DNA from: Geoalkalibacter sp.
GTDB lineage: Bacteria; Desulfobacterota; Desulfuromonadia; Desulfuromonadales; Geoalkalibacteraceae
Direction: 5' to 3'
Assembly (NCBI RefSeq): GCF_030605225.1
Contig: NZ_JAUWAV010000004.1
Span: 1-64,000, forward strand
DNA length: 64,000 nucleotides
The translations under genes were made by a program, and so were the position numbers. How positions within the stretch are numbered: position 1 is the stretch's first letter; each line of letters begins with the position of its first letter. A model generated the notes under the pieces. It searched no databases, was not told the DNA's origin, and was given only the letters and a program-made list of their open reading frames with translations. Shown in pieces: positions 1-64,000 of the stretch.

Positions 1-91
1 GGTTGGCCCCCTTGCCGCCCAGCAGATTCTTCATGTCCCCACGCCCTTCGGCTTTCCCCTCGCCGAAGAAATACACGTACTTCGCAGCCAT
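1..91 (-). CDS. ppdK: Pyruvate, phosphate dikinase, N-terminal fragment
   Basis: Only the first 30 codons are inside the window; the gene runs off the left edge. The peptide begins MAAKYVYFFGEGKAEGRGDM and continues to KNLLGGKGAN, the typical opening of PEP/pyruvate-binding (PPDK) proteins, where the GGKGAN segment starts the nucleotide-binding domain. PPDK interconverts pyruvate, ATP and phosphate with PEP, AMP and pyrophosphate in the cytoplasm, and in acetate-oxidising anaerobes it feeds gluconeogenesis. The ATG at 91 is preceded by a very strong ribosome binding site (GAGGAGGAG). It lies 75 bp downstream of glyS on the same strand, so it may be read with glyQS. Identification rests on about 30 residues. 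Confidence 0.85.
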   Translation of the reverse strand, partial: MAAKYVYFFGEGKAEGRGDMKNLLGGKGAN

Positions 92-166
92 CAACCTACT
101 CCTCCTCTTTTCAGTGATGATATGCCGGGCCGCCATGGCCCTTCGCACCGAGCTTCTTTCCGGAAA

Positions 167-2233
167 TCAGTCGGAAATCCGGGAGAAATCGGCAATCCCT
201 TCAAACAGATGCGCCACCGCCGTGAGCAGCGCCAGCCGGTTGGTGCGCACCGCCGCATCCTCGGCCATGACCATGACGCCGTCGAAAAAGGCATCCACCG
301 GCCCGCGCAGGGCGGCAATCGCTCGCAGGGCTCCGGCGTAGTCTCCCCGATCCACCAGGGTCCGCACCTCGCCGCGGGCCTGTTGCACCGCGGCATGCAA
401 CTGTTTTTCGCAGTCGGCCTGCAACAGTTCGACCCGCACCGCCTCGGGCACGCCGCCCTTGATGATGTTGACCACGCGCTTGAAGGCCACGGCCAGGGCC
501 TCGAAATCCGCGCGCCGCTTCATTTCGGTCAACGCCTGAACCCGCCGCACCGCGTCGACGGGCTCGACAAAACCGGCCGCGAGCACGGCGTCGACCACAT
601 CCTGGGGATGCCCCTGGCTGGTGAGCATGTTGAAAAAGCGCAGGCGGATGAATTCGAGCACCTCGGCGCGCACCTCCTCCAGCGAACGGGTCAGCTTCTC
701 CCGCAGCAGATCGAGGCTTTGCCCCACCAGGGCGGGGATGGACAGGCGCAAGCCGCGATCGAGGATGATGTTGAGAATGCCGATGGCGTTGCGCCGCAGG
801 GCGTAGGGGTCGGCGGTTCCTGTGGGAATCAGGCCGACGCCGAAACAGCCGCAGAGGGTGTCGATCTTGTCGGCGATGGAGATGTAGGCGCCGATGCTCT
901 CCGCCGGCAGCTCGCCGCCCGCGTGCATGGGCAGGTAATGCTCATGAATGGCGGCGCAGACGCGCGGATCCTCGCCTTCGAGGCGGGCATACTCGCGGCC
1001 CATGACCCCTTGAAGTTCGGGGAACTCATAGACCATGCCCGTTTCCAGATCGCACTTGGCGAGCAGCGCCGCGCGCGCCGTGAGCGCCTTTGCCTGGGGT
1101 TCGAACTGCTCCGCCAGGGTTTCGGCGATGGCCTTGAAGCGCATGACCTTTTCGTAGCTGGTGCCGAGCTTGGCCTGATAGACCACGCTCTTGAGCGCTT
1201 CGAGGCGGCTCTCCAGCCTGGCCTTCTGATCCTCCTGCCAGAAGAACATGGCATCGGAGAGACGCGCGCGCAGTACCCGCTCGTTGCCCTTGATGACCAC
1301 GGCGGGATCCTGGGGCACGGTGTTGGCGATGGTGATGAAGCGCGGCAGCAGCCGACCGTCGGCGCCGGCCAGGGTGAAATAGCGCTGATGCCCGCGCATG
1401 GTGGTGATGAGCAATTCGCGCGGCAGCGCCAGATATTTTTCCTCGAAGGATCCGCACAGGGGCACGGGATACTCGACCAGGTAGGACACCTCCTCCAGAA
1501 GTTGCGGATCGGCATTGATGCGCCCGCCGACCGTCTGGGCCACGCGTTCGATCTCGCGGGCGATGATCTCCTGGCGGCGGCGCGGATCGGGCAGCACGAA
1601 ATGCCGCTCGCATTCGGCGAGCCAACCCGCTTCGTTGCTGACGGAAAAAGTGCCGGGCGCCATGAAGCGGTGGCCGCGCGAGAGGTGACCGCTTTGCAGA
1701 TTGCCGAAGGCAAAGGGCACCACCGCGCCGTCGAACAGGGCGACGATCCAGTGCACCGGCCGGGCGAAACGAATGTCGAGATCCTTCCAGCGCATGGACT
1801 TCTTGAAGGGGATGACGCTGATGAGGCGCGGCAACATTTCCGGCAGCAGTTCGGCGGTGGGGCGCCCCTCGATCACCTTGGACAGAAACAGGTACTCGCC
1901 CTTGTCGGTCTGCGCGCGGGAGAGCTCGGACACCTCCACGCCGTTGGCGCGGGCAAAGCCGACGGCGGCCTTGGTGGGGTTGCCCTCGGCGTCGAAGGCG
2001 ACCTTGACGGAAGGGCCCATGAGACTCAATTCCTGGCGCTCCTGGGCCAGGGCCGTCTCCGCGACGACCAGCGCCAGACGCCGCGGCGTGGCATAGGTGC
2101 GAATGGCGCCGCAGGCGATGCGTGCGCTCTCGAATTCCTTGCGGATCAGGCGCTCAAGATCGGCCATGGCCTGGGGGAGAAAACCCGCGGGAATCTCTTC
2201 GGTTCCGATTTCAAGAAAAAGTTCGGCAGACAT
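167..2233 (-). CDS. glyS: Glycine-tRNA ligase beta subunit
   Basis: 688 residues, the usual length of bacterial GlyS. The N-terminus MSAELFLEIGTEEIPAGF is the family signature; the chain then follows the GlyS pattern to a C-terminal DALR-type anticodon-binding region (around RVVNIIKG). With the alpha subunit it forms the alpha2beta2 enzyme that charges tRNA-Gly in the cytoplasm. The open frame extends upstream to 2419, but that part overlaps glyQ and does not resemble GlyS, so the ATG at 2233 is chosen. It lies 29 bp after glyQ, so the two are almost certainly cotranscribed, as is usual for this pair. Confidence 0.97.
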   Translation of the reverse strand: MSAELFLEIGTEEIPAGFLPQAMADLERLIRKEFESARIACGAIRTYATPRRLALVVAETALAQERQELSLMGPSVKVAFDAEGNPTKAAVGFARANGVEVSELSRAQTDKGEYLFLSKVIEGRPTAELLPEMLPRLISVIPFKKSMRWKDLDIRFARPVHWIVALFDGAVVPFAFGNLQSGHLSRGHRFMAPGTFSVSNEAGWLAECERHFVLPDPRRRQEIIAREIERVAQTVGGRINADPQLLEEVSYLVEYPVPLCGSFEEKYLALPRELLITTMRGHQRYFTLAGADGRLLPRFITIANTVPQDPAVVIKGNERVLRARLSDAMFFWQEDQKARLESRLEALKSVVYQAKLGTSYEKVMRFKAIAETLAEQFEPQAKALTARAALLAKCDLETGMVYEFPELQGVMGREYARLEGEDPRVCAAIHEHYLPMHAGGELPAESIGAYISIADKIDTLCGCFGVGLIPTGTADPYALRRNAIGILNIILDRGLRLSIPALVGQSLDLLREKLTRSLEEVRAEVLEFIRLRFFNMLTSQGHPQDVVDAVLAAGFVEPVDAVRRVQALTEMKRRADFEALAVAFKRVVNIIKGGVPEAVRVELLQADCEKQLHAAVQQARGEVRTLVDRGDYAGALRAIAALRGPVDAFFDGVMVMAEDAAVRTNRLALLTAVAHLFEGIADFSRISD

Positions 2234-2262
2234 GAAAGCTCCGGATAAGCGGGGAATCGGAT

Positions 2263-3132
2263 CTAGCGGCTCAACAGCGGAAAGCCCATCTTCTCGCGCT
2301 GCGCGACATAGCCCTGGGCACAGAGCTTGGCCAGGTTGCGCACCCGCCCGATGTAGTTGGCGCGCTCGGTGACCGAAATGGCGCCGCGGGCGTCGAGCAG
2401 GTTGAAGGTGTGCGAGCACTTGAGCACGAAATCATAGGCGGGGAACACCAACTGCTTCTCGGCGAGACGGATGCACTCCTTCTCGTACATGCCGAAGAGC
2501 TGAAAAAGCATGGCGGTGTCGGCTTCCTCGAAGTTGTAGGTGGAAAACTCGACTTCGGTCTGATGATGCACGTCGCCGTAGCGGATGCCCTTGACCCATT
2601 CGAGGTCGTAGACGTTGTCCACCCCTTGCAGATACATGGCGATGCGCTCGCAGCCGTAGGTGATCTCGCCCGACACGGGTTTGAGATCGATGCCGCCGGC
2701 CTGCTGAAAGTAGGTGAACTGGGTGATTTCCATGCCGTCGAGCCACACCTCCCAGCCCAGGCCCCAGGCGCCCAGGGTCGGCGATTCCCAGTCGTCCTCG
2801 ACGAAACGGATGTCGTGGCGCGAGGGATCGATGCCGAAGCTGCGCAGGGAATCGAGGTAAAGGTCCTGAATGTTCATGGGAGAAGGCTTGAGGATCACCT
2901 GAAACTGATAATAGTGCTGAAGGCGGTTGGGATTTTCGCCGTAGCGGCCGTCGGTGGGCCGGCGGGAGGGTTCGACATAGGCGACGTTCCATGGCTCGGG
3001 GCCGAGAACGCGCAGGAAGGTGGCGGGGTTGAAGGTGCCGGCACCCTTTTCCAAATCATAGGGCTGCTGGATGATGCAGCCCTGCTTGGCCCAATAGGTC
3101 TGCAGAGCCAGGATCAGTTCTTGAAAAGTCAC
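2263..3132 (-). CDS. glyQ: Glycine-tRNA ligase alpha subunit
   Basis: 289 residues, class II aminoacyl-tRNA synthetase catalytic subunit of the bacterial heterotetrameric GlyRS. It begins [19 protein letters not shown] and carries the conserved [19 protein letters not shown] segment (class II motif 2 region) and the [15 protein letters not shown] segment. The frame is open to 3213, but the upstream 27 codons look like leader sequence; GTG at 3132 has a clean Shine-Dalgarno (GGAGG, 4 nt before) and matches the family start. First gene of the glyQ-glyS unit. A 19-bp palindrome lies about 50 bp upstream (see 3181..3199). Confidence 0.97.
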
Positions 3133-3180
3133 GCTGCCTCCAGGAAAAACCAGGAAATTGATGCCGCCGCGACGCGGCAC

Positions 3181-3199
3181 TTGGTATACTGTATACAAA
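3181..3199. promoter_or_regulatory. 19-bp palindrome upstream of glyQ
   Basis: TTGGTATACTGTATACAAA: two GTATAC half sites around a central T, with 8 of 9 positions symmetric. It is centred 58 bp upstream of the glyQ start, where a promoter would lie. Palindromes with GTATAC cores are common operators of GntR-type regulators, but the regulator is unknown here. Alternatively one half is simply a -10 element (TATACC on the minus strand). Confidence 0.35.
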
Positions 3200-3272
3200 A
3201 AGCAGAGAAGCAAAAAGGGTAGCCCACAAAAACCGCCCTGTCAAGCGGGAAAACCCCCGAAAAAATCCCCGT

Positions 3273-4052
3273 TTATCCGCCCTTGCCGGGCTCGTGGCCC
3301 ACCGAAAAACGCTCCAGAAATGCCTGGCTGCGCAAGGGCCGCGACAGATGCAGAGCCAGGGCATCGCGCAGCACCGCCTGACCCTCGAGCAGGGTTTGCG
3401 CGCCGAAGCGAAACCCGCTAAACAACACATCGGCGGTTTTCAAGCAGCGCGCCAGGGTGCCCAGGGTCAAGGGCGAGAGCCACAGGCCGGCACGCCCCGA
3501 GGCGCAACGCGCGCACAACCGGCCGCCGCGCGCGGCCGAAAAAGCCACCTCCGCCTCGGCGGCGGCGTCACCGCACTCGGAACAATGCAGCAGATGGGGC
3601 ACGTAGCCCGCGGCGCGCAGCAGGCGCATCTCCAGCAGCAGGCGTATCCCGGGCAGTCCCTCGCCATCGCCGTGAGCCATCGCGTCCAGAAAGGCGCCCA
3701 GCAGATCAAACACCTCGGGGTGCGGTGCACCGTCACCGAACAGCTCCTCCACCAACTCGCAGCCATAGGCGGCCAAAGCCAGGGCGTCGAGGCGCGCGCG
3801 CAATCCCGCGCGCAGATCCTCCAGTTCCACTTCGCGCAAGGACGCCAACCCCTCGCCGCGCGGCGCGATCCAATGCACCCGTACCTGGGCGAAGGGCTCC
3901 AGCGCCGCGCCGAAACGCCGGCGACTGCTGCGCGCGTTGCGGGCGAACCCCTTGAGCAGCCCCAGATCGCGCGCATAAAAAATCACGATGCGATCCGCAT
4001 CGCCGTAATCGCTGTGGCGCAGGATGATGGCGTCGGACACATGCGGTTTCAT
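3273..4052 (-). CDS. recO: DNA repair protein RecO
   Basis: 259 residues, normal RecO length. The N-terminal OB-fold is visible (DAIILRHSDYGDADRIVIFY, then KGFARNARSSRRRFG), followed by the helical domain and a zinc-finger-like stretch with two CxxC pairs (HCSECGD and LCARCASG). RecO loads RecA on SSB-coated single-stranded DNA in the RecFOR pathway. ATG at 4052. It sits 22 bp after mgtE and 140 bp before glyQ on the same strand, so readthrough from mgtE is likely. Confidence 0.93.
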   Translation of the reverse strand: MKPHVSDAIILRHSDYGDADRIVIFYARDLGLLKGFARNARSSRRRFGAALEPFAQVRVHWIAPRGEGLASLREVELEDLRAGLRARLDALALAAYGCELVEELFGDGAPHPEVFDLLGAFLDAMAHGDGEGLPGIRLLLEMRLLRAAGYVPHLLHCSECGDAAAEAEVAFSAARGGRLCARCASGRAGLWLSPLTLGTLARCLKTADVLFSGFRFGAQTLLEGQAVLRDALALHLSRPLRSQAFLERFSVGHEPGKGG

Positions 4053-4074
4053 GATTGACGGCAGCCGACCGGGA

Positions 4075-5430
4075 TTAGCGCAGATAGCTTAGAAACAGGG
4101 TCGCCGTGCCGAAATAGATGAGAATGCCGGTGATGTCGTTGGCGGTTTGCACGAAGGGGCTGGAGGCGATAGCCGGATCGACGCCGATCTTCTTGAAGAA
4201 GGTGGGGGCCAGCACACCCGTGGAGGCGGCGACGGTCATGGCGGTGATCATGGCCAGTCCGACAACCAGGCCCAGATAGGGATTGCCGTGCCAGACGAGC
4301 GCCACCAGGCCGACCACCAGGCCGCACACCGCGCCCATGATCAGCCCGACGCGCAGTTCCTTGAAAAACACCTGGCGCAGGGTCGAGAAGTCGATGCGCC
4401 CCGTGGCGAAGCCACGCACCACGATGGTCGCCGACTGACCGCCGACGTTGCCGCCCATGCCGGTGATGACCGGCACGAAGGACACCAGGGCGATGATCTG
4501 CTCGATGGTCGCCTTGAACAGCCACATGAGATAGCCGGTGATGACCCCGCCGAACAGGTTGGTGATCAGCCAGGGCAGACGCAGGCGGGCGATCTTGAAG
4601 GACTTGAAGCCGTAGAGCAGCTCTTCCTCGCTGGTTCCGGCCATCTTGAAAATGTCGTCGGTGGCCTCTTCGCGAAGAACGTCGATGACGTCGTCGACGG
4701 TGACGATCCCCATGAGCTTGTTGTTTTCGTCGACGACGGGAATGGCCAGAATGTTGTAACGCGCCACCAGATGCGCCACCTCCTCCTGGTCGGTGTCGGT
4801 GGTGACGCGGATGACATCCCGAGTCATGACGTCCTTGAGCGGGGTCTGGGGAGGCACCGTGAGCAACTGACGCAGGGACAGCACTCCGACGAGGTGGCCG
4901 TATTCGTCGGTGACGTAGACGTAGAAGACCATCTCCACGTCCTCGGCCTTCTGCAGGGCCTCGATGGCCTCCTTGACGGTCATCTCCTCCTGCAGGGAGA
5001 AGATCTCCGTCGACATGATGCCGCCGGCGGTGTACTCGTCGTATTGCAGGAGCTGCTCGATCTCGGTGGAATCCTCGTCATGCATGATGTTGAGGATTTC
5101 CTCGGCCAGCTCCTCGGGCAGGTTGCGGATGATGTCGACGGCATCGTCGTAGGGCATTTCCTGCAGAACTTCGGTGATGGTTTCCTTGTCGATCTGCTCC
5201 AGCAGCTGGGCGCCGGTGGCGTGATCGAGCTCGGAGAGCACGTAGGCCGAAGTTTCCGGATCCTCGATGAGATTGAAGAGGATGCGTTGTTCCTTGAGGT
5301 CGAGATAGCGAAACAGGTGGGCGATGTCGGCGGGATGGATCTTGCCGAGCATCTTGGCGAGATGGGGATAAGCCCCCCGGCGGATGAGGCGGCGCACCGT
5401 ATCCAGGAGTATCTGGTGTTTCTGTTCCAT
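4075..5430 (-). CDS. mgtE: Magnesium transporter MgtE
   Basis: 451 residues with the standard MgtE order: N-terminal helical superfamily domain (roughly 1-130, including DDAVDIIRNLPEELAEEIL), two CBS domains (about 130-255), the connecting plug helix, and five membrane segments in the last 180 residues. The pore signature GMGGNVGGQSATIVVRG is present. MgtE is an inner-membrane Mg2+ channel gated by Mg2+ bound to the CBS/N domains. The frame is open to 5478, but MEQKHQILLD at 5430 fits family starts and has a GGGGAG upstream. A second magnesium channel, corA, is at 51354. Confidence 0.95.
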   Translation of the reverse strand: MEQKHQILLDTVRRLIRRGAYPHLAKMLGKIHPADIAHLFRYLDLKEQRILFNLIEDPETSAYVLSELDHATGAQLLEQIDKETITEVLQEMPYDDAVDIIRNLPEELAEEILNIMHDEDSTEIEQLLQYDEYTAGGIMSTEIFSLQEEMTVKEAIEALQKAEDVEMVFYVYVTDEYGHLVGVLSLRQLLTVPPQTPLKDVMTRDVIRVTTDTDQEEVAHLVARYNILAIPVVDENNKLMGIVTVDDVIDVLREEATDDIFKMAGTSEEELLYGFKSFKIARLRLPWLITNLFGGVITGYLMWLFKATIEQIIALVSFVPVITGMGGNVGGQSATIVVRGFATGRIDFSTLRQVFFKELRVGLIMGAVCGLVVGLVALVWHGNPYLGLVVGLAMITAMTVAASTGVLAPTFFKKIGVDPAIASSPFVQTANDITGILIYFGTATLFLSYLR

Positions 5431-5564
5431 GGTCGCGCTCCCCGCGTGCGGCGAAATCGAAGGCAAAAAACACGCCATTGTAATGGGCCGCTCACGGGGG
5501 TGTCAACCGCTACGGCGCGGGAGAAAAACGCGAGGGGGCGGATTGCCGCCCGCCCCCTCTTGCT

Positions 5565-6122
5565 TCAGGCTGCCGCCCGCTGTTCGTATTGCTCCACCAG
5601 GCGCCGGTATTTTTCCTCCAGCCCGGGAGTGCGTGCCTCGGCGTCCCGGTAGGCCCTGAGCATGCCGGGGCGCGGCGCCTCGGGCAGAACCCGCTCGGCC
5701 AGGGGATAGAGAATATGATCTTCCTTGTCGATGTGGTCGCGCAGCAGCGCGATGTAGCCGCGGGCGTTTTCGGCGATGGGCGGAATCCGCCCGGCTTCAC
5801 CGGCCTGGGCCCGGCGCGCCGCCTCTTCCATGGCCCGCACGAAGGCCCGCCCATGGTCGTGGGCCAGCAACATGGCCGCCACCGGTGAATTGTCCCGGGG
5901 CATGCCATTGTCCACCAGCGCCTTGAACAGCACATCCTCTTCCTTGGCGTGGTGAAAACGGTCGGCGTAGTTGCGGATGAAATCGACGGCATCCAGAAAG
6001 AATTGCCAGTCGCGGAACTTGCCTGCCTCCATGCGCGCCACGTTGTTTTCGAGCAGCGCGATCATGCGCAGGATCAGTTTGTGCTCCTCCACCATCACCT
6101 GGGTCACGTCGATTTTGCTCAT
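5565..6122 (-). CDS. Hemerythrin HHE-domain protein
   Basis: 185 residues, one hemerythrin-like four-helix bundle. The likely di-iron ligands are visible: H14 (EEHKLIL), H57/H58 with E61/E62 (FHHAKEEDVLF), H88/H90 (LAHDHGRAF) and H130 with E134 (LRDHIDKEDH). Such proteins bind O2, NO or act in repair of iron-sulfur centres; the exact role here is inferred. It is the last gene of a three-gene operon and starts 2 bp after the preceding gene, so it is probably translationally coupled. The upstream FNR-type box suggests oxygen- or NO-responsive control. Confidence 0.85.
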   Translation of the reverse strand: MSKIDVTQVMVEEHKLILRMIALLENNVARMEAGKFRDWQFFLDAVDFIRNYADRFHHAKEEDVLFKALVDNGMPRDNSPVAAMLLAHDHGRAFVRAMEEAARRAQAGEAGRIPPIAENARGYIALLRDHIDKEDHILYPLAERVLPEAPRPGMLRAYRDAEARTPGLEEKYRRLVEQYEQRAAA

Positions 6123-6124
6123 GC

Positions 6125-6580
6125 TCAGGATCTCCTTTCACCGTCAACGCCGATGATCGCCACCTCGAAGGGAATGTTCTTGCCCGAGGCCTCCAGGGCC
6201 TGTTTGGCCATCATGGCCAGACCGCGGCAGCAGGGCACCTCCATGATGGTGACGGTCAGCGACTGAATATCGTTGTTTTTCAAAATCGCCGTCAATTTGT
6301 CCATGTAAGGGCTGGTGTCGTCCAATTTGGGACAAGCGTTGACCAGCACCTTGCCCCTGATGAAATCGCGGTGAAAATCGCCGTAGGCAAAGGGCGCGCA
6401 GTCGGCGGCGATGAGCAGATGGGCATTCTCCAGCCAGGGGGCGCTGGGCGGCACCAGATGCAGTTGGGTCGGCCACTGGCGCAGTTCCGAGGCGACCTTG
6501 CCCTTCGCGCTGTTGTCGGTCGCGGGTTTCTCGATGGTGCGCACGTTGCTGCCGGGGCAGCCGCAGGCCAGATTTTTCAT
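6125..6580 (-). CDS. Cysteine-rich protein related to the C-terminal part of 4Fe-4S ferredoxin-type proteins
   Basis: 151 residues. It starts MKNLACGCPGS and has further cysteines in AADCAPFAYGDFH, VNACPKLDD and MEVPCCRGLAMM. The middle and C-terminal parts look like the domain usually found behind a ferredoxin-like 2x[4Fe-4S] module in anaerobes, but the ferredoxin module itself is missing and is replaced by the short CGCPGS head. The frame is open to 6598; the ATG at 6580 is preferred because AAGGAG lies 7 nt upstream. It is the middle gene between the DUF1858-like protein and the hemerythrin. A metal or Fe-S cluster role is likely; the reaction is unknown. Confidence 0.7.
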   Translation of the reverse strand: MKNLACGCPGSNVRTIEKPATDNSAKGKVASELRQWPTQLHLVPPSAPWLENAHLLIAADCAPFAYGDFHRDFIRGKVLVNACPKLDDTSPYMDKLTAILKNNDIQSLTVTIMEVPCCRGLAMMAKQALEASGKNIPFEVAIIGVDGERRS

Positions 6581-6604
6581 GGTGGATTCTCCTTGCATGG
6601 GGGT

Positions 6605-6820
6605 TTATAGAGCGTCCAGATAGCCGTTGATTTCCGCTTCGATTTGGTCTTCCGCCTCCTTGCCCAGGGCGTGGATGCTCACCACGTCCTTGAGCAGGCA
6701 GATGCCCACGCCGCAGGTGACGCAGGCGATGTCGTGGTTCTTGAGGATCTCCCCGATCCGGGGATGCTCCTTCAACACATTCTGAATTTGTCCGTCACCG
6801 AGATTGTTTCTGAGGTTCAT
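6605..6820 (-). CDS. Small DUF1858/ScdA-N-like cysteine protein
   Basis: 71 residues with a helical start (IQNVLKEHPRIGEILKNH) and a cysteine motif C33, C36, C41 (CVTCGVGIC). This resembles the short domain that precedes the hemerythrin domain in RIC/ScdA/YtfE-type repair proteins and stands alone in many anaerobes. The start at 6820 is chosen over 6841: GGAAGGAG lies 8 nt upstream and the predicted transcription start near 6844 leaves almost no leader for the longer form. First gene of the operon with the Fe-S and hemerythrin genes. Confidence 0.7.
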   Translation of the reverse strand: MNLRNNLGDGQIQNVLKEHPRIGEILKNHDIACVTCGVGICLLKDVVSIHALGKEAEDQIEAEINGYLDAL

Positions 6821-6850
6821 GGCGTCGTCTCCTTCCGTCATCCTGGGTGC

Positions 6851-6893
6851 AGATTAGCCCAGGACCGAAGAACGCCGACATGACGTGGGTCAA
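6851..6893 (-). promoter_or_regulatory. FNR-type box and promoter of the hemerythrin operon
   Basis: On the minus strand 6893-6880 reads TTGAC-CCAC-GTCAT, a near-match to the FNR/DNR consensus TTGAT-N4-ATCAA with the TGA-N6-TCA core intact. A possible -10 (TAATCT, 6856-6851) puts the start site near 6844, with the box centred about 42 bp upstream, the class II activator position. No good -35 is needed in that arrangement. The call is from spacing and symmetry only. Confidence 0.45.
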
Positions 6894-6955
6894 AAAATGA
6901 AAGGAAATTTGCGCGCGGGAAAAAATTTCACAAAAACGAACGGCCCTGCCTACCC

Positions 6956-7783
6956 TCAACGGCCATATTCCTCGGAGCCGCCGGGGGAGCGCGGCATCTT
7001 CCAACTCGGCACATAAGGGATAAAGGCGCACTTGGCGGGATCAAAGATGCAGTCTTCCCCGGGCGGACAGGGGGTGGGATCGATGCAACGGCGGATGTCC
7101 CTGGTCGGGCGACCGGAATCTTCAGGCGCATCCGGTCCGCCGGGTCCGGGGCCGCCGGGTCCGGGGCCGCCGGGCCGGGATGGGTCGATCGTCGGCACGC
7201 GACCATCGAGGGACACGCCGCCCGCCGGCTGCGCGGAAGCCGGAGGCTCGAAGGCGAATTCCCATTTGGCGTAGCTGTCGGCGCCGGCCAGTTTCTCGAG
7301 CCCTGGCGGAAAATTCTCGGTCTTGAAGGGTGTGAGCGTGCTCGAACTGCGCACGCCGCGGATGCGTCCGCCGGGATCCTTGATCAGCACGAAGTCCTCG
7401 CCGGTCATGGGATCCTTGTAGGGCTTGCGCAGATGACGCACGATCTGCGCCGCGCGCGGGTCGCGCAGCAGCTCTTCGATGCTGTTGGGCAAGAGCCCGG
7501 GCGCGCGCCGCTGCTGCTGCCGGGCGTCGCCGGACCCGAAGGATTCGCGGCCGCGTCCGGCGAAATCCGTATGGTAGAAGCTTTCGATGGCCTTGTAATA
7601 CTGCTGCCCCACCCACAGCAGCTCCTGCTCCTTGACCCGCTGGGAAGCCGCGGTCCAGCTCACCCCCGTCATGGCCGAGCCGATTCCCAGAATGACCACG
7701 GCGACCAGCACCACCAGGAGCATGGCGCCACGCTGGTTGCCCAGGGGGCAGGACTTGATTGAGCGGAAAAAAGGCGCCGGCAT
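6956..7783 (-). CDS. Type II secretion/type IV pilus-like pseudopilin with proline-glycine tail
   Basis: About 275 residues. After a short basic leader (FFRSIKSCPLGNQRG) comes a prepilin-type hydrophobic helix AMLLVVLVAVVILGIGSAM, so cleavage by a prepilin peptidase after the glycine is expected; a pilD gene is in this window at 62109. The rest is a periplasmic domain (LLWVGQQYYKAIESFYH...), then a low-complexity stretch GGPGPGGPGPGG and a cysteine-containing tail (CIDPTPCPPGEDC). The start is uncertain: no clear ribosome binding site precedes ATG 7783 and the frame is open to 7885. It stands alone, divergent from the PilZ gene. The second cleaved residue is A rather than the usual F, and the fifth residue is not E. 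Confidence 0.7.
   Translation of the reverse strand: MPAPFFRSIKSCPLGNQRGAMLLVVLVAVVILGIGSAMTGVSWTAASQRVKEQELLWVGQQYYKAIESFYHTDFAGRGRESFGSGDARQQQRRAPGLLPNSIEELLRDPRAAQIVRHLRKPYKDPMTGEDFVLIKDPGGRIRGVRSSSTLTPFKTENFPPGLEKLAGADSYAKWEFAFEPPASAQPAGGVSLDGRVPTIDPSRPGGPGPGGPGPGGPDAPEDSGRPTRDIRRCIDPTPCPPGEDCIFDPAKCAFIPYVPSWKMPRSPGGSEEYGR
7138..7179. repeat. 15-bp tandem repeat inside the pseudopilin gene
   Basis: Unit CGCCGGGTCCGGGGC, two perfect copies and a partial third, encoding the PGPGG repeats of the pseudopilin on the minus strand. In-frame copy number change would lengthen or shorten the linker by five residues. Confidence 0.8.
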
Positions 7784-8032
7784 GGTGTTATCGCTTAGCG
7801 CTCGGGCAAAAGCCCGCGAGGACGAACGCCCGTCGGCCCACCGGGAGCCTGTTTGCGCCCGGCGGCACCGAGGTGCGGAAGGCATGGTTCTTGAAGATGA
7901 AATCTTTCCAAGCTGGCTCGTCTGGATTTTTGGGGAATGAATGCCGGAGTCCTCAGCCTAATGGAAAAGCGGACAAGATTGCAAGCCGACCTTGGTAAAT
8001 CAAGGCCCACGGCGTTCGATACGGAGGGATTC

Positions 8033-8806
8033 ATGAGTCGCAAATTCATCATCATCGATCATTCACCCGCCCTGCGCAAAATCATCGGCGCGAAAATCCG
8101 CGCCAACCTCGACGATGTGCAGGTTCTTGAGGCCGAAACTCCCGAGCGCGGCCTGGCGCTGCTTCAAGATCATCGCTGCCACCTGATCATCCATCTGTGG
8201 GACGGCTTTGACGTCCATGCCCTTTCCCTGTTCGACAAACTGCGCGAGATGCCCGCCGACCGGCAGATCCCCTTTTTGCTGCTCACCAGCAACGAGAGCG
8301 AAGAGAGCCTGCGGCTGATCGCGGAAAAAGGCATCCCCGAGCATCTGCTGCTGCCCTGCCCGTCACGTCAATTCGCCGAAACTCTCAACCGCGTCTGCAA
8401 CCCGGTCAGCTTGCGTCGCGACAAACGCTACGCCGTCCAGGACACCATCTTTCTGCTGGAGCAACGCGGCCACGCCCTGCAAGGCAACGTCATCAACGCC
8501 AGCCTCGGCGGCATGCTCTGCGAGTTGCCCTTCAGCGAAAACTTCAACTGGTCCCTGCCCGCTTCGGCCAGCATCAACTTTTTCGTGGACGGCAAAAACT
8601 TCGTCGCCCCCCACCTCTATTCAAGCGTCGTGCAACTGACCGTCACCCATCGCCATCCCGACTTTTCACCGCGCAAGCTGCGCGTCTCCTTCCGCTTCCT
8701 GCAGATCCCCGAGGAAAGTCGTCTGGCCTTGCAGCAGGTGTTTTCCCTGATGGAGGCGATGGAACAAACGTCCACCTACCTGCCCGTCGCGGCAACCCTC
8801 GGCTGA
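8033..8806 (+). CDS. Degenerate receiver domain fused to a PilZ domain
   Basis: 257 residues. Residues 3-115 fold like a response regulator receiver (FIIIDHS, LLLTSNES), but the strand-3 site where the phosphorylated Asp should be reads HLIIHLWDG, so Asp is replaced (L55), one acid of the usual acidic pair is missing, and the KP loop is lost. The C-terminal part is PilZ: RRDKRYAV near residue 121 and NASLGG near 165 give the RxxxR and (D/N)xSxxG c-di-GMP-binding motifs. So it probably senses c-di-GMP but is unlikely to be phosphorylated. ATG 8033 has ACGGAGGG upstream; the frame extends to 7937 without homology. It is monocistronic and converges on ydbL. Confidence 0.85.
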   Translation: MSRKFIIIDHSPALRKIIGAKIRANLDDVQVLEAETPERGLALLQDHRCHLIIHLWDGFDVHALSLFDKLREMPADRQIPFLLLTSNESEESLRLIAEKGIPEHLLLPCPSRQFAETLNRVCNPVSLRRDKRYAVQDTIFLLEQRGHALQGNVINASLGGMLCELPFSENFNWSLPASASINFFVDGKNFVAPHLYSSVVQLTVTHRHPDFSPRKLRVSFRFLQIPEESRLALQQVFSLMEAMEQTSTYLPVAATLG

Positions 8807-8827
8807 GGATCGCCGCCGAGGCGCCCC

Positions 8828-9406
8828 TCATTTTCGGATCCAGCTTCCGTCGGACTGCTCCAGATGCCAGCCCGGCGCGGCATTCTCGCGCCAGGAATCG
8901 GCGAAAATGGACTGCACCTCCTGGACGCGATCGGGAAAGCCGTTGGCCCGGGCGATTTCGCGGTAAAGGCGCTGCCGGTCGGCGTTTTCCTCGCCGACCA
9001 GACGATTGAGCTCGCCGCGCGCGCGCAGATCCAGGCCATCGGTTGTGCGCGCCTTGAGCAGCCCGTCGGCGCCAATCCCCACATGACCGGAATCCAGATA
9101 AGGGAACAGTTTGTCCGAGCGCTGCTTCATGGCGTCCTTCACGGCGCGAATCTCAGGGGTACTGACATTGATATCCTGGGCGGCGTGCGCCGTGGCCGGC
9201 CCCAACAGCCGATGCAGGAAACTGCCCTTGTCGCCGGCGGGCGGCGGTGGCTGGGTCCGCGGCGCCGAACGCTCGCCCCAGACCTCCTCGACGATCTTGT
9301 CGGCGGCGCCGCGCAATTCTTCGGCGGGAAAGTAAATATTGATGGTGACGCAGGCCGCGGCCGCCAGAATCATCAGTCCAAGCAGGGATCGCAACAGATG
9401 TCTCAT
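8828..9406 (-). CDS. ydbL: YdbL-type (DUF1318) lipoprotein with a YnbE-like head
   Basis: 192 residues. Residues 1-18 are a lipoprotein signal ending in AAAAC, with C19 as the lipidated residue, followed at once by VTINIYFPAEEL and AADKIVEEVWG. The C-terminal half (from about residue 95) is DUF1318: a GADGLL segment, NRLVGEENADRQRLYREIA and a final WHLEQSDGSWIRK. In E. coli ydbH-ynbE-ydbL encode an AsmA-like bridge (YdbH), a small outer-membrane lipoprotein (YnbE) and a periplasmic helper (YdbL). Here no separate ynbE is seen; the head of this protein resembles it. Lies 63 bp downstream of ydbH on the same strand. Confidence 0.75.
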   Translation of the reverse strand: MRHLLRSLLGLMILAAAACVTINIYFPAEELRGAADKIVEEVWGERSAPRTQPPPPAGDKGSFLHRLLGPATAHAAQDINVSTPEIRAVKDAMKQRSDKLFPYLDSGHVGIGADGLLKARTTDGLDLRARGELNRLVGEENADRQRLYREIARANGFPDRVQEVQSIFADSWRENAAPGWHLEQSDGSWIRK

Positions 9407-9469
9407 CGTTTTCCTCCACGTTTGATGAATGCGCGCAACGTTCCCACTATAGCGCTCTCCTAAAGAAAT

Positions 9470-12400
9470 TCAACGACTTCCCGTTCGGTCGATGCGCCCC
9501 AGGCGGCGCAGCATTTCGCGAAAGGAGATGCTGGTCGCGGGCGCGAGCACGTCGATGCGCGGGGGCAACAGGCCGCCGTCGACGATATGCAGATCCGAGC
9601 CCGCGCGCGCGGTGCCGCGCAGCACGAACACATCGTTGCGCAGCACGCAGAACACCCCCAGCTTGCGATAGCGGTAAAAGTCGATGAAGCGGTAGATGCC
9701 GCGCGACAGGGCGGCCGAAATCCCGCCCTGGCTGATGACGCTCAGGTTGTTGACGGCGGTGACGCTGATGTTGCGCCGCCCCCGCGCGCGGCTTTGAATG
9801 TCGGCGACAAAGGCCGAGGGCACCGTGCCGAACAGACGCAGCTCATGGATGCGGCCGTCGATGACGCCGTTGATCTCGCCGAATTCAAAGGTCTGGGTGA
9901 GCTGCGCCAGATCCAGGCCGTGCAGGTCGATGTCGGCCTCAAAGCCGCGATAGGAGGAAAACAGATCGCGCGCGCGCAGATTGCGCACCAGGATGCTGCC
10001 GCCGAAGGCCTCGACGCGAGCCTCGCCCTCGGATTGCAGCAGCCCGCCGAGATACTCGAACTCGCCGAGATCGGCGGAGAGAGTCCCCTGCATGGCCGTC
10101 AGCCCCAAATCCTGGGTGAGACGAGCGAGATCGAGGTCGTCCATGCGGGTGCGGCCGGCGAGATACAGGCCTTGCGGCTCCCAGCCGATCCGCAGATGAT
10201 CGATGCGGATGCCTCCGCCGGCCAGCTCCAGTTCCCAGGGATCGGCAAAACTCAGGCGGTTGTTCGCGGCGCTCAGGGCCAGACGCCGGGGACCCGCGGA
10301 GAGCGGTCCGAACCTCAGACCCTCGTGGGCCAGCCAGCCCTGCGCCTCGACAGGCAAAGACACGCCGGGCGCGGCGAGGAAAAAAGGAATCCGGCCGCGC
10401 ACCCGCGCCAGTTCCATCGACCCATCCACCTGGTTCAGTCCAAGGTTCTCGGGCTCCAGGGTTCCCGAAAACCGCCAGCCGGAAGCATCGAACATGCCTT
10501 CCCCCCTCAGCGTCAGCGCCCCGCCCAACTCGAAGGCAGACGCCGTGGGAAGGAGCGTAGCCAGCAAGGGCCGCAACTGCCGGTTGTAGCCCGCGTCAAG
10601 ATCGGGGAGGCGCACCTCGCCCTGCGCCTGCCAGCCGTCCTGCCGCCATTGCCCCCGTCCGCTCAGGGTTGCGATATCGGCCAGGAGCAGATCCAACTGC
10701 GTGACGCCAAGGACCGCGCCGGCAGCATCCCAGGCGGCGTCCAGGACGAAGGTCAGAGGCAGTTGGGACAGATCGCCGTAGAAGGAATGCACCAGCGCCT
10801 CCCGCACGTGCGCGCCGCCCTTGAGGACCAGGCGCAGCGGATGTCCTTCGATCCACTCCAGGCGCCCGTCCAGACGCAGATCGCCGCCTTCGAAAGCGCT
10901 CATGTCGTCCGCGGCGAGGTAGTTCACCTCCCGCGCGTGCAGTTCGGCAAGATGGAGGGTCAGGGCACCGGGCCGCCAGCGGATGGCGCCTTGCGCGCTG
11001 AGCCGAGGAATGCTCACCCCCTGCCCGGCAAGGGCGGTGTGCAGGCGCAACGCGGAAAACTCAAGCACTTCTCCCGAGCGCCGCAGGCGGCTGGAGATCT
11101 TCGTTTCGCCTCCTTCAAACCCTAAAGCCCGCCACCCCGCGCCGCTTAGTTCCAAAACCCCCGGCAGGTCCGCTTCGCCGAGATTCACCCGGATGCGGCC
11201 CGCGACCCAGCCCCTGCGCTCCAGCAGGTCCGGCCACAGGCTCGTCGCGAGGAGCGGCGTTAGGGCGGCCAGTTCGGTGCGCTCCAGGTGCGCCTCCAGT
11301 TGATCCGCCCCGCCCCGCAGCCGGGCCAAGGGCCGTCCGCTCAGATCCAGGCGCGCCTCCCCCGTCAATCCGTCCAGGGGGCCTTCAGCATTGAACACGC
11401 CGCTCAGCGCCGCGAGATGCAACAGCGCTTCGGGATGAGGCGATGACCCCGCACGCCCGCGAAAATCGCCCGCCACGTCGAGCCGTCCATCCCGCCACTC
11501 CAGACGCGCCGCGCCATGGAGGCCTCCACTGACGGGCAAGGCCGCCGCGCCGCCGAACAACACCGGCAAGCGCGCCGCATCGGACACGTGCGCCTCAATT
11601 TCGGCGCGCAGCCTGCCATCGTCGCCCTCAAGCACAAACGACAGGGGCAGCTCATCGGCCCAGCGTAGACTCCCTGTACCCCGCCACTTGCGCACATCTC
11701 CCGCCCCCTTGAGGCTCAGCGCCGTCACCTGCGCCCTGTGCTCGGCCAGCCGCAGGGACAGCTCGGCCGCGGCGAGCCGACCCTGAATCTCTCCCTTGGC
11801 CCATTCCAGCGCCAAGGACAGATCCCGGGCGGCAAAATCGAGCTCCGGCGCCAGAAGCTCCGTCGCGCCGAAGAGTGCCAGCCAGGGCTCCAGTTGCGCG
11901 CGATCGAGGCGCTCCAGGGCGATGGCGCCGCCGGCCGTCAGGCCCTCGGGCGCGGGCCGCACGAAGAGCGGCGCCGCCAGCAGGGCGCGGCCGTCCACGT
12001 CGAGTTCCCGCACCAGCGCTTGCGGGAACTCCTCCCACTCCAGCCGTCCGATGGCGGAGAGCGCCAGGGGGCGTTCGGCCGCCAGTTCCAGGGCCAGGCG
12101 AAAATCCCCGGCGGGAAGACCGTGCATGTCCAAATCAAGGGCACGGGCGGCGAGGTGCTGCTCGCCGAGGGTCAAGTCCAGGCGGCCGTCGACAACTTGC
12201 AGCTGTCCGATCGCCCAAAAAGGTTTTTCCCAGACGCGGGGCTCCGTCTCGTCGCCGCGACCCAAAGCCGTCGCGTCGAGGCTGAGGTGCGGCTGAAACA
12301 GGCGCAGGCCGTCGAGCCTGCCGTGCCGCAAGTGCTCCAGGGAAAAATCCAGGGACAGGCCGCGCACGGACAGGTCAAGCACACCGGGCTGCGCCACGCG

Positions 12401-12634
12401 CAAACCACCGATGCGCAGATGCCGGCTTTCGAGTTCCAGATGCGCGATCGTTACGTCAGAATCAAGTCGGGCGCTCAGGGTGCGCTCCAGGTACGGTTTG
12501 ACATGGCGGTTGAGCAGGGGAGTACGGTAGGTCCACAGGGCGGCAAGGAAAATGGCGGGCAGCACAACCAAAAGGACGCAGGTCGCCGACAGCCATAGCC
12601 AGCGTCTTTGTTGTCGCTTTTCCGGCGTCGTCAT
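9470..12634 (-). CDS. ydbH: YdbH-like AsmA-family intermembrane transport protein
   Basis: 1054 residues: a basic N-terminus, one membrane anchor (about residues 13-35, LWLSATCVLLVVLPAIFLAAL), and a long beta-rich periplasmic chain of repeated short strands (VDGRLDL, LRLDGRLEW, VARLT-like patterns) typical of AsmA/TamB/YdbH proteins. It ends with the YdbH-like segment around TVPSAFVADIQSRARGRRNIS and GISAALSRGIYRFIDFYRYRKLG. Such proteins form grooves that carry phospholipids from the inner to the outer membrane. Its neighbour ydbL supports YdbH rather than a generic AsmA. ATG at 12634; 33 bp downstream of polA on the same strand. Confidence 0.8.
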   Translation of the reverse strand: MTTPEKRQQRRWLWLSATCVLLVVLPAIFLAALWTYRTPLLNRHVKPYLERTLSARLDSDVTIAHLELESRHLRIGGLRVAQPGVLDLSVRGLSLDFSLEHLRHGRLDGLRLFQPHLSLDATALGRGDETEPRVWEKPFWAIGQLQVVDGRLDLTLGEQHLAARALDLDMHGLPAGDFRLALELAAERPLALSAIGRLEWEEFPQALVRELDVDGRALLAAPLFVRPAPEGLTAGGAIALERLDRAQLEPWLALFGATELLAPELDFAARDLSLALEWAKGEIQGRLAAAELSLRLAEHRAQVTALSLKGAGDVRKWRGTGSLRWADELPLSFVLEGDDGRLRAEIEAHVSDAARLPVLFGGAAALPVSGGLHGAARLEWRDGRLDVAGDFRGRAGSSPHPEALLHLAALSGVFNAEGPLDGLTGEARLDLSGRPLARLRGGADQLEAHLERTELAALTPLLATSLWPDLLERRGWVAGRIRVNLGEADLPGVLELSGAGWRALGFEGGETKISSRLRRSGEVLEFSALRLHTALAGQGVSIPRLSAQGAIRWRPGALTLHLAELHAREVNYLAADDMSAFEGGDLRLDGRLEWIEGHPLRLVLKGGAHVREALVHSFYGDLSQLPLTFVLDAAWDAAGAVLGVTQLDLLLADIATLSGRGQWRQDGWQAQGEVRLPDLDAGYNRQLRPLLATLLPTASAFELGGALTLRGEGMFDASGWRFSGTLEPENLGLNQVDGSMELARVRGRIPFFLAAPGVSLPVEAQGWLAHEGLRFGPLSAGPRRLALSAANNRLSFADPWELELAGGGIRIDHLRIGWEPQGLYLAGRTRMDDLDLARLTQDLGLTAMQGTLSADLGEFEYLGGLLQSEGEARVEAFGGSILVRNLRARDLFSSYRGFEADIDLHGLDLAQLTQTFEFGEINGVIDGRIHELRLFGTVPSAFVADIQSRARGRRNISVTAVNNLSVISQGGISAALSRGIYRFIDFYRYRKLGVFCVLRNDVFVLRGTARAGSDLHIVDGGLLPPRIDVLAPATSISFREMLRRLGRIDRTGSR

Positions 12635-12667
12635 GACCTGCGTCCTCGGTGCAGCGGGAAAGGGGCT

Positions 12668-15340
12668 TTAGTGCGCCTCGCGCCAGTTCTTGCCGACGCC
12701 GATGTCGACATCCAGAGGCACCTTGAGCGTGACCGCCCCTTGCATCTCGCGGCGGATCAGCTCACGGGCCGCGTCGAGTTCGCTCTCGGGCACGTCGAAC
12801 ACCAGTTCGTCATGCACCTGAAGCACCATCTTGGTTTTCATGCCGGCGCGCCGGAGGCTTTCGAACACCCGCACCATGGCCACCTTGATGATATCGGCCG
12901 CCGAACCCTGCAGGGGATAGTTGATGGCGTTGCGCTCGGCGTAGGCACGCGTCGCCTGATTGGGACTGTCGATCTCGGGCACGGCGCAACGGCGTCCGAG
13001 CAGGGTCTTGACGTACTTGTTTTGCCGCGCTTCCTCGCGGCGCGCTTCGAGAAAATCGGCCACCCGCGGCAGGCGCTCGAAATAGGCGTCGATGAAGCTC
13101 TGCGCTTTCTTGCGGTCGATGCCGAGACTCTTGGCCAGACTGAAGGCGCCCATGCCGTAGAGCACGCCGAAGTTGATGGTCTTGGCCTGACGGCGCTGCT
13201 CGTCGCTGACCATTTCGGGAAACACGCCGAAAATCTCGCAGGCGGTGCGCCGGTGGATGTCCTCGCCGCGCGCGAAACTCTCCTGCAGCATCTCCTCGTC
13301 GGCCAGATGCGCCAGAATGCGCAACTCGATCTGCGAGTAATCGGCGGCGAGCAGCACATGGCCGTCGGCGGGGATGAAGGCCTCGCGGATGCGCCGGCCC
13401 TCCTCGCTGCGGATGGGAATGTTCTGCAGGTTGGGGTCGCTGGAGGAGAGCCGCCCCGTGGCGGTCACCGTCTGGTTGAAGCTGGTATGGATACGGCCCG
13501 TTTCAGGATGGATCAGCTTGGGCAGGGCGTCGGTGTAGGTGCCCTTGAGCTTGGCAAGACTGCGATGCTCGAGGATACGCGCCGCGATGGCGTGCTCCTC
13601 GGCGAGAGTCTGCAAAACCTCCACGTCCGTCGACCAGCCGGTCTTGGTCTTGCGCCCGCGCGGCAGCTTGAGTTTTTCGAAGAGCACCTCGCCGATCTGC
13701 CTGGGGGAGCCGATGTTGAAACTGCAGCCCGCCAGCTCATGGATCTGCCGCTCCAGCGCCGAGAGCTTCTCCTCCATCTCTTTGGAGAGCGCCCCCAGCA
13801 CTTGCGGATCGACGCGCACCCCCTGCCATTCCATGTCGGCGAGAATCACCACCAGGGGCATCTCCACCTCGCGGAACAATTGTTCCTGCTCGGTGTCTTT
13901 CAGCATGGGCGCAAGCTTTTCGAAGAGTTGCAGCGTCACATCGGCATCCTCGGCGGCGTAGCTGATCGCTTTGTCCACCTCGACCTCGGCAAAGCTGATC
14001 TGGTTCTTGCCGCTGCCCGCCACCTCGCTGAAGCTGATGGTCTTGCGCCCGAGCAGATCGGCGGCGAGACTGTCCATGCCGTGGCTCTTGGCCGCCGGGT
14101 TGGCCAGATAACTGGCCACCATGGTGTCGAAATCCGCGCCCCGCACCTCGATGCCCGCGCGACGCAGCACCAGCAGGTCGTACTTGGCGTTCTGGGCGAT
14201 CTTGGATTTTTGCGGATTTTCCAGCAGCGGTCGCAGGCGCTTGAGCACCAAATCGCGAGAAAGCTGCGCGGGCGCTCCCAAATAATGATGGCCCACGGGG
14301 ATGTACCAGGCCTGCCCGGCCTGCACGGCAAAAGATAGCCCCACCAGCTCAGCCCGCAGGGGATCGAGGCCGGTGGTTTCGGTGTCGAAACTCACATGGG
14401 TCGCTTTCTCCAACTGCGCGATGAGCTGATCCAGTTCATTTTCCGTGAACACGCCCTGATAATCGTCGTCGCGATCGCGGCTCTCGGAAAAAAACTCCTG
14501 CTGCAGCTTGTGGAATTCCAACTCGCCGAACAGCGCCGTGAGGGCCTGGCGATCGGGCTCGCCGGCCGCCAGCGCATCATAATCGATGCCCAAGTCCAGA
14601 TCATCCCTGAGCGTCACCAAGCGCTTGGACAAGAGCGCCTGCTCACCGAACTCGCGCAGCTTGTCCGCCAGTTTGCCCTTGACCTCGTCGACGCGCGCCA
14701 GCAGCTCCTCCACCGTGCCGAACTCGCTGATCAGCTTGACGGCGGTTTTCTCGCCGATACCCGGCACGCCGGGGATGTTGTCCGAGCTGTCGCCGGCCAG
14801 GGCCTGCACTTCCACGACCTTGTCGGGGCCGCCGCCGAAGCGCTCGGCGACTTCCGCCGGGCCGTAGATCTTGTCCTTCATGGTATCGAGCATGCGTACC
14901 CGCTCGGAGATCACCTGCATGAGATCCTTGTCGCCGGAGACGATGGTGACCTCCAGGCCCTGGGCGGCATGTTTTTTCGCCAGGGTGGCGATGATGTCGT
15001 CGGCCTCATAGCCGTCAAGCTCCAGGGCGGGCAGATTGAAGGCGCGCACCAGCTCCTTGATCACGGGGATCTGCGGCCGCAGATCCTCGGGCATGGCGGC
15101 CCGGTTGGCCTTGTACTCGGGATAGATCTCCTTGCGAAAGGTCGGCCCCTTGGCGTCGAACACCACCGCCAGATGATCGGGCGCGTGCTCGCGCATTACC
15201 TTGAGCAGCATGTTGGTGAAGCCGAAGATGGCATTGGTGGCCAGCCCCTTGGAGTTGGAGAGATGGCGGATGGCGAAATAGGCGCGGTAAATGTAGCTCG
15301 ACCCGTCGATGAGATAGAGGCGCTTGGGCTGATCGGTCAT
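12668..15340 (-). CDS. polA: DNA polymerase I
   Basis: 890 residues with all three PolA domains. The 5'-3' exonuclease/flap domain covers roughly 1-290 (LYLIDGSSYIYRAYFA, LDGYEADD, GDKDLMQV, GDSSDNIPGVPGIGEKTA). The proofreading domain keeps its acidic residues (FDTETTGLD near 318), and the polymerase domain shows DYSQIELR (near 664), NFGVLYGMG and VHDEL (near 843). It acts in Okazaki fragment maturation and excision repair. The frame extends to 15451; ATG 15340 with GGGGAG is the family start. The ydbH gene follows after 33 bp. Confidence 0.98.
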   Translation of the reverse strand: MTDQPKRLYLIDGSSYIYRAYFAIRHLSNSKGLATNAIFGFTNMLLKVMREHAPDHLAVVFDAKGPTFRKEIYPEYKANRAAMPEDLRPQIPVIKELVRAFNLPALELDGYEADDIIATLAKKHAAQGLEVTIVSGDKDLMQVISERVRMLDTMKDKIYGPAEVAERFGGGPDKVVEVQALAGDSSDNIPGVPGIGEKTAVKLISEFGTVEELLARVDEVKGKLADKLREFGEQALLSKRLVTLRDDLDLGIDYDALAAGEPDRQALTALFGELEFHKLQQEFFSESRDRDDDYQGVFTENELDQLIAQLEKATHVSFDTETTGLDPLRAELVGLSFAVQAGQAWYIPVGHHYLGAPAQLSRDLVLKRLRPLLENPQKSKIAQNAKYDLLVLRRAGIEVRGADFDTMVASYLANPAAKSHGMDSLAADLLGRKTISFSEVAGSGKNQISFAEVEVDKAISYAAEDADVTLQLFEKLAPMLKDTEQEQLFREVEMPLVVILADMEWQGVRVDPQVLGALSKEMEEKLSALERQIHELAGCSFNIGSPRQIGEVLFEKLKLPRGRKTKTGWSTDVEVLQTLAEEHAIAARILEHRSLAKLKGTYTDALPKLIHPETGRIHTSFNQTVTATGRLSSSDPNLQNIPIRSEEGRRIREAFIPADGHVLLAADYSQIELRILAHLADEEMLQESFARGEDIHRRTACEIFGVFPEMVSDEQRRQAKTINFGVLYGMGAFSLAKSLGIDRKKAQSFIDAYFERLPRVADFLEARREEARQNKYVKTLLGRRCAVPEIDSPNQATRAYAERNAINYPLQGSAADIIKVAMVRVFESLRRAGMKTKMVLQVHDELVFDVPESELDAARELIRREMQGAVTLKVPLDVDIGVGKNWREAH

Positions 15341-15422
15341 GGGGCTCCCCGGAAGTGGAATGGGGGCATTATTCCACAGACGGGGGGAAAGAGAAAGGCA
15401 CGGTGCTGAAGAGCCGCGAACT

Positions 15423-15869
15423 TTAAGAGGCGCGGGCCTCCAGCAAGGCACGCACGCGTCGTTGCGCGACGCCGAGAGCCGATTGGGCGGCCTCGCTGAG
15501 CCGCATGCCGAAACCTAGATCCGCCGCCGGCAAGGTCAGAAGCCAGGCACGCGGACGGCGGCCATAAAGTTCAGCCGTCATGCCCAGCAATAGGGCGGGA
15601 GAAAGTTGATGGCCGCAGCGCCCTACGCCGGCCTGCGGCTCGATTTTTCCCATGCGAAAAATTTCAGGCTGTCCACGCCGGGCATCCATGAACAGGACAC
15701 GCTCGATGTCGCTTGCGGCAAGCTCAAGGGTTAACTCTGGCGCCAGCTGGTGCAGCGCCTGGATGCGCGCCGACTTGCCGTCAACCTGTCCGGCCAGCCG
15801 CTCGGCGAGTCGGTAGCCGAGGCCGTCGTCGCCGCGCATCAGATTGCCGTAACCCAGAACCAGCCACAT
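15423..15869 (-). CDS. hoxW: Hydrogenase maturation endopeptidase
   Basis: 148 residues, HyaD/HycI/HoxW family. The N-terminus [18 protein letters not shown] has the NxLxxDDGxG motif whose acidic residue binds the nickel of the immature large subunit; FMDARRG and CGHQLSP supply the next conserved positions. It clips the C-terminal tail of HoxH after Ni-Fe insertion. Its ATG overlaps the hoxH stop (TGATG), so it is translationally coupled and dedicated to this hydrogenase. Last gene of the hox operon. Confidence 0.9.
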   Translation of the reverse strand: MWLVLGYGNLMRGDDGLGYRLAERLAGQVDGKSARIQALHQLAPELTLELAASDIERVLFMDARRGQPEIFRMGKIEPQAGVGRCGHQLSPALLLGMTAELYGRRPRAWLLTLPAADLGFGMRLSEAAQSALGVAQRRVRALLEARAS

Positions 15870-17299
15870 CAGAAGCGCCGTGCTTCATCGAGCAGCCGCC
15901 CGTTCGCGGCCCGCAGCTGCACATGCAGGGGCATGCGCCCGGCTTCGTGGGTGGAACAGCTCAAGCAGGGATCATAGGCACGGATGCCGTGCTCCACGCG
16001 GTTGAGCAGTCCCTCCTCGAGCCTGTCTTCGGAAAGAAAACGCTGGGCCAGCTGCTTGATGGTACGATTCATGGCCAGATTGTTCTGGCCCGTGGCGATG
16101 ATCAGGTTGACCTTTTCGAGAATGCCGTGATCATCGACCTGGTAATGATGAAAAAGGGTACCGCGCGGCGCTTCGCAGACACCGATGCCGACATTCTGAT
16201 TGACGTCGGCACGGCTGCGCATATGGCCATCTGCGAGCCTATCCTGATCGAGAATCTCCTCGATCCGCTCCAGGGCATGAAGCATTTCGATCAGTCGCGC
16301 GTAATGGTAATAGAAACTGTTGTTGACCGCGCCGCCCCGTCCACCATAGTGGCGAAACTGGCGCAATTCGCGATCCGCCCGGGGCGTGCCGGCGAAGTCG
16401 CACACATTGAGGCGCGCCAGGGGGCCGACCCGGTAGAGACCGCCCTCGGGACCAAGAGCGCGGTAATAAGGGAATTTCAGATAGCTCCAGGTTTCCTCGC
16501 CTTCGCTGATCAGTTCCGCGTAGCGCTCCGCGGCGACCTGGTCCTCGACCGTCTTGCCGCTGCCGTCGACGATGCGCAGATGCCCATCGTAATGTTCGAG
16601 GCTGCCGTCCGTGCCGACCAGCCCCATGAACAGACTGGGAAAATCACCGTAGGCATCGAGCTCGCCCGCGAAACGATCCAAGACATCCTTCATGAGATCC
16701 AGAGCCTGGTCGACGGTACGAAACATTTCCGGCAATTCGCGGAGAAGTTCGTCGCGCTGCTCCGGAACAAGTCCCCGTCGCACGCCGCCCGGCACGGACC
16801 AGGAGGGATGAATGCTGCGCTCGCCGAGAAAACGAATCAAGCGTTGGCCAAAGGCGCGCAGGCGAATTCCGGAACGCGCAAAATCAGGATGGGCGGCGAT
16901 CAGGCCCAGCATATTGCGCCGCATCGGATCGGTATCCATGCCGAGCACCAGATCGGGGCCCGAGAGCAGAAAAAAACTCAGAGCGTGGCTTTGCACCAGC
17001 TGCGCGTAGTTCATCAGGCGCCGCAGGACGACCGCCGCGGGCGGGGTGCGCACACCGAGGATGGCGTCGCCCGCCTTACTTGAGGCAAGCAAATGACTGA
17101 CCGGACAGATACCGCAGACCCGCGCGGTGATGCCGGGCATTTCCCAAAAACCGCGGCCGATGCAAAATTTTTCAAAACCCCGAAATTCGGTGACGTGAAA
17201 GCGCGCATCCGCCACGCGACCCTCCTCATCGAGGCGAATACTGATTTTTGCATGACCCTCGATACGCGTGACGGGATCTATATAAACAGTTCTTGCCAT
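15869..17299 (-). CDS. hoxH: NAD-linked [NiFe] hydrogenase large subunit
   Basis: 476 residues. The four nickel-binding cysteines are in [10 protein letters not shown] (about residue 61) and DPCLSCSTH near the C-terminus; the RIEGHAKI motif opens the protein. After the final His there is a 24-residue tail (EAGRMPL...) expected to be removed by HoxW. The family is group 3d bidirectional NAD(P)-reducing hydrogenase, cytoplasmic, where HoxH carries the Ni-Fe(CN)2CO site. ATG 17299 has AAAAGGAG. It follows hoxY by 20 bp. Confidence 0.97.
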
Positions 17300-17319
17300 G
17301 GAAACTCCTTTTGAGGTGC

Positions 17320-17865
17320 TCAGCCAAAGGTGAGCATTTCAGGCGGCAACTCCAGCGGCCGGCCATTAAGCAAGGCCGCGAGGACGGCGGCAATGCGATC
17401 GGGACCGGGAGGGCAGCCGGGAAGGAAAACATCGACCTTGACCGCCCGGTGCACGGGGATCGCCTCCTTCAACAGGGCCGGCAAGACCTTCAAGGCCTCC
17501 GGACCGACCGGAGCGCGCGCCTCCTGATACACGGCGGTGAGCAGATCCTTGACGGGAATCCGGTTGCGCATACTGGTGATGTTGCCGGTCACCGCGCAAT
17601 CCCCAAAGCTGATCAATATTTGGCTGTGGGAACGGATCCGGCGAATCAGTTCCAGATTTTCGACGTTGGTGATCGCCCCTTCGACCATGCACAGATCAAC
17701 GTCGGTTGGATAAACCTTGGCATCAACCAGGGGGCCATAAACCAACTCGACGCGATCGGCAAGATCAATAAGCAGCTCGTCGAGGTCCAGAAAACTCATG
17801 TGGCAACCGGAGCAGCCGCCCAGCCACACGGTGGCGAGACGCATCTTATTGGGGCCGGAACTCAT
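17320..17865 (-). CDS. hoxY: NAD-linked [NiFe] hydrogenase small subunit
   Basis: 181 residues, the short cytoplasmic-type small subunit without Tat signal. Cluster ligands for the proximal [4Fe-4S] are visible in [23 protein letters not shown] and PGCPPGPD. It passes electrons from HoxH to the diaphorase. The frame is open to 17898, but that start would overlap hoxU by 13 bp and add a non-family head; ATG 17865 has AAAGGGA at a good distance. Part of hoxEFUYHW. Confidence 0.95.
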
Positions 17866-17885
17866 CGCATCATCCCTTTCATGGA

Positions 17886-18602
17886 TCAACGTCGCCACTC
17901 ACGCTTCTGACGACCATCGAGAATGCGCCGCAAGAAGCGCGATTCTTTTTTCATCTCGCCCACCGACATCCCTTTGTCGAACAGCGCCCCGGTCGGACAG
18001 ACCTCGACGCACTTGCCGCATTCGGTGCAGCTTCGGCTTTCACCCCAGGGACGATTGAGGTCGGTGATCACCTGACTGTCGATGCCGCGTCCGCGCACAT
18101 CCCAGGTATGAGCTCCCTCGACCTCGTCACAGACACGAACACATCGCAGGCACAGAATGCAGCGGTTGTGATCGACGCCGTAGCGCGGGTGGCTGGTGTC
18201 CATCCCCAAAACGGGGTGAAGATAGTCGTAACGCACATGATCCATACCCAACTCGGCGGCCAGCTCTTGCAGTTCGCAATGCTGATTGCTGACGCAAACA
18301 GCGCAGGTATGGTTACGCTCGGCAAAGGTCAGTTCAAGAATCATCTTGCGGTAACGGTTGATTTTTTCGTTGTGCGTCACCACCACCATTCCCTCGGTGG
18401 CCTCGGTCGTGCAGGCGGCCAGCAAACGCGGCGACCCGGCGACCTCGACCATGCAAAGGCGACAGCCGCCCCGCGGACTCAAACCGTCGAGGTAGCAGAG
18501 CGTCGGCAGCTTGACACCCTGATCGCGAATCGCTTCCAGAAGGCTTTGCCCGGCGCGGGCACTGACCAACTCACCGTTGAGGGTCAAAGTGATCACCGAC
18601 AT
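17886..18602 (-). CDS. hoxU: NAD-linked hydrogenase diaphorase subunit HoxU
   Basis: 238 residues, equivalent to the N-terminus of NuoG. The [2Fe-2S] plant-type ferredoxin domain comes first ([22 protein letters not shown]), then the His-Cys3 cluster region ([16 protein letters not shown]), then two [4Fe-4S] motifs ([11 protein letters not shown] and [15 protein letters not shown]). It links HoxF to the hydrogenase subunits. The start MSVITL at 18602 overlaps the hoxF stop (TGATG) and has AAGGAG 8 nt away; the ATG six bases earlier is too near that ribosome binding site. Confidence 0.95.
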
Positions 18603-20314
18603 CAGCATTTCTCCTTGAGGAAGATGGCAAGCTCCCGCGCGTGCTCCGGCAACTTCAACAGTGGAACCTTGTCAAGGCGGCAGACTTCGGCCGGACAGCG
18701 GCGATCGCGGATGTGCGCCAGGTATTCGTCGCGAAAATATTCCAAGGTATTGAGCACCGGATTGGGCGCCGTCATGCCCAGACCGCATAAGCTGGATTCC
18801 TGCACGAGACGACACAGATCCTCAAGCATCTCCAGATCCTCGAGTACGGCCGCGCCGTTGGTTATACGCGTGAGAATTTCATGCATTTCCACGGTTCCGA
18901 CACGACAGGGCACGCATTTGCCGCAGCTTTCGTCCTGGCAGAATTCCATGAAAAACTTGGCCACATCAGGCATGCAGCTTCCCTGATTCATGACGATGAG
19001 GCCGCCCGAACCCATCATGGAGCCAAGCTCCTTGAGACTTTCATAATCGACCGGGGTATCCAGATGCGCGGCGGGGATGCAGCCACCGCTGGGCCCTCCG
19101 GTCTGGGCCGCCTTGAAAGCCCCCCCGTCCGGCAAACCGCCGCCGATGTCGAAGACGATCTCGCGCAAGCGGATTCCCATGTGGACTTCAATCAACCCAG
19201 AATTGACCACTTCGCCGCAAAGAGCGAACACCTTGGTGCCCTTGCTTTTTTCCGTGCCGAAACCGCTGAACCACTCGGCGCCGTTTTTAAGAATCGGTGC
19301 GACATTGGCGAAGGTCTCGACATTGTTGATCAGGGTCGGATAGCCCCAAAGACCGCTTTGCGCCGGATAGGGCGGACGCGGCACAGGTTGCCCTCGTCGT
19401 CCCATGATGGAGGTCATCAAAGCGGTCTCCTCGCCGCATACGAACGCTCCGGCCCCAACGCGCAAGTCGATGCGAAAATTAAAGTTGCTCTCAAGAATCC
19501 GACTGCCGAGAAGTCCCTTGCGTTCCGCGTCCTTGATGGCCCTGGAGAGCCGCGCCGCGGCCAAGGGGTATTCGCCGCGCACATAGATATAGCCCTGCTC
19601 GGCGCCCGTCGCGTAACCGGCGATGGCCATGCCCTCGAGCACCCGATGGGGATCGGACTCCATGATGGTGCGATCCATGTAGGCGCCAGGATCGCCCTCG
19701 TCGCCGTTGGCCACCACGAACTTGCGCTCCGCTGGGGACTTGCGCACCAATTCCCACTTGACGCCGGTGGGATAGCCTCCGCCGCCGCGCCCGCGCAGAC
19801 CGCTGCTCTTGATCGTGTTGCAAACCTCCTCCGGATTCATCTCGCGCAGAACATACGCAAGGGCGCCGTAAGCCCCCCGAGCGATGCTTTGCTCGATTTT
19901 CTCCGGATCGATCCAGCCGCTGTTGTCCAGAACGATGCGGGTCTGGCGGCTGAAAAAAGGCAGGTCGACGGCAAGGGGCTCGACGGGAGGCGGCTCATCG
20001 GCCCAATGACGGCGCAAAATATCGCAGGCGGTTTCGGGGGTCAGTTTTTCAAACATCCTCTCGCCGCCCTCGGGGCTGAGGATGCGCAACAAGGGACCGC
20101 GGCTGCAGGGCCCCATGCACCCCGTGGCGACCAGTTCCAGGTCGACTTCCCCGCTCTTGCGCCGCTCGGCGATCAACGCCTCAAGGGCGCTTTTCACTTT
20201 GTCGGCCCCAGCCGACAGGCAGGGCGTGCTGTAGCAAAGAAACAGGCGCAGGGCCTGCTCTTTCTGGCGTTGCCGCTCCTGCTCGGCGAGACTGTGCAAC
20301 TCTGCCGGATTCAT
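18602..20314 (-). CDS. hoxF: NAD-linked hydrogenase diaphorase subunit HoxF
   Basis: 570 residues, NuoF-like. An N-terminal thioredoxin-like [2Fe-2S] region ([25 protein letters not shown]) precedes the FMN/NADH domain ([30 protein letters not shown]) and the C-terminal [4Fe-4S] site ([13 protein letters not shown] and the later SSLCGLG). It exchanges electrons with NAD(H). ATG 20314 overlaps the hoxE stop (ATGA) and has GGAGG; the frame is open to 20449 but lies inside hoxE there. Confidence 0.96.
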
Positions 20315-20850
20315 TTGGTGTCCTCCTGGCGTGCCTGAACAAGACGCATTTTTTCCTGTATGGCGGCGAGGGTCGCTTCGGGGGTCTGCTTGCCGAGCAC
20401 CTCGCCATCGAGCGTCAGCATGGGGGCCAGACTGCAATTGCCGAGACAACGCGCCGCCATCAGGGTCAATTTCCCGTCAGGGGTCGTCTCACCGGCCTTC
20501 ATGGAAAAAGCCTGTTCAATCCGCGCAACGATTTCGCCTGCGCCCTTGACATAACAGGCGGTGCCCATGCAGACCACGCACACGTGATCACCCTGGGGGT
20601 CGAGACTAAAAAAGTTGTAGAAAGTGGCGACCCCGAAAACCCAGCTCGGAGGCAACCGAAGTCGCAGGGAAACATAATCGAGAATCTCCTCGTCGAGATG
20701 ACCGAAGGTCTCTTGGGCGATGTGCAGCACCTCGATGAGGGCATCCTGCTGATAGTGAAACTTCTTGAGGGACTTCTCAAGGAGTTGCAACCTTGGATTC
20801 TCGCCTTGCCGATCCTGATTCGGCCGACCGGCCGCGACAGATGTTGTCAT
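20311..20850 (-). CDS. hoxE: NAD-linked hydrogenase diaphorase subunit HoxE
   Basis: 179 residues, NuoE-like thioredoxin-fold [2Fe-2S] protein. The four ligands are in [13 protein letters not shown] and [11 protein letters not shown] (Cx4C and Cx3C). HoxE is an extra diaphorase component present in the pentameric cyanobacterial-type Hox enzymes. ATG 20850 has GAGGAAAT upstream. First gene of the operon; all junctions downstream overlap or are within about 20 bp, so the complex is made as one unit. No hyp genes are in the window. Confidence 0.95.
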
Positions 20851-21098
20851 GCGAATTTCCTCGCTGGAATTAGGCCGGGAACTGAAATCTAAATCCCGGA
20901 TAGACTAAATCGCCCAAAAAAATCCAATATCTGCCCTGCGTCCTTCTCGCGCGGGACAAAACAAGCCGAATGCCATGCAATTTCAGGTCCACCGCGCAAG
21001 CTGCTTGGCATTTACCGAAAAACTGCTTTACTTTTAGCTACCGTCGCGTTGATAACGATACCGCAAAAAATCAGATTTTCGCCGGGAGGAGACCACAA

Positions 21099-21554
21099 AT
21101 GCCGCGCGCCCTGCTTTTGATGATCTGCTTTTCATTTGTGCTGACGGGGTGCGGGACGCACCTGAGCCGAAGCGTTGCTCCTTCCCAGGGGGACGAATCG
21201 TCCCAGGTCCGCAAATCCGTCGATGAACTTTTTGCGTCCTTCCAGGCCAGGGACCTCGACCGCTTCAGCAGTCAGGTCTCGCGGCTCTACTTCAACGACA
21301 AGCAGCGACTGGAACTGCGGGTGCGCCGCGACTTCAACGCCCATCAGGATGTGCGCTTCAACTATACCCTGACCGAGATCTCGCCCGACGGACTGGGCCG
21401 GGTTTTCGTCACCCTCAACTATGACCGCACCCATTTTTCCCTGGCCGAGGGCCAACAGGTCCGAAAATCCGGGCAGGCGTCCTTCATTTTTTACCGCGAA
21501 GAAAACCACTACCGCCTGGTTTACCAGCGGCCGCCGCTTTTCGGGCTGCATTAG
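21099..21554 (+). CDS. Small lipoprotein of unknown function
   Basis: 151 residues. A signal peptide with lipobox (SFVLTGCG) is followed by a region with VRKSVDELFASFQARDLDRFSSQVS, which resembles the start of an NTF2/SnoaL-like fold (conserved helix followed by beta strands such as RVFVTLNYDR and ASFIFYREENHYRLVYQ). Likely attached to a membrane on the periplasmic side. ATG 21099 has GGGAGGAG; the frame is open to 20970 but upstream sequence is promoter-like. It diverges from hoxE and is followed by lon after a promoter. No function can be named. Confidence 0.75.
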   Translation: MPRALLLMICFSFVLTGCGTHLSRSVAPSQGDESSQVRKSVDELFASFQARDLDRFSSQVSRLYFNDKQRLELRVRRDFNAHQDVRFNYTLTEISPDGLGRVFVTLNYDRTHFSLAEGQQVRKSGQASFIFYREENHYRLVYQRPPLFGLH

Positions 21555-21593
21555 AAAACGAAAACGGCGCTCCCGAGCTCAAGAGTCCAGCGG

Positions 21594-21622
21594 TTGACAA
21601 CCTCGCGCGAAGTGATTAGCTT
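21594..21622 (+). promoter_or_regulatory. Sigma-70-like promoter of lon
   Basis: TTGACA (21594), 17-bp spacer, TAGCTT (21617). The start site would be near 21629, giving a 30-nt leader. The -35 is perfect, the -10 is weak; no CIRCE or sigma-32 pattern was seen. Confidence 0.4.
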
Positions 21623-21658
21623 GCCTCCACCTTATCTCCCGCCAAGGAGCAAGCGCCC

Positions 21659-24118
21659 ATGAGCGATGAAAAAGACGACATCATCGAGGCGGACGTGGAC
21701 AGCGAGGGAACCCAGGCCCCTGCCCAGGAGGCGAGCCTGGTGCTGGCCTCCGAAATCCTGCCGCCCACCTTGCCCCTGATTCCCCTGCGGCCGCGACCGG
21801 CTTTTCCCGGCATCATCCTGCCCCTGGCGGTGAATGGCGCCGAGCGCGTTCTCTCCATCGAGCAGGCCATGAAGACGCCCCAACACGCCATCGGCCTGAT
21901 TCTGGTCAAGGATCTCGAAGAGGGCGACAAGCCGGAAAACCTGCACCGCGTGGGGGTTGCCGCGCGCATCCTGAAGATCCTCCATCAGGAGGAGCAGACC
22001 GTGCATGTGCTGGTCAACACCCAGGAGCGCTTCGTGCTCGACGAGGTGCATGAGGCGCCCGACGGTGTCCTGCACGGCCGCGTCACTTACCGCTACAGCG
22101 CCGAACTGTCCGTCAATCCCGAGCTCAAGGCCTATTCCATGGCCATCATCGGGGCGCTCAAGGAACTGGTGGCGATCAACCCGCTCTATTCCGAGGAAAT
22201 CAAGATGTTCCTCAACCGCTCCAGTCTCGACGACCCGGGGCGCCTGGCGGATTTCGCCGCCAACCTGACCACCGCCGACGGGCAGGAACTGCAGAAGATT
22301 CTGGAAACCTTCGATGTGAAGAAGCGCATCGACCGCGTCCTGGTGCTGCTGAAAAAAGAGCTCGAGGTTTCGCGCATCCAAACCAAGATCACCAAGCAGA
22401 TCGAGGAGAAGATCAGCAAGCAACAGCGTGAATTCTTCCTGCGTGAGCAGCTCAAGGCCATCAAGAAGGAACTGGGGCTGGAAAAGGAAGGCAAGGCGGC
22501 GGAAGTCGAGAAGTTCCAAAAGCGCCTGAAGGATCTCAAGCTCAACGACGAGGCGCAAAAAACCGTCGACGAGGAGTTGGAAAAGCTGCGTCTGCTCGAA
22601 CCCGCCTCGCCCGAATACACCGTCACGCGCAACTACCTGGAGTGGCTCACGGTGCTGCCCTGGGGCAAATTCAGCAAGGATAGCTATCAGATCGAGCGGG
22701 CGCGGCGCATTCTCGACCGCGATCACCACGGCCTTGACGACGTCAAGGAACGCATCCTCGAATTCATCGCCGTGGGCAAGATGAAGGGTGACATTTCCGG
22801 CTCGATCCTGTGTCTGGTCGGCCCGCCCGGGGTGGGCAAGACCTCCATCGGCCACAGCGTCGCCGACGCCCTGGGGCGCAAGTTCTTTCGCTTTTCCCTG
22901 GGCGGCATGCGTGATGAGGCCGAGATCAAGGGACACCGGCGCACCTACATCGGCGCCATGCCCGGCAAGTTCATTCAGGCCATGAAGAGCGCGGGCACCG
23001 CCAACCCGGTGCTCATGCTCGACGAGATCGACAAGATCGGCGCGAGCTTCCAGGGCGATCCGGCCTCGGCGCTGCTCGAAGTGCTCGATCCCGAGCAGAA
23101 CGCAAGTTTTCGCGACCACTATCTCGATGTGCCCTATGATCTCTCCCATGTGCTCTTCATCGCCACCGCCAACCAGCTCGACACCATCCCGGCGCCGCTG
23201 CTCGACCGCATGGAGGTGATTCGCCTCTCGGGCTACATCAAGGAAGAAAAGATCGAGATCGCGCGCCGCTACCTGGTGCCCAAGGCGCTGAAAAACCACG
23301 GCCTCGACAAAAATCAGGTGAGCATCAAGCGCGACGCCCTGGAGAAAATCATCGAGGACTACGCGCGCGAGGCCGGGGTGCGCAACCTGGAAAACCGCAT
23401 CAAGAAGATCATGCGCAAGGCGGCGCGGGAATTCGCCGGAGGGCGCACGGATAAAATCACCGTCGGAGCCCGCGAGGTGCAAACCTATCTCGGCAAGCCC
23501 GTCTTCACCGCCGACGAAGTGTTCGCCGGTGTGCCCGGCGTGGTCACGGGCCTGGCCTGGACCAGCCTGGGCGGCGCCACCCTGCAGATCGAGGCGACGG
23601 CGGTGCCCAGCCAGAACAAGGGGTTCAAGCAAACCGGCCAACTGGGCGCGGTCATGGTCGAGAGTTCGGAAATCGCCTATTCCTACACCATGGCGCATCT
23701 GGCCGAATACGGCGCGCCGAGCGATTTCTTCGACAAGCATTTCGTGCACCTGCACGTGCCGGCCGGCGCCACGCCCAAGGATGGTCCCTCGGCCGGCGTC
23801 ACCATGACCACGGCGCTTTTGTCGATGATTTCCGGCCGACCGGTCATTGAAAAACTCGGCATGACCGGCGAACTGACCCTCACCGGCCGCGTGCTGCCCA
23901 TCGGCGGAGTCAAGGAAAAGACCATCGCCGCGCGCCGCGCCGGGCTCACCACCCTGATTTTTCCCGAGGGCAACCGCAAGGACTACGAAGAACTGCCGGA
24001 TTACTTGAGAGAAGGCTTGACGGTGCACTTCGCTCGGGAGTACAACGACGTCTACCGCGTGGCCTTCGGGCTAACCGACAGGATCAAGAAAAACACAAAG
24101 GTTCAAAAGAACACCTGA
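21659..24118 (+). CDS. lon: ATP-dependent protease La
   Basis: 819 residues, full-length LonA. Domains in order: N-terminal substrate-binding LAN domain (about 35-230), coiled-coil linker rich in K/E (230-310), AAA+ module with Walker [10 protein letters not shown] and Walker [12 protein letters not shown], and the protease domain with the Ser-Lys dyad (S near 711 in [10 protein letters not shown] and K near 752 in GGVKEK). It degrades misfolded and regulatory proteins in the cytoplasm. ATG 21659 has CAAGGAG. Followed by an inverted repeat and a small gene. Confidence 0.98.
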
Positions 24119-24129
24119 AAGCCCCTTTT

Positions 24130-24213
24130 ACCGCAGAGCGCACAGAGAACGCGGAGGAAAGGCATAGGCTAATCCTTATGGTTTTTCTCTGCGTTCTCGG
24201 CGGACTCAGCGGT
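24130..24213. repeat. Imperfect inverted repeat of the ACCGCAGAG type
   Basis: Left arm 24130-24160 begins ACCGCAGAGCGCACAGAGAA; the reverse complement of 24182-24213 begins ACCGCTGAGTCCGCCGAGAA. The arms share the CGC.GAG..CGC.GAGAACGC.GAG pattern over about 32 bp with a 21-bp loop. Elements of this look are dispersed intergenic repeats in many genomes of this group. It lies right after lon and could act as an RNA hairpin; there is no T-run, so it is not a typical terminator. Confidence 0.6.
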
Positions 24214-24246
24214 ATATAATTATTTTTTCCAAGGAGCTCCATCAAA

Positions 24247-24480
24247 ATGACCGTCGCCGAACTCCAGCAGGCCGTCCTGGCCTTGAGCCGCGAGGAAAAA
24301 CAGCAACTGCTGCTCGCCACCCTGCCCCAGATGTCCAAGGAGGTCATGCAGGACCGCTCCTTTCTCATGCAGTTGCTGCCCGTGTTCATGAACCTGATCA
24401 AGGACAGCGGCATCGACCTGCAGCAGCTCGTGCAGTTCGCCATGATGATGAACGGCGGCCAGCCGCCGCGCCAGCCCTGA
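24247..24480 (+). CDS. Small helical protein of unknown function
   Basis: 77 residues, no family recognised. It is almost wholly helical by composition, with a leucine/glutamine-rich first half (AELQQAVLALSREEKQQLLLATL) and a methionine-rich second half (FAMMMNGG). ATG 24247 is preceded by CAAGGAGC. It lies 27 bp upstream of trpS and is probably cotranscribed with it. Confidence 0.6.
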   Translation: MTVAELQQAVLALSREEKQQLLLATLPQMSKEVMQDRSFLMQLLPVFMNLIKDSGIDLQQLVQFAMMMNGGQPPRQP

Positions 24481-24506
24481 TTCCCACCCGCAAGAGGTTT
24501 ACATTC

Positions 24507-25472
24507 ATGCGCATTCTCAGCGGCATTCAGCCCTCGGGCAGCCTGCACCTCGGCAACTACTTCGGCATGATGAAGAAGATGATCGAGTACCAGGAGCAGG
24601 AAGACCTTTTCTGCTTCATCGCCAACTACCATGCCATGACCTCCGTCAGCGACGGCAAGGTGCTGGCTCGCGGCACCCTGGAAGCCGCGGCCAACTTCCT
24701 CGCCCTGGGCATGGATCCGGAACGCAGCACCTTCTGGGTGCAGTCCGACGTGCAGGAAGTGCAGGAGCTCACCTGGGCCCTGTCCAACTTCACGCCCATG
24801 GGTCTGCTCGAGCGCTGCCACAGCTACAAGGACAAGGTCGCCAAGGGCATCGCCGCCAACCACGGCCTGTTCGCCTACCCGGTGCTGATGACCGCCGACA
24901 TCCTGCTGTTCCAGAGCGATCGGGTGCCGGTGGGCAAGGACCAGAAACAGCACGTCGAGGTGGCGCGCGACATCGCGCTCAAGTTCAACAACCACTACGG
25001 TGAAATCTTCACCATTCCCGAGGCCGAGATCGATGATGAGGTCGCAACCGTACCCGGCATCGACGGCCAGAAAATGAGCAAGAGCTACGGCAACACCATT
25101 GATCTGTTTCAGGACGAAAAGGCCCTGCGCAAGCAGATCATGCGCATCGTCACCGATTCGACCCCCGTGGAAGAGCCCAAGGATCCGGACAAATGCAATG
25201 TCTTCCAGATCTATCGCCTGTTTCTCGACAAGGACCGGCAGCAGGCCTTGCGGCGGCGCTATGAAGCGGGCGGCATGGGTTACGGCGAGGTCAAGCAGGA
25301 GTTGTTCGAAACGGTGCGCGATTTCTTCGCGCCCTATGCCGAGCGGCGCCGCGAACTGCTCGCCGATCTCGACGGCCTGCGCGCCGTTCTGGCGCGGGGT
25401 GCCGAAAAAGCGCGCGATGCCGGAGCCCCGACGCTGCGCAAGGTGAGAAAAAAGACCGGGCTGGCGTATTGA
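24507..25472 (+). CDS. trpS: Tryptophan-tRNA ligase
   Basis: 321 residues, class I synthetase of normal size. It begins RILSGIQPSGSLHLGNYFG, which contains the HIGH-like motif, and carries the KMSKS loop as GQKMSKSYGN, with ALSNFTPMGLLERCHSYKDK and DILLFQSDRVPVGKDQKQH in between. It charges tRNA-Trp. ATG 24507; the ribosome binding site is AAGAGGT. The C-terminal RKVRKKTGL segment matches the family end. Confidence 0.97.
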   Translation: MRILSGIQPSGSLHLGNYFGMMKKMIEYQEQEDLFCFIANYHAMTSVSDGKVLARGTLEAAANFLALGMDPERSTFWVQSDVQEVQELTWALSNFTPMGLLERCHSYKDKVAKGIAANHGLFAYPVLMTADILLFQSDRVPVGKDQKQHVEVARDIALKFNNHYGEIFTIPEAEIDDEVATVPGIDGQKMSKSYGNTIDLFQDEKALRKQIMRIVTDSTPVEEPKDPDKCNVFQIYRLFLDKDRQQALRRRYEAGGMGYGEVKQELFETVRDFFAPYAERRRELLADLDGLRAVLARGAEKARDAGAPTLRKVRKKTGLAY

Positions 25473-25560
25473 AGGAGAGGATCGCCGAGGACGAAGTTTC
25501 GTTATGCTATAGTAACACTAGGTTGTTCCTTCGCCCGCAAATCGTCCCGGGAGGTTTTCC

Positions 25561-25740
25561 ATGAGTGTCTACCGTCGCTGGTTCTGCAGTTGCAGTGGCA
25601 AGCCCGAGGAACTCATCTACGATCAGGTTCTCGAAGAGGAAGTCCCGGGCGAGCCGGTCTGCGAACGATGCGGGGCCGGCCCTTCCTCCGATCCCAAACG
25701 CACGATTTCCTTTCGCGACGAAGAGGAGTTCAACGAGTAA
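25561..25740 (+). CDS. 59-residue zinc-ribbon protein
   Basis: A short frame of 59 codons: MSVYRRWFCSCSGKPEELIY, then an acidic middle and VCERCGAGPSSDPKRTISF. The CxC and CxxC pairs at residues 9/11 and 34/37 make a likely zinc ribbon. A good ribosome binding site (GGGAGG, about 8 nt before ATG 25561) supports real translation. Its last 11 bp overlap, tail to tail, the DUF4177 gene on the other strand. Function unknown. Confidence 0.7.
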   Translation: MSVYRRWFCSCSGKPEELIYDQVLEEEVPGEPVCERCGAGPSSDPKRTISFRDEEEFNE

Positions 25741-25963
25741 CCTCGCCCTCATCAGCGCGCGTGAAGAGGACAAAAGCCATGGCGGGGCGACGACTACCCT
25801 CGCGCGAAACGAACTGAACCGCGTCGAACGTCCAGCCTTGCGCGGTCCATGCGTTGAGGATCTGTTCCAGGGATTCATCCGTCACGGTGCTTGTTTCAAC
25901 CACCTTGTAGCGTAGCACGCCTCTGCCTCCTGCCGCCTTCAACTCGTCGATTTTATTGCTCAT
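25730..25963 (-). CDS. DUF4177-like small protein
   Basis: 77 residues. The pattern YKVVETSTVTDESLEQILNAWTAQGWTFDAVQFV matches the DUF4177 family, small alpha/beta proteins of unknown function (strand, helix ending NAWTAQGW, strand). The end of this gene overlaps the 59-residue zinc-ribbon gene by 11 bp on the opposite strand. No clear partner gene on the same strand. Confidence 0.7.
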   Translation of the reverse strand: MSNKIDELKAAGGRGVLRYKVVETSTVTDESLEQILNAWTAQGWTFDAVQFVSREGSRRPAMAFVLFTRADEGEVTR

Positions 25964-26503
25964 GCCCGCCGTTTTCCGAACCGAAATTCGGCGGAAACCG
26001 TCCGCTCATTTCGCCATTTCAGAATTTGTTTCCATCCATCAAAATCATTTTTTACCAGAAGTTGAAACATTTTTTTGAATTTTTTGTGAATTTCCATAAC
26101 GCATGGAATTTTTTGCGAATTATTTGGCACAGCACCGGTTTCACCCTGCGAAACGCTGATTTTCATGCAAGATTAGTGTTGACACAATTTTAGAACGGCG
26201 TATCATGTCTACGGAATTTTTCCCCAATATATGGTTCTTTATGCGCTCCTTGAGGGCGCATTTCTGGTAATAAATTAAATATCGGTTTATTGCCTCGAAC
26301 TTTCCGAAACAGGCACCCATCCCGGCAAAGGAGGTGAATCCGAGCATCACAGGTTCCACAGCCCATTTTTTCTTTGAGGCAGCGGGCCTCCCTCCCTCAG
26401 GAGACCGCCACTCATGTTCACTGTAGTTCTAGTTTGCCATTACCCCGTGCCATTTATTTGCAGGAGAGAGAGTTCCCCATTTCAACCAAAGGAGCAACGC
26501 TTT
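25964..26503. other. AT-rich intergenic region and long leader of the acetate symporter operon
   Basis: 540 bp without a convincing gene. The first 200 bp are AT-rich with repeated GAATTTTTTG-like strings (26077-26135). A sigma-70-like promoter lies at 26179-26206, leaving a leader of nearly 300 nt before the DUF485 gene. Near 26330 the leader has a perfect anti-16S string (AAAGGAGGTGA) not followed by ATG or TTG at a usable distance; a GTG directly after it opens a 30-codon frame. A C/G-rich segment with CCTCCCTCCCTCAGGAG follows. No known riboswitch was recognised. Confidence 0.5.
26179..26206 (+). promoter_or_regulatory. Sigma-70-like promoter of the DUF485-actP operon
   Basis: TTGACA (26179-26184), 16-bp spacer, TATCAT (26201-26206). 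A start site near 26213 gives a leader of about 290 nt before the DUF485 start at 26504. It is the best promoter match in the region. Confidence 0.5.
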
Positions 26504-26770
26504 ATGGGACACGGACCCGCAGTCAAACTCGGCAAGGATAACGCCGCCGGGTACAAGACCAAAATCGGCATCAGCATGTTTGTCGTCTACACCCTCATTT
26601 ATTTCCTCTTCGTGGTCATCAACATCGCCAGTCCCGAAGCCATGCAGGTCCAGGTGATCGGTCTGAATCTGGCGGTCGTGTACGGCATGGGGCTGATCAT
26701 CTTTGCGTTCCTGCTGGCCCTGGTCTACAACCATTTCTGCACCCAGGCAGAAAATCGGCTGAACAAATAA
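26504..26770 (+). CDS. DUF485 membrane protein, partner of the acetate symporter
   Basis: 88 residues with two membrane segments (IGISMFVVYTLIYFLFVVI and LAVVYGMGLIIFAFLLALVY) joined by a short loop, the usual DUF485 layout. DUF485 genes (yjcH in E. coli) nearly always sit just before actP-type sodium/solute symporters; the role of the small protein is not settled. ATG 26504 has AAAGGAG; the frame is open to 26414 but the upstream part is leader. 14 bp before the symporter gene. Confidence 0.88.
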   Translation: MGHGPAVKLGKDNAAGYKTKIGISMFVVYTLIYFLFVVINIASPEAMQVQVIGLNLAVVYGMGLIIFAFLLALVYNHFCTQAENRLNK

Positions 26771-26784
26771 GGGGGAGATGACCA

Positions 26785-28731
26785 ATGATCTACGCACAAT
26801 CACCGTTGGCCATCGGCCTTTTCTGCGCGTTCGTCCTGCTGGTGCTCGGCTTGTCCTTCTACCTCGGGCGCCGCACCACATCCTCCTCGGGTTACTATGC
26901 CGCGGGCGGCAACGTTCACTGGTTCACCAACGGCATCGCCTTCGCCGGTGACTATCTTTCCGCCGCGTCCTTCCTCGGCATCTGCGGCATGATCGCCACC
27001 GCCGGCTATGACGGCTGGATGTATTCCGTCGGCTACCTGGCGGGCTGGATGGTCGCCCTGTTCCTGGTCGCCGAGCCCATGAAGCGCCTCGGCAAGTACA
27101 CCTTCACCGACGCCCTCGACTCGAAATTCAATTCCAAGAGCATCCAGTTGATGGCCGCCATCAGCACCCTGGTGGTCTCGGTATTCTACCTGATTCCGCA
27201 GATGGTGGGCGCCGGCACCCTGGTCACCCCGCTGCTCGGCCTGCCCCATTACGCGGGCGTCATCATCGTCGGCGTGGTCGTGACCATCATCGTCGCCACC
27301 GCCGGCATGGCCTCCACCACCATGGTGCAGTTCCTCAAGGGCGGCATGCTGCTGATCTTCTCCACCATCCTGGTGATCGCCGTGCTGACCCGCGGTCTGT
27401 CCACCACTCCGGAAAACGACGGCAAGGCCTATCACAACTTCGTGACCCTGCAGGGCAGCGTGGCCGCCGACGGCAGCCTGATGCTGAGCGACCCCGCCTA
27501 TGCCGTTCCCGCCGACTGGCGCGACTCGGCCTTTGCGGAAGCGGGCATGGTCAAGCTGAGCAAGGACGGCATCGACAGCATCTGGCATCTGCAGGCCGAC
27601 GGCCAGGGCGGTTATCTGCTGGAAGAAACCCTCTACCAGGTGACGCTCGCCGACGGCTCCCGCCTCTACAACGGTGCTCCCGCGACCGAGGGCCGCTTCT
27701 TTCCCGTCGGCCACATGAAGGAAATCAACCTGGGCGGCGAAACCGTGCTGCAGACCGGCGCCATCGGCCCCCTGGCCTTCCTGCGCACCATCCAGGACAG
27801 CAGCGTGGTGCTCTGGGGCACCAAGCACGTGCGCCTGGGTGACGATTATTACACCGTGTACTACCAGAAGCCGACTCCCGGCACCCAGATTCTGCGTCCG
27901 GGTCTGAAATTCAAGGTCGACAACGCCACGGGCGCCGAGAAGTTCAACTTCTTCTCCCTGATGCTCGCCCTGTTCTGCGGCACCGCGGCCCTGCCCCACA
28001 TTCTGATCCGCTACTACACCGTGCCCAGCCAGGCCGCGGCGCGTAAATCGACTCTGGTGGCCATCGCCGCCATCGGCTTCTTCTACATCCTCACCCTGTT
28101 CATGGGTCTGGGCGCCATGACCAACGGCGTCATCAACATCATGGACAACAACATGTCGGCGCCGCTGCTCGCGCTGTCCTTCGGCGTCATCCTCTTCGCC
28201 ATCATCTCCTCCATCGCCTTCGCCACGGTGCTCGGTACCGTGTCGGGTCTGATCGTGGCGGCGTCGGGCGCGGTGGCTCACGACCTGATGGACAACTTCT
28301 TCGGCATGAAGATGCAGGACAAGAACAAGGTGCTCGCCGGCAAGATCTCGGCCGTGGTGGTCGGCTTCATCGCCATCTATCTGGGCATCGTCTTCGAGGG
28401 CATGAACGTGAGCTTCCTCGTCGGCTGGGCCTTCGCCATCGCGGCCTCGGCCAACCTGCCCGCCATCATCATGCTGCTGTTCTGGAAGCGCACCACCGCC
28501 CAGGGCGTGGCCGCCTCCATCGGCGTGGGCATCGTTTCGGCCCTGGGCCTGATCCTGCTCTCGCCCGACATGTACGTGCGCTACGGCCTGCTGCCCAGCG
28601 ACGCGCCCATCTCCTTCAACAGCCCGGCGGCCATCTCCATTCCCCTGAGCTTCCTTGCCCTGGTGCTGGTCTCCCTGGTCACCAAGCGCGTGGAAGTGCC
28701 GGATGAGGCCGCGGAGAGCGCCCGCGCCTGA
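26785..28731 (+). CDS. actP: Sodium/acetate symporter, ActP type
   Basis: 648 residues, solute:sodium symporter family. Characteristic segments are AGDYLSAASFLGICGMIATAGYDG near the start, LPHILIRYYTVPSQAAARKS and the many hydrophobic helices (13 or so). It is longer than E. coli ActP because of an inserted hydrophilic region of about 150 residues (roughly 210-375, including WHLQADGQGGYLLEETLYQV) between membrane helices, as in the Geobacteraceae acetate permeases. It imports acetate, the main carbon and electron source of this group. Ribosome binding site GGGGGAG; a strong terminator follows. Confidence 0.92.
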   Translation: MIYAQSPLAIGLFCAFVLLVLGLSFYLGRRTTSSSGYYAAGGNVHWFTNGIAFAGDYLSAASFLGICGMIATAGYDGWMYSVGYLAGWMVALFLVAEPMKRLGKYTFTDALDSKFNSKSIQLMAAISTLVVSVFYLIPQMVGAGTLVTPLLGLPHYAGVIIVGVVVTIIVATAGMASTTMVQFLKGGMLLIFSTILVIAVLTRGLSTTPENDGKAYHNFVTLQGSVAADGSLMLSDPAYAVPADWRDSAFAEAGMVKLSKDGIDSIWHLQADGQGGYLLEETLYQVTLADGSRLYNGAPATEGRFFPVGHMKEINLGGETVLQTGAIGPLAFLRTIQDSSVVLWGTKHVRLGDDYYTVYYQKPTPGTQILRPGLKFKVDNATGAEKFNFFSLMLALFCGTAALPHILIRYYTVPSQAAARKSTLVAIAAIGFFYILTLFMGLGAMTNGVINIMDNNMSAPLLALSFGVILFAIISSIAFATVLGTVSGLIVAASGAVAHDLMDNFFGMKMQDKNKVLAGKISAVVVGFIAIYLGIVFEGMNVSFLVGWAFAIAASANLPAIIMLLFWKRTTAQGVAASIGVGIVSALGLILLSPDMYVRYGLLPSDAPISFNSPAAISIPLSFLALVLVSLVTKRVEVPDEAAESARA

Positions 28732-28781
28732 GACGCCGGAGCAAGACCCTTGTCTGAAATTTCATCCTGATGGCATGATGT

Positions 28782-28813
28782 GGGCCGCCCCTGCCGGGCG
28801 GCCCATCCTTTTT
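28782..28813 (+). terminator. Terminator after actP
   Basis: GGGCCGCCC-CTGCC-GGGCGGCCC, a perfect 9-bp GC stem with a 5-nt loop, followed by ATCCTTTTTC. It sits 50 bp after the actP stop. Confidence 0.85.
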
Positions 28814-28833
28814 CCCGGGAGAGAGTGCCCCTC

Positions 28834-29466
28834 ATGGTTCGTTTTCGTGTCACCCTCATCGTCGTCAGCCTGGTGCTGCTGTTCCTCGGCTACCAGGACG
28901 CAGGCCAGACCCTGCGCAACCCCGAGCCCCTGAGCATCGAGCTCTCCACCCTGCTGCGCGAGGGCGCGCCGCGCGAGTGGTTGCACGTCACCGGCGGCTA
29001 TCAGAATCTCGATGCGGCCATCTCCACCTCGGGACAGGCCGAGCGCTTCACCGCCCTGCTCATCCCCTTGGTGACCGACCCCGACGAGAACCTGTTTCAG
29101 GTGCTGGTGGAAACACGCGATCCCGGATTGCTCGATCTGCTGTATCGCTATCATTTCGGCTTCGACAATGTGTTTGCCCAGGAGCGCTTCCGCGAGGAAC
29201 AATCTCAAGCATTTCGCGCACCGCGCGAAGTCACGGGAATGGTGGTCACCGGAACGATCGCCGAGAGCAACCGCTCCAAGCTGCTGGAACTCGCCCAGGC
29301 CACCGGGCTCAACGTCGCCGAGAACGTGATCTTCATCAGCGAGGGGAAAACGCCCGCGCAATATCGAGGCTTTTTCTTCCTGGCCATGGGTCTCGCCGGA
29401 TTGGTCAAGGGCATTCTCATGTTTCGCGCGCCCGGCACCAAGCCCCAGGCCCCTCGTCACCCCTGA
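28834..29466 (+). CDS. Membrane-anchored protein of unknown function
   Basis: 210 residues; no family recognised. A membrane helix at the N-terminus (VTLIVVSLVLLFLGYQ, about 6-21) and another near the C-terminus (FFFLAMGLAGLVKGILMF, about 180-197) enclose a soluble domain of about 155 residues that most likely faces outside the cytoplasm. ATG 28834 has GGGAGAGAG. It follows the actP terminator, so it needs its own promoter or readthrough, and it precedes cheW by 214 bp. Confidence 0.7.
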   Translation: MVRFRVTLIVVSLVLLFLGYQDAGQTLRNPEPLSIELSTLLREGAPREWLHVTGGYQNLDAAISTSGQAERFTALLIPLVTDPDENLFQVLVETRDPGLLDLLYRYHFGFDNVFAQERFREEQSQAFRAPREVTGMVVTGTIAESNRSKLLELAQATGLNVAENVIFISEGKTPAQYRGFFFLAMGLAGLVKGILMFRAPGTKPQAPRHP

Positions 29467-29544
29467 TCCGCCGCCGCCTTTTTCCCAAACAGTGCAAGCC
29501 GTACCCCGCGCGCCCGCCCTTGCCCCGAGGCGTGCGAATTTTCC

Positions 29545-29573
29545 TTGACCTCTGTCCGGCAGATCATTACAAT
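29545..29573 (+). promoter_or_regulatory. Sigma-70-like promoter of cheW
   Basis: TTGACC (29545), 17-bp spacer, TACAAT (29568). One of the best promoter matches of the window; it predicts a leader of about 100 nt. Confidence 0.55.
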
Positions 29574-29680
29574 GCCTTAATTGAACTAATTTTAAGACCT
29601 GCCACGGTCGGCAAAGAACCGCATGCGTTTTCCAGAAGATCCGGCTGAGTATCCGGGAAATGCGCACAAGGAGACGGACA

Positions 29681-30205
29681 ATGACGCAAGCCAATGAGCG
29701 ACTGGCCCTGAACGAGCACCTCGGCGAGGACGAGGATACCCAGAAAGGCAAGTACCTGACCTTTCACCTGGCCGACGAGGACTACGGCATTGAAATCCGC
29801 TACGTCACCGAAATCATCGGCATCCAGAAAATCACCGAGGTTCCCGACATGCCCGAATTCGTCAAGGGCGTGATCAACCTGCGCGGCAAGGTGATTCCGG
29901 TGATGGACGTGCGCATGCGCTTCATGTTTCCGCCGCGCGACTACAACGACCGTACCTGCATCATCGTGGTCAATGTCAACGGCACCGCCGTCGGCCTGGT
30001 GGTGGATGAGGTGAGCGAAGTCGCCGACATCCCCGAGGATCAAATCGAGCCGCCGCCGCGCTCCAGCCGCGCCGCCGCGAGCCGCTACATTCAGGGCATG
30101 GGCAAGATGGGCCAGGATGTGAAGATTCTGCTCGACGTCAACCATCTGCTCTACGACGAGCACATGCTGCAGAGCGCCGGCGCCCAGGGGGCGGAGTTGT
30201 TCTGA
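29681..30205 (+). CDS. cheW: Chemotaxis coupling protein CheW
   Basis: 174 residues, a single CheW domain (about 22-165). Family landmarks are KYLTFHLADEDYGIEI, EVPDMPEFVKGVINLRGKVIPVMDVR and VGLVVDEVSEV. CheW links chemoreceptors to the kinase CheA. ATG 29681 has AAGGAGA; the frame extends to 29660 but that start has no ribosome binding site. It is alone, far from other che genes in the window; the only receptor here, at 58888, is broken. Confidence 0.95.
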   Translation: MTQANERLALNEHLGEDEDTQKGKYLTFHLADEDYGIEIRYVTEIIGIQKITEVPDMPEFVKGVINLRGKVIPVMDVRMRFMFPPRDYNDRTCIIVVNVNGTAVGLVVDEVSEVADIPEDQIEPPPRSSRAAASRYIQGMGKMGQDVKILLDVNHLLYDEHMLQSAGAQGAELF

Positions 30206-30230
30206 GGGAGGCGCGACAAGCCATGAATGT

Positions 30231-30269
30231 CAAGCAAAAGGGCCGCGGTTTACGCGGCCCTTTTGCTTG
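30231..30269. terminator. Bidirectional terminator between cheW and asnS
   Basis: A perfect 17-bp stem CAAGCAAAAGGGCCGCG / CGCGGCCCTTTTGCTTG around GTTTA. It gives T-runs after the GC stem on both strands, serving cheW (plus) and asnS (minus). Confidence 0.9.
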
Positions 30270-30275
30270 GTGTCT

Positions 30276-31679
30276 TTAAAATTTGGCGTTGCCGGGGGTA
30301 CGGGGGAAAGGGATGACGTCGCGGATGTTGCCCATGCCGGTGACGTACATGAGCAGGCGCTCGAAGCCCAGGCCGAAACCCGCATGGGGGCAGCTGCCCC
30401 AGCGACGCAGGTCGAGATACCATTGCAGACTTTGCGGCGCGATGCCGACCTCGGCCATGCGCGCCCCAAGCACCTCAGATCGCTCCTCGCGCTGCGAACC
30501 GCCGATGATCTCGCCCACCCGCGGCACCAGACAATCCATGGCCGCGACGGTTTTCCCATCGGCGTTGAGGCGCATGTAGAAGGCCTTGATCTCCTTGGGA
30601 TAATCGGTGACGAAGAGCGGCCCCTTGACCACCTGCTCGGTCAGGAAGCGCTCGTGCTCCGATTGCAGGTCGCAGCCCCAGCGCACCGGGTATTCGAAAC
30701 GCTCTCCCGCGGCCTGCAATTCTTTCACGGCTTCGGTATAGGTCAGGGTCTGAAAGCGCGCCCCGACCAGATCCTCCAGCTTTTCCAGCAGACCCTTTTC
30801 CATGTGCTCGGCGAAAAATTCCAGATCCTCCCGGCAATGCTCCAAAGCGTAGCGACACAGGTATTGCAGAAAATCAGCGGCGAGACGGCAGTCCTCGGCC
30901 AGATCGGCGAACGCCATTTCCGGCTCGATCATCCAGAATTCGGCGGCATGGCGGCTGGTGTTGGAATTCTCGGCGCGAAAGGTCGGCCCGAAGGTGTAGA
31001 TGTCGCTGAAGGCGCAGGCAAAGGCTTCGCCCTGCAACTGACCGCTGACGGTGAGTCCGGTGCGCTCGCCGAAAAAATCCCGGCTCCAGTCGATGGCCCC
31101 GTCTACACGCGGCGGGTTGGCGGGATCGAGAGTGCTGACGCGAAACATCTCGCCCGCTCCTTCGCAGTCATTGGCGGTGATGATGGGCGTGTGCACGTAA
31201 AGAAAGCCGCGCTCCTGAAAAAAGCGGTGGACGGCGTAAGCCAGGGCCGAGCGCACGCGAAACACCGCGCCGAAGGTGTTGGAACGCACGCGCAGATGGG
31301 CGATGGTGCGCAGATATTCAAAGCTGTGCCGCTTTTTCTGCAATGGGTAGTCGGCGTCGGCCTCGCCCAGCACGCGAATCTCTTGCGCCCTGAGTTCCCA
31401 GTGTTGACCGGCGGCGGGCGAAACGACCAGTTCGCCGCGCACCTCGATGCAGGCCCCCGTGCCCAGCCGCGCCATCTCGGCGGAGCCGTTGAGCGGCGCC
31501 GCGACGACCACCTGCAAATGCGCCAGGCAGGAGCCGTCGTTGAGGGCGATAAAGGAGACCTCCTTGCCCGCGCGCAGCGTGCGGACCCAACCCTTGACCA
31601 GCCGCGGCCCCGGCGTTGCCGTCTCGCGCAGCAGTTGGGCGATGCGGGTGCGTTCCCTGGGAAAATCATCGTTCATCAT
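30276..31679 (-). CDS. asnS: Asparagine-tRNA ligase
   Basis: 467 residues, class IIb synthetase. The N-terminal OB-fold anticodon domain ([21 protein letters not shown]) is followed by the catalytic core with motif 2 around [21 protein letters not shown] and motif 3 [28 protein letters not shown] favours Asn over Asp specificity. ATG 31679 (MMNDDF) has GGGAGG at a good distance; the frame is open to 31706. It ends just after the shared terminator with cheW. Confidence 0.96.
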
Positions 31680-31814
31680 CAGCCGAACCTCCCGTCGACC
31701 TCCCAACCCCGGCCCCGCGCCCGCGCGGACGGCTTGCCCGAAGTCGGACCTGTGTTAGATTTGATGACATTGGATAAATGAGTTCACCTCCCCGCACTCG
31801 GCGGAAGCGATGCC

Positions 31815-33917
31815 ATGGCCCAATCGCCGCATTATGCCATAAAGGGTCTGCGCAAAAAAATCATTCTCTCCGCCATCGTCTACACCCTGGCGGCACTTCT
31901 GATCATTTCCATCCTGAGCATCTATCCCTTTTACCACTGGATTCGTCACTTTGAGGAAAACGGCCTGACGCATGCCGCCAAGATCCGCGCCCTGGCCATC
32001 GAGGAATACCTCAGCCGCATGGTGGAAATCACGCGGCAGATCAACGCGCGAAGCGCCATCCGCCGGGCCCTGCAGGACTATCGCGACGGCAGGCTGAGCT
32101 TCGAGGAACTCCAGGGATTGACCCCGGCGGTGCTGACGGACGCCCTGGAGATTTCCCGGGAGGTGGTCGGCATCACCCGCCTCGACGCACAGTTGCGCGT
32201 CGTCGCCCAAGTCGGTCAACCCATTCCGCGGCAGGGTCTGCCGAGTTCACCAATGGACATCGCCTATCGAATTTTCGACCCGCTGCTTATCGACGGCAGC
32301 CTGTATCTGGCCGTCTGCGGACCGATCCTCCACAAGAATCAGCCCACCACGGTGATCGGCTACGATCTGGTGCTGTTCAGCACCAACCAACTGCAGCGCA
32401 TCATCTGGGATGAAACGGGACTGGGCGCCAGCGGCGAAAGCTTTCTGGCGCGCGGCGAGGGGGATGAGACCGTCCTGTTTTTCCCCAGCCGCAAGGGCAG
32501 CGAGGAAGTCTACAATCTGCGGCTCGCGCGTTCCTCGCTGCAGCCCGCCGTGGACCAGGCCGGCCGGGGCGAACTGGGAATTCTGCGTCTGGAGGAGGCA
32601 TCGCGGGGGAAAGTGGTCGCCTTTGCCCCCATCAGCGGCACGCCTTGGGCCCTGCTGGTCGCCATGGACCAGGCCGAGCTCATGGCGCCCTTGCAAAAGC
32701 AGGTGTTCTCCGTTGCGGCCCTGGTCCTGTTTTTCACGACCCTGGGCACACTTGGCCTGCTCGCCCTGCTGCGGCCCCTGACGGGAAGGGTGCTGGTCCA
32801 TACCGAGGAACTCGACGAGCTCAATCGCAGCCTGCGCGAGGAGATCAACGAGCGCCAGCGAGCCGAGGAGGATCTGCGACGCAGTGAACATGAATGGGAG
32901 ATGACCTTCGAGGCCATCACCGATGCCGTGGCCATCATGGACCGCGAAAAGCGGATCCACAAACTAAACCGCGCCGCCACCGACCTGGCGCGGGAACTCT
33001 TTCCCGCGCTGCCGACCGACGAGGGCTGCCGGCGGCTGTTCGGCCTGGACAAGCCGCCCGAGGACTGTCCCTTCTGCCGCATGGCGGCCGAGAAGCAGGC
33101 GCAATGCGCGGAGTTGCACGAGGCGTCCGGCAACCGCTGGTTCCACGTCGCGAGCTATCCTCTGTTCGACGAGGGGGGCGAACTCTGGGGCGGAGTGCTC
33201 ATCGCCCAGGATTTCACCGAGCAAAAACGCATGGAACAAATCAAGGACGAGATGATTTCCTCGGTCAGCCACGAAATGCGCACGCCCCTCACCGCCATGC
33301 TCGGCTTTGTCGAGTTCATGTTGGAAAACCCCGTGGAACGCGAACAGCAGATCGACTATCTCAAAACCGTCCATCACGAAACCGAGCGGCTCAACGAGCT
33401 CATCAGCAATTTTCTCGATCTGCAACGCTTGCAGGCCCAGCTGGAAACTTACCACTTCGCCGCCGTCGATCCCTGCGTGCTGCTCGGCCAGGCCGCCCAC
33501 CTGTTTCAGGTCGCCTCCAAAAAGCATCGGGTGCTGCTGCGCTGCCCCGAAAAGCTGCCGACGATTCGCGGCGACGAAAACAGGCTCATGCAGGTGCTGA
33601 AAAATCTGGTGTCCAACGCCATCAAATATTCGCCCGAGGGCGGCGACGTGGTGCTGGGCGCCAAGGCCGAAGGGGATGAGGTGCTGCTGTTCGTGCAGGA
33701 TCAGGGATTGGGCATACCGAGTCATGCCCGCGACAGAATCTTCGAGCGTTTTTATCGTGTCGACGACAGCGAAAAACGCCTACCCGGAGGGATCGGCCTG
33801 GGATTGGCCCTGGTGCGCGAAGTGATCAGGGCCCACGGCGGCAGGGTGTGGGTGGAGAGCACCATCGGCGTCGGCAGCACCTTCTACGTCAGCCTGCCGG
33901 TGAACAAGACGGAATGA
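31815..33917 (+). CDS. Membrane sensor histidine kinase with periplasmic Cache-like and PAS domains
   Basis: 700 residues. A membrane helix (about 17-38) and a second near residues 300-322 enclose a periplasmic sensor region of about 260 residues that looks like a double Cache fold (GITRLDAQLRVVAQVG, VVAFAPISGTPWALLVAMDQ). A coiled coil (HTEELDELNRSLREEINERQR) leads to a PAS domain with an unusual cysteine cluster (DEGCRRLFGL, EDCPFCRMAAEKQAQCAEL), then HisKA (SSVSHEMRTPLTAMLGF) and HATPase_c (NLVSNAIKYSPEGG, DQGLGIP, GGIGLGLALVRE). The phospho-acceptor His is in the HEMRTPL motif. No response regulator is adjacent. The cysteines might bind metal or sense redox; this is inference. Confidence 0.92.
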   Translation: MAQSPHYAIKGLRKKIILSAIVYTLAALLIISILSIYPFYHWIRHFEENGLTHAAKIRALAIEEYLSRMVEITRQINARSAIRRALQDYRDGRLSFEELQGLTPAVLTDALEISREVVGITRLDAQLRVVAQVGQPIPRQGLPSSPMDIAYRIFDPLLIDGSLYLAVCGPILHKNQPTTVIGYDLVLFSTNQLQRIIWDETGLGASGESFLARGEGDETVLFFPSRKGSEEVYNLRLARSSLQPAVDQAGRGELGILRLEEASRGKVVAFAPISGTPWALLVAMDQAELMAPLQKQVFSVAALVLFFTTLGTLGLLALLRPLTGRVLVHTEELDELNRSLREEINERQRAEEDLRRSEHEWEMTFEAITDAVAIMDREKRIHKLNRAATDLARELFPALPTDEGCRRLFGLDKPPEDCPFCRMAAEKQAQCAELHEASGNRWFHVASYPLFDEGGELWGGVLIAQDFTEQKRMEQIKDEMISSVSHEMRTPLTAMLGFVEFMLENPVEREQQIDYLKTVHHETERLNELISNFLDLQRLQAQLETYHFAAVDPCVLLGQAAHLFQVASKKHRVLLRCPEKLPTIRGDENRLMQVLKNLVSNAIKYSPEGGDVVLGAKAEGDEVLLFVQDQGLGIPSHARDRIFERFYRVDDSEKRLPGGIGLGLALVREVIRAHGGRVWVESTIGVGSTFYVSLPVNKTE

Positions 33918-33918
33918 A

Positions 33919-33946
33919 CGACAACCGACAACCGACAACCGACAGC
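33919..33946. repeat. Four copies of a 7-bp unit
   Basis: CGACAAC three times and CGACAGC once, directly between the kinase stop codon and the prfC stop codon. Convergent gene ends; no function seen. Confidence 0.6.
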
Positions 33947-33951
33947 CGATA

Positions 33952-35538
33952 TCAGGCGTGCTCGCGGGTTTTCAGAAATGCAACGCCGGGCCACTGCTCG
34001 GCGACGTAGTTGAGGCGCCATTCGCTGGGCGCCAGATAGGTGAGATTGTCCTCGGCGTCCCAGGCCAGGTTGGTCTGGTTTTTTTTCTCGAATTCCTCAC
34101 GCTTCTTGCGATCCTCGCAGGCCACCCAGCGGGCGGTGGCGTAATCCACCCCCTCGTACACCGCGTCGACGCCGTACTCGTCCTTGAGCCGCGCCATGGT
34201 CACATCGAACTGCAAGACGCCGACGGCGCCAAGAATATAATCGCTGCCGAACAGCGGTCGAAACACCTGCACCGCGCCTTCCTCGGAAAGCTGCAACAGA
34301 CCTTTCTGCAGTTGCTTGGCCTTGAGGGGATTTTTCAGGCGCACGCGACGAAAGTGCTCGGGCGCGAAGCTGGGGATGCCGGTGAATTTCAAGGGTTCCT
34401 TGTCGGTGAAGGTGTCGCCCACCTTGATGGTGCCGTGGTTGTGGATGCCGATGATGTCGCCGGGATAGGCCTCCTCGACGTTGGTGCGATCCTGGGCCAT
34501 GAAAATCGTCGCGTTGGACAGGTTGACGTCCTTGCCGATGCGGTGGTGGCGCACCTTCATGCCGCGGGTGAATTTGCCCGAGCAGATGCGCAAAAAAGCA
34601 ATGCGGTCGCGATGCGCCGGGTCCATGTTCGCCTGGATTTTGAACACGAAGCCGCTGAACTCCTCCTCGTAGGGCGACACTTCGCGAGTCTCGGTGGCGC
34701 GTGGTCCCGGCGCCGGAGCGATCTCGACGAAGGCGTCGAGCATTTCGCGCACACCGAAGTTATTCACGGCGCTGCCGAAGAACACCGGGGTCTGGTTGCC
34801 CTTGAGATACTCCTTGAGCTCGAAGGGATTGGCCGCGCCTTCGAGCAGTTCGATGTCGGTGCGCAGTTCCTCGGCCTGATCGCCGAGCAGTTCATCGAGC
34901 AGCGGATCATTGAGGTCGCGAATGGTCACCACCTCGTCGCTGACCCGTTCCTGCCCCGCGGTGAACAGATTGAGCTCTTTCTTGTAGAGGTTGTAGGTTC
35001 CCTTAAAGCGCTTGCCCATGCCGATGGGCCAGGACAGGGGCGCGCATTCGATCTGCAGGGTCTCCTCGATGTCGGCGAGCAGCTCCAGGGGTTCCTTGCC
35101 CTCGCGGTCGAGCTTGTTGATGAAGGTGAGAATGGGGGTGTTGCGCATGCGGCACACCTCCATGAGCTTGCGCGTCTGAGTCTCGACGCCCTTGGCGCTG
35201 TCGATGACCATCACCGCGCTGTCCACGGCGGTGAGCACCCGGTAGGTGTCCTCGGAGAAATCCTGGTGACCGGGGGTATCGAGGAGATTGATCTCGAAGT
35301 CGCGGTAGTTGAACTTCATCACCGAGCTGGTCACCGAGATGCCGCGCTCCTGTTCCACGGCCATCCAGTCGCTGGTGGCGTGGCGCGAGGCCTTGCGCGC
35401 CTTGACGGCGCCCGCCATCTGGATGGCGCCGCCGAACAGCAGCAGTTTTTCGGTGAGAGTGGTCTTGCCGGCGTCGGGGTGGCTGATGATGCCGAAGGTT
35501 CGGCGACGGTCGATCTCGTTCTGATTGTGCTTTTTCAC
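33952..35538 (-). CDS. prfC: Peptide chain release factor 3
   Basis: 528 residues, translational GTPase RF3. G-domain motifs: [14 protein letters not shown] (G1), QERGISVTS (G2), DTPGHQDF (G3), NKLDRE (G4). The long middle and C-terminal beta domains match PrfC ([20 protein letters not shown]). RF3 releases RF1/RF2 from the ribosome after termination. The start is GTG at 35538 with AAGGA upstream. It lies downstream of a small RCKP gene and a terminator on the same strand. Confidence 0.96.
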
Positions 35539-35570
35539 GAAGCAGACATCCTTGGAGGCGGTGCGCAGAC

Positions 35571-35597
35571 AAAACGACGGGCCGGAAAACCGGCCCG
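35571..35597 (-). terminator. Terminator between the RCKP gene and prfC
   Basis: On the minus strand CGGGCCGG-TTTT-CCGGCCCG followed by TCGTTTTGT: an 8-bp perfect stem with a short, interrupted T-run. It separates the 35-residue gene from prfC. Confidence 0.55.
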
Positions 35598-35663
35598 CCA
35601 GGTTGAAATGTGGATTTTACTGCGGACGCCCCCCGGGGGTCAACCGCTGATCCGCCGACGGCA

Positions 35664-35771
35664 TCAGCCTTTCTTGACGAACACCGTCTGCTCGTTGCAC
35701 TTGGCGCATTTCTTCGGTTTACAGCGCCCCTCGCGTTCGGTTTTGCATTTCTCGCATTGCCATACCGCCAT
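35664..35771 (-). CDS. RCKP-type rubredoxin-like small zinc protein
   Basis: 35 residues, too short for most gene finders: MAVWQCEKCKTEREGRCKPK, then KCAKCNEQTVFVKKG. Cysteines at 6 and 9 and at 22 and 25 form two CxxC knuckles and C17 lies in the RCKP motif that names this small-protein family, seen mostly in sulfate- and metal-reducing anaerobes. A strong ribosome binding site (AAAAGGAG) is 8-9 nt before ATG 35771. Its own terminator follows at 35571-35597, so it is a self-contained transcription unit. Function unknown; zinc or iron binding is likely. Confidence 0.8.
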   Translation of the reverse strand: MAVWQCEKCKTEREGRCKPKKCAKCNEQTVFVKKG

Positions 35772-35971
35772 GAATTCATCTCCTTTTCTGAAGAATCATT
35801 GAAGACAAAACTGGTGACAGTTTGCCTCGACCCTCGCCGATTGTCAAGGGACCCTCGGTCACTCCGCTGCGTCCTGAAAAAACTACCGGAAATTTTCCGG
35901 CGCTTGCGTTAGACTTGGGCGATTGCCCGTAGGCGAACGGCAGCCAATTATTTGATCGAGGCGGATTGACC

Positions 35972-36484
35972 ATGCTTGGATGGGTGGGTGCGCTCTGGGG
36001 ACTGGGCGCCATTTCATTGTTGCTCGGCAGCGCCGTTTATCGCCTGGGCAAACTGGGGATTGCCGCCTTCGAGGTTCCGTTCGGGATGGTGCATTGGGCG
36101 GTTCTTGCCGCCACCTTGGTGTTCATGGCGCACGCCGAAGGCTACCGCGGCTTTCAGCGCGCCTTTTCCCCGCGGGTCGCGGCGCGCGCCCGTTACCTGC
36201 GCGATCACCCGCGCCCCCTGCATGTGCTGCTCGCCCCGCTGTTCTGCATGGGATTCATCCACGCCACGCCCCGCCGGCGCAAAACCTCGCTGATCCTGAC
36301 CGCCGCGATCCTGGTCCTGATCCTGCTGGTGCGCCTGCTGCCCCAGCCCTGGCGCGGCATCATCGACCTGGGGGTCGTGGTCGGCCTGGGCTGGGGGCTG
36401 ATCTCCCTGTGGATCTTTTCCCTGCGCGCCTTCGGCCCCGAGCCGCCCGCCGCCGACCCCGAGGTCGCGGAGATCCGCCCATGA
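35972..36484 (+). CDS. Multi-pass membrane protein of unknown function
   Basis: 170 residues with about five hydrophobic segments: the N-terminus (WVGALWGLGAISLLLGSAV), MVHWAVLAATLVFMAHAEG, VLLAPLFCMGF, LILTAAILVLILLVRLL and IIDLGVVVGLGWGLISLWI. Basic loops (FSPRVAARARYLRDH, TPRRRKTS) suggest their cytoplasmic sides. No family recognised. Its stop overlaps the start of the FRG-domain gene (ATGA), so the two are translationally coupled. ATG 35972 is chosen; TTG at 35966 is possible. Confidence 0.7.
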   Translation: MLGWVGALWGLGAISLLLGSAVYRLGKLGIAAFEVPFGMVHWAVLAATLVFMAHAEGYRGFQRAFSPRVAARARYLRDHPRPLHVLLAPLFCMGFIHATPRRRKTSLILTAAILVLILLVRLLPQPWRGIIDLGVVVGLGWGLISLWIFSLRAFGPEPPAADPEVAEIRP

Positions 36485-37266
36485 ACGAGATCCGCATCCA
36501 AAGCTGGAACCAGTTGCAGGACGAGTTGTACGAGGATTCCTGGATCGCGGAGATCGGCCGCTTTCGTTCACGCTATGCCTTTCGCGGCCTCTCCGATGCC
36601 GGCTATCGCCTGGAGACCACCCTCATGCGCCTGGGCGGCGCCTATGATCAACTGGAGCGCCACCTGCTGCGCAATTTTAAGAAATACGCGCACCGCAGCG
36701 TGGTGGAGCGCGACTCGCTCTGGCATTGGCTCTCCGTCGCCCAGCACTACGGACTGCCCACGCGCCTGCTCGACTGGACCTACTCCCCTCTCATCGCCCT
36801 GCATTTCGCCACCGCCAACTGCGAGCGCTTCGACACCGACGGGGTGATCTGGGCGGTGAACTATCTCAAGGCGCACCAGCGCATCCCCGAAGTCCTGCGC
36901 CGCAAACTCAACGATGAGGGCGCCAACGTCTTCACCGTCGAGATGCTCTCCCAGACGGTGCGCACCTTCGAGGAACTGGCGGAGCTCTCCCACCGCGATT
37001 TCGTGGTGTTTTTCGAGCCGCCCTCCATCGACGACCGCATCGTCAACCAGTTCGCCTTTTTTTCGGTCATGTCGCGCCCCGCTTCCATCCTCGACGGCTG
37101 GCTGGAGAATCAGCCCGATCTCTGGCGGCGCATCGTCATTCCGGCGGATCTCAAGTGGGAAATCCGCGACAAGCTCGACCAGGCCAACATCACCGAGCGG
37201 GTGCTGTTTCCGGGACTCGACGGCCTTTCCAGCTGGCTCAAGCGCCATTACAGCCCCCGAAACTGA
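36481..37266 (+). CDS. FRG-domain protein
   Basis: 261 residues. The FRG signature YAFRGLSDAGYRLETTLMR is followed by the second conserved block QHYGLPTRLLDWTYSPLIALHFA, so this is the FRG family named after the Phe-Arg-Gly motif. FRG domains occur alone, in phage-associated and in toxin-like proteins; the biochemical activity is not established. No membrane segments, so it is cytoplasmic. The ATG at 36481 overlaps the stop of the membrane protein gene before it. malQ follows after 60 bp. Confidence 0.85.
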   Translation: MNEIRIQSWNQLQDELYEDSWIAEIGRFRSRYAFRGLSDAGYRLETTLMRLGGAYDQLERHLLRNFKKYAHRSVVERDSLWHWLSVAQHYGLPTRLLDWTYSPLIALHFATANCERFDTDGVIWAVNYLKAHQRIPEVLRRKLNDEGANVFTVEMLSQTVRTFEELAELSHRDFVVFFEPPSIDDRIVNQFAFFSVMSRPASILDGWLENQPDLWRRIVIPADLKWEIRDKLDQANITERVLFPGLDGLSSWLKRHYSPRN

Positions 37267-37326
37267 GACGCAGCCCGTCGACGGATGTTCACCAACATCG
37301 CTCCAAGACCACGCGGAGGCCTTGCC

Positions 37327-38856
37327 ATGAAACTCACCCGCGCCAGCGGCATCCTGCTTCACCCCACCTGCCTTCCCGGCCCCGGCGGCATCGGCTCCCT
37401 GGGCGCCGAGGCCCAGGCCTTCGTCGATTTTCTCGCCGCTGCCGGACAGAGCCTCTGGCAGATCTTGCCCCTCGGGCCGACGGGCTACGGCGACTCGCCC
37501 TACAGCGCTTTCTCGGCCTTCGCCGGCAATCCGTTGCTGGTATCCCTGCCGCAACTCGTGGCCTGGGGCGACCTGCGCAACGGCGATCTCCCCGATGAGA
37601 GCGGACGGGATCCGCGGCGCGTGGACTTCGGCCGGATTCACCGGGAAAAAGAGTCCCTGCTGCAACGGGCGGCGCGAAATTTCCGGCAGCACGCGAGCGC
37701 CGAGCGCCGCCAGGCCTTTGACGATTTCTGCGCCCTGCAAGGCTACTGGCTGCACGACTACGCCCTGTTTCGCGCCCTGCGCGAGCGCTATCGCCAGCGC
37801 CCCTGGAATCTCTGGCCCGCCGAGTTGCGCCACCGCGACCCCCAAGCCCTGGCTCGGGCGGCCGAGGAACTGGAGACGGAGCTCCATTGGCGCAAGTACG
37901 CGGAATTCGCCTTCTTCACCCAGTGGTTCGCCCTCAAGGATTACGCCAATGCCCGCGGCATCCAGATCCTCGGCGACATTCCCATCTTCGTCTCCTTCGA
38001 TTCGGTGGACGTCTGGGCCAACCAGTCCCTGTTCCACCTCGACGAGGAAGGCTATCCGCTGGTGGTCGCCGGCGTGCCTCCCGACTATTTCAGCGCCACC
38101 GGACAGCGCTGGGGCAATCCCCTGTATCATTGGGAACGCATGGCCGCCCAGGACTACTCCTGGTGGATGGCGCGCTTTCGCTGGAATCTGACCCAAACCG
38201 ATGCGGTGCGGATTGATCATTTTCGCGGATTCGAATCCTACTGGGCGATTCCCGCCGAGGAGGACACGGCGGTCAGGGGCGAGTGGCGGCCCGGCCCCGG
38301 CGAGGCCTTCTTTCAGGCGGTGCGCCGAACCCTGGGCGAGGTGGCCATCGTCGCCGAGGATCTGGGCGTCATCACCCCCGAGGTCGAGGCGCTGCGCGAC
38401 GGCTTCGGCTTTCCCGGCATGAAGATCCTGCAATTCGCCTTCGACGGCGGGCCGGCCAATCCCTACCTGCCCCACAACATCCGCCCCAACAGCCTGGTCT
38501 ACACCGGCACCCACGACAACGACACCACCCTGGGCTGGTGGCGACACCTCGACAAGAAACACAAGGACCAGGTGCGCGCCTACCTGGGCCACGGCCTGCG
38601 CGACATGCCCTGGGATCTCATGCGCGCCGCCCTGGCGAGCGTCGCCGACTGGTGCGTCCTGCCCCTGCAGGATCTTCTCGGCCTCGGCAGCGAGGCGCGC
38701 ATGAACCGCCCGGGGCTGAGCACCGGCAACTGGGACTGGCGCTACCTCCCCGAGCAGTTGACGGCGGACATCGGGCAACGCCTGGCCGAGCTGACGCGGC
38801 TCTACGGACGCCGGCCCGCGCCCGCGGCGGGACAAAATCGCCCCGGAAAGGCTTGA
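37327..38856 (+). CDS. malQ: 4-alpha-glucanotransferase (amylomaltase, GH77)
   Basis: 509 residues, normal bacterial amylomaltase length. Hallmarks are LPLGPTGYGDSPYSAFSAFAGNP at the start, GDIPIFVSFDSVDVWAN, the nucleophile region VRIDHFRGFESYW, the acid/base region AEDLGVITPEV and TGTHDNDTTLGW. It disproportionates alpha-1,4-glucans in glycogen or maltodextrin turnover. ATG 37327 with CGGAGG; the frame is open to 37285. Together with the GH57 enzyme at 47871 it points to a glycogen-like store. Confidence 0.96.
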   Translation: MKLTRASGILLHPTCLPGPGGIGSLGAEAQAFVDFLAAAGQSLWQILPLGPTGYGDSPYSAFSAFAGNPLLVSLPQLVAWGDLRNGDLPDESGRDPRRVDFGRIHREKESLLQRAARNFRQHASAERRQAFDDFCALQGYWLHDYALFRALRERYRQRPWNLWPAELRHRDPQALARAAEELETELHWRKYAEFAFFTQWFALKDYANARGIQILGDIPIFVSFDSVDVWANQSLFHLDEEGYPLVVAGVPPDYFSATGQRWGNPLYHWERMAAQDYSWWMARFRWNLTQTDAVRIDHFRGFESYWAIPAEEDTAVRGEWRPGPGEAFFQAVRRTLGEVAIVAEDLGVITPEVEALRDGFGFPGMKILQFAFDGGPANPYLPHNIRPNSLVYTGTHDNDTTLGWWRHLDKKHKDQVRAYLGHGLRDMPWDLMRAALASVADWCVLPLQDLLGLGSEARMNRPGLSTGNWDWRYLPEQLTADIGQRLAELTRLYGRRPAPAAGQNRPGKA

Positions 38857-38946
38857 GCTTCACGGGTTCCTTGTGCTAGCATCTCCATTTGACTGCGCTG
38901 AGAAAGCGTGACCAACGACCCTTTTCGACCCCTGGAGGAAAGACCC

Positions 38947-39747
38947 GTGAAAAAGACCCTGACCCTCATGCTTGCCGGCGTCACCGCCGCTGCCCTGCTT
39001 ACCGCCTGCAAGGACGAAGCCCCCAAGCCGGCCGCCGCGCCCCAAACCATGCCCGGCGGCATGGCGGGCGGCATGCCCGCCGGCCATCCCCCCGCCGCTC
39101 AAAGCATCTCCGGCACCGTGGTGGAAACCATGAACACCGCAGGCTACACCTACGTGCAGGTCGACACCGGCTCCAAGCTGGTGTGGGCCGCCGGTCCCGA
39201 GACCCAGGTCAAGGTCGGCGACACCGTGGTTCTGGCTCCCGGCCAGGAAATGTATGATTATCGCAGCAACTCCCTGGATCGCACCTTCGACATGATCCTG
39301 TTCGTCCCCGGCATCATGGTCGGCGGCGAAAGCCAGGCCGCGGCCGCCGCTCCCGGCATGCAGATGCCCGGCATGCAGATGCCCAGCGGCCATCCCGAAG
39401 TCGGCGGCCCCAAGAGCGCCGAAATCGACTTCAGCGGCCTGACCCCCATTGAAGGCGGCCAGACCGTGGGCCAGATTTACGCCCAGAAAGCGGAACTCTC
39501 GGGCAAGGAAATTCAGGTGCGCGGCAAGGTGGTGCGCTTCAGCCCGCAGATCATGGGCAAGAACTGGATTCACCTGCAGGACGGCACCGAAAACGACGGC
39601 AAGGGCGACATCACCGTCACCACCCTGGCCATGGCCCAGGTGGGCGACACCGTCGTGGTGAAAGGCGTGCTCGGCACCGACAAGGACATCGCCCATGGCC
39701 AGGTCTATGAAGTGATCATCGAAGACGCAGAGGTGGTGGTCGAGTAA
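38947..39747 (+). CDS. Lipoprotein with two OB-fold-like domains and a Met/Gly-rich linker
   Basis: 266 residues. A GTG start at 38947 (GGAGG upstream) gives MKKTLTLMLAGVTAAALLTAC, a lipoprotein signal with lipobox LTAC. Then come a Met/Gly/Pro stretch (MPGGMAGGMPAGHPP), a first OB-like domain (SGTVVETMNTAGYTYVQVD...TQVKVGDTVVL), a second Met-rich stretch (PGMQMPGMQMPSGHP) and a second OB-like domain (EIQVRGKVVRFSPQIMGKNWIHLQDGT). The second domain resembles DNA-binding-protein-like OB folds found in periplasmic NrfJ/YgiW-type proteins. Met/His-rich strings could bind copper; this is inference. Ends at a bidirectional terminator shared with uvrC. Confidence 0.75.
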   Translation: MKKTLTLMLAGVTAAALLTACKDEAPKPAAAPQTMPGGMAGGMPAGHPPAAQSISGTVVETMNTAGYTYVQVDTGSKLVWAAGPETQVKVGDTVVLAPGQEMYDYRSNSLDRTFDMILFVPGIMVGGESQAAAAAPGMQMPGMQMPSGHPEVGGPKSAEIDFSGLTPIEGGQTVGQIYAQKAELSGKEIQVRGKVVRFSPQIMGKNWIHLQDGTENDGKGDITVTTLAMAQVGDTVVVKGVLGTDKDIAHGQVYEVIIEDAEVVVE

Positions 39748-39774
39748 TTCGCCCCCGGCCTTGTTTGACCCGTA

Positions 39775-39818
39775 CATGAAAAAAGGCCTCCGGCACGCGT
39801 CGGAGGCCTTTTTTCATG
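39775..39818. terminator. Bidirectional terminator between the OB lipoprotein gene and uvrC
   Basis: CATGAAAAAAGGCCTCCG pairs with CGGAGGCCTTTTTTCATG around a short loop; A and T runs on both sides serve both strands. The uvrC stop codon (39816-39814) lies inside the right arm. Confidence 0.9.
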
Positions 39819-41658
39819 CGCCCTCGTCAGCGTGCAGATGGCGATGCAGCGCCTCGGCCGCGGCGCGGGGCAGACCGGGCAGGGCGGCCAGTTCCTCGAC
39901 GCTCGCCTCGCGGATCTTGCGCAGGCTGCCGAAATGCCGCAGCAGGGCCTTGCGCCGCGCCGGACCGATGCCCGGCGCATCCTCCAGGCGCGAGCGCAGG
40001 CCGGCGCGTCCGCGCACCTGCCGATGATAGCTGACGGCGAAGCGGTGCGCCTCGTCGCGCAACCGTTCCAGCAGAAACAGCGCCGCGGATCCCGCGCGCA
40101 GCAGCACCGGATTCTTGCGTCCCGGCACGAACACACGCTCTTCGCTGCGCTCCACCTTCTTGCCGCGCACGTTGGCGAACACCCGGCTCTTGGCGATGCC
40201 GGCGGCATCGATGCGCTCCTCCAGGCCCAGTTCGGCGAGCACCGCCGTCAGCACCCCGAGTTGCCCGCGTCCGCCATCGATGAGAATGAAATCGGGCAGA
40301 TCGCCCTCCTGCAGACCTTTGCGCAAACGCCGCCGCAGCACCTCCCCCAGGGAGGCATAGTCATCGGCGCCTTCCACGGTGCGGATGCGGAACCGACGAT
40401 ATTCACCCGGCGCAGCCTCGCCGTGCAGGACCACGGCCAGGCTGCCGACGCCGTGGCTGCCCTGGACATTGGAGATATCGAAGCATTCCATGCGCTCGGG
40501 AAGCCGCCGCAAGTCCAGGCGCTGCTGAATTTCCGCCAACACCTCCTGCCGCGCCTCGCGACGGCTGCCGCGCTCGCGGAAGGATTCGGCCGCGTTGCGC
40601 GCCGCCAGTTCCACCAGCCGCAATTTTTCTCCCCGTTGCGGATAGAGGATCTGCACCTTTTTACCGCGGCGCTCGCCGAGCCATTCTTCCAGGGCGGCGC
40701 TCTCCACCAGGGGCAGGGGCACGAGAATCCGCTCCGGGATGAGCACATCGCGGGCGTAGTATTCCTGCAGAAAAGAGCTCAGCAGTTCGTCCTCCTCCAG
40801 GCGCCACTCCAGGGGGTAGCCGCGCCGCCCGATCAACTTGCCCTCGCGGATGAACAGCAGCACCACCTCGACCTCGCCGCCCTCGCGATGCACTCCGACC
40901 ACGTCCTCGTCGCCCCCCCCGGCGCCCACCACCTTTTGCCGTTCGACCGTCGCCTCGATGGCGCGAATCTGATCTCGCAGGCGGGCCGCCTCCTCGTAGC
41001 GCATGGCGGCGGCGGCGCTCGCCATGCGTTCGCGCAACACCCCCACCACCTCGCCCTCGCGCCCCGACAGCAGCGCCGTCACGCCCTGCACCAACTGCCG
41101 GTATTCCTCGCGGCTGATGCGTCCGTGGCAGGGCGCGCTGCACTGGCCGATCTGGTAAAACAGGCAGGGCCGGCCGCGACGACGGCAGGTTTCCATGGGA
41201 TAGTGACGCAGAGGAAAGATCCGATAGATTTCCTTGAGGGTTTCACGCACCGCCGTGCCGGAGGCATAGGGTCCGAAATAGAGCGCTCCGTCGCGCCGGA
41301 CCTTGCGCACGGTTTGCAGTACCGGAAAATCCTCGCGCGGATCAAGGCGGATGGAGAGATAGGTCTTGTCGTCGCGCAGATTGATGTTGTAGCGGGGCCG
41401 GTGCTTCTTGATCAGGGTGTTCTCGAGGATCAGGGCTTCTTTTTCCGTGTCGGTGACGATGGTTTCGATGCGCCGCACGCGACTCATCAGAAAGGGAATC
41501 TGCCCACGCCCATCGCCTGCGGCGCTGAAATAGCTGCGCAACCGCGCACGCAGATTCTTGGCCTTGCCCACATAGAGCACCGCATCGGCTTCGCCGCGCA
41601 TCAGATAGACACCGGATGAGGTTGGAAAACGCTTGGGATCCCAGCTCTGCTCAGTCAC
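39814..41658 (-). CDS. uvrC: Excinuclease ABC subunit C
   Basis: 614 residues, full UvrC. N-terminal GIY-YIG nuclease (SGVYLMRGEADAVLYVGKAKNLRARLRSYF), a cysteine cluster region (CLFYQIGQCSAPC), the UVR motif (RYEEAARLRDQIRAIE), the RNase H-like second nuclease (CFDISNVQGSHGVGSLAV, LIDGGRGQL) and two C-terminal helix-hairpin-helix motifs (APGIGPARRKALL and LPGLPRAAAEAL). It makes both cuts in nucleotide excision repair. The start is GTG 41658 (TEQSWDPKRF next) with AAAGGA; the frame is open to 41736. Confidence 0.97.
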   Translation of the reverse strand: MTEQSWDPKRFPTSSGVYLMRGEADAVLYVGKAKNLRARLRSYFSAAGDGRGQIPFLMSRVRRIETIVTDTEKEALILENTLIKKHRPRYNINLRDDKTYLSIRLDPREDFPVLQTVRKVRRDGALYFGPYASGTAVRETLKEIYRIFPLRHYPMETCRRRGRPCLFYQIGQCSAPCHGRISREEYRQLVQGVTALLSGREGEVVGVLRERMASAAAAMRYEEAARLRDQIRAIEATVERQKVVGAGGGDEDVVGVHREGGEVEVVLLFIREGKLIGRRGYPLEWRLEEDELLSSFLQEYYARDVLIPERILVPLPLVESAALEEWLGERRGKKVQILYPQRGEKLRLVELAARNAAESFRERGSRREARQEVLAEIQQRLDLRRLPERMECFDISNVQGSHGVGSLAVVLHGEAAPGEYRRFRIRTVEGADDYASLGEVLRRRLRKGLQEGDLPDFILIDGGRGQLGVLTAVLAELGLEERIDAAGIAKSRVFANVRGKKVERSEERVFVPGRKNPVLLRAGSAALFLLERLRDEAHRFAVSYHRQVRGRAGLRSRLEDAPGIGPARRKALLRHFGSLRKIREASVEELAALPGLPRAAAEALHRHLHADEGA

Positions 41659-41964
41659 CAGAAACCATCCTTTCACCAGAGCGCCCGACGTCGCTCTCGC
41701 ATCGCTGCAAAAAACCTCCGCCCGCCCTTTGCGCATTTGCGAAACGCGGCTTGCGCGCCTTGGCGAAAAATCCGCGCCACGCCATAAAATCCATATTATT
41801 CCAGATAGTTAGAGGCGCCACAAGAATCGCCGAGGATTTGGTATACGTTTTGCTCAACAGGAAAGCAAGCGTTGTTTCCTGTTGGGTACGGGGTGGGGAG
41901 GCCGGCTGTTGAGGGACGGCCGGCGCCTCACCGGCGTACCGCCTCAACCCAGGAGGTTTTGGCT
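41659..41964. other. Intergenic region with hairpins before the YaaH-family gene
   Basis: 306 bp between divergent genes. On the plus strand it holds GGTATACGT (41840-41848), then a hairpin CAACAGGAAA / TTTCCTGTTG (41855-41884, 10-bp perfect stem, 10-nt loop), then GCCGGC / GCCGGC (41901-41924) and CCGGCG repeats up to the AGGAGG ribosome binding site. If transcription starts near 41850 the leader is structured. No known riboswitch recognised. Confidence 0.5.
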
Positions 41965-42567
41965 ATGACCCATGATGCTCGGCCGGCACCATCGCCCCGC
42001 GAACTGCCCTGCCGCTCCTACAGCCCCTCGGGGTTTCTCACCCTGGCCCTGTGCTGTCTGTTGCTGGGCCTCTACCAGGTTGCCCTGCGCGAGCACCCCG
42101 GCGTCGTCGCCGCCGGTTTTCTCTATGGCGGCCTGGCCCAGGCGATCAGCGGCATTCACGAGTGGCGGCGCGGCAACGCCTTCGGCGCGACGGCCTTTAC
42201 CGCCTGCGGCCTGTTCTGGCTCTCGCTCCTGCCGGTCATGGTGCTGCCCGAAGCGGGCGTCGGCTTGCCCTATCAGCCCTTCGCCGCCGTCCCCTATCTG
42301 ACCCTGTGGTGCCTGTTCGCCGCCCTGCTCGGCCACGGCTCCGCCCAGGATCAGCGCCTCACCGGCCTGATCTTCGGCGCGCTGGCGCTGCTGCTGGGGC
42401 TGGCCGCCGCCGCCTTGATCTGGGAATCTTCGGCGATCCGCCAGGTCGCCTGCCTCATCGGCATCGGCGGCGCCCTGCTGGCCGGCTACCAGGGCTTGCT
42501 GCTGCTTTCCCTGCGCATCGCGCGCGGCCGTCGGCTGGCCGATGCGACGGCGTCAAAACCCTCCTGA
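41965..42567 (+). CDS. GPR1/FUN34/YaaH-family acetate/succinate carrier
   Basis: 200 residues and six hydrophobic helices. The pattern SPSGFLTLALCCLLLGLYQ, GFLYGGLAQAISGIHEWRRGN and FGATAFTACGLFWLS matches YaaH (SatP) carriers, with the conserved FLYGG.AQ..G and FG.TAF.. .G.FW motifs. These form hexameric channels or proton symporters for acetate and succinate. ATG 41965 has AGGAGGTTTT. It is a second acetate route besides ActP. Monocistronic by appearance. Confidence 0.88.
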   Translation: MTHDARPAPSPRELPCRSYSPSGFLTLALCCLLLGLYQVALREHPGVVAAGFLYGGLAQAISGIHEWRRGNAFGATAFTACGLFWLSLLPVMVLPEAGVGLPYQPFAAVPYLTLWCLFAALLGHGSAQDQRLTGLIFGALALLLGLAAAALIWESSAIRQVACLIGIGGALLAGYQGLLLLSLRIARGRRLADATASKPS

Positions 42568-42608
42568 ATTCACTAACGGAGGCGAATTCCGAAGCAAGGT
42601 CTTAGGCG

Positions 42609-42637
42609 TTGACAAGCGCGTCGGCTGCGGATATTGT
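42609..42637 (+). promoter_or_regulatory. Sigma-70-like promoter of the two-helix membrane protein gene
   Basis: TTGACA (42609), 17-bp spacer, TATTGT (42632). Predicts a leader of about 110 nt before 42753. Confidence 0.45.
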
Positions 42638-42752
42638 TAGAACATTATTTTAGCGTAATTTTTCCGCATCCTGCCGTGTATTTTCCTCTTCGCTTGCCGC
42701 GGGAAACAAGAAGTCGACTCCCCGCGTGAGCAGGTTGCGCAAGGAGATACCC

Positions 42753-43148
42753 ATGAACGCCAAGCTCAGTCAACATATGACCCTGCTCGGGCTGTGCGCC
42801 ATGGCTTTCTACGGTGTCATGCTCGCCACGGGAAAACTCTCCGTCGACGTCATGCCCCAGTTTGCCGTCTCGGCGTTGATCTTTCTGACCTCCGGCCGCC
42901 TCATGCGCAAGGCGGCGCGCGTCATGACGGAAGAGAAGGACGAGGAGCAGGAGAAAATCCAGACGAAAAAGGTCGAGCGCGAGGAACCGGACTGGTCTTT
43001 TCTCACCAACCTGCTCAACTGGACGGCGGCGCTTCTGGTGGTGGGCATCATGGCGCTGATCATCATGAAGCCCGTGGGCGTGTCCTTCACCGAAGCCTTT
43101 TCCGACACCCTGGCCCATGAAAGCTTCTACGCCGGGCATGTGCCCTAA
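42753..43148 (+). CDS. Two-helix membrane protein of unknown function
   Basis: 131 residues. Hydrophobic segments at about 8-25 (MTLLGLCAMAFYGVMLATG) with a second half-segment (FAVSALIFLTSG, 38-50), a charged middle (EEKDEEQEKIQTKKVEREE) and a C-terminal helix (LLNWTAALLVVGIMALIIMKP, about 88-108). No family recognised. ATG 42753 with AAGGAG; strong promoter before and strong terminator after, so it is a single-gene unit that is probably well expressed. Confidence 0.7.
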   Translation: MNAKLSQHMTLLGLCAMAFYGVMLATGKLSVDVMPQFAVSALIFLTSGRLMRKAARVMTEEKDEEQEKIQTKKVEREEPDWSFLTNLLNWTAALLVVGIMALIIMKPVGVSFTEAFSDTLAHESFYAGHVP

Positions 43149-43184
43149 GGCGCTGCGACATTCAGCCTGGCATCCCTGACGATC

Positions 43185-43222
43185 CAGCCCCCCTTTTCCG
43201 TGGAGAAGGGGGGCTGTTTTTT
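43185..43222 (+). terminator. Terminator after the two-helix membrane protein gene
   Basis: CAGCCCCCCTT / AAGGGGGGCTG, an 11-bp perfect stem with a 10-nt loop, followed by six T. Confidence 0.92.
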
Positions 43223-43333
43223 GCGGGTTTTTATCCGCCAGACGTATACCAGGTGGCGGGAGACAAGCTCTCCTGATAGGCTATAGAGCCAAAGACATCG
43301 CTCACCCCGCACCTGCTTTCAGGAGCATCGATC

Positions 43334-44452
43334 ATGGCCCACAAGGTTTTCATCGCGGCGACCGGCCAGAACAGCGGCAAAACCACCACCAGCCTCTCGC
43401 TGCTGCACCTGGCCAAGAAAAAATACCAGCGCATCGGCTTTATCAAGCCCCTGGGGCCCAAGCCGACGGTGTTCAAGGGTCTGGATGTCGACAAGGATGC
43501 CGCCCTCATGGCCGAGGTCTTCGGCCTGGAAGACTCCTTGCCCTTCATGTCCCCCGTGGTGGTCAAGCCCGGCGACACCAAGCGCGCCCTCGACGGCCAG
43601 CTGCGCGCCGAGGATCTGCGGGATAAGATCCGGTCGGCCTGCGCCGAACTGGAAAAGCGCTGCGACTTTCTGATCATCGAGGGCGCCGGCCACCCGGGCG
43701 TAGGCTCGGTGCTGGGCCTGTCCAACGCGCGCATCGCGCGCATGCTGGGCGCCCCGGTGCTCATGGTCACTGGCGGCGGCGTGGGCAACGTCATCGACTC
43801 GGTCTACATGAACCTCGCCCTGTTCGAGAAGGAGGGCGCCGAGGTGCGCGCCATTCTCGCCAACAAGATTATCCCCGAGAAACGCGAGGAAACCCTCGAC
43901 TACCTGCGCCGCGCCTTCGTCGACGAGCCCTTCCAGGTGTTGGGCGGCTTCAATTATCAGCCGGTGCTGGCCAACCCGACCCTGCGCCGCATCTCCCGCG
44001 TGCTCGACGTGCCCCTGCACGGCGACCCGGAGGCGGGAGCCCGCATCGTTCACCACCTGCAGATCGGCGCGGCCTCCACCCAGCGCGTCGTCGAACTGCT
44101 CCACGAGGACACCCTGCTGGTCGTCACCAGCAGCCGCGATGAACTGCTGGTGACCATGGCCAACCTCTACCAGATCCCCGAGTACCGCAGCCGCATCGTC
44201 GGCCTAGTGATCCCCGGCACGGCACCGGTGAGCAAGATCACCCAGCAGATCCTCGACCGCAGCAACATCCCTTACCTGCGCGCCGGGCACTCCCACACCA
44301 CGCACATCTACCAGATGATCAACGATGATGTCTCCAAGACCACGGCCGAGGATATGGAAAAGATCAACCTGATCCGCGCCCTGGCGGAGAAGCGCATCGA
44401 CTTCGACGATCTGGCCGCCCTCTACGCCCTGCCCCTGGCTCAGAATCCATAA
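43334..44452 (+). CDS. BioD-like P-loop protein with DRTGG domain (phosphotransacetylase-type N-terminal half)
   Basis: 372 residues. N-terminal dethiobiotin-synthetase-like NTPase: P-loop ATGQNSGKTTTSL near residue 9, KPLGPKP, IEGAGHPGVGSVLGLSNARIARMLGAP. From about residue 215 a DRTGG domain follows (VVTSSRDELLVTMAN, RAGHSHTTHIYQMINDD). The same two domains precede the catalytic PTA domain in long phosphotransacetylases, but that catalytic part is absent here, so the protein is probably regulatory or a stand-alone NTPase. ATG 43334 with AGGAGC. Its last 13 bp overlap the DUF2845 gene tail to tail. Confidence 0.85.
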   Translation: MAHKVFIAATGQNSGKTTTSLSLLHLAKKKYQRIGFIKPLGPKPTVFKGLDVDKDAALMAEVFGLEDSLPFMSPVVVKPGDTKRALDGQLRAEDLRDKIRSACAELEKRCDFLIIEGAGHPGVGSVLGLSNARIARMLGAPVLMVTGGGVGNVIDSVYMNLALFEKEGAEVRAILANKIIPEKREETLDYLRRAFVDEPFQVLGGFNYQPVLANPTLRRISRVLDVPLHGDPEAGARIVHHLQIGAASTQRVVELLHEDTLLVVTSSRDELLVTMANLYQIPEYRSRIVGLVIPGTAPVSKITQQILDRSNIPYLRAGHSHTTHIYQMINDDVSKTTAEDMEKINLIRALAEKRIDFDDLAALYALPLAQNP

Positions 44453-45024
44453 GCGCCGGTTTCGATGCGCTTGACGCGGCCATCTTCAAAGGTGAGGTGC
44501 AGCAGAAAGCGCCGCGGGCCAAAGTTGTAGGTCCACTCATCCACGCGGATGGTGCTGCGCACCGCGCGCCGCGCATCGACCACCAGCAGCTGCTCGTCGA
44601 GGCGGCTGTCGCTGTGGGTGGGCGCGCCGCACTTGCGGATCACCTCGACCTTGGTGTCGCCCACCCGCAGGCCATGGCCGTCACGGCAGGAATCCACCGC
44701 CATGCTGGAAGCGCGATCGCCGGTGGTGATTTCGATCAGCCGTCCGTTGCGAAAGCGCAGCAGATGCAGCAATCGGTTGGGGCCAAAGTCATAGATCCAC
44801 TCCTCCATGACCTGAGTGCGCCGCTCCAGGGTATCGAAAAAACGCCGTTCATAGACATCATCCTCCCACCGCTCCCGCCACAGGGGCTCACCGCACTTGG
44901 CCAACACCTCGATCTGATGATCTCCGGCATGCACCAGACGCCCATTGCAGCGCAGGGCCCAGGCCGGAGCGGCGAACAGCAGCCCCGCCAGAAGCAGAAG
45001 CAGGACGCGGATCAGCCCGTTCAT
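44440..45024 (-). CDS. Secreted protein with two DUF2845-like repeats
   Basis: 194 residues. A signal peptide (LIRVLLLLLAGLLFAAPAWA) is followed by two similar units: LRCNGRLVHAGDHQIEVLAKCGEPLWRE...EEWIYDFGPNRLLHLLRFRNGRLIEI and SCRDGHGLRVGDTKVEVIRKCGAPTHSD...DEWTYNFGPRRFLLHLTFEDGRVKRI. Each has the G(D)..VEVL.KCG.P and EW.Y.FGP...LLHL.F..GR pattern of DUF2845, so the gene looks like an internal duplication. Periplasmic, function unknown. Four conserved cysteines might pair. It lies 26 bp after the M48 peptidase gene. Confidence 0.85.
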   Translation of the reverse strand: MNGLIRVLLLLLAGLLFAAPAWALRCNGRLVHAGDHQIEVLAKCGEPLWRERWEDDVYERRFFDTLERRTQVMEEWIYDFGPNRLLHLLRFRNGRLIEITTGDRASSMAVDSCRDGHGLRVGDTKVEVIRKCGAPTHSDSRLDEQLLVVDARRAVRSTIRVDEWTYNFGPRRFLLHLTFEDGRVKRIETGAYGF

Positions 45025-45050
45025 GGCGACCTCCCTTTTCCTTGATTGTA

Positions 45051-46286
45051 TCAGATGCCTTCGCGCAGCTTGCGAATCCGCTCGACCACGGGCGGATGGG
45101 AATAATGAAAGGCGGCGTACCAGGGATGGGGATGCAGGTTGGCGAGATTCTCCCGCGACAGCTTGACCAGCGCCGAAGCCAGCGCCCGCGGGTCACCGCC
45201 GAGTTCGCAGGCGAAGCGATCCGCCTGATACTCATCGCGGCGCGACACCCAGCTCGCCAGGGGCGTGAGGACAAACCCCGTCAGGGAAGCGAGCAGGGAG
45301 AGGATCATCAACTGGGCGAAAAACGAGGCCTGCTCCAGGCCCAGCAGTCCGGGCAGCACCTCCGCCGCCATGAGACGATGGGCGAGGAACAACCCGCCAA
45401 GGATCAGGACCTGCGCCCACAGCAGGCGCTTGAGCACATGACGTTTTTTCCAGTGGCCGACCTCATGGGCCAGGACGGCGAGGATTTCGTCCTGATCCAT
45501 CTGGGCGAGCAGGGTATCGAAAAGCACGATGCGCTTGACCCGGCCGATGCCGGTGAAATAGGCGTTGGAATGGCGGCTGCGGCGCGAGGCGTCGACCTGG
45601 AACACGCGGCTCACCCGCAATCCGGCTTTTTCCATCAGCGCGCGGATGCGCTCCTCCAGGCCCTCGACCCGGATCGGTGCGAACTTGAAGAACAGCGGCT
45701 CAATGACATAGGGCGAAAGGTACATGAGAAACAGGCTGAACAGGGCGAGAAACGCCCAGACCCACAGCCACCAGTGCTGCGGGTCGGCCTGCACCAGCCA
45801 CAGGGCGCCGCTCAGCAACAGACCGGAGAGGATCAGGGAGATGAGCGTGCCCTTGAGCAGATCGGCGAGCCACAGCCGCCAGGTCAGGGTGTTGAAGCCG
45901 AAACGCTCCTCGACGACGAAATGGCGATAGAGACTGAAGGGCACATCGAGTAGCCCGCGCGCCAGGCCCAGGCCGAAGAAAAAGAGCAGACCGGAGAGGA
46001 TGAAGGAGTCGCTGAACCCGGCGATCCAGCGATCATAGAGCCCGAGCAGCCCGCCAAAAAGAAAAATCCCCAGCAGCAGATTGCCCAGCAGGGATTCGCA
46101 CAGGGCCAGGCGGTCGCGGGCCAGGGTGTAGGCCGAGGTGCGGGCGAGCAATGCGGCGTCGACCTGACCGACGAATTCCGCCGGCACCTCCTGGCCGTGG
46201 CGCCGCAGGTGACGCAGATTGAGCGCATCGAGGACGTATTCGACGCACAACACCAGGACAAAGGCCGACAAAAGGATCCAGAACAT
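45051..46286 (-). CDS. M48-family membrane metallopeptidase (Ste24/CAAX protease-like)
   Basis: 411 residues. The zinc motif HEVGHWKKRH and the downstream EYQADRFACELGG ligand region are intact. Several membrane helices lie before the catalytic domain (ALVLCVEYVLDAL at the N-terminus, LLLGIFLFGGLLGLYD, LISLILSGLLLSGALWL, LWVWAFLALFSLFLMYL), the layout of Ste24-type endopeptidases rather than HtpX. N-terminal motif VVEERFGFNTLTWRLWLADLLKG is characteristic. It probably cleaves membrane-associated proteins. It is followed by the DUF2845 gene. Confidence 0.92.
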   Translation of the reverse strand: MFWILLSAFVLVLCVEYVLDALNLRHLRRHGQEVPAEFVGQVDAALLARTSAYTLARDRLALCESLLGNLLLGIFLFGGLLGLYDRWIAGFSDSFILSGLLFFFGLGLARGLLDVPFSLYRHFVVEERFGFNTLTWRLWLADLLKGTLISLILSGLLLSGALWLVQADPQHWWLWVWAFLALFSLFLMYLSPYVIEPLFFKFAPIRVEGLEERIRALMEKAGLRVSRVFQVDASRRSRHSNAYFTGIGRVKRIVLFDTLLAQMDQDEILAVLAHEVGHWKKRHVLKRLLWAQVLILGGLFLAHRLMAAEVLPGLLGLEQASFFAQLMILSLLASLTGFVLTPLASWVSRRDEYQADRFACELGGDPRALASALVKLSRENLANLHPHPWYAAFHYSHPPVVERIRKLREGI

Positions 46287-46318
46287 GGCGTGCGTCCCTT
46301 GCCGCTCAAAGCCGCGCT

Positions 46319-47620
46319 TCAGCGCATGGCGATGCGCTCGTCCGGGCCGTCCATCAGGTTGATGAGCTCCGCCACCCGCTGCTCGAACTGCTTGCGCCGC
46401 TCCTTGGGCACCGACACCGTCATGGGAATATCGGCGCGCATGGGGTCGACGGGACGGCCGCGCACGTGCAGCTCGAAATGCAGATGCGGGCCGGTGGAGC
46501 GGCCGGTGTTGCCCGAGAGGGCGATGCGCTCGCCGCGCTTGACGCTCTGGCCCTGCTTGACCAGGGTTTTGTGCAGATGCAGATAGCGCGTGGTGTAGTC
46601 GCCGCCGTGGCGGATTTCGACGTACTTGCCGGCGAAGGGATGGTTGTTGACGCGGGTCACGACCCCGTCTCCCGTGGCGAGCACGGGCGTGCCGATGGGC
46701 ATGGGAAAATCCGTGCCGTTGTGCGGCGCGACCCGACCGGTGACCGGATGAAGGCGCCGGGGATTGAAGGCGGAGCTGACCTTCAGGCGGCGTTCGCTGG
46801 GAAAGCGCAGAAATGCGCGCATGAGGCTTTCGCCGTTGTGGTCGTAGTAGTTGCCGTCGTCGCAGAGAAACGCCGAATGGACACGGTTGCGGCGCAGGAT
46901 GCGCACCGCCTCGATGCGGCTCTGACCGGTGGGTTCGCCCTCGACCAACTGCTGATGGCGAATGATCTGGAACTGGTCCCCCGCCTGCATGTCGCGCGCG
47001 AAGTTGAGCTGCTCGCGAAACAGGGTGGTGATCTGCGCCGCCTCACCCTCCGTCAGCCCGGCCTGCATGGCCGAAAGATAGAAACTGCCGTTGATTTCGC
47101 CGGCCAGCAGCTGCTGCTCCCATTCGCCGGGAATGAGGATTTCGTCGTACTCGAAGGTTTCGGCGTCGGCGCGCCGGTAAACGACGCGGCTGCCGGGATG
47201 GATGTAGAGTTCCATCTCCTCGAGGATGCGCGTTTCCTCGTTGAGATTGAAGGTCAAGACATGGCCGGGGCGCAAAATGTCCAGGGCGAGCAGCGCCTCG
47301 TCGGCGGCCAGGATCTGGTACATGGCGCTCTGGCCCAGGGCATAGCGCGAAAAGATCGAACTTAGGGTATCGCCGGGCTCGATGGCGTGAACAAAGTGGG
47401 TGGGGGGCAGTTGCGGTTCTTGGGGTTCATCGGCGGTTTGCTCGGCGACCAGGGCCAGGGAGGTGTCCTCCTCCAGGTCGGCGAGGTCGGTGGCTTCATC
47501 CTGGGGCCAGAACCAGACGGCGAGCAGCACCAGCAGCAGGGCCGCCAGGAAGCGGGACCGACGCCGCGGCTTGCGCTGCCGGTACTGGCGCGGCCTACGC
47601 GGAGAAATAATTTCCATCAT
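46319..47620 (-). CDS. M23-family murein endopeptidase with LysM-like domain
   Basis: 433 residues. A basic N-terminus and one membrane anchor (FLAALLLVLLAVWFWP, about 24-39), then a LysM/OapA-like segment (FVHAIEPGDTLSSIFSRYAL) and, at the C-terminus, an M23 LytM domain (APHNGTDFPMPIGTPVLATG, GKYVEIRHGG, YLHLHK, GNTGRSTGPHLHFEL) with the HxxxD and HxH zinc motifs. Resembles MepM (YebA), which cuts peptidoglycan cross-links for cell growth. The start is uncertain: two ATGs at 47620 and 47617 and only a weak ribosome binding site. Follows M48 by 32 bp in the reverse sense (upstream gene of it). Confidence 0.92.
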   Translation of the reverse strand: MMEIISPRRPRQYRQRKPRRRSRFLAALLLVLLAVWFWPQDEATDLADLEEDTSLALVAEQTADEPQEPQLPPTHFVHAIEPGDTLSSIFSRYALGQSAMYQILAADEALLALDILRPGHVLTFNLNEETRILEEMELYIHPGSRVVYRRADAETFEYDEILIPGEWEQQLLAGEINGSFYLSAMQAGLTEGEAAQITTLFREQLNFARDMQAGDQFQIIRHQQLVEGEPTGQSRIEAVRILRRNRVHSAFLCDDGNYYDHNGESLMRAFLRFPSERRLKVSSAFNPRRLHPVTGRVAPHNGTDFPMPIGTPVLATGDGVVTRVNNHPFAGKYVEIRHGGDYTTRYLHLHKTLVKQGQSVKRGERIALSGNTGRSTGPHLHFELHVRGRPVDPMRADIPMTVSVPKERRKQFEQRVAELINLMDGPDERIAMR

Positions 47621-47870
47621 ATGTGGTTTCCAACCTTAGAAAAATTCATTGAATTGAACGCCTTAGACAAGCGGCGAAGGATTTTTAGGGGGCAGTTTAA
47701 TCACTCTTGCGCCCCAAGGCAAGTATTCTTTAACAATCAATTTTCCTCCGCAACTCGGTGACGCCACGAGAACCCGCCTTGCCGCCCCTGCCGATCCTTG
47801 TTAGAATTTCTCGATATTTCCGGCCAATCCGACGCCCCAACGCCTGCCTTCCCGAGGAGTCACCGGTTCC

Positions 47871-50297
47871 ATGACCCAACGTTATGTGTGCATTCACGGC
47901 CACTTCTACCAACCTCCCCGGGAGAACCCCTGGCTCGAAGACGTCGAACTGCAGGATTCGGCCTTTCCCTTTCACGATTGGAACGAGCGCATCACCGCCG
48001 AGTGCTACCAGACCAACGCCGCGGCGCGCATCCTCAATCACCAGAACCTGATCATCGACATCGCCAACAACTACGAAAAAATCAGCTACAACTTTGGTCC
48101 GACCCTGCTCTCCTGGTTGGAGCGCCACCGCCCCGACACCTACCAGGCGATCATCGACGCCGATCTGAGCAGCCGCGCCCGCTTCGGCGGGCATGGGGCG
48201 GCGTTGGCGCAAGCCTACAACCACATGATCCTGCCCCTGGCCAACGCGCGCGACAAGCGCACCCAGGTGCGCTGGGGGTTGCGCGACTTCGAGGCGCGCT
48301 TCGGTCGCGGGCCCGAGGGCATGTGGCTGCCCGAAACCGCCGTCGACACCGAAACCCTCGAAGCCCTGGCCGCCGAAGGCATCGCCTTCACCATTCTCGC
48401 TCCCCATCAGGCCAAGGCGGTGCGCCGCCTCGGCGACCGGGAATGGCAGCCCCTCGCCCAACACCCCATCGACACGCGCCGCGCTTACCTCTGCCGCCTG
48501 CCCTCGGGGGCAAGCATCGCGCTGTTTTTTTACAACGGCGCCCTCTCCCAGGATGTGGCCTTCAGCGGGCTGCTCAACAACGGCGAGCATCTCGCCGAGC
48601 GACTGGTCGGCACCTTCTCCGAGGCGCGCCAGGCCGAACTCGCCCATATCGCCACGGACGGCGAGACCTACGGCCACCATCATCGTCACGGCGAAATGGC
48701 CCTGGCCTACTGCCTGCGCGTCATCGAGCGCGACCAGTTGGCCCGCATCACCATTTACGGCGAATTTCTCGCCCTGCACCCGCCCGAGCACGAAGTGCGG
48801 ATTCACGAGAACTCCTCCTGGAGCTGCGCCCACGGCGTGGAGCGCTGGCGGGCCGACTGCGGCTGCCGCATCGATCAGGGCAAGAACTGGCACCAGAAGT
48901 GGCGCAAACCCCTGCGCGCCGCCCTCGACTGGCTGCGCGACCGCCTGGCGCTGCTCTACGAGCGCGAGATGGCCCATCTCAGCGACGATCCCTGGGCGGC
49001 GCGCGATGTCTACATCGAGGTGCTGCTGGATCGCGAGGAAGAACGCGTCGCGGCCTTTCTGCACGGAATCAGCCGGCGGGAACTCGGCGCCGCCGAACGC
49101 ACGCGGCTGCTGCGGCTGCTCGAAATGCAGCGCCACGCCCTGCTCATGTACACCAGTTGCGGCTGGTTCTTCGATGAAGTCTCGGGCATCGAGACGATCC
49201 AGATCCTCGCCTACGCGAGCCGCGCCATTCAACTGGCCGAGGAGGCCTGCGGCGCGCGCCTGGAGGAGGAATTTCTCGCCTGGCTGGAAAAGGTGCCGAG
49301 CAACCTCGAAAAGCACCGCCAGGCCGCCGCCATCTATCGGCAGTTCGTCCAGCCCACCCGCCTCGATCTGCGGCGCGTCGCCGCGCACCACGCCATCGCC
49401 GCGGAATTCGAGGGCAACCACCGCCCCCACCGCATCTACAGCTACGAGGCGCACAATCTGGTCTACAACCAAGCCCGCGCCGGACGCATGGTGCTGGCCA
49501 CCGGCCGCACCCGGGTGCGATCGCAGATCACCTGGACCAGCGGCGACTACGTCTTCGCGGTCCTGCACTTCGGCGACCACAACCTCAGCGCCGGGGTGCG
49601 CGAATACCAGGGCGAGGCCGATCTGGCGCAGATGCAGCGCGACATCCAGTCCGCCTTCGAGCGCAGCGACCTCACGGACGTCATCCGCCTCATGGACCGT
49701 CATTTCGCCGAGCACACCTACAGCCTGCGCCATCTTTTCAAGGATGAGCAGCGCAAGGTTCTCGACCTCATCCTGCAAAAACCCCTGGAAGAAATCACCC
49801 AGACCTATCAGCAGATCTACGACAATCAGTTCGCCCTGCTGCGTTTTCTGCGCGACATCGGCACGCCGGCGCCGCGGGCTCTTCAGGCGCCCGCGGAATG
49901 CGTGGTCGGCACGCGCCTGCACCGATTGTTCGCCGCGCCCGGCCTCGACTTGATCGAGCTCAAACGCCTGGCGGCCGAGGCCGGGCGCCTCGGCCTGGAA
50001 CTCCAGGATCCGACCCTGGGATTCACCGCCGGACACCAGATCGCCCGACAGATGGAAAAGCTCGCGCGGGCGCCGCAGAACCTCGCCCTGGTCATCACCA
50101 TCAATGAAACCCTGGAGATTCTCGGCCGGCTGCCCATTCGCCTGGATTTGTGGCGGGCGCAAAACAGCTACTACGCCATCTGCCACCAGCTCTGCCCGAC
50201 CATCCAGAAATCCCTGCATGCGGGCGACACGACCCTGACCGAATGGTTCGAGCAGTTTCGCCTGCTCGGCCAGGCCCTCAAGGTGGGGATGATCTAA
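47871..50297 (+). CDS. GH57 glycoside hydrolase with DUF3536 domain
   Basis: 808 residues. The GH57 catalytic barrel starts at once (YVCIHGHFYQPPRENPW) and has GPEGMWLPETAVD and, later, HIATDGETYGHHHRHGE carrying likely catalytic acids. The C-terminal half is DUF3536. Proteins with this layout are common in Geobacter-like bacteria and next to glycogen genes; they probably act on alpha-glucans, though the exact reaction has not been shown to my knowledge. ATG 47871. It ends 5 bp before the convergent DUF523 gene without an obvious terminator between them. Confidence 0.9.
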   Translation: MTQRYVCIHGHFYQPPRENPWLEDVELQDSAFPFHDWNERITAECYQTNAAARILNHQNLIIDIANNYEKISYNFGPTLLSWLERHRPDTYQAIIDADLSSRARFGGHGAALAQAYNHMILPLANARDKRTQVRWGLRDFEARFGRGPEGMWLPETAVDTETLEALAAEGIAFTILAPHQAKAVRRLGDREWQPLAQHPIDTRRAYLCRLPSGASIALFFYNGALSQDVAFSGLLNNGEHLAERLVGTFSEARQAELAHIATDGETYGHHHRHGEMALAYCLRVIERDQLARITIYGEFLALHPPEHEVRIHENSSWSCAHGVERWRADCGCRIDQGKNWHQKWRKPLRAALDWLRDRLALLYEREMAHLSDDPWAARDVYIEVLLDREEERVAAFLHGISRRELGAAERTRLLRLLEMQRHALLMYTSCGWFFDEVSGIETIQILAYASRAIQLAEEACGARLEEEFLAWLEKVPSNLEKHRQAAAIYRQFVQPTRLDLRRVAAHHAIAAEFEGNHRPHRIYSYEAHNLVYNQARAGRMVLATGRTRVRSQITWTSGDYVFAVLHFGDHNLSAGVREYQGEADLAQMQRDIQSAFERSDLTDVIRLMDRHFAEHTYSLRHLFKDEQRKVLDLILQKPLEEITQTYQQIYDNQFALLRFLRDIGTPAPRALQAPAECVVGTRLHRLFAAPGLDLIELKRLAAEAGRLGLELQDPTLGFTAGHQIARQMEKLARAPQNLALVITINETLEILGRLPIRLDLWRAQNSYYAICHQLCPTIQKSLHAGDTTLTEWFEQFRLLGQALKVGMI

Positions 50298-50302
50298 ACC
50301 GC

Positions 50303-51253
50303 CTACACGTGGTTGCGCAATTGCAACTCCAGGGGATGGGGATTGAGGTAGTACTGGATCTTCAGATAGGGCTGGTCGTACTTGCGCACATAGTGGTTGA
50401 TCAGGGTGAGGGGCACGATGAGCGGCACGTGCCCGGCGCGGTAATGGTCGAAGGCTTCGAGCATTTCCTGCTTTTCATCGGCGCTCAGGTCGCGTTTGAA
50501 ATAGCCGAGCAGATGCTGCATGACGTTGATGTGTTTGCGCGCCGTGGTCTTGAGGCGCATGGCTTTCATCAGCAAGGCGAGATAGCGGCCGTAGAGCTCG
50601 TCCACGGCATGATCCTTGGCGGCGGCCACCAGCTTGCCCATCTCGCGGTAAGTTTCCGGGCTGTGGGCCAGCAGCAGCAGCTTGTGGCGGGTGTGAAAAT
50701 CAACCAGGCGGCCGCGGCTTCGGCCCTGCGCCGCCAGGTCGCGCCAGCGCTTGAAGGTGAAAATGCATTCGACGAAATTTTCGCGCAGCTTGTCGTCGTG
50801 CAGTCGGCCGTCTTCCTCCACCGGCACCAGGGGAAAGCGCTCCATGAAAATGCGCGCGAACACGCCCACGCCCTGCTTGGCGGGCACGCCGTTCTTGTCG
50901 TAGAGTTTGACCCTTTCCATGCCGCTGGAGGGTGAGCGCGCCTTGAAGATGAAGCCGCACAGGTTTTGCTCTTCCAGTTCATCGCAGCGACGCCGCGCCC
51001 AGGCCTCCATGCGCTCGGTGATGTCCTCGCCGCTCCTGGAAAACACCAGGCGCGGGTGCGCGGGATCACCCACCAGACGCAGGGTTTCGCGCGGAATGGG
51101 CAGGCCCACCTCGACCTCGGGGCACACGGGCACGAACTCCAGAAAGGCCCCGAGCACATCGCGGATCAGCCGGTCGAGCTGATGGCCGCCGTCATAGCGC
51201 ACATTTTCACCCAGCAGGCAGCTGCTGATGCCGATACGGATTTTTTCATTCAT
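50303..51253 (-). CDS. DUF523-DUF1722 fusion (TudS-like [4Fe-4S] protein)
   Basis: 316 residues. The N-terminal DUF523 domain carries three cysteines, C12 (ISSCLLGENVRYDGG), C44 (VCPEVEVG) and C99 (NLCGFIFKARSPSSG), plus E46 and the SPSSG serines. In the DUF523 desulfidase TudS three cysteines hold a [4Fe-4S] cluster that removes sulfur from thiouracil. The C-terminal half (from about 195: HTRHKLLLLAHSPETYREMG) is DUF1722, the YbgA domain. Whether this fusion desulfurates nucleobases is inference. ATG 51253; convergent with the GH57 gene. Confidence 0.88.
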   Translation of the reverse strand: MNEKIRIGISSCLLGENVRYDGGHQLDRLIRDVLGAFLEFVPVCPEVEVGLPIPRETLRLVGDPAHPRLVFSRSGEDITERMEAWARRRCDELEEQNLCGFIFKARSPSSGMERVKLYDKNGVPAKQGVGVFARIFMERFPLVPVEEDGRLHDDKLRENFVECIFTFKRWRDLAAQGRSRGRLVDFHTRHKLLLLAHSPETYREMGKLVAAAKDHAVDELYGRYLALLMKAMRLKTTARKHINVMQHLLGYFKRDLSADEKQEMLEAFDHYRAGHVPLIVPLTLINHYVRKYDQPYLKIQYYLNPHPLELQLRNHV

Positions 51254-51353
51254 GGCCTTTGCCCTTTCATCGAGACGGAAACAGCCGCGTGAGACGGATC
51301 GATGCGTCAGGCAGACAGTTTAACAGACCAGGCAAATGTCGACGGGAGATTTC

Positions 51354-52418
51354 ATGGCGCGCAAGCTGATTAAAAAACGCGGCAAGAAAGTCGGCGCCGC
51401 GCCCGGCACCCTGGTGCACGTCGGCGAACAAACCGGCATGGAAGCCAACCTCCGCGTCATCACCTACGACCGGGATACCCTCAAGGATCAGCGCATCACC
51501 GAGCCTTCCGCCTGCGTCGCCCTCAAGAACGGTCCCGCGATTTCCTGGATCAACGTCGACGCGGTACACGAGGTTCAACTGGTGGAAGCCCTGGGTCAGG
51601 GACTCGGCCTGCATCCCCTGGTCATGGAGGACATCCTCAACACCGACCAGCGCCCCAAGGTCGAAGCCTACGACGATTACCTCTACATCGTCCTCAAGAT
51701 GCTGATGTTCGATAAGCGCAGCCGCGAAATTCGGCCCGAGCAGCTCAGCCTGATTCTCGCCCGCCATTATGTCTTGTCCTTCCAGGAACGCCCGGGAGAT
51801 GTTTTCGATGGGGTGCGCGAGCGTCTGCGCACGGGGCGCCGCATTCGCTTTTTGGGCAGCGACTATCTCGCCTATGCCCTGCTCGATGCCATCGTCGACA
51901 ATTATTTTTCCCTACTCGAACAATGCGGCGACCAGATCGAACTCCTCGAGGAAGAACTCATCACCCGCCCGACCCCGGACACCCTCGCCCAGATTCATCA
52001 TTTCAAACGCGAGATGCTGCTGCTGCGCAAGGCCGTATGGCCCCTGCGCGAAGTGCTCGGCAATCTGACCCGCGAAGAAAATCCCCTGATCTGCGCCGAG
52101 ACCCGCCTTTTCCTGCGCGATGTCCACGACCACTGCATGCATGTGCTCGACACGGTGGAAACCTTGCGCGAGCTTCTGGCCGGCATGCTCGATCTGTATC
52201 TCTCCAGCCTGAGCAACCGCATGAACGAGATCATGAAGGTGCTGACCATCATGGCGACCATCTTCATTCCCCTGACCTTCATCGCCGGGGTCTACGGCAT
52301 GAATTTCGAGCACATGCCGGAACTCAGCTGGCGCTGGGGCTATCCGGCGGTGTGGCTGGTGATGATCGGCACCGCCGGAGGGCTGCTGCTGTTCTTTCGC
52401 CGCCGCAAGTGGCTTTGA
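51354..52418 (+). CDS. corA: CorA-type magnesium/cobalt channel
   Basis: 354 residues. The cytoplasmic domain (HPLVMEDILNTDQRPKVEAYDDYLYIVLKML) is followed by the long pore helix and two C-terminal membrane helices, with the signature YGMNFEHMPELSW between them. CorA forms a pentameric Mg2+ channel. The start at 51354 (MARKLIKKRG) has GGGAG; the frame opens at 51336. Followed by an ion transporter gene after 26 bp. Confidence 0.95.
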   Translation: MARKLIKKRGKKVGAAPGTLVHVGEQTGMEANLRVITYDRDTLKDQRITEPSACVALKNGPAISWINVDAVHEVQLVEALGQGLGLHPLVMEDILNTDQRPKVEAYDDYLYIVLKMLMFDKRSREIRPEQLSLILARHYVLSFQERPGDVFDGVRERLRTGRRIRFLGSDYLAYALLDAIVDNYFSLLEQCGDQIELLEEELITRPTPDTLAQIHHFKREMLLLRKAVWPLREVLGNLTREENPLICAETRLFLRDVHDHCMHVLDTVETLRELLAGMLDLYLSSLSNRMNEIMKVLTIMATIFIPLTFIAGVYGMNFEHMPELSWRWGYPAVWLVMIGTAGGLLLFFRRRKWL

Positions 52419-52444
52419 ATCGTCTCTTTTCCTGCTGAGTTGCC

Positions 52445-53656
52445 ATGGATTTTTCAATTCTGCTGGTCTTTCTCCTGGTCTATCTCGGCATGATCCTCGG
52501 CCGCCTGCCGGGGCTGGCCCTGGATCGCACCGGCGTCGCCCTGCTCGGCGCCCTGGCGCTCATCGCCCTGGAGATTCTCTCGCCCGAGCAGGCCTGGGAG
52601 TCCGTGGATGTCTCGACCATCGCCCTGCTCTTCGGGCTGATGGTGGTGTCGGCGCAGCTGCGCCTGGGCGGCTTTTACACCTGGGTGACGCGGCGCCTGG
52701 CTGAAATCGAGGTGGCGCCGCCCGCGCTGCTCGGCCTGCTCATCGTCGTCTGCGGGCTGCTCGCGGCGGTGCTGGCCAACGACATCGTGTGCCTGGCCAT
52801 GGCGCCCATGCTCGCCGAGGGTTGCGCGCGGCGCGGCCTCGATCCCAAGCCGTTTCTGTTGGCCCTGGCCTGCGCCGCCAATGTCGGCTCGGCGGCCACC
52901 CTCATCGGCAATCCGCAGAACATGCTCATCGGCCAGAGCCTGCAACTCTCCTTCACCGGCTATCTGCGCGACGGCGGTGTTCCCGCCCTGGCGGGGCTGG
53001 GGCTGGTGTGGCTGGTCATCGCCTGGTTGTTTCGCCATCGCTGGCACGCCGCGACCCCTATCCATGAGGTGCCCGCGCCGGCCTTCGACCGCTGGCAGAC
53101 GAGCAAGGGGCTCGCCGTCACCGCGCTGCTCATGCTCGCCTTTCTCTTCACCGACTGGCCGCGCGAAATCCTCGCCCTGGGCGCGGCGGGCCTGCTGCTG
53201 CTCAGTCGTCGCATGAAATCCCAGCACATCCTCGCCTTGATCGACTGGCAGCTGCTGGTGCTGTTCATCGGCCTGTTCGTCGTCAATCACGCCCTGGCGC
53301 AAAGCGGGATGCTGGCCGAAGCCCTCGCCGCCCTCAAGCAGGGCGGCATCGACCTGGCGGTCCCCGCCTGGCTGTTCGCGATGACGGCGGTGCTTTCCAA
53401 CCTGGTCTCCAACGTGCCGGCCGTCATGCTGCTGCTGCCCGTCGCCGACCACGCCCTGGCCGGGCCGATTCTGGCCCTTTCGAGCACCTTGGCCGGCAAT
53501 CTGTTCATCGTCGGCAGCATCGCCAACATCATCGTCGTCGATCAGGCGGCGCGCCTCGGTATCCACATCGGCTGGCGCGAACACGCGCGCATCGGCGTGC
53601 CGGTCACGTTGACGACTCTGGGCCTGGCGGCGCTGTGGTTGTGGTGGTTGGGGTAG
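52445..53656 (+). CDS. ArsB/SLC13-type anion permease
   Basis: 403 residues, about 11 membrane helices. Family marks are ANDIVCLAMAPMLAEG, AANVGSAATLIGNPQNMLIGQS and SNLVSNVPAVMLLLP, the two ANVGS..T..GNP.N and SN..SNVP motifs of the ArsB/CitMHS/SLC13 ion transporter superfamily. Substrate cannot be told from sequence; there are no ars genes nearby, so arsenite is doubtful. It sits between corA and the photolyase gene, all within 40 bp of each other, as one operon. Confidence 0.88.
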   Translation: MDFSILLVFLLVYLGMILGRLPGLALDRTGVALLGALALIALEILSPEQAWESVDVSTIALLFGLMVVSAQLRLGGFYTWVTRRLAEIEVAPPALLGLLIVVCGLLAAVLANDIVCLAMAPMLAEGCARRGLDPKPFLLALACAANVGSAATLIGNPQNMLIGQSLQLSFTGYLRDGGVPALAGLGLVWLVIAWLFRHRWHAATPIHEVPAPAFDRWQTSKGLAVTALLMLAFLFTDWPREILALGAAGLLLLSRRMKSQHILALIDWQLLVLFIGLFVVNHALAQSGMLAEALAALKQGGIDLAVPAWLFAMTAVLSNLVSNVPAVMLLLPVADHALAGPILALSSTLAGNLFIVGSIANIIVVDQAARLGIHIGWREHARIGVPVTLTTLGLAALWLWWLG

Positions 53657-53690
53657 GACGGCGGGGTCATCATCCAGAGGGAGAAACTTC

Positions 53691-55154
<1,464 letters not shown>

Positions 55155-55183
55155 TTTCTTGCCAACAGGGAGGTAAACGGCAA

Positions 55184-55230
55184 AACAAAAGAGCCTGCTT
55201 CTTTTCACAAAAGAAACAGGCTCTTTTGTT
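55184..55230 (+). terminator. Terminator after the photolyase gene
   Basis: AACAAAAGAGCCTG pairs with CAGGCTCTTTTGTT (14 bp perfect) and the loop itself pairs TTCTTTT with AAAAGAA, making one long hairpin ending in TTTTGTT. Confidence 0.9.
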
Positions 55231-55313
55231 CTCTACGTGGTCGGATCATTAGTGACCCCACGATAATTTTATCTTTCTGGTGGCGGCGTAAGCACCACCA
55301 ATCAAATAAAAAA

Positions 55314-55390
55314 TATCAATTAAGTGATACTTAAAAAGTAACGAAACATGACCAATATCATATTGCAATCATACCTTTTTGCGATATAAA
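55314..55390 (+). promoter_or_regulatory. Promoter and operators of the crp/fnr gene
   Basis: A likely promoter TTGCAA (55363) - 16 bp - TATAAA (55385) predicts a start near 55397. ATGAC-CAAT-ATCAT (55348-55361) has the FNR/CRP core TGA-N6-TCA and is centred near -42, where a class II activator binds. A perfect inverted pair TATCA-N6-TGATA (55314-55329) lies further upstream. The sequence around is much richer in A+T than the neighbourhood. Confidence 0.45.
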
Positions 55391-55465
55391 ATTGTTCTAA
55401 TTTCGTTTTTATTCAGCAATCATGAATTCCATAGCACCACCTGGCCCCACTGAAAGGGCACTGTC

Positions 55466-56212
55466 ATGGAAGAAAACTCTCAGTCGGCCACCAGCCAAAA
55501 TCCATCGATCTTTTCCGCCCATTTATGCCCTGAATGCTGTTGGCTGGACCAGCACCTTCTTGCAACCCTGCCAGAAAACGCATTGCTTGCTTGGCAAAAG
55601 ATCCAGAAGACCATCACTTATCCCCGCCGTGAAAAAATTTTCACCGAGGGCAGTGCCGCTGAGAATTTATACCTTTTGTGCGAAGGCCGCGTCAAAATTT
55701 CGCGCTCCCACGTCAGCGGCAATGCCTTGACCCTGCGGATATTACAGCCCGGCACATTTTTCGGCTTGCAGGTATTTACCAACACGGTACCAAGGCTGCG
55801 TTCCTGCACGGCGGAAGCTCTCGACAATGTCAAGGCACATCTAATCTCACGCGATGATCTGAGAGGTTTTCTTCTTCAACATCCCGCTTTCTGCTTCAGT
55901 CTTGTCGAACATCTGTCCGAGGAAATGCGTCGCCTTCAGGAGCGGCTGGCCGTCTTCGGATATGGCGATGGCCGCGAACGGCTCGCTTCCGTGCTCGTGG
56001 AACTCTCTGTCGCGCAGGCCAAGAGAACGCCTGCCGGGTTGCTGCTGCCTTCACGCTTGCGGCGGTCCGATCTCGCCGAATTGACAGGGCTTGCCACAGA
56101 AACGGTGATGCGGCTCATCGGCGCCATGAAAAACGAAGGTCTGTTGGCGACGATGGGACGTCGGTTGATCATCACAAACATCTCAAAGCTTGAAGAAATC
56201 GCAGGACACTAA
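55466..56212 (+). CDS. Crp/Fnr-family transcription regulator
   Basis: 248 residues. A cysteine-containing N-terminus (HLCPECCWLDQ, C21, C24, C25), a cyclic-nucleotide-binding-like beta roll (IFTEGSAAENLYLLCEGRVKI, LTLRILQPGTFFGLQ), a dimer helix and a C-terminal helix-turn-helix (RRSDLAELTGLATETVMRLIGAMKNEGLL). The recognition helix keeps the E..xR pair that reads TGA half-sites. The N-terminal Cys cluster might hold an iron-sulfur cluster as in FNR, but the spacing is not that of E. coli FNR. ATG 55466; 17 bp before the MFS/spermidine synthase gene, so it probably controls that operon. Confidence 0.88.
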   Translation: MEENSQSATSQNPSIFSAHLCPECCWLDQHLLATLPENALLAWQKIQKTITYPRREKIFTEGSAAENLYLLCEGRVKISRSHVSGNALTLRILQPGTFFGLQVFTNTVPRLRSCTAEALDNVKAHLISRDDLRGFLLQHPAFCFSLVEHLSEEMRRLQERLAVFGYGDGRERLASVLVELSVAQAKRTPAGLLLPSRLRRSDLAELTGLATETVMRLIGAMKNEGLLATMGRRLIITNISKLEEIAGH

Positions 56213-56229
56213 CCCACGAAAGGAGAATC

Positions 56230-58833
56230 ATGCGTAAAGGCGAGAAGACTGCCGGAGCCCTCTTTCTGACTCTTTTTGCGGTCTCAGGGGCTGCGGGCCT
56301 GATCTATGAAGTGGTGTGGATGCGTCAGTTAACCACGGTACTCGGCTCATCGAGCCATGCGGTCACCATCGTTCTCGCCACCTTCATGACCGGCCTGGGG
56401 CTGGGCGCCTGGGCGCTTGGGCGTCTCAGCGACCGCATGGGAGCCGGTTGGCTTGCCCTGGTCTATGCCGGCCTGGAAGTCGCCATCGCCGGCTATGCCT
56501 GGGTATTCCCTCGACTTCTGGAATCGGCCCAATGGCTGTATGTATCCTTTTATCGCCATTTTCAGCCGGAACCCACGTCAGCCCATGCGGCGCAACTGGT
56601 TCTCGCCTTTATGCTGCTTCTTCCGCCGACCTCCCTGATGGGAGCAACCCTTCCCGTTGTGTGCCGCTATCTGATACGGCAGCGTTCCAGCATGCCCCTT
56701 CGCCTTTCCGCTCTTTACGCGGTGAATACCGCGGGCGCCATTGCAGGAACCGTGGCCGCGGGTTATTGGCTGCTTCCCCTCTTTGGCATTGCCAAGACAA
56801 CGGCCTTGGCGATTCTACTGAACATGGCCGCCGGTGTCGGTTTCGCTCTTTTGCATCGCATATTTCATTCATCGTCACCGGATGCGCCGATGATGAAAAG
56901 CCGGCCGCAAGCCGCCATGACGACGTTGCAGAGTGGGGTCATTGTCGGGCTTGGGATTTCGGGGATGGCCGCCATGTTTTATCAGGTGGCCTGGACACGC
57001 ACTTTAAGCATGATTCTTGGGAACACCACGTTTGCTTTCACCACCATGCTGGCGACCTTTCTCGCGGGCATTGCCCTGGGGAGTGCAAGTTACCGATTTC
57101 TCCCTTCAAAAAAATCCGATCAGAAATGGTTTGTGCGCATCCAGATCCTTGCGGCGTTTTCGGCATTAGCGACGGTTCCTCTTCTGGAAAACTTGCCCTT
57201 TTTCTATTTGTACCTTCACCAAACGCATGGCGGAGGCTGGGCCGAACTGCAAGTGCTGCGCTTTGCGCTCTGCGCCCTGGTGATGCTTGTGCCGACCCTT
57301 GCCCTGGGGGCGATGTTCCCGGTGGCCGCCGCTTTATTGGTTGATGGTTTGGACCAGATGGGCAGCCGGATTGGACGCGCCTATGCGTTCAACACTTGGG
57401 GGGCCGTGTTGGGCAGCATTGCGGCCGGTCTGGTTCTGGTTCCCTTGGTAGGGCTACAAAAAACCATTGTTTTTGGGTCGTTGCTGAATTTGGCCGCAGG
57501 TCTTGCCGTGTGTTTGCTGGCTACGGAAGGAGTTTTTATCCGCCGGATGGCGACCGTGATTGGTAGCGGCATAGCAATGGTGGGCTGTATCGCCGTCCTG
57601 AAACCCTGGTCGCCCAATATCCTCAATAGCGGCGTATTTCTTTATGCGGAACGTTATCTGACCATGGAGGAGCGAGTACGTGGAGAACTCCAGGAGATTG
57701 AACCAAGTCGAGAAATTAAATCGAAAGACATTTGGAAGCTCTCCATGCAGCAATTCGACATGCTTTTTCACCGGGCAGGCGCCATCGCGACCGTCGCGGT
57801 CATGGACGCCCCTGATGGGGTGCGATTTCTGACCATCAATGGCAAAACAGACGCCTCGACCGGCGAGAGGAGCGACATGCGCACACAGGTCATGATCGCG
57901 CAATTGCCGATGCTCATTCATGAGCAACCTGATCGTGTCTTGGTGGTGGGGCTGGGAAGTGGTGTTACGGCGGGCTCGGCGCTCACTCATGAAAATGCCC
58001 TGGTGGACTGTGTTGAAATTATTCCGGAAGTCATCGACGCAGCGCGGTTTTTTCATCATGCAAACAACCAGGCCCTGGACAATCCACGCCTGCAACTGAT
58101 AGCGCGTGATGCACGAAATTATCTCCTGACACAGGATCAAAAATACGATGTGATCATTTCCCAACCATCAAATCCTTGGATCAAGGGGGAGTCAAGCCTC
58201 TTCAGTGCGGAGTGGTACAGCCTGGTGGAGCAAAGCTTGGAGGAGGGGGGGCTGTTCGTGCAGTGGCTGCCCTCTTACCAGATGGCCGAGCGCGACATCC
58301 AGGTAATAGCTCATACCCTGCGTCACGCTTTTCCGCATGTAACGGTTTGGACCAGCGGTGCCCCTGGGGATCTGGTGTTGCTGGCTCAAAAGGGGGCTGC
58401 GTTGCGGATTGATCTGGCGCGCTTCCTGGAAAGGGCACAACATCCCGCTATTGCACAAGACATCGCTCGGGTCGGTTTTTCGGCTGAAGTCCTTCCTTTT
58501 GAGTTGTTCCTGATGGGCGAGGACGATTTGGTCGCCTATCTCTACGGGGATGTCAGCCCTCCCTTACGAAAAAACACGGATAATTGGCTCAAAATCGAAT
58601 TTTCAGCGCCAAAAAGATTGTCTCACGAAAATCCAGTGGCCTTTTTCAGTGATCCATTCTTGCGACAACGGAGCTTAGAAACACTACCAGAAATCATGAA
58701 ACAAGAAAGTATCAGGATCTTCAACGATATCTATGATGATTTGTTTTCCAAGGAGGACGGAACCTCGACGAACGGGGGTGACTTTGGCTCGAATCTAGTA
58801 TCCGAAAAAATAATCGCGGAGATTAATTTGTAA
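56230..58833 (+). CDS. Fused MFS transporter/spermidine synthase-like protein
   Basis: 867 residues. The first 470 or so are a polytopic membrane region with repeated SGAAGLIYEVVWMRQL and ISGMAAMFYQVAWTRTLSMILG motifs (two related halves). The C-terminal part (from about 520) is a spermidine-synthase-like methyltransferase fold with the SAM-type loop VLVVGLGSGVTAGSAL (near 570), CVEIIPEVIDAARFF and the active-site block YDVIISQPSNPWIKGESSLFS. Such fusions are common but uncharacterised. The protein may make or move polyamine-like compounds. Second gene after the Crp/Fnr regulator; GC and codon use are lower than in the flanking genes. Confidence 0.85.
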   Translation: MRKGEKTAGALFLTLFAVSGAAGLIYEVVWMRQLTTVLGSSSHAVTIVLATFMTGLGLGAWALGRLSDRMGAGWLALVYAGLEVAIAGYAWVFPRLLESAQWLYVSFYRHFQPEPTSAHAAQLVLAFMLLLPPTSLMGATLPVVCRYLIRQRSSMPLRLSALYAVNTAGAIAGTVAAGYWLLPLFGIAKTTALAILLNMAAGVGFALLHRIFHSSSPDAPMMKSRPQAAMTTLQSGVIVGLGISGMAAMFYQVAWTRTLSMILGNTTFAFTTMLATFLAGIALGSASYRFLPSKKSDQKWFVRIQILAAFSALATVPLLENLPFFYLYLHQTHGGGWAELQVLRFALCALVMLVPTLALGAMFPVAAALLVDGLDQMGSRIGRAYAFNTWGAVLGSIAAGLVLVPLVGLQKTIVFGSLLNLAAGLAVCLLATEGVFIRRMATVIGSGIAMVGCIAVLKPWSPNILNSGVFLYAERYLTMEERVRGELQEIEPSREIKSKDIWKLSMQQFDMLFHRAGAIATVAVMDAPDGVRFLTINGKTDASTGERSDMRTQVMIAQLPMLIHEQPDRVLVVGLGSGVTAGSALTHENALVDCVEIIPEVIDAARFFHHANNQALDNPRLQLIARDARNYLLTQDQKYDVIISQPSNPWIKGESSLFSAEWYSLVEQSLEEGGLFVQWLPSYQMAERDIQVIAHTLRHAFPHVTVWTSGAPGDLVLLAQKGAALRIDLARFLERAQHPAIAQDIARVGFSAEVLPFELFLMGEDDLVAYLYGDVSPPLRKNTDNWLKIEFSAPKRLSHENPVAFFSDPFLRQRSLETLPEIMKQESIRIFNDIYDDLFSKEDGTSTNGGDFGSNLVSEKIIAEINL

Positions 58834-58887
58834 TGTAACGTCGGAAGGCAGATGCGAAGCCAACCTTAAAGAACGGAGGGTTCATCG

Positions 58888-59278
58888 ATGGGGAAGAGTT
58901 TAAGCATCAAAGCCAAACTTGTTGCAGGATTCACCTGCCTGCTGTTGTTGCTGACAGTGGCATCCTTTGTCGCACTCGACAAACTCGGAGAAATGAATGA
59001 AAGCTTAAGTTATGTCGTCGACGTTTCAGCTGAAAAAATTAAGTTGGCGGGCCATGTCAGCGAAGATGTTCTAACAGTTTCGCGAGAGGAAAAAAACATC
59101 ATTCTTGCTGAAACAGAGGAGGAGATGAACCAGTTTGCCGCCGTTTCTGATCAGCACGAACAAAGCCTCGCCAAAAACCTGGAGCATCTGACCGAACTGG
59201 CCGACGATCAGGGTCGGCTACTTTTGTCGCGCTTTCGGGATCAGTGGCAACAATACATGGTCATCAATGAGCAGGGGC
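58888..59278 (+). pseudogene. Chemoreceptor (MCP) N-terminal fragment, cut by IS30
   Basis: About 130 codons remain: a membrane helix (LVAGFTCLLLLLTVASFVAL, about 12-31) and the start of a four-helix-bundle ligand domain (MNESLSYVVDVSAEKIKLAG, LTVSREEKNIILAETEEEMNQF), typical of 4HB_MCP receptors. Then the IS30 element begins; the frame runs 17 codons into the element and stops at 59328. HAMP and the signalling domain are missing and are not found on the other side. ATG 58888 has GGAGGG. It would have been the third gene behind crp/fnr. Confidence 0.85.
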
Positions 59279-60387
59279 AGATTCAATTTGCAAGTGCACC
59301 ACTCAGGGCGTCCCGCATGACCTCATAGGGTGTCCGGTAGCCTAAGCACTTGCGGGGGCGATGGTTGAGACGCTTAACCGCCCGGTTTAATTCATCTTCC
59401 GAAACCCGGCTGAAGTCGGTTCCCTTGGGGAAGTAGAACCGCAGCAAGCCGTTGGTGTTTTCGTTTGACCCTTTCTGCCAGGCGGCGTAGGGGTCAGTAA
59501 AGAAAACCTTGAGATTGGTGCTGCGTTCCAACTCCTTGAACCGCGAAAATTCCTTGCCGTTGTCCACGGTAAGCGTCTGGCGCAACGCCTGCGGCAGCGG
59601 CTGGTAGAGCGGCGCCGCCGCGGCATTGAAAGTTTCAGCCTGGCGGTTCTTCAAGAGCGAGGCCTTCAGATAGCGGCTTTTGCGCTCCACATGGGTGGCG
59701 ACGGCTGCTGTGCTGCGGGAGCCAACCACCAAGTCGGCTTCCCAGTCGCCGAAGCGGCTGCGCTCATTGACGATGGCCGGCCGCTCTTCGATGCCCACCC
59801 GAGCGGGGATGAAGCGACGGCCTGCACCGTAGCGTTTTTGCCGCCGCCGGTGCTTGTGCCGCCGGCGCAGATGCCGATAGAGTTCGCCGCCCTGGCGGCT
59901 GTCGAGCGCAACCCAGCGGTAGATGGTTTCGGGGCTGATCCGCATTCTTGGATCATCCGGGTAGCGAAGTTTCAACCGCCCGCTGATGGTTGCAGGCGGC
60001 CAGTCAATTCGCAGACGGCTTTCAACGTAGCGTAGCAAGGGCGCATGATCCTGTCGTCGATAGTGCCGGGCCTGAGATTGCCGACATTGCGCTTTTTTGT
60101 GAGCGGCCTCGGCCTCATACGCCAAACCAGGCGTGGCCGGTGCGTTACGCTTGAGTTCGCGGCTGATCGAGCTATGGCTTCGCCCCAGACGGCGACCAAT
60201 CTCGCGTAGGCTGACCGAATTCTTCAAGTGACCGATGTCAAAGCGCTCTTTCTGTGTAAGATGTGTGTAGGACATGATGGGCTCCTTCTGATGAGTTGGT
60301 GGTTGGCGCTTCCAACTTTACCAGAAACCCTGTCATGTCCTGCTTTTTCAGCCCATTACCTCAGTGGTGCACTTTGAACTGGAATCT
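59279..60387. mobile_element. IS30-family insertion sequence
   Basis: About 1.1 kb with one transposase gene on the minus strand. Terminal inverted repeats: left end AGATTCAATTTGCAAGTGCA, right end (reverse complement) AGATTCCAGTTCAAAGTGCA, both continuing CCACT.AGG; about 24 of 29 bases match. No target duplication is evident beside the ends, which fits a deletion next to the element. Inserted in the chemoreceptor gene. Confidence 0.85.
59283..60275 (-). CDS. IS30-family transposase
   Basis: 330 residues, apparently intact. N-terminal helix-turn-helix ([36 protein letters not shown]), then a basic linker and a DDE integrase core: D near 181 ([11 protein letters not shown]), D near 235 ([10 protein letters not shown]) and E near 271 ([14 protein letters not shown]), the IS30 spacing. 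It has a normal ribosome binding site (AGGAGCC). The stop lies in the left inverted repeat. Likely functional. Confidence 0.95.
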
Positions 60388-60444
60388 ACCGCCCTCAGCG
60401 GGAGGAAAACCGGTCAAAAACACATCTCAAAAAAAAGCATATGA

Positions 60445-60473
60445 TTGACAACCCCAAAACCACCCCCTAGAGT
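60445..60473 (+). promoter_or_regulatory. Sigma-70-like promoter of the MntA gene
   Basis: TTGACA (60445), 17-bp spacer, TAGAGT (60468). Start site near 60480, leader about 24 nt. Confidence 0.45.
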
Positions 60474-60503
60474 GCTCCCATTCGCCCAGTCGTGGAGAAT
60501 TGC

Positions 60504-60926
60504 ATGCAACAATCATCATCGGACATTCTTGATCGCGTGCGGGAATTTCTGATCCGCAGTCCGCAGGTCAAATTCGCTTATGTCTTCGGTTCCCGTGTCC
60601 GCGGCGATGTCGGTCCGCTCAGTGATATCGACATCGCCGTCTTTCTTGACCGCAGGGTTTCCATTTTCAACTATCGCCTGCGCCTGATGGAAAGCCTAGC
60701 GCGCGAACTGTGCACCGAATGTTTTGATCTGGTGACGCTCAATGACGCTCCGATTGTGTTAAGGTACGAGGTGATTCGCGGCGGACGGGTGATCAAGGAG
60801 GATCGAAAAAGGCGCATCGCTTTTGAGGCGCGCACTCTCTCTGAATATCTGGATAGCGAGCATCTGCGCCGCACTCAGCGGGAATATCTCAAAAGACAAC
60901 TCAGGCAGGGGGATTCGGGTGGTTAA
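60504..60926 (+). CDS. mntA: MntA-type nucleotidyltransferase antitoxin
   Basis: 140 residues, minimal nucleotidyltransferase fold. The motif GSRVRGDVGPLSDIDIAVF has the GSx10DxD pattern of active enzymes; a third acidic residue lies in CFDLVTLND. MntA antitoxins silence HepT by adding AMP groups to it. ATG 60504 with GGAGA; GTG 60492 is less likely. The following hepT gene overlaps by 8 bp but is truncated, so this antitoxin has lost its target here. Confidence 0.85.
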   Translation: MQQSSSDILDRVREFLIRSPQVKFAYVFGSRVRGDVGPLSDIDIAVFLDRRVSIFNYRLRLMESLARELCTECFDLVTLNDAPIVLRYEVIRGGRVIKEDRKRRIAFEARTLSEYLDSEHLRRTQREYLKRQLRQGDSGG

Positions 60927-61041
60927 CCAAGCGGTTCTGGCGACGCGCCTGGAGCGGTTGCGCGAATATCTCAGCGTTCTTTCGTCGGTGATGCAATATG
61001 ACGTGAACCGGTTTGTTCAAGACCCTTTCATTATCACACAT
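60919..61041 (+). pseudogene. hepT: HepT toxin, first 41 codons only
   Basis: A GTG start overlapping mntA by 8 bp opens VVNQAVLATRLERLREYLSV, then a stretch ending RFVQDPFIITH, matching the N-terminal helices of HepT (the .RL..L..YL..L......F..DP pattern). It is cut where the REP-type repeat starts at 61042. The C-terminal part with the catalytic Rx4-6H motif is lost, and nothing like it is found after the element. So the toxin should be inactive. Confidence 0.75.
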
Positions 61042-62087
61042 GGGGTCAAATCTTTGATGTTGACAATCATGATGCTCACAAGTAAAAAAGCCCATGGCCA
61101 GACCGATGCGAATCCAATATCCGGGCGCCCTCTACCATGTGATGTGCAGGGGAAACGAGCGAAGGGACATCTTCCGTGACGACCCTGACCGCTTGGCGTT
61201 TCTGCGAATTCTTTCCCGGTCTCTTGAGATTTACTCCGTCACTCTTCATGCTTATGTCCTGATGACGGATCACTTCCACGTTCTTGTCGAAACATCCCTC
61301 GGCAATCTCTCCGAATTCATGCGGCATTTCAATATCACCTACACCAGTTATTTCAATCGTCGGCATGCGCGGGTGGGGCATCTTTACCAAGGGCGCTACA
61401 AAAGCTTGCTTGTTGAAAAAGAAAATTATCTTTCCATGGTTTCAAGGTATATCCATTTGAATCCGGTTCGGATCAAAGCCCTGGAAAAACAATCATCCAC
61501 AAGGAAGTTTGAACATCTCCGTCATTATCCCTGGAGCAGTCTTCCCGGGTATCTGGATGCGGACAGGCGTCGGTCGATGGTTTCCTATGACCTGGTTCTG
61601 GGTGAATTCGGTGGTGATTGCGCGCAGGGACGCGATCGCTATGCTAAGCAGATTCTTGTGGATATCGCGGAGGATCTTGATGTTCGATCCCTGGTCGTTG
61701 CTCAAAGCATTCTCGGCAGCGAAGCTTTTGTGGAAAAACTCTCTCGCGAGCATTCCGGTGCAGGCGAAGAACGTGAGCAACCTGGCGTGCGCCGGGTCAA
61801 GCAGCATCGCAATCAAGGCGTGATTCTTGCTGAAATCGCAAAATTGACCGGCAAGGGGATCGACGATCTGAAAAGAGAGAAGGGAGACTTGCGGCGCGTC
61901 GCCATGGATTTGTTGTATCGCCATGGAGGCTTGAAGGGCCCCGCCGTCGGCGAATTGTTCGAGTTGGATTACAGTTCGGTGAGTCAGGAGCGAAAACGAC
62001 TGCGCGAAAAACTTGCCGCCGATGCCGAACTTGGTCGCTTGGTTGAAATTTTGGAAGAGCGTTTGTCAATATTAAAGATTTGACCCC
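61042..62087. mobile_element. REP-associated transposase (RAYT) element with inverted termini
   Basis: The ends are a 23-bp inverted repeat: GGGGTCAAATCTTTGATGTT (61042) and, on the other strand from 62087, GGGGTCAAATCTTTAATATT, both continuing GAC; 21 of 23 bases match. The element holds one Y1-transposase gene whose stop codon lies inside the right repeat. The left end cuts hepT, the right end stops 21 bp before pilD. Confidence 0.85.
61094..62083 (+). CDS. REP-associated tyrosine transposase, Y1_Tnp family
   Basis: 329 residues. Start MARPMRIQYPGALYHVMCRG, catalytic HUH motif as TDHFHVLVET, and the tyrosine region YIHLNPVRI are those of the TnpA_REP (RAYT) group of the IS200/IS605-like enzymes. 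The C-terminal third (KGIDDLKREKGDLRRVAMDLLYRHGG...YSSVSQERKRLREKL) is a DnaA-like helix-turn-helix extension seen in longer members. It nicks single-stranded DNA at REP-like palindromes. Ribosome binding site weak. Frame intact, so it may be active. Confidence 0.92.
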   Translation: MARPMRIQYPGALYHVMCRGNERRDIFRDDPDRLAFLRILSRSLEIYSVTLHAYVLMTDHFHVLVETSLGNLSEFMRHFNITYTSYFNRRHARVGHLYQGRYKSLLVEKENYLSMVSRYIHLNPVRIKALEKQSSTRKFEHLRHYPWSSLPGYLDADRRRSMVSYDLVLGEFGGDCAQGRDRYAKQILVDIAEDLDVRSLVVAQSILGSEAFVEKLSREHSGAGEEREQPGVRRVKQHRNQGVILAEIAKLTGKGIDDLKREKGDLRRVAMDLLYRHGGLKGPAVGELFELDYSSVSQERKRLREKLAADAELGRLVEILEERLSILKI

Positions 62088-62108
62088 CCTCTGTTGAGGT
62101 TTCCTTTT

Positions 62109-62897
62109 ATGTCCTTGCCGCCTCCTCTGTTGGTGTTCTCCTTCATTCTCGGCGCCGTCATCGGCTCATTTCTCAACGTCTGCATCTATCGCATTCCCGC
62201 GGGTTTTTCCGTCGTTTCGCCCGGCTCGCGCTGTCCGCAATGCGAGGCAGCGATCCGCTGGTACCAGAACATTCCCATTCTGAGCTGGATTTTTCTGCGC
62301 GGGCGCTGTGCCAAGTGCCGTGTGCCGATTTCCGTGCGTTATCCCCTGGTGGAGGCGCTCACCGGCGGGCTGTTTGCTCTGGTGCTGTGGAAGTTTGGTC
62401 TGCACGGGGTGACACCGGTCTATTGGCTGATGACGGCGTCGCTGATTGTCATTACCTTCATCGATTTGGACCATCAGATCATTCCTGATGTCATTAGTCT
62501 GCCGGGAATCGTCGTGGGGTTTGTCTGTTCTTTTGCCGTTCCTTGGATGAGTTGGACGGATTCGCTGCTGGGAATTCTCATTGGTGGCGGCAGTCTGCTG
62601 CTGGTGGCGGTGGTGTACGAATTTTTGACGAAAAAAGAGGGGATGGGGGGCGGAGACATCAAGTTGCTGGCCATGATCGGCGCTTTTCTCGGCTGGCAGG
62701 CCGTCTTCCCTGTCATTTTCATCAGCTCCCTGGTGGGCACGGCGGTGGGTATTCCGGTCATGATCCGGCAAAAGGCCGATGCCCGCCTGGCCATGCCCTT
62801 CGGCCCATTTCTGGCCTTTGGCGCGCTGTTTTATCTGCTGTGGGGGCCTGAGCTCATCCGCTGGTACCTGCGTCTTTTTGTGCCGGAGGGTGGTTAA
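62109..62897 (+). CDS. pilD: Prepilin peptidase/methylase
   Basis: 262 residues. The N-terminal methylase domain has two CxxC pairs (RCPQCEAA, RCAKCRVP); the peptidase aspartates are in FIDLDHQIIPD (near 118) and GMGGGDIKLLAM (near 180). About seven membrane helices. It removes the leader of type IV prepilins and pseudopilins and methylates the new N-terminus; the pseudopilin at 6956 would be a substrate. ATG 62109 with GAGG. The REP element ends just upstream and has replaced whatever promoter region was there. Confidence 0.96.
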   Translation: MSLPPPLLVFSFILGAVIGSFLNVCIYRIPAGFSVVSPGSRCPQCEAAIRWYQNIPILSWIFLRGRCAKCRVPISVRYPLVEALTGGLFALVLWKFGLHGVTPVYWLMTASLIVITFIDLDHQIIPDVISLPGIVVGFVCSFAVPWMSWTDSLLGILIGGGSLLLVAVVYEFLTKKEGMGGGDIKLLAMIGAFLGWQAVFPVIFISSLVGTAVGIPVMIRQKADARLAMPFGPFLAFGALFYLLWGPELIRWYLRLFVPEGG

Positions 62898-62922
62898 GGT
62901 CGGCGGCGTGCCGGATAATCCC

Positions 62923-62951
62923 TTGACCATTTGCCTCGGCTAACCTATAAT
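62923..62951 (+). promoter_or_regulatory. Sigma-70-like promoter of the pilM operon
   Basis: TTGACC (62923), 17-bp spacer, TATAAT (62946): the best -10/-35 pair of the window. It predicts a start near 62958 and a leader of about 200 nt before pilM. The 261-bp gap after pilD holds no gene. Confidence 0.6.
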
Positions 62952-63158
62952 TTCGCTAATTTTCTCAACTTTTGGGCATTTTCATTGAAAAAAAACCGCG
63001 ACGAAGGCATATTCACCGAGAACTACTGAGCCCCCGGATCGGTCAGGGCTTTTTTGACGAGTTGTTCAAGTTGGTACGTGATTTGCTCTGTAGCGGGGAC
63101 AGGATTGACGGCACCGCTTTTGTGAACGGCTTTCATCTCAGCGCCAGGATTCTTTGCC

Positions 63159-64000
63159 ATGCTGTTTAAAAGCAAAAAGGATATCGTCGGCATCGACATC
63201 GGCTCCAGTGCCGTGAAGCTGGTGCAGCTCAAGGAGGTCAAGGGCGGCTACCAGTTGCAGAATCTGGGGCTTCAGCCCCTGCCGCCCGAGGCCATCGTCG
63301 ATCATTCCATCATGGACCCGGTCGTGGTTCAGGATACCATCCGCAATCTGGTGGAAAGCCTGAAAATCAAGACCAAAAATGTCGCCACCTCGATCTCTGG
63401 CCATTCCGTGATCATCCGCAAGATCACCCTTCCCATCATGAGCGAGGATGAACTCGAATCGTCCATCCAGTGGGAAGCCGAGCAGTACATCCCCTTCGAT
63501 ATCAACGATGTGAACATCGATTTTCAGATTCTCGGGCCCGACGCCAAGGATCCCTCGCAGATGAACGTCATGCTGGTGGCGGCGAAGAAGGATTTCGTCA
63601 ACGACCATGTCGGCGTGTTCGTGGATATCGGCCTGAATCCCGTGGTGATGGACATCGACTGCTTCGCCGTGGAGAACATGTTCGAGGCCAGTTACGGCAG
63701 CGGCGCCGAAGCCATCGTAGCGCTGATCAACATCGGCGCAAGCGGCATGAATGTCAACATCCTCAAGGCCGGTGAGTCGGTCTTTACCCGCGACATCCAG
63801 GTGGGCGGCAACATGCTCAACGAGGAGTTGCAGAAGCGTTTGGGCGTGAGCGGCGAGGATGCCGAACGCCTCAAGCTCGGCGGTAAGGTTGAGGACGTGG
63901 ATCCCGAGGACGTCCTCGAGGTGCTGAGCGATGCGGCTGAAAGCCTGGCGCAGGAGGTGCAGCGCTCCTTGGACTTCTTCTCGGCGACCTCGGCGGACGA
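63159..64000 (+). CDS. pilM: Type IV pilus assembly protein PilM, N-terminal part
   Basis: The gene runs off the right edge; 280 codons are visible. It starts MLFKSKKDIVGIDIGSSAVK, with the actin-like ATPase phosphate-1 motif GIDIGSSAVKLVQL, followed by SISGHSVIIRKITLP, WEAEQYIPFDINDV and ALINIGASGMNVNIL (phosphate-2). PilM is the cytoplasmic ring that links PilN/PilO to the pilus motors. ATG 63159 (AGGA upstream). pilNOPQ are expected beyond the edge. Confidence 0.96.
   Translation, partial: MLFKSKKDIVGIDIGSSAVKLVQLKEVKGGYQLQNLGLQPLPPEAIVDHSIMDPVVVQDTIRNLVESLKIKTKNVATSISGHSVIIRKITLPIMSEDELESSIQWEAEQYIPFDINDVNIDFQILGPDAKDPSQMNVMLVAAKKDFVNDHVGVFVDIGLNPVVMDIDCFAVENMFEASYGSGAEAIVALINIGASGMNVNILKAGESVFTRDIQVGGNMLNEELQKRLGVSGEDAERLKLGGKVEDVDPEDVLEVLSDAAESLAQEVQRSLDFFSATSAD

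Follow-up and report, generated by a model that had tools for sequence, protein, structure and literature searches.

A lipoprotein form of YdbL beside an AsmA-like protein in Geoalkalibacter sp.: a probable two-gene version of the YdbH-YnbE-YdbL lipid bridge

A locus of Geoalkalibacter sp. raises the question of how the functions of the three E. coli genes ydbH, ynbE and ydbL might be carried by two genes. In the window, i.e., the whole stretch of 64,000 nucleotides that was analysed, a gene for an AsmA-like protein of 1054 amino acids (positions 9470 to 12634, minus strand) is followed after 63 nt by a gene for a lipoprotein of 192 amino acids (8828 to 9406, minus strand). A preliminary description had placed both genes here, had quoted from the lipoprotein a lipobox, the stretch VTINIYFPAEEL and the letters ADKIVEE, all of which are present, and had proposed a single chain with a YnbE-like head and a YdbL domain next to YdbH. 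We consider it probable that these genes encode, in a two-gene form, the lipid bridge known as YdbH-YnbE-YdbL.

The lipoprotein ORF codes for a lipobox signal peptide, a YnbE-like head, a linker and a DUF1318 (YdbL) domain, and its AlphaFold model has a mean pLDDT of 90.2. The signal peptide comprises residues 1-18 (9353 to 9406, on the minus strand like all features of this protein) and extends up to Cys19 of the lipobox, which is invariant in 77/77 rows of alignment A5, the scan pattern itself having demanded this Cys. The head, delimited by conservation and by the model, spans residues 19-44 (9275 to 9352) and is composed of the lipidated Cys, the candidate edge strand VTINIYF, which is coil in the single-chain model, and an amphipathic helix modelled at residues 28-47. 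It is followed by a variable linker with mostly low column information in A5 (residues 45-75; 9182 to 9274), at whose end the motif A73-H74-A75 is located (9182 to 9190), and by the YdbL domain (residues 84-192; 8831 to 9157). Lipoproteins without Asp at position +2 are directed to the outer membrane. In the window protein the +2 residue is Val, and among 155 fused forms, which take in 7 members of class lipoC, V was found in 148, A in 6 and L in 1; by this rule, the window lipoprotein would be sorted to the outer membrane.

The YdbL part is firmly identified by Pfam and by fold. As expected from the preliminary description, the profile comparison was positive, with DUF1318 (PF07027) matching residues 94-192 at E 3.7e-17 (63.1 bits, cut-off 27), and a DUF1318 match at E <=1 was obtained for 77/77 rows of A5. 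The crystal structure of E. coli YdbL, 28oj, was the only Foldseek match of the lipoprotein model at E <=0.001 (E 3.8e-4, TM to target 0.82). VIA-align superposed 86 of 87 residues on 28oj with Z 10.0 and an rmsd of 2.0, the next row having Z 5.5, and a sequence profile match to E. coli YdbL was found at E 6.1e-8. E. coli YdbL is a short protein with a signal peptide devoid of a lipobox, whereas the window protein is lipid-anchored and carries a head and a linker; this fused lipoprotein form was recovered as a separate branch of the DUF1318 tree in 98% of the bootstrap trees. Among the papers listed for DUF1318 or YdbL, none dealt with the function of YdbL as judged by title. An NCBIfam search gave no useful match.

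For the upstream gene, the identification as YdbH has to be restated. No Pfam family exceeded its cut-off for the AsmA-like protein, the weak matches being YhdP (1.6e-5) and DUF748 (7.2e-5), and YdbH (PF11739) gave no match at E <=10 to this protein and none in the window's own genome. The neighbour as a member of Pfam YdbH was rejected on the missing PF11739 match; it appears to be an AsmA-like bridge protein. The same division was seen more widely: at E <=0.01, PF11739 was found in 0/33 partners from two-gene layouts (L132 reached 0.066), compared to 14/14 partners from three-gene layouts, the latter representing 14 of the 15 loci L055-L069, since the short-form locus L059 has no AsmA-like ORF in 5.8 kb upstream and was excluded. 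A comparison of two-gene-layout with three-gene-layout partners by hhalign gave 98.6% over 187 columns; the partners of two other classes of DUF1318 lipoproteins are equally near YdbH at the profile level (98.1%), so that this match shows only AsmA-like kinship.

The model of the partner (pLDDT 87.8, pTM 0.60) contains an N-terminal membrane helix at residues 6-35, a long beta-rich body and a C-terminal helix, and in its long beta-rich body and N-terminal membrane helix it resembles LPD-3, YhdP, TamB and YdbH. Its best PDB match was LPD-3, a bridge-like lipid-transfer protein (E 4.7e-8), but apolipoprotein B, which is no bridge, followed almost as closely (E 6.9e-8), and the full-length superpositions were poor (TM 0.18 and 0.14). 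As modelled, the partner appears to be a bridge-like AsmA protein. For 74 named loci, 1200 nt or more of 5' flank was available. Directly upstream, 65 of them have a large ORF of at least 450 codons, judged AsmA-like from its tail, and 3 others have a shorter or cut one; no such ORF was seen there in the remaining 6 (L129, L166, L173, L183, L189 and L193).

The preliminary description had also stated that no separate ynbE is present, and this was borne out for the window's genome. PF13617 gave as its best match only E 1.79, within a 338-aa frame on another contig, and our own YnbE profiles gave no match, either at E <=10 or at E <=1. In 381 sampled genomes, YnbE was identified in 35/35 genomes with a short YdbL, compared to 1/72 with a lipoprotein-type DUF1318 protein. 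The exception, G420, is doubtful: its YnbE is incomplete and lies where a contig ends (E 7.7e-7). For the window's phylum (197 genomes, 59 DUF1318 matches in 56 genomes, 58 of them examined and G194:C119 left out), the matches comprised 17 short forms, 37 with a T-[VIL]-[ND]-[VIL]-[YF]-F head, the window protein included, and 4 of class lipoD. Separate YnbE was present in 17/17 short-YdbL genomes and in 0/39 with the lipoprotein type. The YnbE profile has 17 rows, 16 of them taken from short-form loci, so that finding YnbE there is partly circular; the negative result in the other 39 genomes is free of this circularity. YnbE adjoins the short form in 16/17 of these loci, and in the 17th (G184, at a contig edge) it is encoded on another contig. 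L098 belongs to class lipoD, and L112-L114 are extra relatives.

In the Gammaproteobacteria, a class assigned from locus titles and represented in the YnbE profile by a single row (E. coli), 184 genomes were sampled and 51/51 DUF1318 loci examined. Here, 18 short forms, 31 forms with the head by pattern and 2 with variant heads were found; the latter (G294 and G272) were counted as lipoprotein forms and lie outside the 155 fused forms. YnbE was identified in 18/18 short-YdbL genomes, compared to 1/33 with the lipoprotein type. It lies within the locus in 17/18 cases, the match in G370 being partial and on another contig, and in two of the 18 short forms (G309 and G429) a stop falls inside the DUF1318 match. 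No YnbE was found in the 25 genomes reached via named fused loci, which overlap in part with both samples. It is thus well supported by the distribution, which is exclusive in both samples apart from the doubtful G420, that the lipoprotein appears to replace separate YnbE and YdbL. The two-gene layout was confirmed in 574 stretches, which ruled out a lineage oddity; the lipoprotein layout is common and was overlooked. One scan of viral contigs revealed no relative.

A two-gene lipid bridge would work as follows. The AsmA-like protein would be anchored in the inner membrane and span the periplasm with a beta-groove carrying lipids, and the lipoprotein would form the outer-membrane end of the bridge, with its lipidated head at the outer membrane. 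There, the open end of the groove would receive the VTINIYF edge strand, in the manner presumed for YnbE, and the YdbL domain of the same chain would stop this aggregation-prone strand from stacking on itself. The architecture, the operon context, the YdbL fold, the beta-rich partner model and the mutual exclusion with separate YnbE are in support. Lipid transport by the pair and strand addition by the head to the partner are predictions, the edge-strand role is taken over from YnbE, and the chaperoning role of the YdbL domain would follow by analogy from work on the E. coli system.

Whether the chain acts in one piece depends on the linker. Just ahead of the YdbL domain, a near-invariant motif was identified, which is a new observation here. 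In A5, A75 is invariant and residue 73 is Ala or Val in 77/77 rows, which was not caused by the row-selection pattern. Among the fused forms, [AV]xA occurs within 3 residues of the A75 column in 154/155, the exception having C-F-A, compared to 772/4052 control positions inside the DUF1318 domain. A first pattern had given A.A in 102/117 anchored cases (12/129 unanchored) and missed V-x-A or badly anchored ones; the alignment was used afterwards. The motif stands either for cleavage into a YnbE-like lipopeptide and a soluble YdbL, or it is structural or a relict. The best 9-residue hydropathy ahead of it has a median of 1.17 in the fused forms and is 0.70 in the window protein, compared to 3.02 in 17 short YdbLs, 2.69 in the signal peptides with which the fused proteins begin and, for control windows in the domain, a median of 0.43 with 95% at 1.49.

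This weak hydrophobic segment is consistent with a structural role, in which residues 73-83 would be extended, the alternating small and aliphatic residues A73, A75, I79 and V81 would pack against either the YdbL domain or the partner, and the chain would stay whole. Residues 79, 81, 83, 84 and 86, past the motif, are also fairly conserved in A5. Against this role, the model has no strand at 69-83 and middling confidence there (pLDDT 66-76 in blocks 51-80), residues 74 and 77 vary widely, and the residues preferred at the motif match those found where signal peptides end. We regard a structural motif as a tentative explanation with clearly less than an even chance of being right.

Signal peptidase I cleaves after small residues at -3 and -1, with Pro absent at +1. 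Such a site was found in 154/155 fused forms: Pro never occurs at +1, where Ala, Gln and Glu predominate, position -2 is often aromatic, His or Gln, and Pro is frequent at -4 to -6 in the otherwise variable linker. In addition, the motif is located where separate YdbLs end their signal peptide, and the linker is modelled less confidently. With a near-invariant signal-peptidase-I-like site in its linker, the lipoprotein may not stay one piece. The precursor would then be cut twice, by signal peptidase II at the N-terminus and by signal peptidase I after A75, and would release a lipidated peptide of 57 residues resembling YnbE together with a soluble protein resembling YdbL, i.e., the two E. coli products from one gene. 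However, a hydrophobic core comparable to that of the short YdbLs is not present, signal peptidase I would face an awkward topology with both segment ends in the periplasm, the alternating small residues could simply pack on the domain, and no such case appeared in the titles and abstract openings of the papers listed. Double cutting seems rather unlikely. The idea that a secreted YdbL is made separately from an internal translation start was set aside, since by eye no conserved Met with positive charges was found ahead of a hydrophobic stretch.

For the two-gene bridge, the relation of the head to YnbE is the other critical point. Both are small lipidated segments in which a TIN-type sequence, in the head a candidate strand, precedes a helix, and both are sited between bridge and YdbL. 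A search of 40 genomes, among them that of the window, found the protein in 20, and CVT[IV]NIYFPAE..R.[AV]A[DE].[IF]V.EV is kept across these 20 sequences, which argues that the head is more than chance. The invariance of CVT[VI]N[IV]YF in A5 is by selection, the rows having been collected with a pattern fixing these positions. When sampled by DUF1318 only, the T-[VIL]-[ND]-[VIL]-[YF]-F head was present in 37/41 lipoprotein matches of the window's phylum and in 31/33 gammaproteobacterial ones.

The profile comparison of the head with YnbE, proposed as a check in the preliminary description, gave no significant match. This is one of the two outcomes named there as refuting, and it applies to the homology of the head; the other, a separate ynbE elsewhere in the genome, was not found. 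PF13617 (Lipoprotein_19, YnbE) did not match the head, and our own YnbE profiles did not find it in the genome at E <=10 and <=1. With E. coli-type YnbEs, column-permuted heads scored equally high in 17/150 local and 124/150 global comparisons. With the shorter YnbEs of the window's phylum, permuted heads equalled the score in 3/150 (local) and 5/150 (global), and in a separate run in 14/200 (local) and 1/200 (global), which is marginal. A small set of 18 decoy lipoprotein N-termini scored lower than the heads (medians -2.3 vs 1.4 bits). The likeness of ADKIVEE to YnbE turned out to be coincidental and was rejected as evidence, because ADK.VEE occurs in only 4/155 fused heads and 1/17 YnbEs, that of E. 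coli. Two features of E. coli-type YnbE, the KIEHEI stretch and a Phe at the C-terminal end, are also missing from the head. Its candidate strand follows directly after the Cys, where about 12-22 residues intervene in YnbEs, which implies a different geometry. The claim that the head is an established homologue of YnbE was rejected, the match being statistically non-significant and homology hence unproven. What stands of the proposed YnbE-headed chain is that a lipid-anchored chain appears to take the place of ynbE and ydbL.

The head might accordingly be unrelated to YnbE, an anchor of other origin that positions the YdbL domain, with the bridge ending without a strand-adding partner. The different subfamily of the AsmA-like protein would fit this, as would the profile results, but conservation of this degree would not be required of a plain anchor, and the head does match, if marginally, the short YnbEs from the phylum of the window. 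On balance, an unrelated head is somewhat improbable.

A further reading concerns the family as a whole. Of the four groups in the DUF1318 tree, three consist of lipoproteins and one of the short form; the tree is unrooted and requires one change, whether fusion or fission, and the support of the short/fused fork is only 96/75. With three of the four groups being lipoproteins in this unrooted tree, E. coli ynbE and ydbL could be read as a split form. The fused gene would then be a widespread mini-polyprotein, whose double processing at Cys19 and after A75 would free strand donor and YdbL chaperone in a strict 1:1 ratio. We consider this quite unlikely.

The probable two-gene bridge shares with E. 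coli ydbH-ynbE-ydbL the order of bridge, anchor and YdbL function, a YdbL domain recognized by sequence and fold, and a lipid-anchored head that likewise precedes the YdbL part. In contrast to E. coli, the window contains two genes rather than three and a partner outside PF11739, its YdbL part is tethered with an AxA site in the linker, and its head is without significant match to YnbE. If the linker were cut, a single secreted precursor would give rise to a lipoprotein and a soluble protein, which is apparently undescribed. Through this layout, a large subfamily of AsmA-like proteins, present in several phyla including many Gammaproteobacteria, gains a candidate partner at the outer membrane, and the layout represents evolutionary evidence for a joint action of YnbE and YdbL.

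In the window, an AsmA-like ORF of 1054 amino acids (9470-12634, reverse strand) is followed 63 nt downstream by the ORF of a 192-residue lipoprotein (8828-9406, reverse strand). The translated lipoprotein consists of a signal peptide (residues 1-18), Cys19, a head with the sequence VTINIYFPAEELRGAADKIVEEVWG and a variable, Pro-rich linker that extends as far as residue 75; its DUF1318 domain spans residues 94-192. The gene immediately 5' of the AsmA-like one, at a distance of 33 nt, is polA (12668-15451, reverse strand; named by eye from its translation), and a polA-like tail likewise precedes the AsmA-like gene at a second locus, L113.

The C-terminal part of the lipoprotein is firmly identified as YdbL. 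The DUF1318 domain proposed in the preliminary description was recovered by Pfam with an E-value of 3.7e-17, and all 77 rows of an alignment of fused lipoproteins gave a DUF1318 match (E up to 1). The AlphaFold model computed from this alignment has a mean pLDDT of 90.2, with 96-98 across the DUF1318 domain, a helix at residues 28-47 and a linker of lower confidence. In Foldseek, the sole PDB match of this model at E ≤ 0.001 was 28oj, the E. coli YdbL crystal structure (E 3.8e-4, TM to target 0.82). VIA-align superposed the two with a Z of 10.0 and an rmsd of 2.0 over 86 of 87 residues (next row, Z 5.5), and the sequence profile of the lipoprotein also found this entry, named 'Probable chaperone-like protein YdbL' (E 6.1e-8).

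The three-gene layout, with a separate YnbE, and the one-chain layout exclude each other, with one partial exception, G420. Among 197 genomes of the window's phylum (Thermodesulfobacteriota, judging from its named neighbours), DUF1318 was identified in 56, with 59 matches, 58 of which were read: 17 were short forms without a lipobox and 41 were lipoproteins. Of the latter, 37, including that of the window, carry a T-[VIL]-[ND]-[VIL]-[YF]-F head, and four belong to a distinct class, lipoD. A tiny YnbE-type lipoprotein is encoded immediately 5' of the short form at 16 of 17 loci, the 17th lying at a contig end; these proteins read PITINLNVKIEHEI..KVEKELDDV..LF or else PIHITIDVNVKVDKALDDFFGDID. 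In a whole-genome search, a 17-row YnbE profile matched strongly (E ≤ 1.2e-15) in all 17 short-form genomes and only there; the 39 remaining DUF1318-bearing genomes of the phylum gave a best E of 0.1. These include the window genome, in line with the absence of a separate ynbE noted for it earlier. In a second sample of 184 Gammaproteobacteria genomes (the class of G239, Methylophaga aminisulfidivorans according to its locus title), 51 contained DUF1318; YnbE matched in all 18 with short forms (E 1.5e-5 or better) and in one of 33 with lipoprotein forms. When both samples are pooled, YnbE occurs in 35 of 35 genomes with short forms versus 1 of 72 with lipoprotein forms. The profile gave a best E of 0.33 in 25 genomes of named fused loci, some shared with the samples, and of 0.31 in 40 overlapping genomes with lipoprotein forms. 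The YnbE of G420 (L308 1-100, contig C312) is partial, lies at a contig edge and resembles YnbEs of the window's phylum; the same assembly has a fused form, and the contig is perhaps foreign.

That the head occupies the place of YnbE is thus well supported. Its supposed likeness to YnbE did not reach significance in profile comparison: HMM searches with YnbE profiles did not find the head, and the hhalign probability was 9.2% at best. Column-permuted heads scored as high against E. coli-type YnbEs in 47 (local) and 56 (global) of 200 cases, and in 17 and 124 of 150 in a second run. With the phylum's short YnbEs as reference, the real head outscored most permuted versions: 14 and 1 of 200, then 3 and 5 of 150, did as well. 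Single heads reached a median of 1.4 bits against an all-YnbE profile versus -1.1 when shuffled, a slight shift only. An identification of the head as YnbE was rejected as unproven, the profile and permutation tests giving it no significant support. Natural strand variants exist in L298 and L303, two otherwise normal fused proteins with the heads CATTNAYFP and CINITINFP.

The linker is variable in all 77 rows save for residue 73 (Ala in 73, Val in 4) and residue 75 (Ala in 77), residue 74 being free. In 154 of 155 distinct fused forms, an [AV]xA pattern lies no more than three residues away from that column (the exception, L080, has C-F-A), compared with 772 of 4052 positions in a control drawn from the DUF1318 domain only. 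The residue following it is Ala in 70 of the 155 forms, Gln in 44, Glu in 20 and Gly in 10, and never Pro. The four lipoD proteins have no AxA linker. The pattern may possibly be a structural motif, a reading which we hold tentatively. A rather doubtful alternative is that signal peptidase I cuts after A75, releasing a YnbE-like lipopeptide and a soluble YdbL: the pattern follows the rule for this peptidase, and the corresponding place in separate YdbLs is the end of the signal peptide, but the hydrophobic stretch before the site is much weaker, with a median hydropathy of 1.17 versus 3.02 in 17 short YdbLs, and that of the window protein is 0.70 (domain control 0.43, 95% 1.49).

The AsmA-like partner looks like a bridge protein, though it is no Pfam YdbH. 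It has no Pfam family above cut-off, YhdP and DUF748 matches being sub-threshold, and a search of the window genome with PF11739 (YdbH) gave 0 matches; one TamB is present. PF11739 matched 0 of 33 aligned fused-lipoprotein partners at E ≤ 0.01 (L132 reached 0.066 in another run), versus 14 of 14 partners from the three-gene layout. In a profile comparison by hhalign, which covered sets of partners of DUF1318 proteins, the last 450 residues of these two sets aligned at 98.6% (187 columns, 13% identity). Since similar values were obtained for the partners that accompany two further classes of DUF1318 lipoprotein (98.1% with the YdbH set and 98.6% with that of the fused lipoproteins), this match indicates AsmA-like kinship and no special tie to YdbH. 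The model of the window partner (pLDDT 87.8, pTM 0.60) shows an N-terminal helix, then strands along most of its length. Its best PDB match is the bridge-like lipid-transfer protein LPD-3 (E 4.7e-8), closely followed by apolipoprotein B (6.9e-8), and the outer-membrane protein LptD also matched (1.5e-4), so that it resembles large beta-rich lipid-binding proteins and not bridges alone. The earlier naming of this neighbour as YdbH was rejected at the level of the Pfam family.

A pattern scan with one genome per species gave at least 594 stretches, at least 574 of which were confirmed as relatives. The best 80 of these belong, by record titles that are doubtful for some MAGs, to Desulfuromonadales, other deltaproteobacterial groups, Nitrospirae, Deferribacteres, Methylomirabilota, Binatota, Magnetococcales and many Gammaproteobacteria. 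The title Chloroflexi given to L119 is probably wrong; its protein shows 57% identity to the window lipoprotein and is near-identical to that of L121. Of the listed loci, 74 have 1200 nt or more of 5' DNA; at 65 of these, an ORF of 450 codons or longer, judged AsmA-like by its tail, lies directly upstream of the fused gene (median gap 42 nt, maximum 201 nt). Shorter or cut ORFs with AsmA-like tails precede L121, L125 and L175, and no AsmA-like ORF was found directly upstream of the remaining six (L129, L166, L173, L183, L189, L193).

A tree built on 67 DUF1318 domains, with 110 columns, a small number for that many rows, separates the short, fused, lipoC and lipoD forms into four branches that each persist in 98-100% of bootstrap replicates; lipoproteins make up three of these groups. 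Because the tree is unrooted, a single change would account for fusion as well as for fission. Among fused forms, L184, from a Proteobacteria MAG, has the longest end branch. LipoC proteins (L094-L097, L099, L101, L106) have two extra residues ahead of the strand and a divergent domain, and all 7 share the AxA site of the linker. LipoD proteins (L098, L103, L105, L108) carry the head V.V.....RT.LE.Q[VI]LG after the Cys, and three of their four genes follow an ORF of about 1220-1460 amino acids.

In E. coli, multimerisation of YnbE is said to be prevented by YdbL, as reportedly described by Kumar, Davis and Ruiz in PNAS in 2024. There, YdbH interacts with YnbE, an outer-membrane lipoprotein (PMC12977461), and a figure legend describes the two as working together in phospholipid transport (PMC11784454; see also PMC8593681, PMC12802150, PMC8912898, PMC12569750, PMC10900882). 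In open-licence literature on DUF1318, YdbL, YnbE, the distribution of AsmA-like proteins and YdbH, and internal signal-peptidase cutting, the titles and opening parts of abstracts among the papers listed do not report the one-chain form or the motif, which could be described elsewhere. By analogy, the most likely working of the two-gene system is that the AsmA-like protein would move lipids through the periplasm, that the lipidated head would receive the distal end of this protein at the outer membrane, probably via strand addition, and that the YdbL domain would guard the strand of the head.
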